This document shows positions 1 to 38,162 of a stretch of DNA of 38,162 bases, piece after piece. Each line of letters starts with the position of its first letter. Positions within the stretch are counted from its first letter, which is position 1. The DNA is from a virus. A program made the translations under genes and the position numbers. The stretch lies in IMG/VR virus record IMGVR_UViG_3300026521_000280, positions 1 to 38,162 of that record; one strand, 5' to 3'. Below the pieces are notes generated by a model. The model did no database searches, had not been told where the DNA came from, and was given only the letters and a program-made list of their open reading frames with translations.

Positions 1-99
1 TTCTAACTTCTCTCTTGATGCTAAGTATGATATAGCAGTCTCTTTTGGGTTCTTTTTATTTGCGTCCCAGATTTGGAACGATACTATTGTGTGTCTCAT
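1..99 (-). CDS. N-terminal part of small hypothetical protein (runs off left edge)
   Basis: An ATG at 99 follows a good ribosome site (AAAAAGGAT, 6 nt upstream) and opens 33 codons that stay open to the edge. The peptide starts MRHTIVSFQIWDANKKN and is hydrophilic. I do not recognise it. It lies in the same direction as the gene ending at 158 and is probably in the same early operon. The partial gene at the right edge of the window could be its C-terminal half if the molecule is circular; one extra base would be needed to join the frames. Confidence 0.6.
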   Translation of the reverse strand, partial: MRHTIVSFQIWDANKKNPKETAISYLASREKLE

Positions 100-148
100 T
101 TTTATCCTTTTTGTTTTATATTCTAGCCCCTAAAGGGCAACGCGTGTC

Positions 149-170
149 AATTAGGGGTTACCCCCTAATT
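149..170 (-). other. Perfect 9-bp hairpin over the stop codon of the 158-403 gene
   Basis: AATTAGGGG (149-157) and CCCCTAATT (162-170) form a perfect 9-bp stem with a 4-nt loop. On the minus strand it covers the last codons and the TAA of the upstream gene. No T-tract follows, so it is not a clear intrinsic terminator. It could protect the 3' end of a processed message or affect coupling to the next gene, which starts at 99. Confidence 0.5.
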
Positions 171-403
171 TGCTCATATTTCTCTCTTAACTCTTCTTGG
201 GGATACTTCTCGGTATCTTTTCTCGAAAAAAACTCATCAAATGATGTAGGAGAGATTATCATCTCCCATTCTGGAACATCAACGGCATCTCTGCCAAATG
301 TATCAATAAGAGTATCCTCAATACACTCCTCTTTGGTATCCCATCTCTCTTTGCCCCACTCTGTTTCTATAATACTCTCGTAACTGTATGCGTATAGTTT
401 CAT
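158..403 (-). CDS. Small acidic hypothetical early protein
   Basis: 81 aa, starting MKLYAYSYESIIETEW, rich in Glu and Asp, with no transmembrane segment or motif I recognise. The ATG at 403 is preceded by AAAGGAAC and by a strong promoter with a palindromic -35 region (434-462), the same leader found before the genes at 32048 and 32874. That makes it the first gene of an early leftward transcript. Function unknown; small promoter-proximal genes like this are often host-takeover proteins, but that is inference only. Confidence 0.7.
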   Translation of the reverse strand: MKLYAYSYESIIETEWGKERWDTKEECIEDTLIDTFGRDAVDVPEWEMIISPTSFDEFFSRKDTEKYPQEELREKYEQIRG

Positions 404-433
404 TTTGTTGTTCCTTTGTTTAAATGTACCCGT

Positions 434-462
434 ATTATATCATATATATTGACTGAAGTCAA
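434..462 (-). promoter_or_regulatory. Early promoter P1 with palindromic operator
   Basis: On the minus strand there is TTGACT (462-457), exactly 17 nt, then TATAAT (439-434). The -35 box is half of the palindrome TTGACTGAAGTCAA (449-462). The downstream leader (TACATTTAAACAAAGGAAC) is shared with two other promoters in this window (32079-32107 and 32901-32929). Conservation of box, spacer, palindrome and leader supports a real, probably regulated, early promoter. Confidence 0.85.
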
Positions 463-588
463 TAGTTTAGATAATAAAAAAGAGAAATATTTGTATTTTT
501 TCCCTGGGGAGTTCGCATTGGGTTCGGTGGGACATAGTACAATAGGTACTGCTTAAAAAATAGGCAATTTGGCTAAGGTCAACACGCC
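463..588. other. Non-coding divergent region; possible packaging start (cos/pac)
   Basis: There is no credible gene here. The stretch is richer in G and C than its surroundings, contains TCCCTGGGGA (501-510) and a small hairpin AGTAC-AATAG-GTACT (536-550), and lies just upstream of the terminase genes, where cos sites sit in lambda-like phages. A second CCCTGGGG occurs near 37135. Nothing in the sequence proves a cos site; the placement is the only real argument. Confidence 0.25.
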
Positions 589-617
589 CTCGCAAATCGG
601 CAATTTCCGAGATTTTT
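589..617 (+). terminator. Terminator-like hairpin before the late region
   Basis: CTCG (589-592) pairs with CGAG (608-611), and AAAT (594-597) with ATTT (603-606), separated by one C-C mismatch, with loop CGGCA. ATTTTT follows. The stem is weak, so this is tentative. It would insulate the late promoter at 628-657 from upstream rightward transcription. Confidence 0.3.
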
Positions 618-627
618 ACCCTCACTG

Positions 628-657
628 TTACAAAAACGGTATAAAATGTGGTATAAT
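628..657 (+). promoter_or_regulatory. Candidate late promoter for the structural operon
   Basis: TTACAA (628-633), an 18-nt spacer and TATAAT (652-657), with TGG directly before the -10 (extended -10). It lies about 60 bp before the first late gene and points into the terminase operon. A similar extended -10 element, ATGGTATAAT, occurs at 37056-37065. Confidence 0.55.
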
Positions 658-715
658 TTTAAACTATTATTGTGAAAAATAAGAAAATTATACTATAAAG
701 GGCTTGTATTAAATT

Positions 716-934
716 ATGGTTACGCGTAACAGTACATCAAAAATAGCAAAAACATTAGGAATGACCCCCCAAAATCTATCCCAAAACTACATAGGGAAAG
801 GTAACAAAATAACACATTTAGAAGCTTTTGATTTGATAACCACAGTAAAGCGACTAAGATTAAAGATAGATGATGTTCATTTGATGCTAGAAATGTATAG
901 TTTAGCCCGAGATAACATAAAGGCTAAACTATGA
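716..934 (+). CDS. Small helix-turn-helix protein ahead of terminase
   Basis: 72 aa. Residues about 6-45 (SKIAKTLGMTPQNLSQNYIG) look like an HTH with an N-terminal recognition segment, as in Cro/CI-like or terminase-associated DNA-binding proteins. The next gene starts inside its last codons (CTATGA), implying translational coupling. No good ribosome site precedes the ATG; AAAGG lies about 13 nt further upstream than ideal. It may assist packaging-site recognition or regulate the late promoter just upstream. Assignment is tentative. Confidence 0.65.
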   Translation: MVTRNSTSKIAKTLGMTPQNLSQNYIGKGNKITHLEAFDLITTVKRLRLKIDDVHLMLEMYSLARDNIKAKL

Positions 935-1599
935 CCACAATCCAAATACAGTCTGTAAATAATAAGGCTTACATAAAAAAGAAAGACTTAGCCAAACTAC
1001 TTGGAGTGTCACAAAACCAAATCTCAAACTATGAGCGTGAAGATAGGTACAATACTCCACTAGAGAGGGTTGGTGAAGAAGAAGTTAAAGAGTTAGGTTT
1101 AAAGGGCGTGTATTATTATCCTTTTAAATCAATAAAATGGTATCTTGATAATGTTAAAACAAAACATTCCTCTAAAAAAACAAACAGCATCATAAAAAAT
1201 GATATGAAAATAGACAATATTGATACTGATGATTTAGATACGATATTGTCACGCCTACCAAGTGATTTAAAAATAGCATTTCAAAATTCAGAGAAAGATA
1301 TTCTTGATAAGTTTTCAGCCTTAGAAGATATTAATAAAAAAAGGTTAGAAAACCAAATTAAGAGGGGTGACTACATCAAAAAAATTGATAGTGATAGGGC
1401 TACTTCTGTGATGGCTAAAATGATGCTATCATCTTTAACTGAATTGAGAGAAAACCTACCCACTACACTTATAAGTCTGGGGGTGGATTTACCAATAGCC
1501 ACCTTAGAGAATGCGATAGATATTTATCTTGAGAAAATGGTTGATGAATTGAGAGAAAAAGTAGAACAAGAAGAGGAGAGTACAGATGATGGTTGGTAA
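931..1599 (+). CDS. Terminase small subunit (TerS)
   Basis: 222 aa. The N-terminus contains a helix-turn-helix (KKDLAKLLGVSQNQISNYER, about residues 17-36), as in Nu1-type packaging proteins that bind cos DNA. The C-terminal third is helical and acidic, as expected for oligomerisation and contact with the large subunit. It sits directly upstream of, and overlaps by 14 nt, the large terminase, and starts in an ATGA overlap with the preceding gene. Position plus HTH make TerS the best call; the sequence itself is divergent. Confidence 0.75.
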   Translation: MTTIQIQSVNNKAYIKKKDLAKLLGVSQNQISNYEREDRYNTPLERVGEEEVKELGLKGVYYYPFKSIKWYLDNVKTKHSSKKTNSIIKNDMKIDNIDTDDLDTILSRLPSDLKIAFQNSEKDILDKFSALEDINKKRLENQIKRGDYIKKIDSDRATSVMAKMMLSSLTELRENLPTTLISLGVDLPIATLENAIDIYLEKMVDELREKVEQEEESTDDGW

Positions 1600-4500
1600 A
1601 CTTTTTGGAGAGATAACCATAAAAACGCTAAATTGGAAGAAAAAAATCCAAGCTAGAAAGTGGTTTGCTGAGAATATAGAACTAACTAAAGGGAAAACAA
1701 GAGGTATGTTTGATGAAAACAAAGCACCACACACAAAATTGATACTTGAACTGATAGGACTTAGAGGATTAAATGTAATATCTTTGAAAGTAGCCTCACA
1801 GACGCAGAAAGGACACCCACTTGATACTAAAATCCCTACATTAAATGGGTTTAAGACGGTAGAGGAATTAGAAAGTGGGGATATTTTATTTGATGAAAAT
1901 GGTAAAAAATGTAGGCTTATAAGTAAATCAGAGATTTTTACAAAAAACTTGTATCGTGTGTGGTTTGATGATGGTAGTTTTGTGGATTGTTCTGACGACC
2001 ATCTTTGGACAGTAAATGAGAGAAAAAAAAGAGGAAGAAAAAAACATACCTATACTACATTGGAATTGATAAAAAAAAACATCAAGATGAGCAATGGGGC
2101 ATCAAGATTTTCAATACCGTTAACTAAGCCTGTCTCTTTTAGTAGTAAAACCTTTGATATTGACCCATATGTTTTAGGCTTGTGGCTAGGAGATGGTAGC
2201 AAGAATAGTAATGTTATCACGATAGATAAATTAGACCTTGAGCTGTTAGACTATATTAACAACACAAAACATACAGCTAAAGTAGGTATTTTTGATAAAA
2301 ATAGCAGAGCAGTTTCAATACGGATAGACGGGAAAGAAACAAAAGATAGAAGTTTTATATCCGATTTAAAGAAAAATAATTTATATGAAAACAAACATAT
2401 ACCTGAAAAGTATTTTTGGGGAAGTATTAACCAAAGAATATCATTACTACAAGGGCTATTAGATAGTGATGGCTCGGTTAGGAGATGTGGGAGTATTACT
2501 ATATCACAATCAAATAAAACAGTAATAATGGACATATCAAGATTGTTGAAAACATTAGGGATTAAACATTCTGTAAAGCCAAAAGAAAGAATACCTAAGC
2601 TAAATGGCGTAGATATGTCAACAACATATACATTAGAATTTACTATATACAAAGAGCAATTTAACGCTTTTAGACTCAAGCGAAAACTAGCAGTACAAAA
2701 CACGCTTACAAACCCAAAAAATAGAGCTTATCAAGTTATACATAGGTATATACACAAGATAGAGTCTATCCCTACTGTAAAATCACAATGCCTAATGGTT
2801 GATAGTCAAAGCCATCTATATCTATGTACCGATAATTTTATCCCAACACACAACACTACACTAAGCTTAGGTACGCTTATGTACTGGTTAGATACAGACT
2901 ATCACGATATGTTTTATATGATACCAAGAGCTAACGATTTAAAGAAGTTTTTGGAGTATAAGATTAAACCAGCGATAGATGGGTGTAAGACAGTTAAAGA
3001 AAAAATGCTTGATTATAATCAAGAGGAGAAAGATAGAAAAAACAGCTTTTTTTATAAGACTCGTACCTCTATGTTAGCGATACTATCAGCAAATGATACG
3101 AAATCAATTACTACCAAATATGGCGTTTTTGATGAGGTAGCAGAAATGCCAGTCCAAGTAGTAGATGAAGCACTAGAGAGGTTTAAGGACTATGGAGACG
3201 ACTACAAGGTTTTAATGGTTAGTACGCAAATGACTGAGAGTGATGCCATAAACCACTATTTTGAAAACTCTGAGATAAAATTAAGATATGAGCTAAGGTG
3301 TATCCATTGTAACGAGCTTTTTTATCCTATGCCAAATGACTTAAAAATTATGAGTGAAGATGAATATTTGGCAGAAATAGGCAAAAAAGAGCTATCGAAG
3401 GGAGAAATATCATCAAAATACACACCTTACGCGTCATCAAAAGCTTATCTACAATGCCCACATTGTGAAGCCAAAATTACAAACAAAGATAAAACAGAAG
3501 CCATTATGAATGGTTTGTGCGACTGGGTAATGTATGAGATAGATAGTGTAGATGAATATGATACCCCTACATACAAGACGATAAAAACCATAAAAACAGC
3601 TAAAGATTTGCCCCCAAATATAACAACCATAGGGCTAGAAGCTAACTCAATGATAAACCCAAGAGTACATATCAAACATTTTGCCAGAAAAGAATTGAAC
3701 AATAGATATGCGAGTTTTGTAAACCAAAAAGAAAACAATCATAAATATATGGTAGGGTGGTGGAATATCCTACCGAAAGAAGAGAACAAAGAAGAGATAA
3801 AGCCAAGTGAAGTGTTGAAAATATGTAATAATTACGCATTTGGGGTAGTTCCTGACAATATATCACATCTACATATAGGGGTGGACTTACAAAAAGATAG
3901 ATTATATTATACAGTAGGAGCAGTAGAATACAGCGAAGAGGATAAGTATGGCATAAAACTTCACATAATAGAATATGGAGAGCTTTACTCTAATTTTTCA
4001 AACCAAGATTTTATAGATTTAGAAGAGATTTTAGATAAAAAATATCACGATAAAGATGGTAATATGTTTACAGTAACATCTGGGGGGTGTGATATAAGGG
4101 GATTTGACCAAAACGACCCATCATCAAGAAGCTCACAAATGCTAGATTTTATATTTAATTATTCGCTTAAACTTAAAAGTTTTGGATTAGCAAACTGGGA
4201 TAATTTCTTGTATCCTATGTGGGGGGTTGATAGATATTCAAGGCAAGAGCTACAAACACAAGGTTTTAAGAGAGAGAAACTAACAAGAGAAATAGATGGA
4301 GAAAAAATAACTATAAATGCTTTGTCATTTTCTAACCTAAAAATTAAGACTCTTCAACACTCTATGATAGAGAGAGCCATACTAAAATCAAATACAACAG
4401 ATAAAGACGAGTTAAAAAAGCTAAAAACAAACCTTTTACATATAACCAAAGAAGCACTTATAAGATGGCAAGATAGACAATCTTTGCCTGTAAACCAAAG

Positions 4501-4738
4501 AGGAGATAAACACGCCATTGAAAGTCATTTAACAAGTGAAGTGCTAGGGTATGCTGTTAAAAATGGTAAAAAGGCTACAATAAAAACTTATGTAAAAAAA
4601 CACCCATCAGTTAGAAATGACTACTTAGATTGTAACGATATGATAGTAGCTCAGATCTTGGCTCACGGAACATACAAAGAAGTTAAAAAAGAGCTAGTAG
4701 AATATGATGCTAGAGAGTTAAAGGCTTTATTGAGTTGA
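1586..4738 (+). CDS. Terminase large subunit, GpA family, with in-frame intein
   Basis: 1050 aa precursor; about 702 aa remain after removal of residues 76-423, the usual size for the lambda gpA family. Extein marks: the ATP-binding loop ASQTQK / TTLSLG at the intein site, acidic Walker B VFDEVAEMP, a paired-Cys zinc-ribbon-like region (CIHC ... CPHC), nuclease motif GVDLQKDRLYYTVGA, and a C-terminal His/Asp region. It cuts and translocates concatemeric DNA into the prohead through the portal. ATG codons at 1586 and 1589 are both possible starts, inside the 3' end of terS. Packaging depends on protein splicing because the intein splits the ATPase loop. Confidence 0.93.
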   Translation: MMVGKLFGEITIKTLNWKKKIQARKWFAENIELTKGKTRGMFDENKAPHTKLILELIGLRGLNVISLKVASQTQKGHPLDTKIPTLNGFKTVEELESGDILFDENGKKCRLISKSEIFTKNLYRVWFDDGSFVDCSDDHLWTVNERKKRGRKKHTYTTLELIKKNIKMSNGASRFSIPLTKPVSFSSKTFDIDPYVLGLWLGDGSKNSNVITIDKLDLELLDYINNTKHTAKVGIFDKNSRAVSIRIDGKETKDRSFISDLKKNNLYENKHIPEKYFWGSINQRISLLQGLLDSDGSVRRCGSITISQSNKTVIMDISRLLKTLGIKHSVKPKERIPKLNGVDMSTTYTLEFTIYKEQFNAFRLKRKLAVQNTLTNPKNRAYQVIHRYIHKIESIPTVKSQCLMVDSQSHLYLCTDNFIPTHNTTLSLGTLMYWLDTDYHDMFYMIPRANDLKKFLEYKIKPAIDGCKTVKEKMLDYNQEEKDRKNSFFYKTRTSMLAILSANDTKSITTKYGVFDEVAEMPVQVVDEALERFKDYGDDYKVLMVSTQMTESDAINHYFENSEIKLRYELRCIHCNELFYPMPNDLKIMSEDEYLAEIGKKELSKGEISSKYTPYASSKAYLQCPHCEAKITNKDKTEAIMNGLCDWVMYEIDSVDEYDTPTYKTIKTIKTAKDLPPNITTIGLEANSMINPRVHIKHFARKELNNRYASFVNQKENNHKYMVGWWNILPKEENKEEIKPSEVLKICNNYAFGVVPDNISHLHIGVDLQKDRLYYTVGAVEYSEEDKYGIKLHIIEYGELYSNFSNQDFIDLEEILDKKYHDKDGNMFTVTSGGCDIRGFDQNDPSSRSSQMLDFIFNYSLKLKSFGLANWDNFLYPMWGVDRYSRQELQTQGFKREKLTREIDGEKITINALSFSNLKIKTLQHSMIERAILKSNTTDKDELKKLKTNLLHITKEALIRWQDRQSLPVNQRGDKHAIESHLTSEVLGYAVKNGKKATIKTYVKKHPSVRNDYLDCNDMIVAQILAHGTYKEVKKELVEYDARELKALLS
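1811..2854 (+). mobile_element. Class 3-type intein with LAGLIDADG endonuclease, in the TerL P-loop
   Basis: About 348 aa, precursor residues 76-423. N-terminal block A is GHPLDTKIPTLNGFKTVEEL; the first residue is Gly (or His77), not Cys/Ser/Thr. Block B reads CSDDHLWTV with Trp141 two residues after the His. The endonuclease motifs are LGLWLGDG (Asp203) and LLQGLLDSDG (Asp295). Block F is CLMVDSQSHLYL with Cys402. Block G is IPTHN followed by Thr424. Trp-B, Cys-F and Thr-G form the WCT triplet that defines class 3 inteins, which splice through an internal Cys branch. The exact N-junction (Lys75/Gly76 or Gly76/His77) is uncertain. The active-site and endonuclease residues all look intact. 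Confidence 0.88.
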
Positions 4739-5290
4739 TTATATTTTAAGCAACTGTTTGTTGTGGTTATATTTCTTTTGTTAGATTAGAGCTTGAAGTT
4801 TTGACATAGTTAGCCTAAAAAGACTAAACTATTTCTTCCGTTGAGTTATCACTCTCGTAAGCCACACCTCTACTAAAAAACATACAAAAGTAGAGAAAGG
4901 ATAATAACTTAGATGGACGGTCTGCCTTATCCACCTTAAATATAAAAGTTGTATCAATGATTTTATATCAAAGTAAGGTTATTATATTCTATCCTCGTTA
5001 GCTGAAATCAGACGGCATATGCTACCAAGTGGTAGTATGTTTGCTCACTTTTTCGCTTATGGGTATTTTCTTGCCCAACCCAATCGTGGTTCAGGGACTA
5101 ATTTGGTTAAAGCAGTAAGTATCTGCTACAATAAATATAACAATAAAAAAATAAAGGGTTGGATACAGGTGCGAATTGTATCCATTATAGCCTTTTAGTG
5201 ATACGATTAAATGGGAGGTAGCCGAGCGACTACCTATTACAATTCGCACCCCTAAAAAGCTATAAAAGAATTATATAGTGATTATGCTTA
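4739..5290. ncRNA. Candidate large structured non-coding RNA
   Basis: No credible plus-strand gene for about 890 bp after terL, unusual in this compact genome. The first 530 bp hold many stems: TAGTTAG/CTAAACTA near 4807; GAGT-tatc-ACTC at 4843; CTCTACT/AGTAGAG (4868-4874/4889-4895); GGATAA/TTATCC (4899/4927); ACCTTA + ATATAAAA / TTTTATAT + TAAGGT (4933-4979); CATA..CTACC-aagt-GGTAG-TATG (5016-5039); TGGGTA/TGCCCA (5060/5072); CCAACCC/GGGTTGG (5075-5081/5156-5162); AGCAG/CTGCT (5111/5123); plus the knot at 5161-5264. TTGACA..TAAACT near 4801-4830 is a possible plus promoter. Size and ornateness recall large phage RNAs such as GOLLD and ROOL, but I cannot match it to a known class. The transcribed strand is unknown. 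Confidence 0.5.
5161..5264. ncRNA. Loop-to-tail pseudoknot module
   Basis: Hairpin GGATACA (5161-5167) / TGTATCC (5177-5183) has a 9-nt loop GGTGCGAAT whose full complement ATTCGCACC occurs at 5242-5250. A second long helix, TATAGCCTTTTAG (5186-5198) with CTAAAAAGCTATA (5252-5264), crosses the first. A small hairpin AGGTAG-ccgagcga-CTACCT (5216-5235) lies inside. The single mismatch in the long helix is C-A on plus but G-U on minus, which mildly favours a minus-strand RNA. The crossed topology resembles the units at 36.3-36.6 kb. Confidence 0.5.
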
Positions 5291-5311
5291 ATATAAAATT
5301 AAGGATATGTG

Positions 5312-5580
5312 TTATGTGATTTCTTGCTTTAGACTTTGTAAAAACTTTATGGTTCTTTTATCTTTTATAGGCCCATAACTATTTTTACTTTCACCTACAT
5401 ACTTAAAAGTAATTAACCACCCATTTGGTATTACTTTTAAGTTAATTATATGGTTTGCTATTCTTGTAACTCTTAATCGACTTATAAATACTACCACAAC
5501 CCCAAAATGTAGAGCCATATTTTTTTAATTTTTTTTTATGACTATTTTGTACTGCTTGTTCTTTAATCAACAACTGATTA
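5312..5580 (-). pseudogene. Possible small or broken minus-strand gene
   Basis: Two overlapping minus frames look protein-like. One ends near 5442 with YGSTFWGCGSIYKSIKSYKN; the other begins to look protein-like near 5450 and continues to the stop at 5312 (NLKVIPNGWLITFKYVGESK). Joined by a single frame change near 5445 they would give one coherent small protein. The intact frame alone starts at an ATG at 5518 with no ribosome site. Opposite orientation to its neighbours suggests an inserted cargo gene that has decayed, or simple coincidence. Confidence 0.25.
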
Positions 5581-5625
5581 AATTTTAAGCAAACATATAC
5601 TACAATACAACATTTAAGGATATAT
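5581..5625 (+). promoter_or_regulatory. Leader of the head operon with possible promoter
   Basis: TACAAT at 5601-5606 could be a -10 box, about 20 nt before the ATG at 5626, but no good -35 box precedes it. AAGGA (5616-5620) is a good ribosome site. The element restarts plus-strand expression after the non-coding gap behind terL. Confidence 0.3.
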
Positions 5626-5859
5626 ATGTGGACAGTTGAAGAAATAGACGAAATTATAATAACATTAAAAGACGCATATAGGGATATACTATACCAAAGA
5701 ATGGAAGACCCCACGGAATACCTGATTAAAAAAATAAGAAAAGGTGATTTTTCAGCAGAATATCAAACGCCCGACCAAATCTTAAAGGATATTGATATGT
5801 GGCAAGGCAAAAAACTAGCACTCGAAAATGGGTGTAATCTTCATAGGATATGTAGATGA
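5626..5859 (+). CDS. gpW-like head-tail joining protein
   Basis: 77 aa with the pattern of gpW-like proteins: an N-terminal helix (TVEEIDEIIITLKDAYRDIL), a short charged turn, a tyrosine-containing strand (AEYQTPDQILKDIDMW) and a C-terminal helix. It lies between large terminase and portal, the gpW position in lambda. Such proteins bind under the portal and let tails attach to filled heads. ATG 5626 follows AAGGA; the portal ATG overlaps its stop. Similarity is by pattern and position, so moderate confidence. Confidence 0.65.
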   Translation: MWTVEEIDEIIITLKDAYRDILYQRMEDPTEYLIKKIRKGDFSAEYQTPDQILKDIDMWQGKKLALENGCNLHRICR

Positions 5860-7331
5860 GTTTTATAACAACACTTTATGACCTATATCAATCTTTTGAG
5901 GACTCTTACGCTTTTAAGAAAGATGATACAAACCAAGAAATTAAAAAACTAAATCACCTAAACACTTTTTATGGGGCAATATCAAAGGGGTATCGTAAAG
6001 GTGTTGTAGGTTTAGGTTTTAATATTCAAAATCATTCAAGTAATCCAAATATAAATGACGAGTATGAAAAAATTATAAAAGATTGGAGTAGAAAATCGAA
6101 TGACTCTAAAAACAGAAGTAATTGTGAGCTAACAGGCAGATATTTTTTTCAAGAAGCTCTCAGACAAATGGTTGATGAGTACGCAGTTCGTCAGGGTGGC
6201 TTTATAATCGCACACCACTATAATATGGCTTTTAAATATGGATACAAGTTTGAGATAATCCCTTTATCGGATATACAAGACTATACAGAAGACTCACAAC
6301 ATATCAAAAATGGATTTGTTTATAATTCAAACAGAGAGATAACACATATCTATATTAAAGACAAAAAACGCAACATAGGGTATAAAAAAGTACCATACGC
6401 TAATCTCACTTTAGTTATCAATAAGTGGGCAGATATTGACCAATATAGTGGTATGAGTCCACTACTCCGTTCAATGGAAGCTTTAGAATATATAGACAAC
6501 TACAAAGCTAAAGAGATGGACGGAGCTGGTAGGAGAGCTAATACTCCATTCTTTATAAAAACGCCTAAATTTAAGGATATTTTCTCAGCAGTTAAGGCAA
6601 AACTATTATCTGGCACAACAACCGTAGATGAAGCAAGTTTGATAAAAGAAAACTTTGAGCTTAGAAGATTAGATAAAAAAGACATCAATAGTCAAGATAT
6701 TGCCTACATAGATAGCGATGAGGACTTAATAGAAACAGGCAAAGGTATAATCACAATATACCCTGAAATGTACGCAAATGAGATAAAAAGTGCTAGTGCT
6801 TCAATAGGGCTTGATGCTTCAACTACTGCTGGAATGACACACTCTTCATATAACGCCGCACTAAAAGCAAGTCAATCAGAAGAGCAAGAGTATGCGATTA
6901 TCGCACAAGAGATTGTTGAAAGTTGCTTAAGAGAGGTTGTGGGCATAAGGCTTTTTAGGGGGCTACTTATGGTAAACGCCTTTAGTGAGTCTGAAAAAAT
7001 CAAAACATCTTTAGCAGATGGCGCTAAATCTTTTGATGACTATATTAGTTTAGAATTTATCCGTGCTGAAGTAGGGCATATAGACCCTGTAAAATCGGCT
7101 AAAGCAACAACAGAACACCTAAGTAATGGAACAACTACACATATCCGTGAGTTGTCAAAAAGAGGTATAGATATGGAAACTCATCTTAATGAGATTGAGA
7201 GATTTGAGTTAGCCAAGCTAGAAAAACTTAAAATGATAAAGGTAAAATACAAAGAAGCTGGGTTTGAATATAATCCAAATACAGAAAGCACAATAACTGA
7301 TGAGGAGCTAGATGATGACGATAGCAAGTAG
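5856..7331 (+). CDS. Portal protein (lambda gpB family)
   Basis: 491 aa, the right length for lambda-type portals. Family features: an N-terminal stretch with Arg/Asn-rich sequence, the RQGGFIIAHHYN strand, FEIIPLSDIQDY, the DQYSGMSPLLRSMEALEYIDNYKAKEMDGA block near the middle, and SIGLDASTTAGMTHSSYNAALKAS, matching the conserved portal wing/stem segment. It forms the dodecameric ring at the head vertex, through which the terminase pumps DNA. It starts in an ATGA overlap with the gpW-like gene and overlaps the protease gene by 20 nt. Confidence 0.92.
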   Translation: MSFITTLYDLYQSFEDSYAFKKDDTNQEIKKLNHLNTFYGAISKGYRKGVVGLGFNIQNHSSNPNINDEYEKIIKDWSRKSNDSKNRSNCELTGRYFFQEALRQMVDEYAVRQGGFIIAHHYNMAFKYGYKFEIIPLSDIQDYTEDSQHIKNGFVYNSNREITHIYIKDKKRNIGYKKVPYANLTLVINKWADIDQYSGMSPLLRSMEALEYIDNYKAKEMDGAGRRANTPFFIKTPKFKDIFSAVKAKLLSGTTTVDEASLIKENFELRRLDKKDINSQDIAYIDSDEDLIETGKGIITIYPEMYANEIKSASASIGLDASTTAGMTHSSYNAALKASQSEEQEYAIIAQEIVESCLREVVGIRLFRGLLMVNAFSESEKIKTSLADGAKSFDDYISLEFIRAEVGHIDPVKSAKATTEHLSNGTTTHIRELSKRGIDMETHLNEIERFELAKLEKLKMIKVKYKEAGFEYNPNTESTITDEELDDDDSK

Positions 7332-8475
7332 AGCGTTAGCAACTATATATAATGAGCCTATGGCTATTGATATGGGAACATTGACTCAATATGTAGGTAT
7401 GCTAACAGAAGAAGCAAAAACGCCTATAAATGATGTTAAAGATGGTGTGAAATATGTGAAACAATACGGAGTAGCGTCTATCTTTATTGATGGAGCTATG
7501 AATAAAAAAGCAGAAGATGGACTATGCGTAAGTATCGCAGGATATGATGAAATCATAGCTTACATAGAGGACGCAGAGGAAGACAATACGGTAGATGACA
7601 TTGTATTGATTGTCGATACTCCAGGTGGAACAGTAGCAGGTGTTGAAAATGTAGCAGTAGCAGTTGAAAATGCCAAAAAACCTATCACAGTTGTAGTAGA
7701 TAATATGATGTGTAGTGGTGGTATGTGGGCTTTTGCTGGAGCAGATAAGATATACGCTACAAATACATCTGTTTTAGGCAGTATAGGTGTGATTGTATCA
7801 TACACAACAGAAGAAGATGGCAAAAAACAGCACCATTTGGTGTCTAAAAATGCCCCAAATAAAAGATGTGATTTAGCTGATAGTAGTTGTATAGATAGAG
7901 TCCAAGAACAAATCAATACATTGGAAGATAAGTTTTATGAGCGTATGGTTAAAGCCTTTGGTAAAACTAGAGAAGAGATAAAAGCAGACTTTAAAGATGG
8001 AGCAGTAGAGTATGCTGATGTTCTATTGGAAAAAGGCTACTTAGATGGTATCGCTACATACCAAGAAGTATATAGAGATTTGGCAACAAAAACAGACACT
8101 TTGGCAACTATGCCACCACAGAGAAAAATAGTAAATTCAACAACGGAGAGTGAAATGGCACTAGATGAAAAAGCCATCGAGGATTTACAACAAACGGTGG
8201 CACAACTTCAAACAAGACAAGATGAGCTTCAAGCTGAAAATGAGCAGTTAAAAGCACAAGCAGAGGCACAATCGTTTATCTTTGGTATGGCTTCACAATA
8301 CGGTATCACAGATAAAAAAGTGATTGATGAAGCAGTAAAAACTGGTAGTAAAGTAGAGGGCGAAAATGTACTATTGAGACATATCGCGTCTAATGGTTCA
8401 GTTGGTGGTGGAGTTGATGAGAACTCAGATGATGATACAGATGTAGAAGCATCTTTTAACCTAAATAACATATAG
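7312..8475 (+). CDS. S49-family prohead protease with scaffold domain (lambda gpC type)
   Basis: 387 aa. Residues about 50-250 are an SppA/S49 serine peptidase: VDTPGGTVAGVEN, the nucleophile region MMCSGGMWAFAGADKIYA with Ser135, and NTSVLGSIGVIVSY. Residues 282-387 form a coiled-coil scaffold (QQTVAQLQTRQDELQAENEQ) with an acidic tail. This protease-plus-scaffold architecture is that of lambda gpC, which processes scaffold and portal during prohead maturation. GAGGAGCTAG precedes the tandem ATG codons at 7312/7315. A nested scaffold start lies at 8155. Confidence 0.92.
   Translation: MMTIASRALATIYNEPMAIDMGTLTQYVGMLTEEAKTPINDVKDGVKYVKQYGVASIFIDGAMNKKAEDGLCVSIAGYDEIIAYIEDAEEDNTVDDIVLIVDTPGGTVAGVENVAVAVENAKKPITVVVDNMMCSGGMWAFAGADKIYATNTSVLGSIGVIVSYTTEEDGKKQHHLVSKNAPNKRCDLADSSCIDRVQEQINTLEDKFYERMVKAFGKTREEIKADFKDGAVEYADVLLEKGYLDGIATYQEVYRDLATKTDTLATMPPQRKIVNSTTESEMALDEKAIEDLQQTVAQLQTRQDELQAENEQLKAQAEAQSFIFGMASQYGITDKKVIDEAVKTGSKVEGENVLLRHIASNGSVGGGVDENSDDDTDVEASFNLNNI
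8155..8475 (+). CDS. Nested scaffolding protein (Nu3-like), internal start of the protease gene
   Basis: An in-frame ATG at 8155 (protease residue 282) follows a good ribosome site (CGGAGAG, 5 nt upstream) and would give a 106-aa protein, MALDEKAIEDLQQTVAQ..., made of a coiled coil plus an acidic C-terminus. In lambda the scaffold Nu3 is made the same way from within gene C. The internal Shine-Dalgarno and the exact domain boundary are visible; the expression is inferred. Confidence 0.7.
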   Translation: MALDEKAIEDLQQTVAQLQTRQDELQAENEQLKAQAEAQSFIFGMASQYGITDKKVIDEAVKTGSKVEGENVLLRHIASNGSVGGGVDENSDDDTDVEASFNLNNI

Positions 8476-8484
8476 GAGTTTTAA

Positions 8485-8811
8485 ATGGCAGACAGAATAG
8501 ATGGTCTTGTAAATGGGTCTCAAAACCCTGAAACAGATAATAGACTGGTAGTAGCAAGTGGAGAGGGAGAACTCAAAAGAGGGCAACTCTTAAAACTAGA
8601 TGATGGTAAACTTAAAAAGATAGCAACTGGAGATACCCCACATAGTATCTTAAGAGCTGGTGTTGATGCTACCGACGGAGATGCTCCGTGTTCATATTAT
8701 ATAAAAGGGGCTTTTAACGAGTCTTTTATTGACTATGGAGACGGTACAGCTGATGAGTTTAGAGAAAAACTAAGAGCAGTTGGCATAGATACATTTGAGC
8801 CAAACAGATAG
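8485..8811 (+). CDS. Head decoration protein (gpD-like)
   Basis: 108 aa, sitting between the scaffold and the major capsid gene as in lambda. It shows the family pattern: GEGELKRGQLLKL, then a central ILRAGVDATDGDAPCSYYIKGAFNE, characteristic of gpD-type cement proteins that trimerise on the expanded capsid surface. The ribosome site is TAGGAG, within a short leader nearly repeated before the capsid gene. Confidence 0.87.
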   Translation: MADRIDGLVNGSQNPETDNRLVVASGEGELKRGQLLKLDDGKLKKIATGDTPHSILRAGVDATDGDAPCSYYIKGAFNESFIDYGDGTADEFREKLRAVGIDTFEPNR

Positions 8812-8820
8812 GAGTTTTAG

Positions 8821-9828
8821 ATGGCAGTAGAATTTAGCAGAGAAAGAGTAGCTCTCGTAGGAGCAGTAAATGAGACACAAAAAGTAGATACAAGTATCTT
8901 CAAACTGATGGTAGGTGGGGTTAAATACTTCAATACTGAAACAATCGAGTATGAAGTAAAAGACAACAAATCTAAAACAGCAGTATATAAATCATTTGGT
9001 GAAACAGCTGAAATTGTAGAAAGAAATGGAACTGATGTTGTAAGAGTGAAACCATACAAAATTAACAGAAGTGTAACCTTTTCTGAGATTGAAGCGTATC
9101 AAAGAGATTTTGGGGCAAACCCTTACGCAAATATTCAAAATATACAGTTTCACGCAACAAAAGAGGCATTATATGATTATTGCCGTGCTGGTGCTTTAAA
9201 AAGACAAAAGAAAATTGTAGCTGAGGTGCTTCAAAACCTAAATTTAGCAAAGCAAGGTGAATTTGCTGGAGCAGACTTCAATATTGATGTAGCAACATTT
9301 AAAACATCAAAAAGTGAAGATAAGTGGGATGAGGCAGACGCTCCTGTATTGGAAGACTTGAGAAAACTTAGAGCGTTATCAAAGGGTACTGTATACCTAA
9401 TGAACTCCAATACATATAGCCAAATGCTGAGAAATGGAGACTTGTTTACAGCAGATAACTCAAATGGTACTCGTAGAAACTTTGATATAGACACAGCGTC
9501 TGATATAAATATTGAAGCTTATAGAGTAGGTAAAGTACTTGACCCGTTAGCAATGTGTGATGTGTATATTTGGGACAGCAAAGATGAAGATGAAACATAT
9601 CTTGATGATGGGATTGTTGTTTGTTCTAAGCCAAATATACTACAAGGTATGTTTGGGGGCATCTACACTAGACCAAAACCAAATGCTGATGCCGTTGTCG
9701 TTGCTACTGAGTGGACAGTAGAAAAGGTTAGAATTGACAACCCTACAACAGATGCTCTTGTTTATAAGTCAGCCCCAATGTATGCTCCAAAAGGCACTAA
9801 GGCTATATCTGTACTTAAAGCGTACTAA
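8821..9828 (+). CDS. Major capsid protein (lambda gpE family)
   Basis: 335 aa, close to the 341 aa of lambda gpE. Features are the N-terminal arm, the region VKPYKINRSVTFSEIEAYQR, the spine-helix segment, LRALSKGTVYLMNSNTYSQML, the DVYIWDSKDEDETYLDDGIVV strand and a TRPKP motif near the C-terminus. It builds the icosahedral shell, with the decoration protein just upstream and head completion proteins just downstream. GGAG precedes the ATG by 6 nt. Confidence 0.93.
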   Translation: MAVEFSRERVALVGAVNETQKVDTSIFKLMVGGVKYFNTETIEYEVKDNKSKTAVYKSFGETAEIVERNGTDVVRVKPYKINRSVTFSEIEAYQRDFGANPYANIQNIQFHATKEALYDYCRAGALKRQKKIVAEVLQNLNLAKQGEFAGADFNIDVATFKTSKSEDKWDEADAPVLEDLRKLRALSKGTVYLMNSNTYSQMLRNGDLFTADNSNGTRRNFDIDTASDINIEAYRVGKVLDPLAMCDVYIWDSKDEDETYLDDGIVVCSKPNILQGMFGGIYTRPKPNADAVVVATEWTVEKVRIDNPTTDALVYKSAPMYAPKGTKAISVLKAY

Positions 9829-9838
9829 GGAGTAAGTT

Positions 9839-10123
9839 GTGCCACTAGAAGATAAGATAAAAGAGTACATCTCCACTCAAACAGACAGAGTGGAGGAGGT
9901 AGTATCTCTACTCAATCTTGAAGAGCTAGAGCTAAAGCAAGATGGGGAACTCAAAAAGGCGTCTATTGACAAGATAAACGCCGTCATAGAGGGGCTTATG
10001 CCACTAGAAGATAAGGTAAAAGTAGAGCTTTTATGTAACCACGGTGGTATAACTGGTGTGGCTGAACTTCCAAAAAAAGAAGCAGAAAGCTTGATAAGTA
10101 TAGGGTGGGCTAAAGTAATATGA
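9839..10123 (+). CDS. Hypothetical head-region protein with internal repeat
   Basis: 94 aa from a GTG start at 9839 preceded by AAGGAG. It begins MPLEDKIKEYI and repeats MPLEDKVKVEL at residue 54; the DNA TGCCACTAGAAGATAAG is repeated exactly at 9840 and 9999. The second copy starts with ATG after GAGGGG and could be an internal start for a 41-aa form. Position after the capsid gene fits a head completion protein (lambda FI-like) but no motif confirms it. It overlaps the next gene by ATGA. Confidence 0.65.
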   Translation: MPLEDKIKEYISTQTDRVEEVVSLLNLEELELKQDGELKKASIDKINAVIEGLMPLEDKVKVELLCNHGGITGVAELPKKEAESLISIGWAKVI

Positions 10124-10425
10124 AAAAACTGATAGCGAAAACGACTAATTTTATCAAAGAGCGTACAGGCATAGGAGATACAATCCTATATAATGGAACG
10201 CTCGAATTGACTTGTATGGTTGAGTATAATAAACTAAAAGAAGTCAAAAAAGATGATGAAATCGTTTCTACTATCATTTTTCATAGTGTAGAGCTTGATA
10301 ACCCCCCAAGAATAGCTGATAGTATCATTTTTAACAATGATAGATACTCAGTAATCGAGTTCACTATCATTGGAGACAAATACGATATTCAAGCCGTAAA
10401 ATCACAACATCAAAGAGGTAGATAG
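10120..10425 (+). CDS. Putative head-tail joining protein (FII-like position)
   Basis: 101 aa. Mostly beta, with pairs of strands (DTILYNGTLELTCMVEYN, VELDNPPRIADSIIFNNDRYS) and the pattern of small head-tail connector proteins in which an early strand is followed by an IADSIIFNNDRYSVIE-type strand. It lies between the capsid and the tail completion genes. ATGA overlap at the start and one-base overlap with the next gene at the end. Exact family not certain. Confidence 0.6.
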   Translation: MKKLIAKTTNFIKERTGIGDTILYNGTLELTCMVEYNKLKEVKKDDEIVSTIIFHSVELDNPPRIADSIIFNNDRYSVIEFTIIGDKYDIQAVKSQHQRGR

Positions 10426-11045
10426 TGGAATTTTATGTCAATGGTGTAGATGTTTTTAAGGTGTTTCAGGACATGGCAACTTATGCCCCAAATATCGCAC
10501 TTGAACAGATGTCTAAAGCTGGGAGTGAAGTACGAGAGCAACAAAGAAAAGCACTTAAAAGTACAACAGTCCATACAGTAACACGAGTTGGCAAAAATGG
10601 TAAAAAATATCTCGCAGATGCTGGAGCTTCACGAGCATTTGGAGCTAGAGAGGAAGATAATCAAGACGCAAATCCATCAAATATGGCTAGTTTTATCAAT
10701 AGTTTTTTAATGGAGGGGCGTATGGTTATGGTTGTTAATGGTTCTCATAGAGCATTTAGACCTATACTTAGAAGAGATGGGGAGGTGATAGGCGTTGGAA
10801 ACTTAGTGGGGGGTGTAAGCAAAGAGACTCACGCTATTTTACAAAGAATGAATGATAATAAAATCTTAAGCGATTATCCTATTCGTTCGCAACTCGCAAC
10901 TAAAAAACAGATAGGTACACATTACGCTGATACAGGTAATTCGAGAGCCAAACCAAAGGTAGTAGAGTATCTAACTAAAGGCTACGAGAAAACAATGGAG
11001 AGAGTTATCAAAAAAAGTGAAAAACAAATAAAGGCTAAATTGTGA
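10425..11045 (+). CDS. Tail completion / minor tail protein (HK97 gp10 or lambda Z type)
   Basis: 206 aa from a GTG start. The N-terminus (ALEQMSKAGSEVREQQRKALK) is the long helix typical of this family, followed by a positively charged beta region and a Lys-rich C-terminus (RVIKKSEKQIKAKL). Such proteins seal the head-proximal end of the tail. It is the third of four head-tail interface genes in series. Calling Z versus gp10 is not possible by eye. Confidence 0.65.
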   Translation: MEFYVNGVDVFKVFQDMATYAPNIALEQMSKAGSEVREQQRKALKSTTVHTVTRVGKNGKKYLADAGASRAFGAREEDNQDANPSNMASFINSFLMEGRMVMVVNGSHRAFRPILRRDGEVIGVGNLVGGVSKETHAILQRMNDNKILSDYPIRSQLATKKQIGTHYADTGNSRAKPKVVEYLTKGYEKTMERVIKKSEKQIKAKL

Positions 11046-11539
11046 AAAATCAAAGCGAAATCGCACATTCCATAGCCCTTTATCTAAAAAGCAATCAAGA
11101 TTATTTACAATTATTGTCAGATATGTATAATATTGGAGATATGGCATTTATGGCAAATATGGATACGCTGGGTAGTGGTTGTGATAAGCCAAACGCTACA
11201 AATGTGATATGTTTATCCGTAGGCGAAGACCCAAATAGTATAGATTATGCCGTAGCAGTTGAAGTGATAATCAAAAGAAAACGCTCAGATGCTAGGAACT
11301 TTGACATAACAGAGATAGATGGCGTTACAGTAGATAATACTATAATAGCGATGGACTTGTTTTTACAATTTATCCACAAAAAAGTAAAAGATTATATCCA
11401 AGGTGGTATAATTGTAGGCACAGATGTTTTAAAAGGTTGTCAAGTCGTACATACTCAAAATACACGCCCTTTGGGGGAAAATTTTGATGATATTTATGGC
11501 AAGGTATCTTTTAATTTTAACCAAAAAAAATGTCAATAA
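11042..11539 (+). CDS. Tail terminator protein (lambda U-like position)
   Basis: 165 aa from a GTG start overlapping the previous stop. It has the alpha-beta alternation of tail terminators, with an N-terminal helix, central strands (IDYAVAVEVIIKRKR) and a C-terminal strand (KVSFNFNQKK). It is placed directly before the tail tube gene, where the terminator ring protein lies in siphoviruses. It caps the growing tail tube and fixes its length with the tape measure. Confidence 0.6.
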   Translation: MKNQSEIAHSIALYLKSNQDYLQLLSDMYNIGDMAFMANMDTLGSGCDKPNATNVICLSVGEDPNSIDYAVAVEVIIKRKRSDARNFDITEIDGVTVDNTIIAMDLFLQFIHKKVKDYIQGGIIVGTDVLKGCQVVHTQNTRPLGENFDDIYGKVSFNFNQKKCQ

Positions 11540-11548
11540 AGGAATAAG

Positions 11549-12712
11549 ATGGGAGCAACGCTAAAGAGTATAAAAATGGCTCGTTGTAATGATGATGGGA
11601 CAATAGTAGATAACCCCGTTGTTATTGATTTATGTGTAGAGTCTAGTGATGTAAAAATCGGATATAATTATGTAGATGTAAACTGCTTACTAAGCAAAAC
11701 ATCAGACAAAAAACAAGGTAGTTCAACAATAGATGGAAGTTTGACTTTTAACCTAAACAAACAAACAGCATATCTACTTCACTTGCTAGTCTTAGGGCAA
11801 TATACATCAAAAGTTGATGACGCAACAGATGATTGGGCTGCTGATACAGAGTATCACCTTGGAGATAAAGTAAATCACTCAAACGATACACATACTCTCA
11901 CTTGTACTAGAGTGAAAGATGATAGCAAATCAGGTAGTGATGAGCCTACAACAGAAGTAACAAACAGCACAAAGATAACACAAGACAATAATGTTACTTG
12001 GGCAATAACTCCACTTTTCAAAAAAACAGCTATTGAATTACAAGACACACCTATAAAGGTAGCAATTGAGTTTGGTATAGATGATGGTACAGGTGGAGAT
12101 ATATTCTATAAAAGATATGAAGCCGTCGAGTTTGTAAACCTACCAATAAGTGTTGAGAATACAGACAAAGTACCACAATATCAAGTCAATATTGTAGGAA
12201 ACTCTTTTGTGGACAGTACAGACTCAGAGTGGACAACTCCACTAGATGGTATCGCTGGAGCTAAGATGGTTCATCTTGGTAGAGATTATTACTCAGCTAA
12301 TACAGATGATACAACTACTTTAGCCCTTGATGGCAACTATGGGTGTGTTCAAAAGTTTGATTTAACTTTAGATAAGGGTGTTACAGTTAAAAAAGGGCTT
12401 AACAAATGTTCAATCTCAACAAGAGATATTAAAGCAGATGGGAATATAAGCCTTGATTTTACCGTAGAAGAGTATAAAAAATACAAAAATAACGAGAGCT
12501 TCACAGTTGATTTAAAAATCGCTGATGAGGGTTGTTATATTGAGTATGTGTTTGATACAGTAAAAGCAGAAACAGTTGACCCTGTAACACCAAGCAGAAC
12601 AGAGGTGATGCTAGACCCACCAATATGGGCAGTTTCAAATCCTAAACTCGTTGGTGTAACAATCGTTTACCCTGAGTTTATGGCTGATGATGGTACTCTT
12701 GTAGAGTTTTAA
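11549..12712 (+). CDS. Major tail tube protein with inserted carbohydrate-binding-like domain
   Basis: 387 aa, longer than typical tube proteins (about 240-260 aa). The tube fold is suggested by the N-terminal strands and the DTPIKVAIEFGIDDGTGGDI and EAVEFVNLPISVE segments. Residues about 95-160 (DDWAADTEYHLGDKV, then a Cys-containing loop, NNVTWAIT) have the pattern of CBM5/12-like modules (W..dT.Y..GD.V ... W). Such add-ons decorate the tail exterior in several phages. It precedes the tail chaperone genes. An AAGGAATAAG ribosome site precedes the ATG. Confidence 0.8.
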   Translation: MGATLKSIKMARCNDDGTIVDNPVVIDLCVESSDVKIGYNYVDVNCLLSKTSDKKQGSSTIDGSLTFNLNKQTAYLLHLLVLGQYTSKVDDATDDWAADTEYHLGDKVNHSNDTHTLTCTRVKDDSKSGSDEPTTEVTNSTKITQDNNVTWAITPLFKKTAIELQDTPIKVAIEFGIDDGTGGDIFYKRYEAVEFVNLPISVENTDKVPQYQVNIVGNSFVDSTDSEWTTPLDGIAGAKMVHLGRDYYSANTDDTTTLALDGNYGCVQKFDLTLDKGVTVKKGLNKCSISTRDIKADGNISLDFTVEEYKKYKNNESFTVDLKIADEGCYIEYVFDTVKAETVDPVTPSRTEVMLDPPIWAVSNPKLVGVTIVYPEFMADDGTLVEF

Positions 12713-12717
12713 CATAT

Positions 12718-12795
12718 AGTGGTAGCACTTAGCCATTCGGTGTTACCACTTCTAAAAGAATGGCTATTTTTAAGCACTTTATGGAGTGTTTAAAA
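12718..12795 (+). ncRNA. H-type pseudoknot plus hairpin between tail tube and chaperone genes
   Basis: AGTGGTAGCAC (12718-12728) pairs with GTGTTACCACT (12740-12750), 11 bp with one G-U. Its 11-nt loop contains TAGCCATTC (12730-12738), which pairs over 9 bp with GAATGGCTA (12758-12766), giving a classical pseudoknot. TTTTAAGCACT / AGTGTTTAAAA (12768-12778/12785-12795) follows as a hairpin with loop TTATGG. G-U pairs are allowed only on the plus strand, fitting an RNA element in the late message. It could attenuate transcription, stabilise the abundant tube mRNA or control chaperone translation. Confidence 0.7.
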
Positions 12796-12814
12796 TATTA
12801 TTAAAGGATTTAGA

Positions 12815-13519
12815 ATGGCAAACAATAAAAGAGATACTTTGATAGTTATCGCAGAAGCATATAAAAAGATGGATATAGAGCTTACTGCTAAATTAGAAGA
12901 GATTTTAGGTGTTTATCCTGAAGTGGATTTTGAAGATTTTGATAGCGAATTTGGGCAAATCACAAGACGAAACATATTAAATATGGTTAGAAAACTGTAT
13001 GATAAAAAAGATAAAAAAGTCAAAGATATTGAAAAACTTGTAAAAACTCAATCGTTACCCAAAGAGCTACAAGACGCACTAGATAAAGTAGGCAATACCC
13101 CTATGGACGAGCCAGAGATAGCAGACAAGACATTGTCTGATATTGACCGTATAAAAGTCATAGAAGAAAAAACGGGAACAAAAGAAGCAGATTGGGATAG
13201 AGATATTTATGACAAATTCTGTGGAATGGTTACATATAAGGTGACAAGCTTTCTTAATGAAAAACAAGAAGTGAAAATAACTCCTATTGGGGAAAAGTTC
13301 GGTCTCGTGTCTCGCGAAGAGATAGCCAAAATCCAAAAAGCAACAAAAGGCATAGCCGAAGACGACCACGAAGAAGTTAAAAAAGCTATTTTAGGAGTTT
13401 TAAGAAAAAATAGACCAGAACTACTTAAAGGTGCCACAGAATGGGAACAAGAGTACATTACATTATTGGTTCGCTCTCAAATACATAAAACTCTAGCAAA
13501 CTTTATTAAGGGTTTTTAG
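12815..13519 (+). CDS. Tail assembly chaperone G (short form)
   Basis: 234 aa, mostly helical, Lys- and Glu-rich, lying between the tail tube and tape measure genes, the position of lambda G. It ends KGF* at a slippery heptamer GGGTTTT (13510-13516), so a fraction of ribosomes continue into the -1 frame. G-type proteins coat the tape measure before tube polymerisation. Ribosome site AAAGGA. Longer than lambda G (140 aa). Confidence 0.8.
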   Translation: MANNKRDTLIVIAEAYKKMDIELTAKLEEILGVYPEVDFEDFDSEFGQITRRNILNMVRKLYDKKDKKVKDIEKLVKTQSLPKELQDALDKVGNTPMDEPEIADKTLSDIDRIKVIEEKTGTKEADWDRDIYDKFCGMVTYKVTSFLNEKQEVKITPIGEKFGLVSREEIAKIQKATKGIAEDDHEEVKKAILGVLRKNRPELLKGATEWEQEYITLLVRSQIHKTLANFIKGF

Positions 13520-13893
13520 TAAAGCTTGTTGAGTGGGAATTTGACAAGCAGAGAGCCAAAAGGGTAAGTGATTTATTCAAGAGTCGTCCAAATCTAAGCG
13601 AAATGGTAGAAGATAGACTCTTGTACCACAACTTAGAGATGGACGACTACACAGAGTTTCTCAAAGATTTTATCCCCCTTTTTGGGGAAAAAGTGCCTGA
13701 ATTTATACTTGAATTATTTAGGGATTTAAAAAAAATCTTTTCAGTGGGCAGTAATGGTTTTGGTGGTACAATAAATGAAACGGTTTTAGATGGTATCCAC
13801 TATATGGAATATCTTGGATATGATGGAGATACAATAGAGCCTTATGTTAGGCTTTATAGAGATAGATTAAATGACAGTTTAAGAGAGAGTTAA
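12815..13893 (+). CDS. Tail assembly chaperone GT (-1 frameshift product)
   Basis: The -1 frame is open from the stop at 13507 to 13893. Slipping at GGG|TTTT after codon 234 gives a 359-aa fusion whose T part begins LVKLVEWEFDKQRAKRV and ends at the TAA that overlaps the tape measure ATG (TAATG). The ATG at 13603 inside the T frame has no ribosome site, so independent translation is unlikely. In lambda and most siphoviruses GT recruits tube protein to the G-coated tape measure. Confidence 0.8.
13510..13549 (+). promoter_or_regulatory. Programmed -1 frameshift signal
   Basis: Heptamer G GGT TTT in the zero frame (13510-13516) is followed directly by TAG, then, after a 7-nt gap from the heptamer, by the hairpin GCTTGT (13524-13529) / ACAAGC (13544-13549). 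Slippery site, spacer and stem match the standard layout of -1 frameshift signals. It fuses the G and T frames. Confidence 0.82.
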
Positions 13894-16800
13894 TGAGTAC
13901 AGTTAAGTTTACAATCAAAGGCGATACGAGTGATTTTACTTCCAAGATGGAAGCCTTAAAAAAGCAATATCGTGATACTCTTAAATCTATCTCTAAAAAC
14001 AATGATGACTTACTAAAAAAACAACAACAACTTACAGCAGAGAGAAATATACAAACAACCCTTACTCCCAGAACAGAAGAGATGAAACTTAGTAATGAGC
14101 GTATATCCCAACTCAACAGGGAGCTAAGGGCATTAAAGGCACTCTCAGCTGAACTAGACGCAAACAAAAGACGCATTAGCTCCCTTGTAAATGTAGAAAA
14201 AGAACAGCTAAATATAAATAAACAAGTATCCCAAAGCTTTGAACTTATGGGGCAAAATATTCTTACTACAATTCGTAGGATTACTCCACTTATTAGTGGG
14301 CTATACCTTTTAAAAAGTGCTTATGACAAAACACTGGGTGTAGGGTTTGATTTTAATAAGGTTATAGAAGCTGAAACAATGGGGCTTAAACTCTTGGTAG
14401 TCCAAAACTTAGCCAATATAGACGCTAAAGGCAAAGCTCTAACCTTACAAGAGAAGTACAACATAGCTCAAAAAGAGTCTGTAAAAATGATGGAGAAAAT
14501 CAAAAACATCAACCCTGAAACTCCGTATAATTTAGCAGATACAGTAAAAGTATATAAAGCACTATATCCACAGTTAATAAGATATGGTGCTACTATGGAC
14601 GATATAGCAGAGATAACCAAAAAGTTTACAATTATAGCCAAAGTAAACAACTTGGAAGTGGATCAATTTATCCGTACAGTCGATACAGCCTTTACAGGCA
14701 ATATGGCACAATCTCAGCTTAAAAATGTACTCGAGAGAATGGGGCTTGACAACAAATCCATAGAAGAAGCCATAAAAAACGGGCAATTATTATCAATAAT
14801 CAAGGATAAATTTAAAGAAGTAAATGAGGAGATGTTAGGACTAAAACAAACTTGGGCTAACGCGTCATCAGCTTTTACTACAAATTGGCAAACTCTTTGG
14901 GGGCAACTACAAAAACCTATGTTTGAAGCTCAAATTAAAGGGGTACAAACTCTAAATGAAGTTATGAAAAACAATATGGATACAATCAAAGAGAGTATCT
15001 TGCTATTTAGAGATTTGGTAGTTGAGGTCTTAGGACTGTATAGTGCTTCAAAATTACTATCAACAGTTCAATTATCACAATCTACGCTTAGTTTTGGTGG
15101 GTCGCTATCCTTAGCAAAAACAAAAATAACAGATTTAAGCAAAGCTATGTGGACTTTCACAAAGTCAAATCCGTTACTTGTAGCTATGGGTGTGGCTATG
15201 ACTGCTTATGAATGGGCTACACATAAAGCAAGAGTGGAACAAAACAAGCTAAATGCCGTAATGGAAACATCACTCAAGACAATATCGGAGATGTCAAAGC
15301 TACAAGCACAAGCAACTCTCGTTACTACTCAAGACGCACTTGGAAATGAAAGAAAAAAACTTAAAGAGTTATACAACCAAAATGACGCATTATATGTCCA
15401 ATATGGAAGAAGAACACAAAGCAATATTTTAGTTGAAGCTGAGATAGAAAAACAAAAAGAGGTTATCTCTAAGGTTGAAGAGAAAATACAACTATTAAAT
15501 GATGTAATCGCTGGTAAAAAAATATCATTAGATACAACAGATAAATTAAATTTTAAAACAGCCGATTTGAAAGACAATGTAGCAAAAACAGCAGATGAAG
15601 CTCAAAGATTATCACAAAATCTTATTCAATCGCTAATGGCACTACATAGAACACAGCGAGATATGGCAGTATTTAGTGGCAGTATGTTAGATGAGCAAAG
15701 AAAGATACTAGATGCCAAAGAGAAACTGGATAATGCTAGTAAAAATTTCACAAAAATAGCTATAAGTGGAGATGTAAAAAGCCCAGAATATCACGAAGCA
15801 TCAACAGCATTATTACAGGCTCAAATAGGGTACAAAAAAACACTCCTTGAGATAGACAAGCAAAAAGCAAACCTAACAGCTCAAATAACAGAAAATGAGT
15901 TTAATCTTTACGCAAATACACTCAAAGGGGCAAATAAAACTAAAGCAGAGGTTGAGTTCGTAAACTCCAAAATAGCAACTCAACAAAATTTAATAAACGG
16001 GTTACAACAAGGCTCAATCAAGTATTTATCAGCAGTTAAAGATTTGGACGATTTAAGAATACAAAAACAATCTCTTTTAAACTCACTCAAAAAAGATGAG
16101 GTAGGGCATACCAAAAAAACAGCAACCCATACAGCCAAAGCAGTTAAAGACACAAACGAGCTATACAAAGAATACCTAAAAATAACAGGACAACAAGCAA
16201 AATTAAAAGAGATAAACACGCAAGAAACTCTAAATAAATTCACAAAAGCAGGGTATAGCAAAAAGCAGATAGCTGAACTTAAAAAGGCACTTGGCAAAGT
16301 CAATAAAGAAGTCACGCTAGACTTCGCTACTCAATTTAAAAATATGTTTGACAGCCTACTCAAAGGCGATATAGCTGGAGCAGTTAAAGGGCTTTTTAAT
16401 GGGATAAGTCAAGATTTACTTGCCGAGCCTATAAAAGCACTTTCTACTAAGTTAAGTGGTATGACTACGGATTTATTTGGAAAGATAGGGAAATCTTTTG
16501 GTAGTTCAGATGGTGGAATGCTTAGTGGTATGTTTGGTCAGGCTCTTGGTGGGTTAGCTTTGGGGGGTATAGGTTCTCTACTTGGCAATGTACTCGATGG
16601 TTGGCTAAACCAAGAAGAAACACCACCTGAGCTAGAGTCTATACACTTAACATCTGAGAGTATGGCAAAATCTTTAGACTTTATAAAAAACGCTCAAAAT
16701 CCTTTATTGAGTTACACGAAAAAGCAAACAGAATACTTATCGATAATCGCCCAATCATTTGGGAATATTGGTAATTCTATGTTAGCAAGTGGGATTGATT

Positions 16801-18158
16801 TCGGTGGGCAATTCTACCAAGGTTCATCAAAAGGGGGTGTCTTTAGTTCAAAAACTTACGAGTTGTATGGTACTAGCGTGGACTTTGAAGCTGTTAAAAT
16901 GTCAGACGCAATAGCTGGTGAGTGGACGGCTTACAGCGATGAAGTTATCAAAAAAACTTATGATAGTTGGGTTAAGCATAAAGTTTCGTATAGTCACAAC
17001 AAAACAGACATCTCGGATTTAATCGCTAGGGATATGGCAAAAGCTACTTCATCTATGTTTGAGAGCATAATAGCGAGTGCCAACTTGCTAGACTTGAGTT
17101 TAACTAAATCTTTTACTTTCGAGAAGTTTAAAGAAGTACCTAAAACTATCCAATTATATGGATTAGCTATCCAACAAGGTATGGAAACGGTATCTGATGG
17201 TTTTACGACAGAAGTCCAAAGCTTACTAGATGAAACTATTGATTTAGGGAAGATAGATACATCTGGAATGACTGGGACAGAGATAGCCCAAGCAATAGAA
17301 GAGAGATTTGGAGCAGAGTTTGATGCCATTGTAGGTAAATACTTTGGTGACGAGCTGTACGAGTTTCAAAAAGCAGGGGAAGGACTTGCTGAGACTTTAA
17401 ATAGAGTATCAGTGACCTTTGAACAGACATCATATCAGTTAGGGCAAATTGGGCAACAGGTATCTTGGCAAAATGCCAATTATCTAGTAGATGCTTCTGG
17501 TGGAATGGAAGACTTTAACAGCTTATGGGGTAGTTACATAGATAATTACTATACAGATGTTGAGAAGTGGGCTATGAAGCAGAAAATGTTGTCCGATAGC
17601 TTTGCTCAGTTAGGGGTCCAAATGCCTGAAACAAAATCAGACTTTAGGCATCTTATAGAGTCTTTTGATGTTACAGACAAGGCAAGTGCTGAACTATACG
17701 CTTCACTCCTTCAATTAGCACCTGCTTTTGATGAGGTTACAAGCAGTACAAATGGTGGACTACAATCGTTACTAGAGTGGAAAAAGAAAGTATTGGACGA
17801 GATTAATGGTTTCTGGTCTAGCGATTTAAGTTACCTTAATAGTATAGAAAAAATAAAAAAACTTGATACTATTTCTAGTCAGCAAATAGCTACTGGACAA
17901 ACTGATGATGCCTTTCAAAGCTTGAAAGATAAACTATCCTACGAGAAAAAAGTAAGTAGTAGTAGAGAAGATTATGCTTTTAACGCAGCTGAGTATCTTT
18001 ACAAAATCAAAAATTTAGATGAGCCTACTGCTACAATAGATGATATAGTTTTATCATTATCGGAGCTAAAAACATTAATAAAAGAGGCATCTGATACTAA
18101 TGTAGAAGTAAACAAAGAAGTGGCTGACGCAATAGTATCATCTAATTATACTCTCTAG
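13893..18158 (+). CDS. Tape measure protein
   Basis: 1421 aa. The N-terminal about 100 residues are coiled coil, with hydrophobic segments around PLISGLYLLKSAY and about residue 430 (NPLLVAMGVAMTAYEWATH), long Gln/Lys helices in the middle and Gly-rich hydrophobic stretches near residue 880 (GGMLSGMFGQALGGLALGG) that may cross the host membrane during DNA entry. At roughly 0.15 nm per residue this length predicts a long flexible tail of about 200 nm. It starts in a TAATG overlap with the chaperone gene. The longest gene in the window, as usual for siphoviruses. Confidence 0.9.
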   Translation: MSTVKFTIKGDTSDFTSKMEALKKQYRDTLKSISKNNDDLLKKQQQLTAERNIQTTLTPRTEEMKLSNERISQLNRELRALKALSAELDANKRRISSLVNVEKEQLNINKQVSQSFELMGQNILTTIRRITPLISGLYLLKSAYDKTLGVGFDFNKVIEAETMGLKLLVVQNLANIDAKGKALTLQEKYNIAQKESVKMMEKIKNINPETPYNLADTVKVYKALYPQLIRYGATMDDIAEITKKFTIIAKVNNLEVDQFIRTVDTAFTGNMAQSQLKNVLERMGLDNKSIEEAIKNGQLLSIIKDKFKEVNEEMLGLKQTWANASSAFTTNWQTLWGQLQKPMFEAQIKGVQTLNEVMKNNMDTIKESILLFRDLVVEVLGLYSASKLLSTVQLSQSTLSFGGSLSLAKTKITDLSKAMWTFTKSNPLLVAMGVAMTAYEWATHKARVEQNKLNAVMETSLKTISEMSKLQAQATLVTTQDALGNERKKLKELYNQNDALYVQYGRRTQSNILVEAEIEKQKEVISKVEEKIQLLNDVIAGKKISLDTTDKLNFKTADLKDNVAKTADEAQRLSQNLIQSLMALHRTQRDMAVFSGSMLDEQRKILDAKEKLDNASKNFTKIAISGDVKSPEYHEASTALLQAQIGYKKTLLEIDKQKANLTAQITENEFNLYANTLKGANKTKAEVEFVNSKIATQQNLINGLQQGSIKYLSAVKDLDDLRIQKQSLLNSLKKDEVGHTKKTATHTAKAVKDTNELYKEYLKITGQQAKLKEINTQETLNKFTKAGYSKKQIAELKKALGKVNKEVTLDFATQFKNMFDSLLKGDIAGAVKGLFNGISQDLLAEPIKALSTKLSGMTTDLFGKIGKSFGSSDGGMLSGMFGQALGGLALGGIGSLLGNVLDGWLNQEETPPELESIHLTSESMAKSLDFIKNAQNPLLSYTKKQTEYLSIIAQSFGNIGNSMLASGIDFGGQFYQGSSKGGVFSSKTYELYGTSVDFEAVKMSDAIAGEWTAYSDEVIKKTYDSWVKHKVSYSHNKTDISDLIARDMAKATSSMFESIIASANLLDLSLTKSFTFEKFKEVPKTIQLYGLAIQQGMETVSDGFTTEVQSLLDETIDLGKIDTSGMTGTEIAQAIEERFGAEFDAIVGKYFGDELYEFQKAGEGLAETLNRVSVTFEQTSYQLGQIGQQVSWQNANYLVDASGGMEDFNSLWGSYIDNYYTDVEKWAMKQKMLSDSFAQLGVQMPETKSDFRHLIESFDVTDKASAELYASLLQLAPAFDEVTSSTNGGLQSLLEWKKKVLDEINGFWSSDLSYLNSIEKIKKLDTISSQQIATGQTDDAFQSLKDKLSYEKKVSSSREDYAFNAAEYLYKIKNLDEPTATIDDIVLSLSELKTLIKEASDTNVEVNKEVADAIVSSNYTL

Positions 18159-18171
18159 TAAAGGAATTGAT

Positions 18172-19896
18172 ATGACAATAAGTAAAATAGTAGAGGCGAC
18201 ATTGGTTGACTCTACTGGTATTATAGACAATACAGGAACATACTCTCCTAGTATGCGGAAATTTACAAAGGGGCAGGAACTTATAAATAAAGAAGGGGAT
18301 ATATCTATTTATAAAAGGGCAGGAGACGAGATTACTATCCCCGACTACGATAGTGACAAGACAGACTATGAATTGTATGATTTGGTGTGGAAAGACGGGA
18401 AGACACAATGGGTCACCAACACTTCTGGGGTAGAAATAAAACAGCCTGAAGAGTATGACGATACTGATACATCGTATAATGCGTCAGACTGGGGAGAACG
18501 CTATATGAAACTATCTGATATGGTAACTAGAGATGATGGTAATTTTGATTTTAATTTTCTTGTTAAGTTACAAAAAGACGGTGATGATACTTATTTAATT
18601 GCTCATAAAGACACTGCCGACACAGACAAAATAACCTGGATAACAGGAAGGCTAATAAAGGACGATACAGAGTATGGTGATGATGATTTTTATGTAAAAA
18701 CTTCTGATACTACTTTTCACTGGATAGACGGAGATGGGGAGAGTAGAACTACATTAGGGTTCATAGAGGATACTGATAGTTTAGCCGTAGGGGATTTGTT
18801 TTTTATATATAATACAGAAGTTGAGACACAAACAGAATTAGAAAAGAAAGACTATGGATATGTTATTGAGATAAGCGACGAGATAGAAGATGGCAGATAC
18901 AAATACTATGTATATGTAATAGAGGATAGTGACACTAGTCATAAAATATATTATAGAGATGGGGCAGCATATGCTCTAATAACTTCCGTTGATGGTACTA
19001 CCCCTAAGACAGAGGTTCATAGTGATTTCAATTTTTATCCGAAACATATGATAAAAAGAGGGGACGATTTATATATAAGAACCAATATAGATGTAGATAT
19101 TGAATATAAAGATGTAGATGATGTGGTATTTAAAGAATTAGAAAGTATAGATGAAATACCTTGGGATTGGGTGTTCTATAAGCCTACACAAGAGTATGCC
19201 CCTTTCGATAACAAGAAATATACATATCTTGAGGGGGCTAGTGATGTAACTTATACTGTATTATCAAATAGTAGCTTTGATGTCGTAGCTTTAAATGGGT
19301 TAATCGCAAGTAAAGTAACAGTAGAAGTTTATAATAGTGATGGTAACACTGTCGAAGTTAAGAGCGTTATCCCAAAATGTAAAAGTAAACTTTCTGGAAA
19401 ATACAAAGTATCTCAAGGGATTGCTATTGTATATTTATTAGATACTTACCCCGAGGATACCAAAATAAAAATCACAATAACTACCCTTGATGGTTATCTT
19501 CGGGTAGGTGGTGGATACTTAGGAGACAAAGTTGTTGTTGGGTTTACTAACTTGAACTTTAATAACAAGTGTAAAAATTTTGGCTTTTTTGAGCAAGATA
19601 AATTTGGTAACATCGTAACAGCAGAGGGAGCTAAGATACGGATTTTTACTGGGTCGGCTGACATTGAACTTGTTAATTATGATGATGTGTTTTCTGCCTT
19701 ATTAGATGTTATAGATAAGAAAGTAATTATTGATGGTACAGATAATTTTAGCAATACTACCCCTGACAGTATGGCGTTTTTCCAGAGTACAATGATGATA
19801 GGGAGAACAAGAAGTATAGACCAAAAAACAGTATTACGAAATAGTAGTTTGTCAGAAATGGCTACATATAATTTTACATTTGAGGAGGATATTTAG
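18172..19896 (+). CDS. Distal tail / tail tip protein, unrecognised family
   Basis: 574 aa, very rich in Asp, Thr and Tyr and mostly beta by pattern. The N-terminal half has repeated short modules with conserved W/Y and acidic turns (DYELYDLVWKDGKTQW, DTYLIAHKDTADTDKITW). The C-terminal about 150 residues (VVVGFTNLNFNNKCKNFGFF ... IRIFTGSADIELVNYDDVF) look like a compact domain. It lies directly after the tape measure, where distal tail and baseplate hub proteins are found. I cannot name the family. Ribosome site AAAGGA. Confidence 0.6.
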   Translation: MTISKIVEATLVDSTGIIDNTGTYSPSMRKFTKGQELINKEGDISIYKRAGDEITIPDYDSDKTDYELYDLVWKDGKTQWVTNTSGVEIKQPEEYDDTDTSYNASDWGERYMKLSDMVTRDDGNFDFNFLVKLQKDGDDTYLIAHKDTADTDKITWITGRLIKDDTEYGDDDFYVKTSDTTFHWIDGDGESRTTLGFIEDTDSLAVGDLFFIYNTEVETQTELEKKDYGYVIEISDEIEDGRYKYYVYVIEDSDTSHKIYYRDGAAYALITSVDGTTPKTEVHSDFNFYPKHMIKRGDDLYIRTNIDVDIEYKDVDDVVFKELESIDEIPWDWVFYKPTQEYAPFDNKKYTYLEGASDVTYTVLSNSSFDVVALNGLIASKVTVEVYNSDGNTVEVKSVIPKCKSKLSGKYKVSQGIAIVYLLDTYPEDTKIKITITTLDGYLRVGGGYLGDKVVVGFTNLNFNNKCKNFGFFEQDKFGNIVTAEGAKIRIFTGSADIELVNYDDVFSALLDVIDKKVIIDGTDNFSNTTPDSMAFFQSTMMIGRTRSIDQKTVLRNSSLSEMATYNFTFEEDI

Positions 19897-21237
19897 ATGC
19901 TAGAGTTCCCTAAGAGCCTACCTTGTATCTTACAAGACAACTTTAAAAATAGGCATAATTTCAAACACTACTTAGGAGGAAACTCTCACTTATTTAAAGG
20001 AGAGATTGACTTTCAGATAATTTTAAAAGATGACACAGATAGGGCTATCTATAAATCTTTTATACAAGATGTTTTAAAAACAAAAGACAAGAGATTTTTA
20101 TTAAATATACCATTATGGGGAAGTACACTAGGTATTGTGGAACTAATAAGTGACAATATCGAAACCCTTGATTTTAAAGGCACTACTAGCAAGGTCTCGA
20201 TGGTAGTAAAAGAGCCTTATTGGGGGGATTATGATTTTATAATGAGGATTGAAGCTCACGACAAAACCACAGAATATGCGTGGGTTTTCGGAACAGATAA
20301 TAAAAACGATGTAGAAGTTATTATTTTTGGGGATACAAATAAAGTAGTTACAGATGGGTTCGATACCCACGATGATGACTCTAATACGGATTATCGGTCT
20401 ATAATAATGGTAGGGGATTGCTACATTATAGGTAAAAATATAGTATATCATTTTATAGATTTTACAGATGATGATATGGATACTTCAATCCCAAAAATAA
20501 TCCATATAGACAAGAGCGATAGACTTATATATGGTGGATATATGTTTTATAATGCTACTGGTTGTGAAGAAATTCATATAGCACCTGGGTGCTTTGATAA
20601 TATAGCTAATAATTTTAATGACTTTACTTGTATGGCATATAATACAACCTCACTAAAATATATATCACCGTGGAGGCTATCTGAGGGGGCTATTGCGCGG
20701 AATATTTTCTCCTATTCGGGCATCGATTATGTCCCAGATATGTTGTGGGGAAATGCTGTGACTATAGCTGGGATATTTGAGTTCTCAAAAGTTACAAAAA
20801 TACCTGATTTACACTTAACTAAATGTTCCTCTGCCAGTTATGCTTTTGCTAATTGTCCACTAAGTGGTGAACAAGGGGAGATACACTTGTATGATATAGG
20901 ACACGCAGTCTCTTTGACTTATATGTTTTATGAGTGTAATCAGGAGGAATTTCAGGCAAAAATAATAGCTCACGATGTAATGGTAGACTGCGACTCAATG
21001 TTTATGAGTTCGAGTATTGGGGGACTCCACTTTGATGCTAAAATCACAAACGCACATCGAATGTTTGAAGGTTGTGATAATATTAGTTGTATATCTGGTA
21101 GGCTAGACACAACAGGTGCTGACGATAAAGAAGATATGTTTAAAGACTGTGACAACCTTGATACTCCAAATAGTGATGACCAAGACGCACTAATGTCAGA
21201 TGATGGTGCTGACTGGACAAATGATAGTTGTTCTTAA
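19897..21237 (+). CDS. Tail protein with BspA/DUF285-like leucine-rich repeats
   Basis: 446 aa. The N-terminal about 115 residues (ILQDNFKNRHNFKHY ... IPLWGSTLGIVELI) resemble a small tail-attachment domain. The C-terminal half repeats a motif with MF/YMF, a Cys and a following hydrophobic strand (YMFYNATGCEEIHI, YMFYECN, SMFMSSS, RMFEGCDNISCI, DMFKDCDNL), the signature of BspA-like or DUF285 leucine-rich repeats used for surface binding. It may be a receptor-binding fibre. Starts 1 base after the previous stop. Confidence 0.65.
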   Translation: MLEFPKSLPCILQDNFKNRHNFKHYLGGNSHLFKGEIDFQIILKDDTDRAIYKSFIQDVLKTKDKRFLLNIPLWGSTLGIVELISDNIETLDFKGTTSKVSMVVKEPYWGDYDFIMRIEAHDKTTEYAWVFGTDNKNDVEVIIFGDTNKVVTDGFDTHDDDSNTDYRSIIMVGDCYIIGKNIVYHFIDFTDDDMDTSIPKIIHIDKSDRLIYGGYMFYNATGCEEIHIAPGCFDNIANNFNDFTCMAYNTTSLKYISPWRLSEGAIARNIFSYSGIDYVPDMLWGNAVTIAGIFEFSKVTKIPDLHLTKCSSASYAFANCPLSGEQGEIHLYDIGHAVSLTYMFYECNQEEFQAKIIAHDVMVDCDSMFMSSSIGGLHFDAKITNAHRMFEGCDNISCISGRLDTTGADDKEDMFKDCDNLDTPNSDDQDALMSDDGADWTNDSCS

Positions 21238-21238
21238 T

Positions 21239-21529
21239 ATGAAAAAAGATTATTGTAGTCATTTCCCAGAGACTTGGGAGGATATAGAGATAGGACAATC
21301 GTGCTGTAAAAGGCACGATAATGAAGTTGGACAAGCAGGGACATATAACCCTATAACACCACATATCAATTTCTTTAAATGTTTAAGAAACAAAGGTATA
21401 TCACTTCCAAGTACAATTATGATAACATTTGGAGGTACACTTTTTAGTTTTATTAAGTTGCCTTATCTGTACCACAAAAAGTACAAGTACAGACATAGTC
21501 CAAACTGGGATGGGATTATAAAAGGATAG
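21239..21529 (+). CDS. Small phospholipase A2-motif membrane protein
   Basis: 96 aa from the ATG at 21239 (an earlier in-frame ATG at 21200 lies within the previous gene). Residues 19-30 read GQSCCKRHDNEV: the CCxxHD pattern of phospholipase A2-like catalytic helices (Cys22, Cys23, His26, Asp27). Other Cys at 6 and 48 could form disulfides. A hydrophobic segment covers residues about 57-75. A lipid-active protein in the tail gene cluster could help penetrate the host envelope. The usual second catalytic elements cannot be verified by eye. Confidence 0.55.
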   Translation: MKKDYCSHFPETWEDIEIGQSCCKRHDNEVGQAGTYNPITPHINFFKCLRNKGISLPSTIMITFGGTLFSFIKLPYLYHKKYKYRHSPNWDGIIKG

Positions 21530-21546
21530 ATTATGGGGAGTATATT

Positions 21547-21603
21547 GTGTTAATACTAATCATATCAATAGCTACAATCTTTACTTTTAAAGATGAATTA
21601 TAG
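21547..21603 (+). CDS. Possible 18-aa hydrophobic peptide
   Basis: GTG at 21547 after GGGGAG encodes MLILIISIATIFTFKDEL. It fills the otherwise empty 88-nt gap between two tail genes and would be a membrane micropeptide. Very short, so weak evidence. Confidence 0.3.
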   Translation: MLILIISIATIFTFKDEL

Positions 21604-21617
21604 AATAAGGAGAAACA

Positions 21618-21935
21618 ATGGCAGTAGTAGAGATAGAAGTAACTGAAGAGATGACACTCTCAGTTACTTCAAATAAAATTAAAGTCTATAAAGGGACAAA
21701 CGACCCTGAAGAAACAGATGTAAACAAAGATGATATTCTGAAATTGAAAGGCGTTATTCTCGTTCAAAACACGGGGAATACACCTTTTAAACTAAACAAG
21801 GTTGAACCAGCTCACGGTTTACAGGGTATGAAATGCTCTGTTGGGGATTTAATTCAATACCCATCTACCAGAGATGAGTATATGATGATACCCGATACTT
21901 TTAGTGTTCAGATGCTAGTAGATAAAGAGGTATAA
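21618..21935 (+). CDS. Small beta-rich tail protein, hypothetical
   Basis: 105 aa beginning MAVVEIEVTEEMTLSVTSNK. It alternates short strands and acidic turns and resembles a small adaptor or Ig-like domain. It has an AAGGAG ribosome site and lies immediately before the fibre genes, one base from the next ATG. No motif recognised; an adaptor joining fibres to the tail tip is a guess from position. Confidence 0.55.
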   Translation: MAVVEIEVTEEMTLSVTSNKIKVYKGTNDPEETDVNKDDILKLKGVILVQNTGNTPFKLNKVEPAHGLQGMKCSVGDLIQYPSTRDEYMMIPDTFSVQMLVDKEV

Positions 21936-21936
21936 T

Positions 21937-22860
21937 ATGGGAAGATTTATCAATTTAGGGGCTGTGAGTACGCAAACGGTATTCCCCTCTACAAGTAATT
22001 TCGTAGTTAAAAATGTTGGTAATGGTGGCGACTTTGAGGACGTTACAAGTGCTTTAGAATGGGTAGTAAGTGAGGGGAACAGATATAACTCTGGAATAAT
22101 TTTACATCTGTCCGAAGATACACATACTCTCCATTTGACAGATAAATTAGCAAAAAATATCGCACCCGCTGCCTACTTAGCAGACCCAACAGAGGACTTA
22201 ACTATCTCTCATATTAATGTTGTTTTTGCTGGTACAGGGGATAATACTAAATTAGTATTTGGTGACGAAATCCACTCAGCTAAATTCTTTAATTGCTCAA
22301 TAGGTTATGCTAATATAAGCCTGGATGTTGAAGGAGATGATAAAATCGAGATAGATTATATACATTCAATAGTCACTATTGAAGCAGCTAGTAAGACAAC
22401 AAGCATACTTCACTACCTTATAGATAGTACAATGAATATATTTGCTGAGTTCGAATATACAAAAGGTAACGAGACTTATGCCCTTACTACTTATGGTACT
22501 GGTAGGTATATGGATATTATGGGACTAACATCATTCGCAGGAGACGACCCTGTTAAGTTCCGAACTGGTTTCGGTGGGGGAATACATCTCGCTAAAAGCT
22601 ATGGAGATGCTGTTCTAATGTATGGTGCTAGAGATAATACATACTCAGTAGATGGTGGATATGTTGTTAATACAAGTATGCGAAATAGCAGACCAATGAC
22701 CCCATTGTATAACAATTCCGATACTGATGGGAGACCAACTTATCCAATAAAAGGCACACCGTGGTTTGACACAGAAATTGGTAAGCCAATTTGGTGTAAA
22801 ACAGAAAAAGACGGTGATAATGATGCGGTATGGGTAGATGCGAACGGGGAGGAAGTATAA
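21937..22860 (+). CDS. Tail fibre protein, probable beta-helix
   Basis: 307 aa. Residues about 25-215 have the pattern of a right-handed beta-helix: FVVKNVGNGGDFEDVTSALEW (the pectate-lyase-like start seen in many fibres) followed by short repeating strands with N/G turns (INVVFAGTGDNTKLVFG, AKFFNCSIGYANISLD). The C-terminus (RPTYPIKGTPWFDTEIGKPI) is the collar-like ending common in fibres. The stop overlaps the next start (TAATG). It is likely a receptor-binding or structural fibre. Confidence 0.7.
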   Translation: MGRFINLGAVSTQTVFPSTSNFVVKNVGNGGDFEDVTSALEWVVSEGNRYNSGIILHLSEDTHTLHLTDKLAKNIAPAAYLADPTEDLTISHINVVFAGTGDNTKLVFGDEIHSAKFFNCSIGYANISLDVEGDDKIEIDYIHSIVTIEAASKTTSILHYLIDSTMNIFAEFEYTKGNETYALTTYGTGRYMDIMGLTSFAGDDPVKFRTGFGGGIHLAKSYGDAVLMYGARDNTYSVDGGYVVNTSMRNSRPMTPLYNNSDTDGRPTYPIKGTPWFDTEIGKPIWCKTEKDGDNDAVWVDANGEEV

Positions 22861-23681
22861 TGACTATTTTTAACAAAATAAAACACAAACTACAATCAGA
22901 AGTACAATCTGATGTCTCAGGGTCAGGATTTACACAGCAACCTTTTGATATGAATAACGAGAATACTCAAGACTCCATCTACACATCAGATGGAGAGATA
23001 AAAGAGGAAAGAAAAGTTAATCTACTAAAGTCTCTTATTTTAAAATTTAAAGATTACAATAGTGGGCTAACAGTTAAAGGAGCTGGAGATAGTTCAGGAT
23101 ATATTGGAGTAAAAAACAAACATAACTCTTTCCTTATCTATACATTTAAAAGTGCTTTACAGTTTTGGAGTTCTCAAGCCAAGAAAGAGTTTCTCAAGTA
23201 TTTTGTAGAAACTGATAAGCTAGAGGTGAATTCAGGAGCTAGGATTAAAGGCAAGATTTATGACGCCAACACAAATAAATCTTTGGCTAATGCTAATATC
23301 GAAACAGACAAAGATGGTAAACTTGTTTTAGTAGAAAAAAGTGGGGCAACTACACCTGATAGTGGTTGGATAAGCCTTAAAGAGTATCTAACTAACGATT
23401 GGGTAGAGTTTGGTGCTGGATATGAAGTTGAATATAGAATTATAGGTAAAGTAGTCTATATTAGGGGCTTAGTTAAACACGGAACAGCTAAAGCAATATT
23501 TAAAGATTTACCTAAGGATATTATTCCACCTAAAAAGCTGTATTTTGCTAATGCGATAAGCAATAAAAATGTCCACGGAAATGACAACTTAGCTTTAGTT
23601 ATAGGTAGTCACGGAGTAATAGAGAGTAGAAAATATAGCAAAGAATGGACAAGTGTAGCTTGTTCTTACATATTAGATTAA
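22860..23681 (+). CDS. Tail fibre-like protein
   Basis: 273 aa from the ATG at 22860 that overlaps the preceding TAA; an upstream in-frame ATG at 22830 lies inside the previous gene. The middle (DTDKLEVNSGARIKGKIYDANTN) and the C-terminal domain (DWVEFGAGYEVEYRIIGKVVYIRGLVK ... ACSYILD) resemble the C-terminal trimeric knob domain found in many fibre and neck proteins. Probably forms part of the host-binding apparatus with its neighbours. Confidence 0.6.
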   Translation: MTIFNKIKHKLQSEVQSDVSGSGFTQQPFDMNNENTQDSIYTSDGEIKEERKVNLLKSLILKFKDYNSGLTVKGAGDSSGYIGVKNKHNSFLIYTFKSALQFWSSQAKKEFLKYFVETDKLEVNSGARIKGKIYDANTNKSLANANIETDKDGKLVLVEKSGATTPDSGWISLKEYLTNDWVEFGAGYEVEYRIIGKVVYIRGLVKHGTAKAIFKDLPKDIIPPKKLYFANAISNKNVHGNDNLALVIGSHGVIESRKYSKEWTSVACSYILD

Positions 23682-23691
23682 AGGTATAAAA

Positions 23692-24918
23692 ATGGTAAGT
23701 GATTTTTTACAAGAAATTATAGACGGTAAATTGAGAGTTATTGACCCAAAAACTTTAAGTTCTCAGTGTAGGAGCGTATCAAGTGCTATCCCTAATATGT
23801 GTTTAGGGGAACTTAAAAAAGATGTTATAGAGTACGCAGAAATTGAGCCTACAAAAGGAAGTTATGTTGTAGATAATGGATTAAGGCTAAATAGATACAA
23901 AAACCCTGATGTATGCTCAACGCCGTGGGGGCTAGAGATGGACGGCGAACAGATTGTGTCTATCGATTACAGTAAGAGTTATATCTATTATTTTGACGAG
24001 AATAGCGTTTTAGTTCGTGGGTATAGGGTAGATGAGAATAGTGACAATAGGTCGTGTATAAGTGCCACATTTAACGATACTCATATTTTTGTGGGGACAT
24101 ATTACAATAGGTTCTTGGCAATCGATAAAGATACTGGTGATGTAGCTTGGGAGTTTGGAAAATACAATTCGAGAGGTAAATGTTCCGATAATAAGATTGG
24201 TAAAGTTTACAACTTAGGCATAGCCCCAAATGGCAATGTTTTGGTACTTACTTACGATGGTGCTGGAGATGCCAATAGATACTATGGTACACTTGAGGAG
24301 TTTGATACTGATGGAAAATGGATTAAAACTCTTCTCGAAAATAAAGGCTCTGGACTTGGCTCAAACTTAGAGACTTACAACCCTAAAGCTATCCAAGTTA
24401 TAGATGATGTTATATATGTAGGCAAAAATAATGAGATAGATGTATTTTCTTATGATGAAGATGATGGGTTAGCTTACATAAAAACAATCAGGAAACCTGC
24501 TAGTGCTGGAGTTGATGATTTAGATTTGTCTGATTTTACATTAAAAGGCGACTTGCTCTATGTACTATCTAACAATATGAGAAAAGTTATAGGCTTTAAT
24601 GTGATTACTGGTAATGTAGAGTTTAGTGCTGGAGCATTTAGTTATGAGGCAGGTTCAGATATCCCACACAGGGGGAACGGATTAAATTCCCCTAAAAATT
24701 TGGTTGTAAAAGATGATGGTCGAATGTATGTATCGGACTACTCAAACTATAATATTATTGAGATATTTAAAGATGACTATATCCACCCTGATTATCCAAT
24801 ACCTGAAAATATAGAAATCCTTTACAGTTCAGTTACAAGAAACGAAGAAACTAAGATGTTTGATGTTCCAGTAGGTGAAGAGCCACCGACCCTACACTTG
24901 ACATATAGGCTAAAATAA
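23692..24918 (+). CDS. Tail-associated beta-propeller (NHL-like) protein
   Basis: 408 aa. About six repeats of a four-strand module: W-G-LEMDGEQIVSIDYSKSYIYYFDENSVLVRGYR, HIFVGTYYNRFLAIDKDTGDVAWEF, IYVGKNNEIDVFSYDEDDG, LLYVLSNNMRKVIGFNVITGNVEF, MYVSDYSNYNIIEIFKDD. This is the pattern of NHL or related propellers, which bind protein or sugar. Located at the end of the fibre cluster and overlapping the next gene by one base. Host-surface recognition is likely. Confidence 0.65.
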   Translation: MVSDFLQEIIDGKLRVIDPKTLSSQCRSVSSAIPNMCLGELKKDVIEYAEIEPTKGSYVVDNGLRLNRYKNPDVCSTPWGLEMDGEQIVSIDYSKSYIYYFDENSVLVRGYRVDENSDNRSCISATFNDTHIFVGTYYNRFLAIDKDTGDVAWEFGKYNSRGKCSDNKIGKVYNLGIAPNGNVLVLTYDGAGDANRYYGTLEEFDTDGKWIKTLLENKGSGLGSNLETYNPKAIQVIDDVIYVGKNNEIDVFSYDEDDGLAYIKTIRKPASAGVDDLDLSDFTLKGDLLYVLSNNMRKVIGFNVITGNVEFSAGAFSYEAGSDIPHRGNGLNSPKNLVVKDDGRMYVSDYSNYNIIEIFKDDYIHPDYPIPENIEILYSSVTRNEETKMFDVPVGEEPPTLHLTYRLK

Positions 24919-25277
24919 TGAAGCAGTTTGGTTTATTTTTATTGGCTTTTGTGCTCGTATTTATTTTAACCCCTTTTGTAATAACATTTGGGGTTATAGC
25001 TAGGACACTAAAGGGATTACCTATAAAAGAGTACCTAGAAATATCAGCTATCGGGCTTGACCAAGCAGGTGGCTCTGTAATTTATGGCAAAGAGAACTAT
25101 ACAATATCATCTTATACGCACTACTTATGTAGATATGAGGGTACAAAATGTTGGTTTGAGAAGTTTATAGACTTCTTTTTTGGGAAAGAGCATTGTAGGA
25201 ACTCTTTTGAATGGGAAATTAAAAAAGATAAGTTAGACTTATCTAATATAGAAAAGGATTATGATGAACGAGAATGA
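24918..25277 (+). CDS. Small membrane protein before the holin
   Basis: 119 aa. A long hydrophobic N-terminal segment (residues 4-29, FGLFLLAFVLVFILTPFVITFGVI) without an obvious cleavage site, then a soluble domain with three Cys (LCRYEGTKCWFEKFIDFFF ... HCRNSF). Not recognised. Sits between fibre and lysis genes, so it may be part of the lysis or superinfection set. Confidence 0.6.
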   Translation: MKQFGLFLLAFVLVFILTPFVITFGVIARTLKGLPIKEYLEISAIGLDQAGGSVIYGKENYTISSYTHYLCRYEGTKCWFEKFIDFFFGKEHCRNSFEWEIKKDKLDLSNIEKDYDERE

Positions 25278-25692
25278 GTATATTGTAGCTTTTACAATAT
25301 TTTTAGCCAATCTAGCAGGAGTTTTAACATACTTAGGTGTACCAATAGAGCCTTTTAGCTTGTTGGCATTTTTAATTATGATAGACTTCATTACTGGAGT
25401 TTGGAAAGCACACAGTTTAGGGGTAGAAGTTACATCAAACAAGGCTAAATACGGTGTATTAAGTAAGTTTAGCTTACTAATTATCCCAATAGTTATGGGG
25501 GCAGGAGCAAGAGCTTTAGGGCAAAATAGTACAGAGTTTTTCGTGTATGGGCTTAATTTACTAATTGTAAGTGAAGTTTATAGTACGATAGGGAATATTT
25601 ACAGCTTACGGACAAAGCAAGAGTTACCTGAGTGGGACGCTATTTCTCTCATTGGGAAGAAGATGAGAGATATGTTTGGTGTAAAAAAATGA
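25261..25692 (+). CDS. Phage holin (toxin-secretion/phage lysis holin family)
   Basis: 143 aa. Three or four hydrophobic segments (residues about 7-25, 31-48, 72-90, 99-118) and the family core FLIMIDFITGVWKAHSLG, matching the holin_4 pattern MxxDYxTGxxxA. It accumulates in the inner membrane and triggers lysis, releasing endolysin. It overlaps the previous gene by 17 nt; starts at ATG 25261 or 25264, both following AAAGGATT. Confidence 0.8.
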   Translation: MMNENEYIVAFTIFLANLAGVLTYLGVPIEPFSLLAFLIMIDFITGVWKAHSLGVEVTSNKAKYGVLSKFSLLIIPIVMGAGARALGQNSTEFFVYGLNLLIVSEVYSTIGNIYSLRTKQELPEWDAISLIGKKMRDMFGVKK

Positions 25693-25805
25693 TAACTTAT
25701 AAAATAGCAAGATGGCTTTTTGATAGATTTGTATCGAGCAAATATAAGGCTATACTATGGGCAGGGGTTAAGTATCTACTCTCTTACATAAAAGGTAAAA
25801 AATGA
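25689..25805 (+). CDS. 38-aa basic hydrophobic peptide in lysis cassette
   Basis: MITYKIARWLFDRFVSSKYK..., with four-base overlaps (ATGA) at both ends linking it to the holin and the next gene. Amphipathic and positively charged, consistent with a membrane-associated peptide or holin modulator. The double coupling supports it as a real gene despite its length. Confidence 0.6.
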   Translation: MITYKIARWLFDRFVSSKYKAILWAGVKYLLSYIKGKK

Positions 25806-26065
25806 TTATAGACATAAAGAAAATACTAAAAAACCCAATGGTATTGATTACAATCATTGGGGGAGTGTTCGGCTCTGGGGCGTGGTTCTATATTGGGCAT
25901 CTAAAAAGCACGGTTGATTTAATCAAGCAACAAGCTCAAGATGTTGTTATAGAAACTGGAACAGATGAGATTAGCTTTTATGCTAATAAAAGAATAAAGG
26001 AAATAGATGAGATTAATGTTACTAGCAACAATAACACTATTAGCTTTGACAGCTTGTTCGAGTAG
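25802..26065 (+). CDS. Putative inner-membrane spanin component
   Basis: 87 aa with one transmembrane segment (residues about 13-30, VLITIIGGVFGSGAWFYI) followed by a periplasmic-type hydrophilic helix. A partly overlapping lipoprotein gene begins inside its 3' end (26007), the arrangement seen for Rz/Rz1-type spanin pairs. Short for an i-spanin, so the assignment rests mainly on the overlap with a lipoprotein and on the lysis cassette. Confidence 0.5.
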   Translation: MIIDIKKILKNPMVLITIIGGVFGSGAWFYIGHLKSTVDLIKQQAQDVVIETGTDEISFYANKRIKEIDEINVTSNNNTISFDSLFE

Positions 26066-26297
26066 TCCAGCGTTTCAGCCTGAACCAATCCAATATACCC
26101 CACATAAACTAAAAAACTGTGGGGCATTCTCCTATGAGATAAAAGATGGCAAAATGATTTTGGACGAAAAAACGGCTAAATGTTTACAAAATAATCTTGT
26201 AGTATGCTGTAAGGATAAAAAGGCTTTACAAACAGCAAATGAAGCGAACATTAGGATAATAAATATCTTAGAGAGAGATATTTTTGGTGGGTTATAA
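26007..26297 (+). CDS. Lipoprotein, probable outer-membrane spanin
   Basis: 96 aa with a signal peptide MRLMLLATITLLALTAC and lipobox LTAC, Cys17 being the lipidated residue. The mature part contains CCKDKKALQTANEANIRII and several Cys. Its start lies within the upstream gene in another frame (59-nt overlap), as in Rz1-type o-spanins, which fuse the two membranes at lysis in Gram-negative hosts. It is a key hint that the host is Gram-negative. Confidence 0.7.
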   Translation: MRLMLLATITLLALTACSSSPAFQPEPIQYTPHKLKNCGAFSYEIKDGKMILDEKTAKCLQNNLVVCCKDKKALQTANEANIRIINILERDIFGGL

Positions 26298-26317
26298 AGG
26301 AGTACAAAATTGAAAAG

Positions 26318-26905
26318 TTGGACAAAATCATACTCGTGGTGGTCGTTATGCTAGAGTGGCAAAATATCGCTACATTGTGGAGTAAAATTAAAGGGATAGT
26401 TGTTAAGTCTGGACAGACGATTATCGCCAAAGTATCGTCAAAGCAGAGTGTAAAAACTGAGATAATTTTTGCTTGTTATGAAGCAGGGATTACGAACGAG
26501 AATGCTATCAAGTATGTGTTAGCAACGGTTGAACACGAAACAGCAGGGACATTCAAACCCGTCAAAGAGGCATATTGGCTATCGGAAGAGTGGAGAAAAA
26601 AACACTTGAGATACTATCCTTTCTATGGTAGGGGATATGTTCAAATTACCTGGGAAAAGAACTATAAGAAGTTTAGTAAAATTGTAGGTAAAGATTTGGT
26701 TAAAAATCCAGATTTAGCGTTATCTCACAATGTTGCCCTAAAAATCTTAGTGATTGGAATGAGAGACGGACTTTTTACAGGTCGTAAGCTAAGCAGATAT
26801 TTTAATCAAGATAGATGCGACTTTGTAAATGCTAGACGGATAATTAACGGCACGGATAAAGCCCAACATATCGCCGAATTAGCTAAGAAGATGAAAGTTT
26901 TTTAG
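26318..26905 (+). CDS. Endolysin, glycoside hydrolase 19 (chitinase-like) family
   Basis: Up to 195 aa. Family signatures: VEHETAGTFKPVKEA (Glu72/Glu74 and Glu84 as candidate catalytic residues), YYPFYGRGYVQITWEKNY, and a C-terminal DFVNARRIINGTDKAQHIA. GH19 endolysins cleave peptidoglycan sugar bonds. Start uncertain: TTG at 26318 gives a hydrophobic leader LVVVVML, while ATG at 26348 begins MLEWQNIATLW; neither has a well-spaced ribosome site (AAGGAG at 26298 is 14 nt from the TTG). The last gene of the late arm; its stop overlaps that of the opposing gene. Confidence 0.85.
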   Translation: MDKIILVVVVMLEWQNIATLWSKIKGIVVKSGQTIIAKVSSKQSVKTEIIFACYEAGITNENAIKYVLATVEHETAGTFKPVKEAYWLSEEWRKKHLRYYPFYGRGYVQITWEKNYKKFSKIVGKDLVKNPDLALSHNVALKILVIGMRDGLFTGRKLSRYFNQDRCDFVNARRIINGTDKAQHIAELAKKMKVF

Positions 26906-27429
26906 GCTTCCATCTTTTTAATCTTCTTCTTGAGTATATTGATTAGCCGTTGTAGATACTCTACACTAAATTTTTGAGTAGCCGTATGGCTCTCTAACCA
27001 CTCCACTTTTTTTAGTCCGATTTTCTGTATAAGCGATATTCTATACTCTGCTAAGTTTCCACTTTTATAGTTATTACAGATAGAACACTGTTTATGGCAA
27101 TTTAGCACATTAAATCTCAAAGATGGACGACGCCCCACGGGGATATAATGCCCTGCGTGGAATTGCCTATTATTTATACACCCACAAGAGATACACGGCT
27201 TTTCTTTATCTCTTAGCCGTATATACTTATTAAAAAGCGTTTGAGCTTGTTTTGTCAAGTAGCTTTTATCCCCCTGATTAAGCTCTTTTTTTGCTTTTCG
27301 GACTTTTTTCTGTTTTTGTTTTTTAACATACTCTAATGAGCAGTCGTAAGAGCAAGTGAGATGAGCCATATTGTGCTTCTCGTACTCACTCTTACAAATC
27401 TTACATTTTGCTTTTTTAGGATATGCCAT
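26902..27429 (-). CDS. ninG: NinG-like recombination protein (HNH-type)
   Basis: 175 aa. N-terminal Cys pairs (CKICKSEY ... CSYDC) and the NinG core: CISCGCINNRQFHAGHY, RRPSLRFNVLNCHKQC, CNNYKSGNLAEYR. This is the lambda NinG/Rap pattern, a structure-specific endonuclease that promotes Red-type recombination. It completes a set with NinB, exonuclease and annealing protein upstream. The stop overlaps the endolysin stop (TTAG). Start ATG 27429 overlaps the preceding gene stop. Confidence 0.85.
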   Translation of the reverse strand: MAYPKKAKCKICKSEYEKHNMAHLTCSYDCSLEYVKKQKQKKVRKAKKELNQGDKSYLTKQAQTLFNKYIRLRDKEKPCISCGCINNRQFHAGHYIPVGRRPSLRFNVLNCHKQCSICNNYKSGNLAEYRISLIQKIGLKKVEWLESHTATQKFSVEYLQRLINILKKKIKKMEA

Positions 27430-27794
27430 TATTTTCTCTTTTTAGTATAAGCTTTCCATTGTATCTCAAACATATAGTTTTGAGATATACAATCTTGTGG
27501 AATACCTACAAAGCTCTCATTTTTTGTGCGAGTTCGATAGCAACTCTCAGCCCTATCGCACCCTACCCCTGAGCATTCGGCAAACTGATGCCATCTCAAA
27601 TCATCTTTATTGAGGGGGTCTAAATCCTTGATATTTAGTAAATTATATACGCAATGTAACGCACTCTCAATATCCACAGTTTTAGCGTATTGGTAATATG
27701 GGATATCTCCAAATTTCCCCAAAACTAAAATCTCTTTCTCTTTCTTTAAGAGATGCCACACTTGACACCCCCTCTCTATTTTACATATTTCCAT
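27429..27794 (-). CDS. Hypothetical early protein, Cys-rich C-terminal half
   Basis: 121 aa, beginning MEICKIERGCQVWHLLKKEKE. Four Cys and one His in the middle (WHQFAECSGVGCDRAESCYR) could bind metal. Family not recognised. Co-transcribed with ninG; its ATG lies inside the small membrane peptide gene upstream. A regulatory or nuclease-associated role is speculative. Confidence 0.6.
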   Translation of the reverse strand: MEICKIERGCQVWHLLKKEKEILVLGKFGDIPYYQYAKTVDIESALHCVYNLLNIKDLDPLNKDDLRWHQFAECSGVGCDRAESCYRTRTKNESFVGIPQDCISQNYMFEIQWKAYTKKRK

Positions 27795-27861
27795 ATACTG
27801 CCCCTAATGTTCCTATCACCAAAGCACTTAATGTGCCAAATATAACAAAAATATTATACAT
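27781..27861 (-). CDS. 26-aa membrane micropeptide
   Basis: MYNIFVIFGTLSALVIGTLG... preceded by an excellent ribosome site (AAAAGGATAGGA). Entirely one transmembrane helix. Overlaps the next gene's start by 14 nt. Short but well supported by its start context and lack of other coding. Confidence 0.55.
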   Translation of the reverse strand: MYNIFVIFGTLSALVIGTLGAVYGNM

Positions 27862-27863
27862 TC

Positions 27864-28028
27864 CTATCCTTTTATGTACCCGATTGAGCCTATGACTCTA
27901 TTTTTTATCTTTTTCAAATCGGGTTGAGTAGCTACTAACTCTCGAGCCTTTAGCCACTCTCCTATGCTTATATCTTGATGTGTGGCATACCCGTTGATAG
28001 CCACATTCACAATCTGCTCTTTTGTCAT
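27864..28028 (-). CDS. Hypothetical 54-aa protein
   Basis: ATG at 28028 overlaps the preceding stop (ATGA) and is preferred over a longer frame starting at 28049 inside the upstream gene. Sequence MTKEQIVNVAINGYATHQDI... is amphipathic and has a basic C-terminus (KKIKNRVIGSIGYIKG). No recognised family. Tightly packed in the early operon. Confidence 0.55.
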   Translation of the reverse strand: MTKEQIVNVAINGYATHQDISIGEWLKARELVATQPDLKKIKNRVIGSIGYIKG

Positions 28029-28471
28029 TTTTCTGTATTCTCCTTCCAAAATTCAAAAAGTTTTTGAGCCACTTCCTGACTCTTAGTAATTAGTTCTTTT
28101 TTCTCTTGATATGCTTTAATATCTCGCTTTTTTAATTCGAGCATAGATATTGTGTAATTAGCTATAAACCTATCTAGCTTTTGTTGTTTGATTTGCCCCG
28201 TTGGTTTCATTAATCTGATTAACTCCATAGAGAATATCAAAAAGCTTATATTCTCGTTTAAAACTTCTCTAATCTCATCTGTTTCTAGTCTCTTAATTTT
28301 CCCTAAAAGCACTTTATCTACGCTTCTAGTGAGTGTAAAACTTCGTGCCACCCTATGGGCTGTGAATACTATCGGGGGAACACGATTATCATCTTCTAGA
28401 GAGGTATCAAGATAGCTAACTGCTATATGATACATCAAAAAAGTAAATTCATTTTGTGTTAATTTCTCCAT
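28025..28471 (-). CDS. Hypothetical helical early protein
   Basis: 148 aa, mostly helical, with several Leu/Lys-rich segments (SVDKVLLGKIKRLETDEIREVL, ISMLELKKRDIKAYQEKKEL). No motif recognised. Lies just downstream of ssb with a good ribosome site (TTAGGAG) and may belong to the replication or recombination group. ATGA overlap with the next gene. Confidence 0.6.
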   Translation of the reverse strand: MEKLTQNEFTFLMYHIAVSYLDTSLEDDNRVPPIVFTAHRVARSFTLTRSVDKVLLGKIKRLETDEIREVLNENISFLIFSMELIRLMKPTGQIKQQKLDRFIANYTISMLELKKRDIKAYQEKKELITKSQEVAQKLFEFWKENTEK

Positions 28472-28480
28472 TTTTGACTC

Positions 28481-28930
28481 CTAAAATGGTATTTCATCAT
28501 CTGAGATGTCAATATCGGGGATACTTGTCTCAGGGGTTTGAGTGTATCCATTCTCCTGCTGAGGTGTGGGGGTTTGGGGGTTGGCTTTGGGGGTATTACT
28601 CTCTTTACAGTCTAAAAACTCAAACTCTTTTATAGTTACAGAGTGCTTTGATTTTTTTTGCCCTTGTTGGTCCGTCCAGGTCTCTAACTTTAAATCCCCT
28701 CTTACGAAAAGCTTTGAGCCTTTCTTTGTGTATTGATTTAGTGTTTCGGCTTGTCTGCCAAATGCTGTTGCTGAGATAAAACAAGTATCTTCTCTTTGCT
28801 CCCCTGCTTGTGTCTTATACTTACTACTTGATACAACAGAGAAACTAGCGATTGCTGTTCCCCCTTGAGTATATCTTATCTCTATATCTGATGAGAGTCT
28901 AACGACTCCATTTATCTGTAAAAGTGCCAT
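28481..28930 (-). CDS. ssb: Single-stranded DNA-binding protein
   Basis: 149 aa. OB-fold core of bacterial-type SSB: NGVVRLSSDIEIRYTQGGTAI, FISATAFGRQAETLNQYTKKGS, LFVRGDLKLETWTDQQGQ, then a Pro/Gln linker and the acidic tip DISDDEIPF that recruits partners. Protects single-stranded DNA during phage replication and recombination. Neighbours are recombination genes. Clear call. Confidence 0.93.
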   Translation of the reverse strand: MALLQINGVVRLSSDIEIRYTQGGTAIASFSVVSSSKYKTQAGEQREDTCFISATAFGRQAETLNQYTKKGSKLFVRGDLKLETWTDQQGQKKSKHSVTIKEFEFLDCKESNTPKANPQTPTPQQENGYTQTPETSIPDIDISDDEIPF

Positions 28931-28942
28931 CTTTAATCCTTT

Positions 28943-29110
28943 TTATTTTTTATCTAAGATTTCAATGGCACTAGCTATAACAGTAAAAATACTAAGTATA
29001 GAAAAAAACATTGAAATCTTAGGGAACACAGTTTCCCCAACAACATCTGCTGTGTATCCAAACCCTAAGGATAGAATAATCCCACTAACTAAAACTATGT
29101 AATGCTTCAT
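28943..29110 (-). CDS. 55-aa membrane protein
   Basis: MKHYIVLVSGIILSLGFGYT..., two hydrophobic segments (residues about 4-22 and 32-49). ATG at 29110 overlaps the preceding stop (ATGA) and follows a strong ribosome site (AAAGGGGGA). Function unknown. One of several small membrane proteins within this early operon, between recombination genes. Confidence 0.65.
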   Translation of the reverse strand: MKHYIVLVSGIILSLGFGYTADVVGETVFPKISMFFSILSIFTVIASAIEILDKK

Positions 29111-29592
29111 AGTTCCCCCTTTAATTCTCTCATTTTACTCTCCATATCAATCAGCTCTTGATATGTTTCAAATCTTGGCAATCTTCTAAAAGTTATACTC
29201 TTAAGTTTTATCATAGTATTAACTTTTGTTAGATTGTATTTTATTTTGCGATTTATCGCTCTAGGTTGTAGCCCTTTTTGAATAGTAAAATATTCCCAAA
29301 GTATCTGGATATTTTTGCTGTGTTGCTTAATTCTCCAAATGTATTCACCGTGTCCTGTTGCTAAATCACCGCCCCCTATCTCTTTGATAAAATCAAACAG
29401 CATCGGCTGTCTCTCTCTCATAGAGACAAAGTAGCCCTTAGTTCTACCCACAGCACTAGCCGAACTATACAGCCCGTCGGCTTGATATGTTTTAGTTTCG
29501 ACCTTTTTTGTTTCAGTTCTTAGGGGTTGCTTGTTTCCAAATGCGTCGATAGCAAATGGGAAGTTGGAGTGGTCGTAAGGTATGTAGCTCAT
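29107..29592 (-). CDS. Hypothetical early protein
   Basis: 161 aa. N-terminus MSYIPYDHSNFPFAIDAFGN, then a central stretch GYFVSMRERQPMLFDFIKEIGGGDLATGHGEYIWRIKQ, and a basic C-terminus. The middle is helical and might contact nucleic acid. No family recognised. Overlaps the previous gene's end by four bases. Confidence 0.6.
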   Translation of the reverse strand: MSYIPYDHSNFPFAIDAFGNKQPLRTETKKVETKTYQADGLYSSASAVGRTKGYFVSMRERQPMLFDFIKEIGGGDLATGHGEYIWRIKQHSKNIQILWEYFTIQKGLQPRAINRKIKYNLTKVNTMIKLKSITFRRLPRFETYQELIDMESKMRELKGEL

Positions 29593-29873
29593 TCCATTTC
29601 TCCTAATAAAAACTCTTGAAGAGCAATAGCATTATTAACTTGTTGTAAATACTCATTTAACGACTGAATAACATTATAATTTCCTACTCTATCGTTTTGT
29701 AATTCCTTTAAATCCATAGCTATTTCGCTATACAGTTTTTTCCCACTCTCTATCTTTGTGTAAGTTGCCTCATAGTGAGTTAGTAGCTTCAACTCTTTAG
29801 GGGCTATCCCATATAAATACATTGTAGATTTAATAGATAGTTTTTCTATCTCTTTCATATCTATTCTACTCAT
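29589..29873 (-). CDS. Hypothetical coiled-coil protein
   Basis: 94 aa, almost wholly helical (EKLSIKSTMYLYGIAPKELK, QNDRVGNYNVIQSLNEYLQQ). No motif. Its ATG lies inside the stop of the small membrane protein gene upstream (ATGAGTAG) and its own stop overlaps the next ATG, so it is translationally coupled on both sides. Confidence 0.6.
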   Translation of the reverse strand: MSRIDMKEIEKLSIKSTMYLYGIAPKELKLLTHYEATYTKIESGKKLYSEIAMDLKELQNDRVGNYNVIQSLNEYLQQVNNAIALQEFLLGEME

Positions 29874-29982
29874 ACAATACTCCTATAATCCCAGAGACTA
29901 TAATAAATATTAATAAATCCACTAAAATCTCAGTAGCGTCCCATTTGCCACGATAATTTTTGTATCCTAAAAATTTTAACAT
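29866..29982 (-). CDS. 38-aa single-pass membrane protein
   Basis: MLKFLGYKNYRGKWDATEIL... with a C-terminal transmembrane helix (about residues 22-37, DLLIFIIVSGIIGVLY). Ribosome site AAAGG before the ATG at 29982. Overlaps the next gene's start by eight bases. Function unknown. Confidence 0.6.
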   Translation of the reverse strand: MLKFLGYKNYRGKWDATEILVDLLIFIIVSGIIGVLYE

Positions 29983-30024
29983 TTTTGCCTTTCCAGCATT
30001 TTCTTAAAGGGGAGATTGTGAAGT

Positions 30025-30111
30025 GCTGAAGTTCTACATCTCGACTAAGCCCTTAAAGAGTGGGTGAAGATGTAAGGACTTCAGCGACCCGTTGGCTCAC
30101 CCACTTTTTAA
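30025..30111 (+). ncRNA. Large pseudoknot in a non-coding gap of the early operon
   Basis: GCTGAAGT and ACATCT (30025-30032, 30036-30041) pair with AGATGT and ACTTCAGC (30068-30073, 30078-30085). A second helix, 15 bp with one G-U, pairs 30053-30067 (core AGTGGGTGA) with 30097-30111 (core TCACCCACT). The two helices cross, giving a pseudoknot. The G-U pair is permitted only if read on the plus strand, i.e. antisense to the early operon; TTTTTAAAAGCTTTTT follows. It lies in a 158-nt gap free of genes (29983-30140), upstream of the genes at 29982 and below. No known RNA class recognised. Confidence 0.65.
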
Positions 30112-30140
30112 AAGCTTTTTGTATTATACCTAAAGTGAAG

Positions 30141-30563
30141 TTAATCACTCATTTTTTCTAGCATCTTATCAAAATAAAGCTCGTCTCTTGATGGAAATTT
30201 TGGGATTGAGACGCCTTTAGCTCCAAATGCTTTCGTTATTACATCTATAAAAGCATCATACTCATCTTTTTTTAGCTGAGTAGATGATTTTTTATTATAT
30301 AGGGCTTTGATTGTAGGCTTAAAAACAAGCTCGACAACTTTCATCATATCCCAACTTGTATCAAGCTTGATGACTCTTGGGATTGATAACCCGTGGGCGT
30401 TGAGCCTATCGGCTATTTTAGTGGCCCAAAGATGATATGAACGATTTTGTGCTAAAGTTCTAATATCCGACTCTTTTTTTACTGAATAAACCCCATCTTT
30501 TATTGGCATAAGAGTATCTTCTTTATACTCAAACGCCTTGCCCTGTATAATAATTATCTTCAT
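30141..30563 (-). CDS. ninB: NinB-like recombination protein
   Basis: 140 aa. Pattern of phage NinB/Orf family: RTLAQNRSYHLWATKIADRLN near the middle, then a long helix and a C-terminal KDEYDAFIDVITKAFGAKGVSIPKFP, which aligns with the T.eFs.lie.i.afgae.gv.fP.se motif. NinB/Orf proteins mediate exchange of SSB and annealing protein on DNA. Located beside the YqaJ exonuclease and coupled to it by a four-base overlap. Moderately sure. Confidence 0.72.
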   Translation of the reverse strand: MKIIIIQGKAFEYKEDTLMPIKDGVYSVKKESDIRTLAQNRSYHLWATKIADRLNAHGLSIPRVIKLDTSWDMMKVVELVFKPTIKALYNKKSSTQLKKDEYDAFIDVITKAFGAKGVSIPKFPSRDELYFDKMLEKMSD

Positions 30564-31159
30564 TTTGTTAGCTTCTCATATTCCACTTGAACATCATCAG
30601 CGAATGCCAACAATCCATCGGAGAGTTTTTTGATATATTTTTCATCTCTCTCTACTCTCAAGATAAACGGGGGCAATTCGGGATGGTACGACATAAAATA
30701 CCAATATTTACGCTCTGTTACCCACAAATTCCCCATCACTTGGGGCTTATATTCTAAGGGCAATACCCCATCTATTAAATATTTGATGTGAGTTTTAGCC
30801 AATGGACACTTAATTTCTAGCCCCCCATCTTCTCCGATAAGTCCATCAGGGGATACTCCGATTAGCCCATTATCGTGGAGAACAAAACCCACCTCTTTTA
30901 CTTTTAAATCTGTTAAAAATTCAAAAGTAGAACGAGCTTCTGGTTCTAGCTCGTTACCTCTTTCCATCGCTGAAGATTTGAAGCTATCGATAGTAGCTCC
31001 CATTTTCTCAGCTAAAAGCTCATACATATAACTTTTGGCTGATTTTGATTTTTCGGCTTTAGCAGGGGTTACAACATCTTTAAAGCGTGAAGCAGTTATC
31101 ACGCCTTTTCTTATATCTAGCCACTCTTGAGTGCCTTGCTCTAGTTGTAGCATCATCAT
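30560..31159 (-). CDS. YqaJ-type viral recombinase (lambda Exo-like exonuclease)
   Basis: 199 aa. Motifs of the family: ITASRFKDVVT, MERGNELEPEARSTFEFLT (Glu72 region), GVSPDGLIGEDGGLEIKCP (Asp105, Glu115, Lys117 as the D..ExK active site). It degrades one strand of double-strand ends for single-strand annealing recombination. Pairs with the DUF1071 annealing protein immediately upstream. Three tandem ATG codons at 31159/31156/31153; ATGA overlap supports 31159. Confidence 0.92.
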   Translation of the reverse strand: MMMLQLEQGTQEWLDIRKGVITASRFKDVVTPAKAEKSKSAKSYMYELLAEKMGATIDSFKSSAMERGNELEPEARSTFEFLTDLKVKEVGFVLHDNGLIGVSPDGLIGEDGGLEIKCPLAKTHIKYLIDGVLPLEYKPQVMGNLWVTERKYWYFMSYHPELPPFILRVERDEKYIKKLSDGLLAFADDVQVEYEKLTK

Positions 31160-31743
31160 TGCTTTGATACCTTATTTTCGAGCATAATTTTAATCTTTTT
31201 TAGTTCCACTGCCCCCAACTCTTCTATTTTTGCTTTATATGTTTTTTCTACATAGTCATCAAAAGCCTTTTTATCTTTCAAACTTTCTTTCATTAATAAG
31301 CATTCTTCTAGTAATTCTACACTAGCCTCCTCTTCTGTTGTTGATGGCAACTCGTCTCCAGCATAAAGGGATATACCTAGCCCAAAACTTGCCAAGCATT
31401 TAACAATAGCTCTCTTGAGTGCCTTGTTTACATCAACACTCGTTATATCTTTAAGAAGAATAGACCTATTGGAGTAGTTCATAATAGGGAGGTATTCTAA
31501 TTCCTCATACCCCTCTATTATTACGCTTACTTTTACCCAACAAGTTTTTCCGTCCGTAAAATATAAAAGTCCGTCATTCTCGTGTATTTTTACCTCTATA
31601 TCATAATATGGTTTTACTAACCCTATCGCCGACCCCCACGGCAAATATGAGATTTTACTATTTTTGCCTTTTTCGTGAGCGTAAGGAATTACATCTATCT
31701 CAGACAATGTTTTCCAAATGTCTTTCTGTTTAATCTTTACCAT
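31156..31743 (-). CDS. Single-strand annealing protein (DUF1071, Rad52/Sak-like)
   Basis: 195 aa from the ATG at 31743, chosen because it overlaps the preceding stop and is preceded by AGAGGTAGAG; a longer frame to 31788 would run inside the upstream gene. Core signatures: KISYLPWGSAIGLVKPYYD, CWVKVSVIIEGYEELEYLPIMN, DVNKALKRAIVKCLASFGLGISLYAGDELP. These are the DUF1071 marks; it anneals complementary strands bound by SSB. Works with YqaJ exonuclease and SSB as a Red-type system. Confidence 0.9.
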   Translation of the reverse strand: MVKIKQKDIWKTLSEIDVIPYAHEKGKNSKISYLPWGSAIGLVKPYYDIEVKIHENDGLLYFTDGKTCWVKVSVIIEGYEELEYLPIMNYSNRSILLKDITSVDVNKALKRAIVKCLASFGLGISLYAGDELPSTTEEEASVELLEECLLMKESLKDKKAFDDYVEKTYKAKIEELGAVELKKIKIMLENKVSKQ

Positions 31744-32048
31744 TTCTCTACCTCTTTTAAAAATTCTTCCAAAACTTCTATTTCCCACTCTTCGTGTTTA
31801 ATCTTTTTATAAATCTCTTCTTTGGTTAGAGACTTATATTCATCAAACAAAACTGTAATCTCTTGGTTTTGCCCGAATGAGTCCATCATATCAATATTTA
31901 ACTCGCCTTTTGGGATTTCTCCCATCTCTACGATAGCAGTAGCTATTAACTCTGCCACCACTTCATCATCTCCATTTTCAAAAATAACCAAGTCGTCTGA
32001 CCTGATTATTTTACCATCTAAATATTCTCTTTCTTCTTCGATATACAT
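31737..32048 (-). CDS. Hypothetical acidic early protein, first gene of the recombination operon
   Basis: 103 aa, acidic (about one third Asp/Glu), sequence MYIEEEREYLDGKIIRSDDL.... Directly preceded by the leader of promoter P2 and AAAAGGAAC. No family recognised. Its position right behind a strong regulated promoter mirrors the small gene at 158-403. It overlaps the annealing protein gene by seven bases. Confidence 0.65.
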   Translation of the reverse strand: MYIEEEREYLDGKIIRSDDLVIFENGDDEVVAELIATAIVEMGEIPKGELNIDMMDSFGQNQEITVLFDEYKSLTKEEIYKKIKHEEWEIEVLEEFLKEVEKW

Positions 32049-32078
32049 TCGTTGTTCCTTTTGTTTAAATGTATTCGT

Positions 32079-32107
32079 ATTATAGCATAAACATTGACTA
32101 AAGTCAA
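32079..32107 (-). promoter_or_regulatory. Early promoter P2 with palindromic operator
   Basis: Minus-strand TTGACT (32107-32102), 17 nt, TATAAT (32084-32079). Palindrome TTGACTAAAGTCAA (32094-32107) includes the -35 box. Leader shared with P1 and P3. It drives the gene at 32048 and the long recombination operon below. Confidence 0.88.
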
Positions 32108-32137
32108 TATTATATTGTAAAAAAAGAGTACTTAAAA

Positions 32138-32155
32138 GGGGGGTGGATTTCCCCC
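32138..32155 (-). terminator. Intrinsic terminator after the 32159-32485 gene
   Basis: On the minus strand GGGGG (32155-32151), loop AAATCCA, CCCCCC (32143-32138), then TTTT. It starts four bases past the stop codon and separates the P3 operon from promoter P2. Confidence 0.75.
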
Positions 32156-32158
32156 TAT

Positions 32159-32485
32159 TTAAAGAGATAATTCTTTTTGTAGTTTAATGTTGTCCTTAAA
32201 AAGTTTAGGGGTAAAGCTCGAGAATTTTTCACCAACTACTAACTCATACTTAACCCCATCACTAAGGAGTTCTCCGAGCTGGTCTATAATGCTCTGCTTG
32301 TCCCCTTTTATCTGTTGCCCTGCTTCCACCCATTGGCATAGCTTCTCTTTTGTAAAAGCTATATCAAATTGGGGTTGTCCCCTTTTTTGAGCCACATAAA
32401 CCGTGTTATATGGCTTCCCCAACATTTTAGCTAAATAAGGGGCTTCGGCTGGGGTGCTGACTTTTTTAGCTCGAGTAACAATCAT
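32159..32485 (-). CDS. HTH-like DNA-binding protein, possible regulator
   Basis: 108 aa from the ATG at 32485, which overlaps the preceding stop (ATGA). N-terminal segment EAPYLAKMLGKPYNTVYVAQ reads as a helix-turn-helix, followed by a helical linker and a C-terminal beta/helix part. Located immediately downstream of a promoter with the palindromic -35 operator and followed by a strong terminator. It is a candidate repressor of that promoter family, but no family match is clear. Confidence 0.5.
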   Translation of the reverse strand: MIVTRAKKVSTPAEAPYLAKMLGKPYNTVYVAQKRGQPQFDIAFTKEKLCQWVEAGQQIKGDKQSIIDQLGELLSDGVKYELVVGEKFSSFTPKLFKDNIKLQKELSL

Positions 32486-32874
32486 AAGTCGTGTACCTCT
32501 ATATGCTTTTCGCACATACCACTAAAAAAACACCCTTCCCTTATCTCTTTCGCTAAGTCGCTTATACTTTCAATCATCTCTATCACAAAATCGTTTTTTT
32601 GCGATAGGCTTAACCCCTTATGCCCCCTAAAAATCACCTTTCTCACTTTTTTTATCTGTTTATTTTTTGGGGTCATTGTGATTTCACTTTCACCTTCCCC
32701 TTGTAAAACAGATGACAACAGACTCACGCCCGATACTTGAAAATCAAAGTCTGGAAAAATTGTTTCCAAGATGTCATAAATTTTCTCTGGAGCTTTTTCG
32801 TTATTCAAATACAGCTCTATCTTGCTCTCTCTGGTGTTCTTTTTTTCTACCAATGTTATTTTTATGTTTTTCAT
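32482..32874 (-). CDS. Hypothetical early protein
   Basis: 130 aa, MKNIKITLVEKKNTRESKIE.... First gene after promoter P3 with the shared leader and AAAGGAATTTT before the ATG. Central region IKKVRKVIFRGHKGLSLSQKN is basic; the C-terminus has two Cys (GCFFSGMCEKH). No family recognised. Co-transcribed with the HTH-like gene below. Confidence 0.6.
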   Translation of the reverse strand: MKNIKITLVEKKNTRESKIELYLNNEKAPEKIYDILETIFPDFDFQVSGVSLLSSVLQGEGESEITMTPKNKQIKKVRKVIFRGHKGLSLSQKNDFVIEMIESISDLAKEIREGCFFSGMCEKHIEVHDL

Positions 32875-32900
32875 AAAATTCCTTTGTTTAAATGTAGTGT

Positions 32901-32929
32901 ATTATACCATATTTATTGACTGAAGTCAA
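32901..32929 (-). promoter_or_regulatory. Early promoter P3 with palindromic operator
   Basis: Minus-strand TTGACT (32929-32924), 17 nt, TATAAT (32906-32901). Palindrome TTGACTGAAGTCAA at 32916-32929, the same as P1. It drives a two-gene unit ending at the terminator near 32138. Confidence 0.88.
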
Positions 32930-32946
32930 GCTTATGTAGTATTTTT

Positions 32947-33936
32947 TTAACATATTGGCATATCCAGTTGATACTCAACTTCTACAACGCTACTAATCCC
33001 GAATATTTCTGTTTTAGGGATTTTTACAGTAAATAGTCTATCATCTTGCCTATTTTTGTGGCATTTAACTACCCTAAAATCATCTTCATAGACTATTTGC
33101 CTAAATTTATCCAATACGGGCTTATTCCCGTTCATTTTTGCCAACTTAATAATGTAGAATATAAAATCTGCGTCGTATTCTGCGTCGTTCCCGTACTTTA
33201 GAGATAGAGTTCCATCTTTTTCACTCCCTTGAGAGAGTTGATTGATTAGATAGATATTGATTTTCAAAGTGCTTGTTAATTCTGATAGAGTTGAACTTAT
33301 TTCGCTAAATCTTTGGACATTATCTATAATCCCTTTTACTCTAATCTTCATAGCACTATCTACTACAAAATGCTTGACTCCTAGTGTGCTTAAAAACTTA
33401 ATCTCATCTATTATATCCCCCAACTCTCGAGACGAGTTATAGTATAAAATGTTTTTCTCGTTATATTTGAATGCTTCCAATTTTTCTACAACTCTATCTT
33501 CTCCCATTTCAAAATCTGCCCAGAAAACTTTTTCCGTATCCGAAAACCCCGTGAGCATCTTCATTAAAATAGATGTTTTTCCACTCCCCCTACTTCCTGC
33601 TATTTGTATAAAATTCCCAAGCCCAAAACCCCCAATCTCTTGGGATTTATACATTTTCTCTGTTACAAGCTCTCTATCTAAAGATAACATTCCTGTACTT
33701 ATCCTTTTTACCTTTGGCTTGTTTTTTACTTTTTGCTTAATTACAGAGATTGGGGTGCTTTTGCTTCTTTTTATTTTATTATCTACTTCGCTTATAACTT
33801 CTAATTTAAGAGTATAGCACTCTTTTAATAGCTCAGTCCCTTTCTTTTCGTCTCCTAACTCGTAAGCTTCTTTTGCTTTATTTTCTAGTATCCACGCTTT
33901 TTTGCTTTTTTCTTCAAGCTCTAACATCTCTTTCAT
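32947..33936 (-). CDS. DnaB-type RecA-fold helicase, C-terminal ATPase part
   Basis: 329 aa. An N-terminal Lys-rich helical region (about residues 1-75) precedes the RecA-fold domain: RISTGMLSLDRELV, Walker A GSRGSGKT (residues 114-121), Walker B HFVVDSA (189-195), INIYLINQLSQGSEKDGT. This is the layout of the DnaB/RadA ATPase domain. It lacks the DnaB N-terminal domain, which appears as the separate gene just upstream. Starts one base after that stop; AAGGAG lies inside the preceding gene. Its product unwinds DNA or remodels a replisome. Confidence 0.82.
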   Translation of the reverse strand: MKEMLELEEKSKKAWILENKAKEAYELGDEKKGTELLKECYTLKLEVISEVDNKIKRSKSTPISVIKQKVKNKPKVKRISTGMLSLDRELVTEKMYKSQEIGGFGLGNFIQIAGSRGSGKTSILMKMLTGFSDTEKVFWADFEMGEDRVVEKLEAFKYNEKNILYYNSSRELGDIIDEIKFLSTLGVKHFVVDSAMKIRVKGIIDNVQRFSEISSTLSELTSTLKINIYLINQLSQGSEKDGTLSLKYGNDAEYDADFIFYIIKLAKMNGNKPVLDKFRQIVYEDDFRVVKCHKNRQDDRLFTVKIPKTEIFGISSVVEVEYQLDMPIC

Positions 33937-33937
33937 C

Positions 33938-34276
33938 TTATCTCCTTATATTATTTATAATTTCTAGTCTTTTTCGGTCATATAACTCTTCCAGGTATCT
34001 TTTTGCCATCTTGAGCGTTATAGGATTTGCTCCTAATATTTCTATAAACTCTTGTGCGAACTTTGTATTTGCCACAGCACTCTCTATATTAATCCCAAGT
34101 AAATCAAATGCTTTAAAATCTTTCTTTAGCTCTTCGTTAATCTTTTCTATAATTCTTTTTTGTAGTGGAGTATCAAAAAGTATCGGATTTAGCTCGAAAA
34201 GTTCCGACTCTTCATACCCTAGAGAGTCTAAAAATAAAAATGTACTAATTATAGCGTTCTGTATGTTTCTATTCAT
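33938..34276 (-). CDS. DnaB N-terminal-domain-like protein (separate subunit)
   Basis: 112 aa. Pattern of the helical DnaB N-domain: AIISTFLFLDSLGYEES, LFELNPILFDTPLQKRIIEKI, and a final AKRYLEELYDRKRLEIINNI matching the Y...l...r.l...a..i block that ends that domain. The helicase ATPase is encoded next, one base downstream, in a different frame. A split DnaB would be held together by subunit contacts; alternatively it is a loader-like helix bundle. Confidence moderate. Confidence 0.6.
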   Translation of the reverse strand: MNRNIQNAIISTFLFLDSLGYEESELFELNPILFDTPLQKRIIEKINEELKKDFKAFDLLGINIESAVANTKFAQEFIEILGANPITLKMAKRYLEELYDRKRLEIINNIRR

Positions 34277-34315
34277 CCTGTAAAACCCTTTTATATATAT
34301 AAAAATTTGAAAAAT

Positions 34316-34351
34316 AAAGTATCATTTTTTACCCACAAAGTACGATACTTT
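34316..34351. repeat. Palindromic repeats between helicase and KilA-N genes
   Basis: AAAGTATC (34316-34323) is inverted at GATACTTT (34344-34351), and a second compact palindrome AAAGTA-CGA-TACTTT occupies 34337-34351, ending at the KilA-N stop codon. No clear T-tract. Could be an operator or weak terminator. Confidence 0.4.
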
Positions 34352-34992
34352 TATTTAATTTCTTGTTTTGCTTTTTTAATAGCTAACTCTATTGCCTGAT
34401 TAGTATCTTTTATTATGTCTGCTAGTAGAGAAATGTAATCGTGAATTTTATCTCTCAATATTAACTGTTGCTCCGTCGCACTATTCCACTCCGACACACC
34501 ACACTCTAATTTTATACGCTTTGCTACAATCTGTATATTTTTATTAAAATCTTTTTTGTTTTTTGCGTGTATAAACAATGCTCCACACATCTTTTTATAG
34601 CTATCCCCACTATCATTTCTAAATTTCAAAAGATTATCAAGTAGCCACTCGTAAACTTCAACTTTTAAATTAGGGTCTATCCAAAGGGCTATATCTAAAA
34701 ACAATAAAGGGTGGACCCAAGTTATAGTTTTATCTTCAGACCCCCTATTTGATGGCTTCCTTCCTCTCCCTGAAGTTTTAATCTTTCCATATTTCTCTTT
34801 TAAAGTATTCATAAAGTCTTTAGTAGAAGATGAATTAAAATAAACATTCAAAGATGTTGGCTCTAATCCGTTCATTACTCTGAATTTATTCCCAGCTCTC
34901 ATTAGGTCGGTCGCACTAAAAAAACCACTTTTACTTTTTTGAGATATTACTTCTCCTAGCACTATTCTATTTAAAACCACTTCCGTTTTCAT
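34351..34992 (-). CDS. KilA-N domain DNA-binding protein
   Basis: 213 aa. KilA-N core: GFFSATDLMRAGNKFRVMNG, SLNVYFNSSSTKDFMNTLKE, TWVHPLLFLDIALWIDPNLKVEVYEWL, the signature of this phage DNA-binding domain. The C-terminal third is helical (CGVSEWNSATEQQLILRDKI), a frequent companion. Usually a transcriptional regulator or antirepressor. A perfect 11-bp inverted repeat precedes its gene and may be its own operator. Confidence 0.88.
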   Translation of the reverse strand: MKTEVVLNRIVLGEVISQKSKSGFFSATDLMRAGNKFRVMNGLEPTSLNVYFNSSSTKDFMNTLKEKYGKIKTSGRGRKPSNRGSEDKTITWVHPLLFLDIALWIDPNLKVEVYEWLLDNLLKFRNDSGDSYKKMCGALFIHAKNKKDFNKNIQIVAKRIKLECGVSEWNSATEQQLILRDKIHDYISLLADIIKDTNQAIELAIKKAKQEIK

Positions 34993-35033
34993 CTATTATA
35001 TTCCTTTTTTAAATAAAGTAAAAAAGTATAATA

Positions 35034-35061
35034 TTTAATTTAAACTTATATTTAAATTAAA
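35034..35061. promoter_or_regulatory. Perfect 11-bp inverted repeat before the KilA-N gene
   Basis: TTTAATTTAAA (35034-35044), spacer CTTATA, TTTAAATTAAA (35051-35061). It lies in an AT-rich 86-bp gap immediately upstream of the KilA-N start. Suitable as an operator for autoregulation, or as an AT-rich unwinding element. Confidence 0.55.
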
Positions 35062-35078
35062 AACATATTAAAATCAAT

Positions 35079-35303
35079 TTAAATAACAACACTTCTATAA
35101 ATTATTAAATCACCTTCTAACTCACGCCAATCTGGATTATCTGCTAATGCTTTATTGGCTTTTAAAATCGCAATCTCAAGCTTCAAGTAGTCCTTGGCAT
35201 CTAAATCTATCTTGCTCCACACTTCTTTTAGATACAAAATCCACTCTGTTTCAGTTTTCGGCTGAGGTGGCTTTGCTCTTTTTGTTCGTCTTCTTTTTCT
35301 CAT
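35079..35303 (-). CDS. Small very basic hypothetical protein
   Basis: 74 aa from the ATG at 35303, beginning MRKRRRTKRAKPPQP, then an amphipathic helical region. ATG 35303 preferred over 35330 because GGATAA is suitably placed before it. The basic N-terminus suggests nucleic-acid binding. Follows the replication initiator gene with a short overlap region. Confidence 0.5.
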   Translation of the reverse strand: MRKRRRTKRAKPPQPKTETEWILYLKEVWSKIDLDAKDYLKLEIAILKANKALADNPDWRELEGDLIIYRSVVI

Positions 35304-35307
35304 AGCT

Positions 35308-36270
35308 TTATCCGAATACAAAATAATCATCTTCTGAATGGCTATCCGACTCTAATAGGTATTTCCCTATCTGTTGGATATACTGCTCTTCACTTGTTCC
35401 AACTAATAGCGAAACATACTCTACATAAGATGATTTGATTTTTTTTACAGAGTCTAAGCTTTTATCTTCTAAAAGTTCATAGGCTTCCAAATTATCCTCA
35501 GTCTCACGGACTTTTGATATAAACTTTTTTAGCCCATTTTTTATCAACTCATCTTTTACTAGCTTACTAAAGAGTTTATAATCAATCTCTTTATGGCTAC
35601 TATCGCACAGAATAGCCCCTTTTTTGCTCTTTTTAGCTCTTGGGGGTATATCGGCTAGGGTTGATGTGTTTTGTGGCTCATTTTGGCTTTGTGGCACACA
35701 TATACTATCTTCTTTACTCAATATATCTTTTGGACTTTCAATATCTTTGTTAGAAGTTTCAATATCCTCTAGTTGCTGTTTAGGGGTAAACCCTATTTGT
35801 TCTTTAACATCTTTTGGACTTACAGAGTCTTTTATTTGCTTATTAGGGGTATCAAACTCATTATGCGTTTTATTATATGAGTTTATTATATGTTGTTTAT
35901 TATCTGTACTATATACATAGTTATTTTCGTATTGTTCCGATGGTGATTTTTCTTTACTATCGGTGATTACTTTGTTTGTGTGTCGGTAATAGTTCGTTTT
36001 ATCCCACTTATTTGACTCATTAAGCCCCTTTTCTACGACTATAAAACCTGCCTCTTTTAACACTTTGATTGCTCTTTTGATAGTATTTAATTTCATATAC
36101 GGAAATAGCTCCTGCCAAGCATTATAAGTGTTGTATGTCCAAAAATATCCATTGATAAAGTTTTGATTGTTTGCCCTGTTCTTATCTACCCAAAAACAAA
36201 TATTTTGATAGATAATCGCGGCTTCAATTCCTACTTCTTTTGCCATCTCTGTATCAAATATGTGTGTCAT
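35308..36270 (-). CDS. Replication initiator / helicase-loader-type protein
   Basis: 320 aa. Residues about 1-100 form the winged-helix domain seen in phage replication proteins of low-GC Gram-negatives: FDTEMAKEVGIEAAIIYQNI, GYFWTYNTYNAWQELFPYMK, TIKRAIKVLKEAGFIV. A long Ser/Asn/Lys-rich linker follows, then a C-terminal helical domain (DYKLFSKLVKDELIKNGLKK, DnaD-like position). Probably binds the origin and loads the DnaB-type helicase encoded downstream. Preceded by the tandem kissing-loop RNA units. Confidence 0.75.
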   Translation of the reverse strand: MTHIFDTEMAKEVGIEAAIIYQNICFWVDKNRANNQNFINGYFWTYNTYNAWQELFPYMKLNTIKRAIKVLKEAGFIVVEKGLNESNKWDKTNYYRHTNKVITDSKEKSPSEQYENNYVYSTDNKQHIINSYNKTHNEFDTPNKQIKDSVSPKDVKEQIGFTPKQQLEDIETSNKDIESPKDILSKEDSICVPQSQNEPQNTSTLADIPPRAKKSKKGAILCDSSHKEIDYKLFSKLVKDELIKNGLKKFISKVRETEDNLEAYELLEDKSLDSVKKIKSSYVEYVSLLVGTSEEQYIQQIGKYLLESDSHSEDDYFVFG

Positions 36271-36300
36271 TTTAATCTCAGGTTCTTAAAATTGATATTC

Positions 36301-36412
36301 TTTAAAGTGTGAGTAATATTTGAAGTTCCCAAGCTTCATTTATTTAAAACACTTTAAAAAGCTATACAACTATACAATAAATAGGTGCTTGGGAAACCTT
36401 TGTTGATATAGC
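36301..36412. ncRNA. Kissing-loop RNA unit 1 upstream of the replication initiator
   Basis: Outer stem TTTAAAGTGT (36301-36310) / ACACTTTAAA (36349-36358) encloses hairpin TGAAG-TTCCCAAG-CTTCA (36321-36338). Second stem GCTATACAAC (36361-36370) / GTTG-A-TATAGC (36402-36412) encloses hairpin AGGT-GCTTGGGAA-ACCT (36383-36399). The loops TTCCCAAGC and GCTTGGGAA are perfectly complementary over 9 nt. It lies 31 bp before the initiator ATG on the minus strand. A copy with compensatory changes is unit 2. Confidence 0.78.
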
Positions 36413-36486
36413 CGTATAACTTATTAAAATGCTCACTTATAACACTTGTATTAGCCTAATGCCATCACTTCCTTTGATAATTAATT

Positions 36487-36588
36487 AAAGTGTGAGTATA
36501 TATGGAAAGTTGCTAAGCTTTACTATATTAAAACACATTTCCAAGAGCAGTATAGCAGGTGCTTAGCAAAACCTTCTGTCTGCTCTTG
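36487..36588. ncRNA. Kissing-loop RNA unit 2 (diverged copy)
   Basis: Same layout as unit 1: AAAGTGT (36487) pairs with ACAC-A-TTT (36533-36540, one bulge), enclosing AAAG-TTGCTAAG-CTTT (36506-36521). CAAGAGCAG (36542-36550) pairs with CTGCTCTTG (36580-36588), enclosing AGGT-GCTTAGCAAA-ACCT (36557-36574). Loops TTGCTAAGC and GCTTAGCAA are again complementary over 9 nt although bases differ from unit 1 at two paired positions. The second stem has changed throughout yet still pairs, so selection is on the structure. Confidence 0.78.
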
Positions 36589-36697
36589 ATAATATGTTTA
36601 AAACTAATATGAATTATACCAAACCCCCCTGAAGATGGGCTAAACCCCTATGTTTTTTTATAGTTACAATATAAGTTTTATTAAAGTTATATTGAAT
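36589..36697. other. Short gene-free stretch
   Basis: AT-rich; no open frame and no repeat stood out. It separates the RNA units from the small gene at 36698-36991 and may contain the promoter of whichever RNA is made on the minus strand, but I saw no convincing box. Confidence 0.3.
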
Positions 36698-36991
36698 TTA
36701 GAAAAAATAATAATAGTTTTTTTGGTGGTTGTGTAAAATACTCATAATTTTCCCATAGGTTTCTTTAAATTTGTTTATCTTTATAGATGAGTGTATGTTT
36801 TTTTTATTCACATAAACCCATAAGCAGCTCTCTCCGACACCAATGTCGGTGACATAGAAAATCTTCAAAAATTGATTTAAATCAAGAAAAATATATGTAG
36901 ATTTTAATACAATACAGTTCCCCAACACCCCTTTGTTAGTAGATATACTCAAGAGTTCCTTTTTGTTTATAAGTTGGGGAATATCAATCAC
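36698..36991 (-). CDS. Hypothetical 97-aa protein with structured leader
   Basis: GTG start at 36991, protein MIDIPQLINKKELLSISTNK... mixed helix and strand, C-terminus rich in Tyr/Phe. No family recognised. The start lies 8 bp below the hairpin at 37000-37027, whose 3' arm includes AGGGGT; AGAGGT may be the ribosome site. It precedes the kissing-loop RNA units and the initiator gene in the same direction, so a role in replication control is possible. Confidence 0.45.
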   Translation of the reverse strand: MIDIPQLINKKELLSISTNKGVLGNCIVLKSTYIFLDLNQFLKIFYVTDIGVGESCLWVYVNKKNIHSSIKINKFKETYGKIMSILHNHQKNYYYFF

Positions 36992-36999
36992 ACACCTCT

Positions 37000-37027
37000 A
37001 CCCCTATGTTATCATTCGCATAGGGGT
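37000..37027 (-). promoter_or_regulatory. 9-bp hairpin in the leader of the 36698-36991 gene
   Basis: ACCCCTATG (37000-37008) and CATAGGGGT (37019-37027), loop 10 nt, perfect stem. On the minus strand its 3' arm lies next to the ribosome site of the downstream gene, so it could control translation. Confidence 0.5.
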
Positions 37028-37055
37028 CTCCTTGAAAAAATATTTTAAGTAATTT

Positions 37056-37065
37056 ATGGTATAAT
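37056..37065 (+). promoter_or_regulatory. Extended -10 promoter-like element
   Basis: ATGGTATAAT matches the extended -10 pattern and closely resembles the late promoter at 628-657. No plus-strand gene follows: downstream DNA is the 3' end of the minus-strand gene at 37147-37761. A transcript would be antisense or a short RNA. The rest of 36992-37146 contains CCCAATGGG (37073-37081) and CCCCTGGGG (37133-37141). Confidence 0.3.
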
Positions 37066-37146
37066 ACGGTTGCCCAATGGGTGGTGTTTTTATTCATTTT
37101 GTTTAATTTTCTTTGCCTCCAGGTCTCCTCTATCCCCTGGGGGCTT

Positions 37147-37761
37147 TTATTCAATCAACCCATCAGCTAAATCTCTCTTTATCTGTTTGCTAATATCAAA
37201 GTTTTCACAATATCCCCCATCAGCTACTTTTATGCCATCATTAGCACTATGGGTACAAAATAAGTTTTCTAAGTTCTCATCAGGTTCAGCGAACTTACAC
37301 AACTCACATCTGGGGCGAACTATTTTATATTCCTTTTGCCCTTTTACAAAAACTTTAATCCCAACTATTTGTTGAGATGGGTTTATCTCTCGAGCATCTT
37401 GAGCGTATCTATATGCCCATACAGAAGCTTCAAGTATTGCCTCTGTTTCTGTGGGGCGATACACTTGTTTAAGTAGTACGACTTTTTTATTATCCCATCT
37501 GTATATTTGGCATAATCCCCAGTCTCCAACCGTTTTCTCTGTTAAGCTTTGGAGAACTAAACCTTTTTGAGCAAAAAAAGTTTTTAGTTTAAAACCAAGA
37601 GTATGGATATTTATAGTAAAATATCCTATTTTCCCCATTCTCTCAGCTTTATATTTTAGAGAGTCGTTATTATCCGACTTTAACCAACTATTTAAAACCT
37701 TTTGACTTAAAACTTCCCCTAAGAGTTCAGGAGGAAGAAGATTTTTGTTTTTTTGTTTCAT
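37147..37761 (-). CDS. Hypothetical early protein with C-terminal Cys cluster
   Basis: 204 aa. N-terminal helical/basic part (LLPPELLGEVLSQKVLNSWL), middle strands (WGLCQIYRWDNKKVVLLKQV), and a C-terminal set CELCKFA ... CTHSAND ... CENF that may bind zinc or an iron-sulfur cluster. Ribosome site AAAGGGAAAAT. Family not recognised. It lies below the repeat-rich control region 37773-37919. Confidence 0.6.
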   Translation of the reverse strand: MKQKNKNLLPPELLGEVLSQKVLNSWLKSDNNDSLKYKAERMGKIGYFTINIHTLGFKLKTFFAQKGLVLQSLTEKTVGDWGLCQIYRWDNKKVVLLKQVYRPTETEAILEASVWAYRYAQDAREINPSQQIVGIKVFVKGQKEYKIVRPRCELCKFAEPDENLENLFCTHSANDGIKVADGGYCENFDISKQIKRDLADGLIE

Positions 37762-37772
37762 ATTTTCCCTTT

Positions 37773-37919
37773 AAATAACTTTCTGTTTGTTTGCCTTTTT
37801 ATGTCAATAAGTTATTTTCTTGATTTCCGAAAATAACTTTCTGTCAAACAACAGTCAAACAAATTACTCACAAAACTAGGGGCTTGGCTGTTGTTTCTGC
37901 TTTTCTAGTCAAACAAATT
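37773..37919. repeat. Repeat cluster between early genes (operator or origin candidate)
   Basis: AAATAACTTTCTGT occurs at 37773-37786 and 37831-37844. A perfect 11-bp inverted repeat AAGTTATTTTC / GAAAATAACTT covers 37809-37819 and 37829-37839. AAACAACAG / CTGTTGTTT is inverted at 37846-37854 and 37888-37896. AGTCAAACAAATT is directly repeated at 37853-37865 and 37907-37919. The density of distinct repeats in 147 bp suggests protein binding sites: operators or replication iterons. Confidence 0.55.
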
Positions 37920-38018
37920 TTTATTCTTCCACTCTCTAAGCATCTGAGCAAACTCAGATACTGACATCGTCTTAATGTTTGGGTTCTTTATTAATCCCTT
38001 TAATTGCTTATTTGTCAT
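37905..38018 (-). CDS. 37-aa hypothetical protein
   Basis: MTNKQLKGLIKNPNIKTMSV... preceded by an excellent ribosome site (AAAGGAGAG). Helical, basic. Starts 11 nt inside the end of the gene upstream (38008-38162), so it is translationally coupled. Function unknown. Confidence 0.6.
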   Translation of the reverse strand: MTNKQLKGLIKNPNIKTMSVSEFAQMLREWKNKNLFD

Positions 38019-38162
38019 CTTCTATCTCTCCTTTCACAGCGTACAAAACGCCGTTTAACTCTTTAATCTCTATTTTGTAGCTACCTGTTCGAGTAACTTC
38101 AACTTTATCGCCTTGGATACGAGTTTGCTCGTCGTATCCTTTAACCAAAAGGGTATCCCCTT
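38008..38162 (-). CDS. C-terminal part of small beta-rich protein (runs off right edge)
   Basis: 51 codons without a start in the window, reading GDTLLVKGYDEQTRIQGDKV and ending GEIEDDK. Beta-hairpin pattern (VEVTRTGSYKIEI). If the map is circular it would continue from the N-terminal fragment at 99-1 after insertion of a single base, giving a protein of about 85 aa. Confidence 0.6.
   Translation of the reverse strand, partial: GDTLLVKGYDEQTRIQGDKVEVTRTGSYKIEIKELNGVLYAVKGEIEDDK

Follow-up and report, generated by a model that had tools for sequence, protein, structure and literature searches.

In the window, that is, the whole 38,162-nt stretch of the viral record IMGVR_UViG_3300026521_000280, a replication initiation gene (rep) is encoded on the minus strand, and two copies of a structured leader unit lie directly upstream of it, the tandem element spanning about 36268-36597 (Table 1). 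The first-pass annotation had described loop-loop pairing in front of a replication gene, and the identity of that gene is confirmed by its match to phrog_11233. The two units are separated by a start-to-start distance of 183-184 nt, in agreement with the earlier estimate of about 185 nt. In each unit, the two loops are exact 9-nt complements, as had been claimed, namely TTCCCAAGC/GCTTGGGAA (36326-36334 and 36387-36395) in unit 1 and TTGCTAAGC/GCTTAGCAA (36510-36518 and 36561-36569) in unit 2. The second stem, which had been noted as almost wholly changed between the copies yet still pairing, is re-paired as described. Of the proposed four-helix layout, the stems and loops are correct, but a further helix of approximately 5-8 bp adjoining the loop pair, here called J:J', had been missed. 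Furthermore, the tandem units are orthogonal, the L1-J segment pairing with its own J'-L2 segment at -19.0 and -18.4 kcal/mol and with that of the other unit at -9.0 and -9.4 kcal/mol. Two additional features belong to the surroundings of the leader. The rep gene contains iteron-like repeats at 35725-35832 (ATCTTTTGGACTTTCAATATC and variants), which could mark a lambda-O-style origin inside the initiator gene, and an antirepressor-type gene for a KilA-N domain protein (34351-34992, minus strand) follows rep in the same orientation.

Table 1. Coordinates of the tandem leader and the adjoining gene in the window.
Feature	Position	Strand	Remark
Candidate leader promoter -10 box (TATAAT), ahead of unit 2	36613-36618	-	Sequence match only
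Leader unit 2, upstream copy: P1 5' end to start of 4-codon ORF	36463-36597	-	Model E 3e-18, training member
Unit 2 P1 5' strand	36574-36597	-	
Unit 2 loop L1 (UUGCUAAGC)	36561-36569	-	Within small AGGU/ACCU hairpin
Unit 2 segment J, then P1 3' strand	36534-36557	-	
Unit 2 segment J'	36520-36530	-	Partner: J or P2 3' strand
Unit 2 loop L2 (GCUUAGCAA)	36510-36518	-	Complement of L1
Unit 2 P2 3' strand and conserved ACUCACACU	36489-36510	-	
Mini-ORF AUG GCA UUA GGC UAA (ATGGCATTAGGCTAA)	36451-36465	-	4 codons, predicted; good AAAGGAAG before; between units
Possible extended -10 (TG-T-TATAAG) just ahead of unit 1	36436-36441	-	Weak
Leader unit 1: P1 5' end to rep start codon	36268-36432	-	Model E 4e-21, training member
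Unit 1 P1 5' strand	36400-36432	-	
Unit 1 loop L1 (UUCCCAAGC)	36387-36395	-	
Unit 1 segment J (UAUUUAU), then P1 3' strand	36350-36383	-	
Unit 1 segment J'	36336-36346	-	
Unit 1 loop L2 (GCUUGGGAA)	36326-36334	-	Complement of L1
Unit 1 P2 3' strand and conserved ACUCACACU	36306-36326	-	
Conserved linker, structure to rep AUG	36271-36305	-	35 nt (31-39 nt in other gene-linked units)
Replication initiation gene behind the leader	35308-36270	-	320 aa, phrog_11233, E 9e-29

Ten further units were found in ten phage contigs, giving a family of 12 units with the window pair. A DNA pattern of the L2 loop matched 59 viral stretches, among which only L005 and L024 had a complementary L1 and the full anatomy; patterns lacking one or both loops gave L121, L160, L162, L172, L175, L180, and L183, and a final pattern scan yielded no additional unit. 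Most matches of the pattern scans were chance matches and were discarded when the second loop was absent. A covariance model (R1) built from the 11 units then available matched each parent record strongly once but the window twice, and the tandem arrangement is seen in the window alone. Applied to seven further phage records, R1 detected the twelfth unit in OP947165.1 (Thiohalocapsa phage LS06-2018-MD03, E 9.5e-6), which constitutes an out-of-sample test because this record was absent from the training set. The helices of this unit are re-paired with sequences of their own, including a P1 of approximately 22 bp at the base, a P1a helix CGGU/ACCG, L1:L2 UCCAAGC/GCUUGGA, and J:J' CAACC/GGUUG. 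The covariance-model check suggested by the first-pass annotation therefore returned a new member, and its claim of a selected RNA structure is borne out by homologues and covariation in ten other phage contigs. In L012, a possible shorter variant was observed at 4686-4807 on the minus strand (R1 E 3e-4; L1 UUCUAAGC, L2 GCUUAGAA), in which a P1-like stem is followed by seven U residues and the next gene is an HNH-like nuclease; this variant may use transcription termination.

Other searches gave no relatives within their scope. The best match of R1 over ten Helicobacter and Campylobacter phage records had an E of 0.13. BLASTN with the window region and the L024 leader returned no phage or plasmid homologues, apart from one unrelated 30-nt match, and the sole match of the L121 leader was 28 nt of an inovirus. 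A protein search with the window Rep among viral contigs found no relatives, and a scan of a genome collection found no true unit, which says little on prophages because the single narrow pattern used fits only 4 of the 12 units. Among the units scanned against Rfam 15, none scored above the gathering score, the only matches being of miRNA/snoRNA type far below the cut-off, and C4 (RF01695) was not matched at E<=5 (window) or E<=10 (further scans). The earlier remark that no described phage element of such a shape is known is consistent with this lack of a credible Rfam match. Judged by their sequences, the units are members of an undescribed phage leader RNA family, separate from C4.

Read on the gene side, each unit begins with the P1 5' strand, followed by a small AGGU-L1-ACCU hairpin in the P1 loop, segment J, the P1 3' strand, a GUG-UUUUA block, segment J', AA(A/G), and L2. 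After L2 come the P2 3' strand, the conserved ACUCACACU, the linker, and the AUG. In permutation tests, partners were swapped among 11 units, and the tests were repeated with 12. P1 paired with its own partner at -22.9 kcal/mol versus -8.5 when swapped, and J:J' at -8.4 versus -2.2; L1:L2 and P2 each favored their own partner as well (p<5e-5 in every case, with 11 units and again with 12). For the composite L1-J with J'-L2, the own pairing reached -22.4 versus -12.8 kcal/mol and ranked first in 11/11 units (p<5e-5). Candidate acceptance involved the complementarity of the loops, and the L1:L2 statistics are therefore partly circular, both in the permutation test and on the MAFFT alignment, where 100% of cells are paired, 10 cells are doubly changed, and the covariation score of 0.355 compares with 0.132 in shuffles (0/500 shuffles as high). 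P1, J:J', and P2 played no part in acceptance, and their statistics are not circular. P1, L1:L2, and J:J' thus re-pair across the units despite changed sequence, and a scan of all segment pairs yields mainly the P1, L1:L2, J:J', and P2 helices. A closing helix P0 between the base of the P1 5' strand and the ACUCACACU block is not secure, with p 0.001 among approximately 78 segment pairs. Three further ideas were dropped: a shared small ORF within P1, which is not conserved; CsrA binding through GGA in L2, since GGA is absent from L121, L160, L162, and window unit 2; and P1 as an intrinsic terminator in the main family, since only UUUUA follows.

Segment J' covaries with two partners, J and the P2 3' strand. 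As the J:J' and J':P2 pairings are mutually exclusive, the leader has two alternative folds, and the conservation of both partners of J' is the main evidence for a two-state switch. The competing energies are close, at -8.4 kcal/mol for J:J' and -6.5 kcal/mol for the inner part of P2 on the gene-side strand. P1 and P2 moreover share a GUG, which lies at the base of P1 and within the basal AAGUGU/ACACUU pairing of P2, and the two choices would thereby be coupled. Because the base pairing is so well preserved, the RNA is probably an on/off switch for phage early genes.

The strand of the RNA can be judged from several properties. The structure points toward the next gene in all 12 units. The AUG follows ACACU after 35-39 nt in 10/11 units, with a UUG after 31 nt in OP947165.1; window unit 2 is the exception, with 23 nt ahead of the 4-codon ORF. 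In P1, the non-Watson-Crick cells on the minus strand are mostly wobble pairs (21 G.U versus 10 A.C). Orientation and spacing in the 12 units, together with this wobble pattern, point to the minus strand and thus to the rep leader. P2 shows the opposite trend (5 G.U versus 16 A.C on the minus strand) and is stronger on the opposite strand (-13.2 versus -9.7 kcal/mol on the minus strand); its weakness on the gene-side strand may reflect the balance of a switch. On the whole, a minus-strand 5' leader of rep is the most likely identity of the RNA, even though P2 by itself prefers the other strand. In addition, -10-like boxes are enriched upstream on the gene-side strand (p 0.01), although only 5/11 units have a perfect TATAAT in the 35 nt preceding P1.

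The first genes behind the leaders encode replication initiators, antirepressors (AntA, Rha/KilAC, ORF6C), nucleases, or unknown proteins. A replication initiation gene follows the leader in L183, as it follows unit 1 in the window. Antirepressor genes follow the units in L160 (AntA and ORF6C), L162 (Rha and KilAC), and L175 (ORF6C and anti-repressor families), but not in the window itself, and the gene in L005 resembles Rha/Ant weakly. Nuclease-type genes are represented by T5orf172/MUG113 in L024, GIY-YIG in L172, and HNH in L180, whereas L121 has a 17-codon ORF in a replication gene cluster and OP947165.1 has a hypothetical gene in a primase/helicase region. The first genes of L005 (2374-3156) and L024 (5854-6390), from different phages, have the N-terminus M(T/N)ELIKL in common, and the leader and first codons may travel together. 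As to hosts, the helicases of the window and L121 match only phages of Helicobacter hosts, and the ThyX of the L024 contig matches mostly Campylobacter phages; OP947165.1 carries Thiohalocapsa in its name.

On this basis, we consider it reasonably probable that the units are cis-acting leader switches of phage early operons, forming an undescribed family, and that those of the window act on the minus strand into rep. The homology of the units, their orientation, the start-codon spacing, and the covariation of P1, L1:L2, J:J', and P2 are read from the sequences; from these, we infer transcription and expression as the controlled step. A minus-strand transcript would start at the candidate promoter just upstream of unit 2 and run into the initiator gene. 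Its long hairpin P1 would bear the small hairpin with L1 in its loop, and L1 with the adjoining J would pair with the downstream J'-L2 to form a kissing or pseudoknot fold; alternatively, J' would find a local partner in the P2 3' strand, excluding J. The winning fold would set the access of the ribosome (or RNA polymerase) to the gene that opens the early operon, one fold favoring and the other hindering its expression; against this reading, neither fold visibly hides the ribosome-binding site. The controlled gene would be the replication initiator in the window and an antirepressor or other early gene elsewhere. The arrangement of two orthogonal units one after the other, separated by a 4-codon ORF, is compatible with a RepZ-like coupling. 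A more far-reaching version, offered tentatively, is that the family is a mobile two-state RNA switch, mostly in phages of Campylobacterota, which would sense either a signal or a co-infecting phage's partner RNA via the variable loop and J sequences and be placed as a module before early genes to decide between lysis, lysogeny, and replication. In this version, the tandem of the window would be a two-input form with orthogonal codes.

Other readings of the same structures have to be weighed against the cis-acting switch. In an immunity RNA of c4/CI type, processing of the leader would release a small RNA that acts in trans. Its L2 would pair with the ribosome-binding region of the operon, a region that partly copies L1, in its own phage or in one that superinfects, and the loop sequence would set the immunity type. 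The kinds of target gene are those of P1 c4 (ant) and P4 CI RNA (replication), and the loop sequences diversify between phages. A variable triplet is common to L1 and the AUG-proximal region in L005 (CCC), L121 (GUC), and L160 (CUC), UUCCAA adjoins AAAGG in OP947165.1, and L2 against the AUG-proximal 30 nt gives p 0.02 (12 units). However, p is 0.07 for L2 alone without window unit 2 and 0.23-0.50 for the whole J'-L2 segment, and C4 of Rfam is not matched at E<=5-10. We regard this reading as rather unlikely. The c4-like third pairing with the ribosome-binding region (p 0.02-0.50 by segment and units) is only suggestive. Somewhat less credence is given to a ligand- or protein-sensing, riboswitch-like element, in which the blocks GUG-UUUUA and ACUCACACU around the two exclusive folds would bind a signal. 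The covariation of J' with two partners, the near-invariant blocks flanking the switch, and the same module before several kinds of gene agree with such an element, but the downstream genes have no common metabolic theme and the conserved blocks may serve just the alternative pairing GUGU/ACAC.

An improbable reading places the function on the opposite strand, where a counter-transcribed antisense RNA would control the rep or antirepressor leader, as RNAI/Inc does in IncI plasmids, and the fold would be that of the antisense RNA. Both window units fold better than dinucleotide shuffles on either strand, but more clearly so on the plus (z -4.4 and -5.6) than on the minus (z -2.1 and -1.7), and the wobble pairs of P2 are standard mostly on the plus strand. 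Against this, P1 favors the minus strand, the enrichment of -10-like boxes lies on the gene side, and a constant spacing to the AUG belongs to the gene side too; within 36150-36760, no terminator-like sites were found, and promoter-like matches for an antisense transcript were near chance level. It is very improbable that the units act as DNA, serving as an operator or origin whose inverted repeats a phage repressor or initiator would bind. The position upstream of rep would suit such a role, inverted repeats would covary between strands too, and the wobble evidence is partly strand-ambiguous. Nevertheless, several different helices, including a pseudoknotted one, keep their pairing although the sequence has changed completely, which leaves no common binding site beyond short conserved blocks, while orientation and AUG spacing are fixed and P1 tolerates mostly the G.U pairs of one strand.

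A few enterobacterial elements, namely c4, CI RNA, IsrK, and RepZ, are known to control antirepressor or replication operons through RNA, and the present family resembles them in its position and its probable manner of action. The c4 antisense RNA of phages P1/P7 (RF01695) lies in the leader of an antirepressor operon, contains complementary segments, and controls ant. In P1, c4 is a trans-acting RNA that represses Ant (PMC8546580). The present family likewise includes leader RNAs of antirepressor operons (L160, L162, and L175) with complementary segments, but its L1 and L2 pair mutually inside the leader, the pairing to the ribosome-binding region is weak, and RF01695 is not matched. The CI RNA of satellite phage P4, which controls the replication operon, lies between seqA and seqC in its leader and pairs with both (PMC4825925). 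Complementary segments around an RNA module in a replication-operon leader are also present here, with a clear upstream partner (L1-J), whereas a seqC-like downstream partner is only suggestive and the module consists of a long hairpin and a pseudoknot. In Gifsy-1, IsrK-orf45-anrP has a structured leader with alternative helices and a small ORF before an antirepressor gene (PMC4825925). The family, judged by description, resembles it in its structured leaders before antirepressor genes, its alternative helices, and its small ORF, but IsrK has a Rho-independent terminator, and none was found in 36150-36760.

In IncI/IncB plasmids, RepZ (RepA) is preceded by a leader pseudoknot (PMC8383071, PMC10286972). 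The L1:L2 and J:J' loop-loop pseudoknot upstream of the initiator gene, with the mini-ORF between unit 2 and unit 1, fits the earlier proposal of IncI/IncB-type replication control, which thus stands as a fair working analogy. The plasmid system is defined by an antisense RNA, a coupled leader peptide, and translation activated by the pseudoknot, and neither an antisense promoter nor an antisense RNA was found for the window leader. Its restriction to replication does not hold, because antirepressor, nuclease, and unknown genes follow the units too, and the other members before antirepressors and nucleases are without a leader peptide. The purine riboswitch fold likewise consists of two hairpins with kissing loops. 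The family has two such hairpins and possibly a closing helix (the weakly supported P0), but it has no Rfam match. Early-gene control in these poorly studied phages becomes approachable, since a defined, testable switch of two helices that compete for a single strand is available together with a model that has already found a new member, and the variable loop and J codes might explain immunity groups too. Compared with the enterobacterial elements, the family looks like an unrelated solution in phages of Helicobacter/Campylobacter relatives, in which one fold is placed before different genes.
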